NCBI GenBank assembly: GCA_040757115.1
Contig: JBFLYA010000139.1
Location: 1 to 9,729, forward strand
Direction of reading: 5' to 3'
Length of the DNA stretch: 9,729 nucleotides
Source of the DNA: a bacterium
GTDB lineage: Bacteria; UBA9089; CG2-30-40-21; SBAY01
Below the pieces are notes generated by a model. It saw nothing but the letters and a program-made list of their open reading frames with translations. It did no database searches and had not been told where the DNA came from. The translations under genes and the position numbers were made by a program. This document shows positions 1-9,729 of the stretch, piece after piece; position 1 is the first letter of the stretch; each line of letters starts with the position of its first letter.

Positions 1-2
1 GC

Positions 3-164
3 CAGCAGTGTTTGTCACGAAGAATTGAAAACATTACTGAGATGAAAAGAGAAGTAGCGGCTTGGGAATCAGAAAGAAATGATGCAGGGGCTAAAGTGGA
101 TTGGCAATTTACGACCCCAGATGCAAGAATTAAACTGAAACGACTTTATCCATCAATTAAGTAG
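3..164 (+). CDS. IS630-family transposase, C-terminal fragment
   Basis: This is the 3' end of a reading frame that enters from the left edge; 53 codons remain before a TAG stop. The fragment ends with residues like REVAAWESERN, then VDWQFTTPDARIKLKRLYP. That pattern is typical of the extreme C-terminus of IS630-family DDE transposases, where a conserved WxFTTxDARIKLKxLYP ending follows the last catalytic acid. The catalytic DDE residues lie outside the window, so I cannot say whether the full gene is intact. No coding continues after the stop. IS630 elements usually end with a terminal inverted repeat soon after the gene and insert at TA, but with only one end visible I cannot define the repeat. 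The family call rests on remembered family sequence and is fairly firm; activity is unknown. Confidence 0.8.
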   Translation, partial: QQCLSRRIENITEMKREVAAWESERNDAGAKVDWQFTTPDARIKLKRLYPSIK

Positions 165-251
165 CGACAGAGCACTAGCATAAAGGTTAAAATAGTGTAT
201 AGGGTTCTGCAAAATAGGATTTGAGGGAGACAACAAATAAATATTAAATAT

Positions 252-417
252 CAAAATGCAAAATTACAAATCAAATTTCAAAGAGGAAGTAGCAGGGTTT
301 CTCAAAGAGTTGGAGGAATATAGTTGATAGTAGATAGTTGATAGTTGAAGGACTATAAACCATAAACTATAAACCATAAACTATCAACTATAAACTATAA
401 ACGAGTTTTGCATTTTG
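252..417. repeat. Heptamer hairpin array bounded by 12-bp inverted repeats
   Basis: The perfect inverted pair CAAAATGCAAAA (252-263) and its reverse complement (406-417) bounds this segment. Inside, 322-402 is built from 7-bp units. Four units of the type AGTTGAT/AGTAGAT (322-349) are followed by GG and then seven units of the reverse-complement type ACTATAA/ACCATAA/ACTATCA (352-400). The two halves can pair; for example the 13 bases 319-331 are the exact reverse complement of 380-392. The result is a long AT-rich hairpin with a 7-bp internal period. The same core recurs at 3951-4019, sharing the 13-mer AACTATCAACTAT (379-391 and 3996-4008). It resembles short tandem heptamer repeats known from cyanobacteria and other AT-rich genomes; I cannot tell whether it moves or simply expands by slippage. 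Confidence 0.85.
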
Positions 418-524
418 CTCTTTGGAGGAAATCCCTTTTGGACACCAAATCTGCATAGATTTCACTATTAGAGTTATTTTTCAGACACCACCGAAATCCG
501 AACCCCGAACCCCTATTTTCAAGA

Positions 525-531
525 GAAAGGA
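525..531 (+). promoter_or_regulatory. Ribosome binding site supporting the GTG start at 542
   Basis: GAAAGGA lies 10 bases before a GTG codon at 542 that is in frame with the M16 peptidase. This supports 542 as the start rather than the TTG at 422, which has no upstream Shine-Dalgarno sequence. Confidence 0.6.
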
Positions 532-541
532 TAGTATCACC

Positions 542-1798
542 GTGTATCATAAAGAAATACTTCCAAACGGCATCAGGATAGTTATTGAAGAAATACCTGA
601 TGTCCGTTCTGTATGTATCGGTGTGTGGGTCAGTGTTGGCTCACGGGATGAGAAAGCCGAAGAGAATGGTATTTCCCATTTTCTTGAGCATATGATTTTC
701 AAAGGCACAAAGTCAAAAACCGCTTTACAGATTGCTCAAATAATGGATTCTATGGGTGGACATATCGACGCCGCTACAGGCCGAGAACACACCTGTTACT
801 ATGCTAAAATCCTGGATAAACATCTTCCAAAGACAATAGACCTGCTGGCAGATATATTTTTTAATTCTCTATTTAGCCCGGTTGAGATAGAAAAAGAAAA
901 ACAGGTGATTATCGAAGAAATAAAGATGTATGAAGACACCCCGGATGATTTAATTCATGACATATTTATTCAAACCATCTGGGATAACCATCCATTAGGA
1001 CAACCCATCTGGGGCAATGTCGAGGTTATTAAAAATATAACTCAAAAAAAACTAATCAACTTCTGGAATTCTCGTTATACCCCTGATGAAATACTTATTG
1101 CCGTCGCAGGACATATTCAGAGAGATGCGGTTATTGAGCAATTATTCAAAGCCTTTAGCCATCATCGCGGTCTAAAGTGGCGCACGAGTTTAAATAATAT
1201 TCCAGAATTTCGAGCGTGTTCAGTTTGCCAATTTCGTGAATTGGAACAAGTCCACCTATGTCTGGGAACTCGTGGACTCCCATCGACACACAAAGATAGA
1301 TTTGTCCTGAGGGTTTTGAGTACTATTTTAGGCATGGGGATGAGTTCAAGGTTATTTCAAAAAATTCGGGAAGAAAATGCTTTAGCTTATAATGTTCATG
1401 CCTATCCCGCCTCTTATAAAAATGGCGGGGCTTTAGTCGTCTATGTGGGTGTCAATCCTAAAAATTATAAAGAAGCCACAAAGATAATCCTGAATGAATT
1501 CAATGAATTGAAAAACAAATTAGTTGAGGAAGAGGAATTGATTAATGCAAAGGAAAAACTTAAAGGGGCAATTTGTTTAAACGCAGAAGATACCGCTTAT
1601 CGAATGAGTCGGCTGGCAGAACAAGAAATTCATTTCAACAGATTTTTTAGTATTGATGAGACATTAGAGTTAATTGATAAAGTTCAGTTAATGGATATCC
1701 AAAGGATTGCTCAGGATTTATTTAAGAGTGAATATCTATGTCTGACGACTATTGGTCCCTTGAGTGAACGAAAGGGGAAAATAATGTTAGAATGTTAA
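542..1798 (+). CDS. M16 family zinc metallopeptidase (processing-peptidase-like)
   Basis: A zinc-dependent endopeptidase of the M16B, mitochondrial-processing-peptidase-like type, 418 residues from the GTG start, matching the usual bacterial length of about 410-420. The inverted zinc motif HxxEH is present as HFLEH at residues 46-50, and the third ligand is expected in the EE pair at 125-126 within a VIIEEIKMYEDTPDD-like segment. The C-terminal half carries the family's SSRLFQKIREENALAYNV segment, so both homologous halves are present and nothing is missing. No signal peptide is visible, which fits cytoplasmic relatives such as B. subtilis YmxG/MlpA. The start at 542 is preferred because it has a ribosome binding site and the protein begins there with the typical short lead into LPNGIRIVIEE. 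It ends 12 bases before ftsK, so the two are probably co-transcribed. Substrate is unknown. In many bacteria the gene follows pnp; here a transposase remnant and repeats lie upstream instead. Confidence 0.92.
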   Translation: MYHKEILPNGIRIVIEEIPDVRSVCIGVWVSVGSRDEKAEENGISHFLEHMIFKGTKSKTALQIAQIMDSMGGHIDAATGREHTCYYAKILDKHLPKTIDLLADIFFNSLFSPVEIEKEKQVIIEEIKMYEDTPDDLIHDIFIQTIWDNHPLGQPIWGNVEVIKNITQKKLINFWNSRYTPDEILIAVAGHIQRDAVIEQLFKAFSHHRGLKWRTSLNNIPEFRACSVCQFRELEQVHLCLGTRGLPSTHKDRFVLRVLSTILGMGMSSRLFQKIREENALAYNVHAYPASYKNGGALVVYVGVNPKNYKEATKIILNEFNELKNKLVEEEELINAKEKLKGAICLNAEDTAYRMSRLAEQEIHFNRFFSIDETLELIDKVQLMDIQRIAQDLFKSEYLCLTTIGPLSERKGKIMLEC

Positions 1799-1810
1799 GA
1801 GAGTGAATTA

Positions 1811-3892
1811 ATGAAAGAGCAACAAACTTCTGAATTTAAAATTATTAATGAAGTCGTAGGGATAGCCATCTTAGGATTGGCTCTTTTAATTTTAGTAAGT
1901 TTAATTGCAACTGACTACGCGGGAGGTATAGGAAGTTGGATTGCTAATTCTTTACAAGATTCCTTTGGTCTGGGGGTATATCTTTTACCAGTTATTTTAT
2001 GTATCTTTGGAGTCAGGAGATTTAAAGGAAAATTAGAAGGGTCATTTATTCGGGGACTGGGTGGATTATTGTTGTTAATTTCCACCTCGACATTTGCTTC
2101 TTTCTTTTATGATATCTGGATAGAAATTAATGGCGGCTATATCGGTATTGCCATTTCTGAATTGTTAAAAGAGTGGTTTGGTCCAGGAGCAGTGGTTATC
2201 AATTTTACATTCTTTGCCTTAGGATTTATACTTCTTACGGAATCTTCACTTATTCCGCCCCTTGTTGGAATAAAAAAAGTATTTCTTTTCCCGATAAGAT
2301 TTTTTACCTCAGAAAAAGCGGAATCTGTGATTAAAGAAGAACAAGAAATTCCTAAAAGAAAAACAGATATTAAAGAAAAACCACCTGCAACCCCACGAAT
2401 TATTTTACCAAAGGTTATTACTCCCGCATCTATGTCGTCACAAGAGGTTAATAGGGAAGAAATTACAGCGGCATCTTCATATCAACCTCCTCCATTGGGA
2501 ATACTTAATGATTCTCTGCCACCATCAGAAAAAGACTTAAAAGATGATTTATTACTTATTTCTGGACTTCTTGAGGATACATTAGCGGATTTTGGGATTG
2601 AGGCTAAGGTTGTTCAGGTCAATCGAGGTCCTGCGGTTACCAGTTTTGAGGTTCAGCCCGCCGCGGGTGTTAAAGTAAGTAGTGTTGTTGGGCTTTCTAA
2701 TGACCTGGCTCTGGCTCTGGCTGCACCAAGTATCCGCATAGAAGCACCAATACCCGGCAAACAAGTCATTGGCATCGAAGTGCCAAATCGTAAGGCAACA
2801 CCTGTCTGTATAAAAGAGGTATTATCAACTGATGTCTTCATTAATTGTGCATCTCCTCTTACAATTGCTTTAGGAAAGGATATTTTTGGGAAACCTGTGA
2901 TAGCCGATTTAGTCGAAATGCCACATCTGTTAATCGCTGGAGCAACTGGCTCAGGCAAAAGTGTCTGTATCAATGCCGTTATTACCAGTATTTTATATAA
3001 AACCTCTCCTTATAAAGTAAAATTTATTATGATAGATCCAAAACGAGTTGAATTAACTATTTATAATGGTATTCCACATCTTTTATTTCCGGTTATCGTT
3101 AATGCCAAAGAATCTATTCGTGTGTTAACCTGGTTAGAAAAAGAAATGGAAACAAGATATGAACGACTTGCCGCTGTAGGAGCAAGAGATATTGAAAGTT
3201 ATAATCAAAAAATGAAATTAGACCCGGAAAATAATCTCCATTACATCATCACGGTTATAGATGAATTGGCAGATTTAATGACAGGTCCATCACAAAAAAA
3301 TTGTGAAGGCTCGATAACTAAACTTTCTCAAATGGCAAGAGCAGTTGGTATTCATTTAGTTTTAGCCACACAAAGACCGTCAGTGGATATTATTACCGGT
3401 GTGATTAAGGCAAATTTTCCATCCCGAATAGCCTTTCAGGTATTTTCTAAAGTTGACTCAAGAACTATATTGGATGTAATGGGGGCGGAGAAACTTCTCG
3501 GTAAAGGAGATATGCTCTTTTTACCTGCTGGAGCACCTAAACCTACTCGTATTCAAGGGTCTTATGTTACAGATACAGAGGTAGAAAAAATTGTTGAATT
3601 TATTAAAAATCAGAAGATTCAACTCCCTACCCAACAAATTGATTTAAAAACAGAAATGGAAACAGAAGTTGAGGATGAAGAAGAAGATAATGATGATGAG
3701 TTCTACAATGAAGCACTTCAGATAATTGCTCGAGTCGGTTATGCCTCTACTTCAATGTTACAACGTAAATTAAAGATTGGTTATAATCGGGCGGCAAGAT
3801 TAATCGAGATGATGGAACAGGATGGCTATGTCGGACCACCAGATGGAAGTAAACCACGACCGGTATATGTTACCGCCGAAGACCTGAAGTAA
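1811..3892 (+). CDS. ftsK: DNA translocase FtsK/SpoIIIE
   Basis: A 693-residue septal DNA pump that clears chromosome ends from the division plane and, in well-studied species, activates XerCD recombination at dif. The N-terminus has about four membrane helices (roughly 15-33, 52-68, 80-100 and 126-143). A variable, charged and proline-rich linker (about 165-240) follows, then the motor. The alpha/beta motor shows a Walker A GATGSGKS at 377-384, the FIMIDPKRVELTIYNGIPHLL region from 405, and Walker B in TVIDELADLM (481-490, acidic pair D484-E485). LATQRPSVDIITGVIKANFPSR (518-539) is also diagnostic. An acidic stretch (615-630) leads to the C-terminal winged-helix gamma domain (about 628-690, with MLQRKLKIGYNRAARLIEMME), which reads KOPS/SRS-type orienting sequences. 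The length is typical of the compact SpoIIIE form rather than the long E. coli protein. The ribosome binding site is weak (AGAGAG-like), consistent with translation following the adjacent M16 gene. All key motifs are intact. Confidence 0.97.
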   Translation: MKEQQTSEFKIINEVVGIAILGLALLILVSLIATDYAGGIGSWIANSLQDSFGLGVYLLPVILCIFGVRRFKGKLEGSFIRGLGGLLLLISTSTFASFFYDIWIEINGGYIGIAISELLKEWFGPGAVVINFTFFALGFILLTESSLIPPLVGIKKVFLFPIRFFTSEKAESVIKEEQEIPKRKTDIKEKPPATPRIILPKVITPASMSSQEVNREEITAASSYQPPPLGILNDSLPPSEKDLKDDLLLISGLLEDTLADFGIEAKVVQVNRGPAVTSFEVQPAAGVKVSSVVGLSNDLALALAAPSIRIEAPIPGKQVIGIEVPNRKATPVCIKEVLSTDVFINCASPLTIALGKDIFGKPVIADLVEMPHLLIAGATGSGKSVCINAVITSILYKTSPYKVKFIMIDPKRVELTIYNGIPHLLFPVIVNAKESIRVLTWLEKEMETRYERLAAVGARDIESYNQKMKLDPENNLHYIITVIDELADLMTGPSQKNCEGSITKLSQMARAVGIHLVLATQRPSVDIITGVIKANFPSRIAFQVFSKVDSRTILDVMGAEKLLGKGDMLFLPAGAPKPTRIQGSYVTDTEVEKIVEFIKNQKIQLPTQQIDLKTEMETEVEDEEEDNDDEFYNEALQIIARVGYASTSMLQRKLKIGYNRAARLIEMMEQDGYVGPPDGSKPRPVYVTAEDLK

Positions 3893-3894
3893 AC

Positions 3895-4080
3895 TGGTAA
3901 TTATAGTAGTTATTAACAAAAATTTCTCATAGAACAGATATAGCAACATGGTTGATAGTTTATAGTTTATAGTTTCATAGACTATCAACCCCATCAACTA
4001 TCAACTATCAACCATCAACAATACTAATGTGAACTTTTGGTTAATACTTACTATAGTAACTATTTAACCAATTACCAATA
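3895..4080. repeat. Nested foldback repeat filling the ftsK-rodZ spacer
   Basis: Nearly all of this spacer is self-complementary on two levels. The outer arms are 3903-3922 and 4035-4054, which match as inverted copies at 17 of 20 positions. They are flanked by TGGTAATT (3895-3902) and its reverse complement (4070-4077). Between the arms lies a heptamer hairpin (3951-4019): forward units GTTGATA and GTTTATA, then reverse-type units ACTATCA and ACCATCA. The right arm also shows a 7-bp rhythm (AGTAACT, ATTTAAC, CAATTAC). The inner core is shared with 322-402 and the TGGTAATT element with 6078-6085. Lying between two same-strand genes, it could fold in the transcript and partly separate ftsK from rodZ expression. 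That is inference; there is no clear T-run as in an intrinsic terminator. Confidence 0.8.
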
Positions 4081-4082
4081 AT

Positions 4083-4087
4083 GAGGA
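4083..4087 (+). promoter_or_regulatory. Ribosome binding site of the RodZ-like gene
   Basis: GAGGA ends four bases before the ATG at 4092, close but usable. It falls just outside the foldback repeat, so the repeat element stops immediately short of the translation signal. Confidence 0.6.
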
Positions 4088-4091
4088 TAAA

Positions 4092-5012
4092 ATGAGTAAT
4101 AAAGTTGGTGAAATTTTAAGAAAAAGACGCGAATTAGAATCAATGCCATTAGAAGATGTTGAGACACAAACAATGATTGCCAAGAAATATATAATCGCAT
4201 TAGAAACTGGTGATTACGATACCTTCCCAGGAAAAGTCTATGCGAAAGGGTTCTTGCGCAATTACGCTAATTTCATTGGATTTAGTGAAAAGGAAATAAA
4301 TGATTTATCCTCACAATATGATTTAGAATGGCAAGAAGCCCATTTTGACCATTCATTATCAGTAACAAAAACGGATGAAAAACGACCTTCGGCTTTAAAA
4401 ACTAATAGGTTCCTCTATATGATTATATTTATATTAGTCATATGTTTTTCTGGATTTTTAATCTTTTATTTTATAAAACAAAAAAATCTACATCAAGAAG
4501 TAACCCTTGCCCCTGGTAAATTATTAGAAGAAAATATGTTCAAACCAGAAGATATTGTAAAAAAGATAGAAAGTGTTAAAGAAAATGAGGAAAAACAATC
4601 AATGAATAATTATAAAGAGGAAGAAGAGGTTATCTTAGAGGCATTTGCCGATGAGAAAGTTTGGTTGTATGCGACGATTGATGGTAAAAAAAAGCATGAG
4701 ATTCTTTTAGCACCAGAGCAAACGGTAAAATGGCGTGCCCAAAAAGAGATATTTTTAACGATTGGAAATGCTGGCGGAGTAGTATTCAAATTGAACGATG
4801 AATATAAAGGTGCATTAGGGAAAAAAGGAGAGGTGAAAAAAATATTAGTTACTGCTAAAGGTTTTGACTTCATAAAAACTCAGCAGGCGATTATCCCCCA
4901 AAAAGAAGAACCAATAAGCACCTCTTCTGTGACCTCCATTGGCACTACTTCACCACCACCAGTACCACCACCAGTCCCTGAAAATCCACCGATTTTGATG
5001 CCAACAGAATAG
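4092..5012 (+). CDS. rodZ: RodZ-like HTH and transmembrane cell-shape protein
   Basis: A 306-residue bitopic membrane protein of the RodZ type, which links the MreB cytoskeleton to the cell-wall elongation machinery. Residues 1-75 form the cytoplasmic helix-turn-helix (HTH_25) domain, with the family hallmark GEILRKRRE at 6-14 and ALETGDYDTFPGKVYAKGFLRNYA at 36-59. A linker leads to a single membrane helix at about 107-128 (FLYMIIFILVICFSGFLIFY). A lysine/glutamate-rich, probably coiled segment (130-180) comes next. An extracytoplasmic beta domain of the DUF4115 type (about 183-258) follows, recognisable from VWLYATIDG, LLAPEQTVKWRAQKEIFLTIGNAGGV and the GKKGEVKKILV ending. The protein finishes in a short proline- and serine-rich tail (275-304). 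The domain order is complete and standard. It follows ftsK on the same strand across a repeat-filled spacer. The family assignment is firm; the MreB role is known from relatives, not shown here. Confidence 0.92.
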   Translation: MSNKVGEILRKRRELESMPLEDVETQTMIAKKYIIALETGDYDTFPGKVYAKGFLRNYANFIGFSEKEINDLSSQYDLEWQEAHFDHSLSVTKTDEKRPSALKTNRFLYMIIFILVICFSGFLIFYFIKQKNLHQEVTLAPGKLLEENMFKPEDIVKKIESVKENEEKQSMNNYKEEEEVILEAFADEKVWLYATIDGKKKHEILLAPEQTVKWRAQKEIFLTIGNAGGVVFKLNDEYKGALGKKGEVKKILVTAKGFDFIKTQQAIIPQKEEPISTSSVTSIGTTSPPPVPPPVPENPPILMPTE

Positions 5013-5133
5013 ATGTAACCATTTGTTGTGCTAATACTCGTATGCATACTTTTAAGATCTAAAACTTGCCTATCCCCTTGATTATTAAAAGGTTATCCCT
5101 TCTTTATAAGCTCTTTTTGAGGGGAAGTTCCGA

Positions 5134-6042
5134 TTAAAATCTTACTAAAAGGCAGTAGCGATGGGTTTTACCTAAATCTCCATACGGAACATAGGCATAG
5201 TCTAATTGTAAGGTGCGGAGTGCAAAGCCTATGCCTAAAGTTACCCCTGAGCCTTCATCTATCCCCGAGTTGTAGCCACCTCTTAATGCAACAGTTGAGG
5301 TCAGCCAGTATTCGGTACCTAAATTTAGCCTCAAGTCATTATCAACTGGCTTATTAATGTCCAGAAGAAGAATGAGTCTATCATCCATAGCCTTATAGGC
5401 AGTACCTAACTTGACATTTAATGGTAAGTTATCTCCTTCATTAATAAACTTTACCTTTGAGCCTAAATTCTGTAATGCGCCTCCAATTAACAGATTTTCT
5501 AGCGGTGTTCTGGACAAAAAGCCAACATCTACAGCAAAGCTATTAGCCTTTTCATTATCAATCTTTAATGAAATTGCTTTTATACTTGCTCCAAGAGATA
5601 GCTCCTCCGAGAGTTTCCAGCCGTAAGCCGCAGTAACTACCATATCTTTTGCCTCAAAATCACCTTCTTCTATCCCATTAGTGTTAAGCTTTTTCATATC
5701 TCCTGAGCCTAAATACATCATACTCAAGCCCAAAGCTCTATCATTAGCCAGTGGTTGTGCATAGCCTGCAAATCCGTAGTTTATCTCTTTGAGCCAATCA
5801 GAGTGCATAAAGCAAAACTCTTTTTCTTTTAAGTTTGCCAATCCTGCTGGATTCCAATAAATAGCAGTTACATCATCTGCTAATGCACCAAATGCCTCAC
5901 TCATAGCCGCAGGTCGAGCACCAACACTTAGTTTAAGCACCTGGGCTCCTGTTGAACCTTTTTTAGCTCCTTCTACTCCCACACTGTTTAAAGCTAAAAC
6001 AATCCCTAAACTTACCAATACCTTTAATACATTCTTACACAT
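5134..6042 (-). CDS. PorV/PorQ family outer-membrane beta-barrel protein
   Basis: A 302-residue predicted outer-membrane barrel of the PorV/PorQ (UPF0164) family. A signal peptide spans about residues 1-26, with cleavage likely after VEGA. The family signature GARPAAMSEAFGALADD (41-57) is followed by VTAIYWNPAGLA (58-69). The remainder alternates polar and hydrophobic residues as in amphipathic strands, and the chain ends in LLVRF, with the terminal phenylalanine typical of proteins inserted by the BAM machinery. In Bacteroidota PorV is the outer-membrane shuttle of the type IX secretion system, binding the C-terminal domain of cargo and passing it to PorU. In candidate phyla the family is broader and the role less certain. 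The gene lies 114 bases downstream of a large protein with a matching type of C-terminal domain, which supports a secretion or surface-attachment role. The ATG is set by a strong ribosome binding site at 6051-6060. It converges on rodZ with a 121-base gap. Confidence 0.88.
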   Translation of the reverse strand: MCKNVLKVLVSLGIVLALNSVGVEGAKKGSTGAQVLKLSVGARPAAMSEAFGALADDVTAIYWNPAGLANLKEKEFCFMHSDWLKEINYGFAGYAQPLANDRALGLSMMYLGSGDMKKLNTNGIEEGDFEAKDMVVTAAYGWKLSEELSLGASIKAISLKIDNEKANSFAVDVGFLSRTPLENLLIGGALQNLGSKVKFINEGDNLPLNVKLGTAYKAMDDRLILLLDINKPVDNDLRLNLGTEYWLTSTVALRGGYNSGIDEGSGVTLGIGFALRTLQLDYAYVPYGDLGKTHRYCLLVRF

Positions 6043-6050
6043 TTTAATCT

Positions 6051-6060
6051 ACCTCCTTTA
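6051..6060 (-). promoter_or_regulatory. Strong ribosome binding site of the PorV/PorQ-like gene
   Basis: Read on the minus strand this is TAAAGGAGGT, close to a full anti-Shine-Dalgarno match, about 8 bases before the ATG at 6042. It fixes the start and implies good translation even if the gene is co-transcribed with the large upstream gene. Confidence 0.8.
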
Positions 6061-6067
6061 ATTCGGT

Positions 6068-6103
6068 GATTGGTAAATGGTAATTAGCCAGTTACCAGTT
6101 ATC
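6068..6103. repeat. Short 7-bp-periodic imperfect palindrome
   Basis: Five consecutive 7-bp units can be read: ATTGGTA, AATGGTA, ATTAGCC, AGTTACC, AGTTATC (6069-6103). The first two are roughly the reverse complement of the last two, so the element can fold on itself. It contains TGGTAATT (6078-6085), the same octamer that flanks the foldback at 3895-3902 and, inverted, at 4070-4077. It is therefore probably a shorter member of the same intergenic family. It lies between the two minus-strand genes, just upstream of the PorV-like gene's ribosome binding site. Confidence 0.6.
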
Positions 6104-6130
6104 ATTGTCGTTTGTGTCTTCTTGAGGCAT
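6092..6130 (-). CDS. Possible 12-codon micro-ORF with a good ribosome binding site
   Basis: On the minus strand, ATG at 6130 opens a 12-residue frame reading MPQEDTNDNDNW before TAA. It sits between the large secreted protein and the PorV-like gene. A purine-rich stretch at 6141-6152 (GGAGGAAAGGAG on the minus strand) places GGAG 10 bases before the ATG, a normal distance. The last four codons and the stop lie inside the heptamer palindrome at 6068-6103. It may be a leader peptide, the stump of a gene broken by the repeat, or chance. There is no family resemblance and no proof of expression. Confidence 0.25.
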   Translation of the reverse strand: MPQEDTNDNDNW

Positions 6131-6140
6131 GTATGTGTTT

Positions 6141-6152
6141 CTCCTTTCCTCC
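6141..6152 (-). promoter_or_regulatory. Double Shine-Dalgarno-like stretch ahead of the micro-ORF
   Basis: The minus strand reads GGAGGAAAGGAG, two overlapping ribosome-binding-type motifs a few bases after the stop of the large gene. The only start codon at a suitable distance is the ATG at 6130, so this site either serves that micro-ORF or is orphaned. Confidence 0.4.
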
Positions 6153-6156
6153 ACAC

Positions 6157-9100
6157 TTATTTAATTATCGCCAATTTACCTGTCTTTTTACTTAAAGTGC
6201 TGCTATTGATTATGTAGATATACACACCACTGGCAAAGTCTTTTGCCGTAAGCCAGATATAGTCATTATCAGTCCCATGCATCTCTGAAACTAACTCACC
6301 GGCGATATTGTATATCTTAATATTCCAGTTAGTACCAAGATTTTCAAATTTAATCCCTTGACTAATACTCGGTCGATACGGATTGGGATAGACTTTGAAT
6401 ATAGCTGGGTTACTGATTTTAATGAACTCACAAATTTGTTTCTCAACTTCTTTCTTACCAGGTGTGTTATCAGGTAGTCCTGTTAGTACTGCTAACATTT
6501 CTTCGTAGCACTTAATAAACTTAGAGTGGTCTATCTCATAGATACTCATAGCCCTTGCAGGTGCTGGCATCATTAATCTTCTATCAGGAGTCTTTCCCCA
6601 ATTTACGGCTACGGCGATTATATCTTCTGGTTCTACTATTCCATTTCCATCGGTATCAGCGTAGCAGGCATCTGGAAATGGAGGGATGACAATGCCCCAC
6701 TTAATAGCTAATTGTTTTTCCCATTTTATCCTTATCTCAAGTGGCGTCTCATCAGGCCAACGGGCAGGTCCTGCCGCATGTAAGTACCAATAATATAGTA
6801 TGGGGATTATATCCCCTAACGCTACAATCCCATCGTTGTCTGTATCCCCGGGACAGACCTCGGCTGTATCTATCCCTAAATCTACTGTTAATGTACAACT
6901 ACCTGATGCAAGACCAATTCTATTTGACTCAGAACCATACGCAGATACCTGATGAACTGTAAATTTAATCTCTTCACCAATCTTAGCCTGGTCTAACACT
7001 TTAAGCCAAATATTAGTCATCGTCCCATACCCATTTACACCACCACCTTTTCGTGCCACGCAGATACTCAGTGTTCCATTACCACCTCCAGTTAGAATGA
7101 GTGAATCTATGCCGATAAATTCACCTGCTGTGATATTTTTATAAAGTGGCTTAACCACCTGTATAATATCAGGTCTATCCCATACCAGTTCATACACTAC
7201 ATTAGACAATTCAGTTACCTGATTATCTTCATCTCCTCCCTGTATGGTGAGTAAAAATTCCACCCCTGCTGGTTGAGGAGAGCTAAGTTCGGGTCTTATT
7301 GTCACCCTGTTTGTTACAAATTCATCTGATTCAGGTAACAGGCTGACCCAGCTTTGAGTTCCATAAGCCTCTACTTGACTAAAACTCACACTAATCGTCC
7401 CAGGTTGAGCCTCTGCAGATAATTTAAATTTCACTAAGACCACATTCCCATAGCCTGTTACACCCTGGTCAGTTGGTTTTCTACCAATAAATACTGTTAC
7501 TGTACCTGGAGAAGAATGGTCTTCCTGAAATATAGGGTCATCTCCTAAGAAACCACCATGTTTAACTTCAAGCACATCAAGAATCTCAAAATTGGTATAA
7601 TGAAGGTTAAATTTAAGGTGATGCAGGTCCTCAACAGGCTCTCCCTCATCCCCAACCTGAATTTTGACCCAAACCTCGGACCCGGCAGATTGGGGTGAAG
7701 AGACGATAGGTTTTATTTTAGCAGAGTAGAGGATGAAGTTGACACCTGTTGTCTCAGTGCTTGCTTTAATAACTACTCCACTGGTTTCTGTAGCTAAGTA
7801 GCCTGATTTTGATGCCCTTGCAGTATAAGTCCCTTCTGGTAAGCCAGTGATAGAATAAGTTCCCGCAGCGGATGTTGTAGTAGAACCTATCACCGTCCCC
7901 GTTCCATCCAAAGCCAGCACCGTCGCCCCTTCGATAGCCGTCATCCCATCAGATTCAGTGACTTTGCCTGATATAGAGGCTACTCCAAGGGAATTGATTA
8001 TATCGTCTATATTAACCTCAGCATCATCATATAAGCTAACTCCTGTACTTACAGCCCCAGTATGAAAGGCTATCAGTCCTCGATAAGTGGCCGTTCCTCC
8101 TGGATTCAAGGTGAATTCTCTTACCATTGAGTCCAAACAAGTTGAAGGAGGGATGTAACCTGTTGGACCACCAGTGACAAATTGATTAGGATTAGTTGTC
8201 CAAGGTTGGATGAAACCAAATGTCATCCCTTCAGTATTATCATATATAGAGACGAATGGTTTTGTAGGCGAAGGGGAGTAGACTGACCACACATTAACAG
8301 AATCAAAGATTTGCTCAGAATATCCATATACAGTGAATTTATCAGGATTTACTGGTATTAAAGACCCAAATGCTGCACCATCATGGATGTGTGTTGGGTA
8401 CTCATCATAGGTAAAGGTCGAGCTACCAATATTCCTGAAAGTAGTCTGAAAGACTGCATACTCCTTATCTTTGGGAAGTATGATTGTTGCAGTAACCATT
8501 ATTTGCTTATCTGGTGTAGTTCCCTGTATATGGGTAACCCGATAAGCGGCTACTTCAGGTGTATTCTTAATCAACTCAACTGTATTTGGAATCACACCAC
8601 TTATATATTCATCAACAAACATCCCCCAATTTCCATTTGGCTTGGTATAAGAACTCTGACCAGATCTACCCCCGGCTGAATAGTAATTATAACCATTCTC
8701 GCTATCTCCATTTATCTGGATCCATACCTTGCCATTGTCCATCTTAATATCGATTGTACCATCATGGGTCAAATCTTGTTGGATGACTGTAACCTCACTA
8801 CCTGTATCAAAAACTGATATATCTCTTGTGGTTGTATCTGTTGCTCCATCGGTATCTTTAACTTCAAGTCTGATAATTTTAGTTCCAGCAGTTGGGTATT
8901 GGTGAGAGGCTGTCTTAACAGTGGTATAAGGTGTATCCCAACTACCATCATTCTCCCAGTCCCATCTTACTTGCAAAGCAGAGGTGGGGTCTTCCTTATC
9001 AGTAGATGAAGAGGCATCTACGGTATAGGTAGTGCCTACTGGACCTGAGGAAGGACTGACCGTGAAAGAGGCAATAGGAGGGGTGTTGGTGCCCGTTAAA

Positions 9101-9627
9101 GATTGGGCGATAGCATAGAGTTTATTATCCCAGGAACCAACATAGATGGTTCCATCAGAGTTTATTGCTGGGGAAGAGGTAATAATACCTTCGGTAGCAA
9201 ACTCCCATTTCTTCGTGCCATCAGGGTTTATGGCATAGAGTTTTTTATCGTATGATCCTACATAAATTGTCCCATCAAACCCTATGGCTGCTGAAGAACT
9301 GGCAAGATCTCCTGTAGCAAACTCCCATTTCTTCGTGCCATCAGGGTTTATGGCGTAGAATTTATTGGCATACAAGGATCCCACATAAACTGTTCCATCA
9401 ACTTCTATGGCTGGGGAGGAACCCACATGACTTTCTGTAGCAAACTCCCATTTCTTCGTGCCATCGGGATTTATAGCATAGAGTTTATGATCGTGTGAGC
9501 CAACATAGATAGTCCCATCAACTCCAATTGCAGGGGAAGATTCTACACTATCACCGGTTTCAAACTCCCATTTCTTTGTCCCATCAGGGTTTATGGCATA
9601 GATGCTACATAGCATAACATCGTGCAC
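6157..9627 (-). CDS. Large modular secreted protein: PQQ-like repeats, PKD, cohesin-like, dockerin-like, C-terminal sorting domain; 5' end probably lost
   Basis: A 1156-residue extracellular multidomain protein. In order: four PQQ-like beta-propeller repeats (9-48, 49-89, 90-129, 130-169; core YAINPDGTKKWEF ... DGTIYVGS) with the start of a fifth; a PKD domain (about 183-273); an unassigned beta-rich region (about 275-545); a carboxypeptidase-regulatory-like domain (550-633, ISGKVTESDG ... GLPEGTYTARASKSGY); two related cohesin-like modules (about 636-776 and 778-915); two dockerin-type calcium loops (DTDNDG at 928-933, DTDGNG at 991-996); and a FlgD/T9SS-like sorting domain (about 1075-1156, VYPNPYRPS ... 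IKIYNIAGELV ... SGVYIYII). No enzyme active site is recognised, so binding or scaffolding is likelier than catalysis. The GTG at 9627 is simply the first start codon after an in-frame stop: it lies inside a 19-bp repeat, has no ribosome binding site at a usable distance, and there is no signal peptide. ATG at 9615 is no better. The original N-terminus appears missing. Confidence 0.85.
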   Translation of the reverse strand: MHDVMLCSIYAINPDGTKKWEFETGDSVESSPAIGVDGTIYVGSHDHKLYAINPDGTKKWEFATESHVGSSPAIEVDGTVYVGSLYANKFYAINPDGTKKWEFATGDLASSSAAIGFDGTIYVGSYDKKLYAINPDGTKKWEFATEGIITSSPAINSDGTIYVGSWDNKLYAIAQSLTGTNTPPIASFTVSPSSGPVGTTYTVDASSSTDKEDPTSALQVRWDWENDGSWDTPYTTVKTASHQYPTAGTKIIRLEVKDTDGATDTTTRDISVFDTGSEVTVIQQDLTHDGTIDIKMDNGKVWIQINGDSENGYNYYSAGGRSGQSSYTKPNGNWGMFVDEYISGVIPNTVELIKNTPEVAAYRVTHIQGTTPDKQIMVTATIILPKDKEYAVFQTTFRNIGSSTFTYDEYPTHIHDGAAFGSLIPVNPDKFTVYGYSEQIFDSVNVWSVYSPSPTKPFVSIYDNTEGMTFGFIQPWTTNPNQFVTGGPTGYIPPSTCLDSMVREFTLNPGGTATYRGLIAFHTGAVSTGVSLYDDAEVNIDDIINSLGVASISGKVTESDGMTAIEGATVLALDGTGTVIGSTTTSAAGTYSITGLPEGTYTARASKSGYLATETSGVVIKASTETTGVNFILYSAKIKPIVSSPQSAGSEVWVKIQVGDEGEPVEDLHHLKFNLHYTNFEILDVLEVKHGGFLGDDPIFQEDHSSPGTVTVFIGRKPTDQGVTGYGNVVLVKFKLSAEAQPGTISVSFSQVEAYGTQSWVSLLPESDEFVTNRVTIRPELSSPQPAGVEFLLTIQGGDEDNQVTELSNVVYELVWDRPDIIQVVKPLYKNITAGEFIGIDSLILTGGGNGTLSICVARKGGGVNGYGTMTNIWLKVLDQAKIGEEIKFTVHQVSAYGSESNRIGLASGSCTLTVDLGIDTAEVCPGDTDNDGIVALGDIIPILYYWYLHAAGPARWPDETPLEIRIKWEKQLAIKWGIVIPPFPDACYADTDGNGIVEPEDIIAVAVNWGKTPDRRLMMPAPARAMSIYEIDHSKFIKCYEEMLAVLTGLPDNTPGKKEVEKQICEFIKISNPAIFKVYPNPYRPSISQGIKFENLGTNWNIKIYNIAGELVSEMHGTDNDYIWLTAKDFASGVYIYIINSSTLSKKTGKLAIIK
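9111..9602 (-). repeat. Tandem 120-123 bp coding repeats (PQQ-like units)
   Basis: Four near-identical units encode the propeller blades at the start of the large protein. The segment encoding YAINPDGTKKWEFAT recurs at about 9194, 9314, 9437 and 9557, spacings of 120, 123 and 120 bases. Two units share 41 identical bases in a row (9194-9234 and 9314-9354), far more than protein constraint alone requires. This points to recent duplication or gene conversion. A working propeller usually needs six to eight blades, so four and a part suggest that more units once lay upstream. Confidence 0.85.
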
Positions 9628-9723
9628 CCTATTTTAATACAAATTTATAGCAGGACATCGTGCACTCTCACCCCATGGGGTGAGCGAAATTCTAATCCTC
9701 AAAAATAGCAGGACATCGTGCAC
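9609..9723. repeat. Three direct copies of a 19-bp repeat at the broken gene end
   Basis: ATAGCAGGACATCGTGCAC occurs exactly at 9647-9665 and 9705-9723, and with two changes (TA for GG) at 9609-9627. All copies have the same orientation, with spacers of 19 and 39 bases. Each copy contains the palindrome GTGCAC. The cluster starts where the PQQ-like coding repeat stops matching its sister units (about 9603). The copies and spacers are too short and uneven for an ordinary CRISPR array. They could be binding sites or the subterminal part of a mobile element that continues beyond the window. Confidence 0.8.
9667..9684. repeat. 18-bp perfect palindrome between two copies of the 19-bp repeat
   Basis: CTCACCCCATGGGGTGAG is identical to its reverse complement. 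It occupies the middle of the 39-base spacer between the second and third copies of the 19-bp repeat. It is far more GC-rich than its surroundings. It could be an operator for a dimeric protein or a hairpin. No T-run follows on either side, so a terminator is unlikely. Confidence 0.75.
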
Positions 9724-9729
9724 CTTACA

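Follow-up and report, generated by a model that had tools for sequence, protein, structure and literature searches.

The cluster of 19-bp direct repeats analysed here is best explained as the left end (LE) of a multicopy insertion sequence (IS) of the IS481/IS1202 superfamily, in which the repeats probably make up multi-site transposase binding ends; we put the probability of this reading at roughly 85%. The window, i.e. the whole stretch of DNA analysed, is the complete contig C139 of the source genome (G000), 9729 bp long, and the cluster lies at the contig end. When re-measured in the sequence, the three same-direction copies of the initial annotation, the 19- and 39-bp spacers between them and the 18-bp perfect palindrome were all recovered. 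The cluster limits it had given, 9609-9723, had to be extended on both sides, as the true start is 9603 and the feature runs on beyond the contig end. The features are as follows.

6157-9602, minus strand: 3' part of an interrupted gene (PQQ-type beta-propeller, PKD, carboxypeptidase-regulatory-like, Por secretion tail), with its 5' part on contig C54
9597-9602, no strand: 6-bp target duplication CATAGA (TCTATG on the other strand), with its second copy on contig C54
9603-9729, plus strand: truncated LE of the insertion sequence, found on five contigs with different flanks and identical at 127/127 positions in genome G001
9603-9627, plus strand: 25-bp imperfect terminal inverted repeat TGCTACATAGCATAACATCGTGCAC, with its partner TGATAACTAGCAGCACATCGTGCAC on contig C54
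9609-9627, plus strand: R1, ATAGCATAACATCGTGCAC, inner 19 bp of the terminal inverted repeat with two changes; presumed outer transposase site
9647-9665, plus strand: R2, exact copy, presumed inner transposase site; offset kept in the G275 and G013 elements
9667-9684, no strand: palindrome CTCACCCCATGGGGTGAG, between R2 and R3
9705-9723, plus strand: R3, exact copy, presumed inner transposase site; offset kept in both G275 elements

Allowing two mismatches at most, the 19-mer was counted 16 times on six contigs of the 4.3-Mb source genome while the reversed-pattern control gave 0. Within the end, 2 internal copies of the 11-bp core were found against 0.014 expected per shuffled end, and over the range of ends tested the shuffles gave 0.01-0.03 extra cores per end. 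The cluster is therefore judged not to be a product of chance, and the 19-mer is not, as the initial annotation had allowed for, found only here. Elsewhere in the window, the M16 peptidase and FtsK genes are flanked at 305-402 and 3933-4023 by short repeats, both direct and inverted, with units like AACTATC/GATAGTT.

Comparison of the flanks gave a single common border. Contigs C94, C110, C121, C139 and C221 share sequence starting TGCTACATAGCATAACATCGTGCAC, over 123-127 bp on four of them and ~ 86 bp on C221, and the sequence before it is unrelated on each. Given this common border behind five different flanks, the element starts at window position 9603. From there to the contig end there are exactly 127 bp, and contig C54 opens with exactly 127 bp of related, oppositely pointing sequence beginning TGATAACTAGCAGCACATCGTGCAC. 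Ends of this length would fit a de Bruijn graph with k of ~ 127 breaking at both ends of a multicopy element. The initial annotation had also named a short assembly collapse as an outcome that would refute it; indeed the contig stops here, where a multicopy IS broke the assembly, but the repeats themselves are real and are present in an unbroken contig of another genome. In the last ~ 100 bases of C221 (L021) the LE copy folds back at the palindrome with a perfect inverted continuation at the contig end, which is probably an assembly or library artefact.

The right end (RE), the partner of the window's insertion, is on contig C54. TCTATG abuts both ends, and when duplication lengths from 4 to 9 were compared only 6 matched. 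Once one TCTATG copy is removed, the halves from the window and C54 form a single open reading frame, which opens with a signal-peptide-like start (MKKNLIVLGILGLSLIG...), continues with PQQ-type repeats (...DDKLYAINPDGTKKWEF...) and passes into the 1156-aa ORF of the window, this join spanning two contigs. The listed GTG start of that ORF, at position 9627, falls inside the IS. Since the ORF ends in a Por secretion tail and adjoins a PorV-like gene, the gene interrupted by the IS probably encodes a type IX secretion cargo; the two genes together (5134-9602) form a type IX secretion-type cargo/outer-membrane pair. No orthologous empty site was found in G001, where the searches returned only PQQ paralogues, 66-75% identical.

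Short spaced repeats accompanied by a palindrome may also recall a CRISPR array, an attachment site, a riboswitch or a terminator, but the 'spacers' are identical in all contigs, the Rfam scan gave no match at gathering scores and the palindrome CTCACCCCATGGGGTGAG has no T run. Together with the inverted repeat, the duplication and the transposase of the relatives, this refutes these explanations, of which the initial annotation had set aside an ordinary CRISPR, a tRNA-type attachment site and a terminator. In the element, the palindrome is downstream of the stop codon of the transposase gene, and the G275 element has different palindromes at the same place. It could act as a hairpin against read-through transcription or equally be a mere spacer; in RNA folding of two LEs compared with shuffles, the whole end folds no better significantly.

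The source assembly gave no transposase match, and the body of the window's own copy is therefore not seen. In G001, a genome of the same genus, the identical 127-bp end continues into a reverse-strand gene for an rve-type DDE transposase. This gene is broken at about 2521-2647 of L027 (G001:C289) by the end of what appears by eye to be another IS with an IS5-like transposase. A complete relative is present in G275 (L055, 1958-3423): it is 1466 bp long, is flanked by the duplication GTTAGT and encodes a single 360-aa transposase, 53% identical over 239 aa to that of G001. Its C terminus (L055, 2193-2300) is ~ 30 residues shorter than in the relatives and its profile match includes one in-frame TGA, for which reasons this copy may be inactive. 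More distant relatives were recovered with the G275 transposase protein as query. For L055, L081, L082 and L083, the best solution of an unguided scan for a 6-bp duplication with 25-bp inverted repeats coincides with the proposed ends, the last three having the duplications CCTGAC, CCTAGG and ATTAGC respectively. Intact relatives are ~ 1.4-1.5 kb long. A lone RE-like tip, TGACAAATAGCAGG..., was also observed at ~ 2952 of a Candidatus Mcinerneyibacteriota contig (L026, DAOVMD010000127.1) with no second end identified; we judged it a remnant, and it suggests an old insertion in another phylum. A match on a viral contig (L037), in an apparent coding region and without a second end, was judged to be due to chance. 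Plasmid and phage searches returned only distant IS481-type proteins of at most 40% identity, and scans of viral-contig proteins found nothing.

The missing transposase match would also fit a reading in which the G000 copies form a non-autonomous, MITE-like family, with repeats acting in cis only and the transposase encoded elsewhere. Related short elements do exist in other genomes, namely a 469-bp copy in G275 with the duplication TATAGT and a 196-bp copy in G013 with TTTAAT. Against it, the identical end in G001 leads into a transposase gene, and repeated IS bodies of this size would commonly be lost as short unbinned contigs, as the 127-bp overlaps lead us to infer. We therefore regard a MITE-like family as unlikely, although it keeps some weight.

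Including TCTATG of the window's insertion, the duplications are 6 bp in every case listed above, and TA stands at the centre of the 6-bp target (NNTANN) in 12 of 13 insertion sites (P 1.4e-12 against the window TA frequency). For IS481, NCTAGN has been published as the consensus target, together with a duplication of 6 bp (PMC3053399), and the majority of IS481 elements duplicate 6 bp (PMC10045372). The suggestion of the initial annotation that the repeats lie at the end of a mobile element and may bind its transposase is thus supported by the borders common to many copies, the right end that pairs with this left one, the 6-bp duplications, the transposase gene carried by close relatives and the existence of non-autonomous derivatives. 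Its other suggestion, an interspersed repeat, holds in so far as the copies are dispersed, but they are repeated by virtue of being an IS end.

Within the 25-bp terminal inverted repeat the 19-mer makes up the inner part, and the repeats point inward at nearly fixed offsets in both ends. In the LE, TAGCAG... lies at offsets of 8, 46 and 104 from the tip in the window, at 8/45/105 in the complete G275 element, at 8/45/104 in its short copy and at 8/46 in the G013 short copy. In the RE the offsets are 8/23/59 in C54 and G275, the middle site keeping only its 11-bp core; G013 has 8 and 59 with the middle-site core at the same place, and the 469-bp copy of G275 has one RE site only, the first. Cores vary among genomes. 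In the LE of G275 the core of R1 has diverged to GGTAAC, which, like the single RE site of the 469-bp copy, counts against the multi-site reading. In G013 ATCGTTTAC is found in both LE repeats and the RE tip, and the two remaining RE copies have ATCGTAGAC and ATCGTGTAC. The G013 changes are consistent with sites that co-evolve with the transposase. Further out, L081 has 3+2 repeats, spaced differently, and L082 and G335 have 2+2 each, G335 without a clear duplication. L083, a basal relative, shows a duplication although each of its ends has a single site; extra sites are for this reason not needed by the whole clade. A single clade for all multi-site members is neither rejected (p-AU 0.17) nor demonstrated by the tree test.

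As read from this arrangement, the three 19-bp repeats are most likely stacked transposase docking sites. The transposase would bind all six sites, three per end, through its N-terminal helix-turn-helix domains; the outermost site would position the tip for cleavage, and the inner sites would hold further transposase subunits and thereby promote assembly and pairing of the two ends. The paired tips would then be inserted at NNTANN into the two target strands with a 6-bp stagger, producing the duplication. Since the LE (8/46/104) and RE (8/23/59) are spaced differently, an asymmetric complex would be expected, as in Tn7 and Mu. The extra repeats could instead be operator sites outside end pairing, for a regulator or for autoregulation by the transposase. 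In the G275 element the RE repeats occupy the stretch that separates the element end from the start of the transposase gene, the expected place of a promoter, and IS21 ends overlap promoters that are occluded by IstA binding (PMC10122671). However, the LE repeats are downstream of the transposase gene, and the inner sites are retained in non-autonomous copies, which have no gene to regulate. An operator role is thus quite improbable, and docking sites are the preferred explanation.

The transposases of the clade match HTH_23 and HTH_29 as well as rve and rve_3. IS481 is the best NCBIfam model for every one of them, at 69-126 bits over nearly the full model but below the cut-off of 224. In the tree they form a clade with 100/100 support, apart from canonical IS481 proteins. 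The catalytic motif is DD(43)E in 6/6 clade members, whereas most canonical IS481 compared have DD(34)E, with 48 in the canonical protein of G030. Among solved structures, no sequence match to the G056 transposase was found. The clade shares with IS481 the TG-starting imperfect inverted repeats, the 6-bp duplications and the TA-centred target, and in one end of a canonical IS481 element of G466 the core ACATCGTGAAC occupies the same position as in the clade. In contrast, multi-repeat ends were found in none of the six canonical IS481 elements on which these statements rest, those of G466, G028, G412, G447 and G514 (multi-copy) and of G030 (single); cores were counted in G466, G028, G030 and one G447 end and the others were inspected, the right borders of G447 and G514 being unsure.

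The closest published architecture is that of the IS1202 family (ISAjo2, ISAba32 and relatives; PMC10132070): in elements of the ISAjo2 type, the inner 19 bp of the inverted repeat occur once more close to each end. The resemblance extends to a length of ~ 1.3-1.7 kb, imperfect inverted repeats of 22-29 bp, a single TnsB-like DDE transposase and DD(43)E. In the window's element the inner 19 bp are likewise repeated near each end, with two further copies per end, one RE copy being partial. However, BLASTP of the clade transposases against ISAjo2 gave no significant match (the family test being at least 25% identity), and none of them matches the ISNCY_2 model, on which ISAjo2 itself scores 490 bits. 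The residue at E+7, Q in IS1202, is Q in 1/6 clade members and D or E in 5/6. Furthermore, the clade duplicates 6 bp throughout as against 3-5 or 16-28 bp in IS1202, has up to three sites per end at other spacings, and no dif targeting was seen. ISAjo2 sits on a long branch in the transposase tree, its position there being unsure. By the tests run, the element is not an IS1202 member and, judged by its sequence, would at most be a distant IS481 member.

Several same-direction, inward-pointing and asymmetrically placed TnsB sites per end are known from Tn7 and CRISPR-associated transposons (PMC10201428), and IS21 has repeated sites (L1/L2, R1/R2) in both ends (PMC10122671). The clade resembles the former in its several inward-pointing, same-direction and asymmetric repeats per end and the latter in having repeats in both ends. 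Unlike either, the complete G275 element encodes a transposase in one ORF and lacks an AAA+ partner like TnsC or IstB. The IS21 model scores only 15-31 bits on the clade; membership of IS21, which the TG tip and the repeats in the ends had suggested, was rejected, IstB matches in G000 being only weak and the relatives' transposase being single and IS481-like. We tentatively entertain, with the odds somewhat against it, a separate family between IS481 and IS1202, in which a helper-free single transposase would form an asymmetric six-site Tn7/Mu-like complex, the multi-site ends having arisen within the clade with co-evolving sites. The clade was placed by NCBIfam models and the ISAjo2 comparison, and named members of it may already exist.

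In light of these results, an odd repeat is explained as an IS end at which an assembly broke. Beside IS1202, which was called unique in its multi-site ends by its authors (PMC10132070), there now stands a clade of small elements whose multi-site ends are Tn7-like. Canonical IS481 elements, by contrast, appear to manage with one site per end. If the element does use six sites, a single-protein element of 1.4 kb would offer a compact system for studying what makes several asymmetric sites at each end necessary for some transposases.
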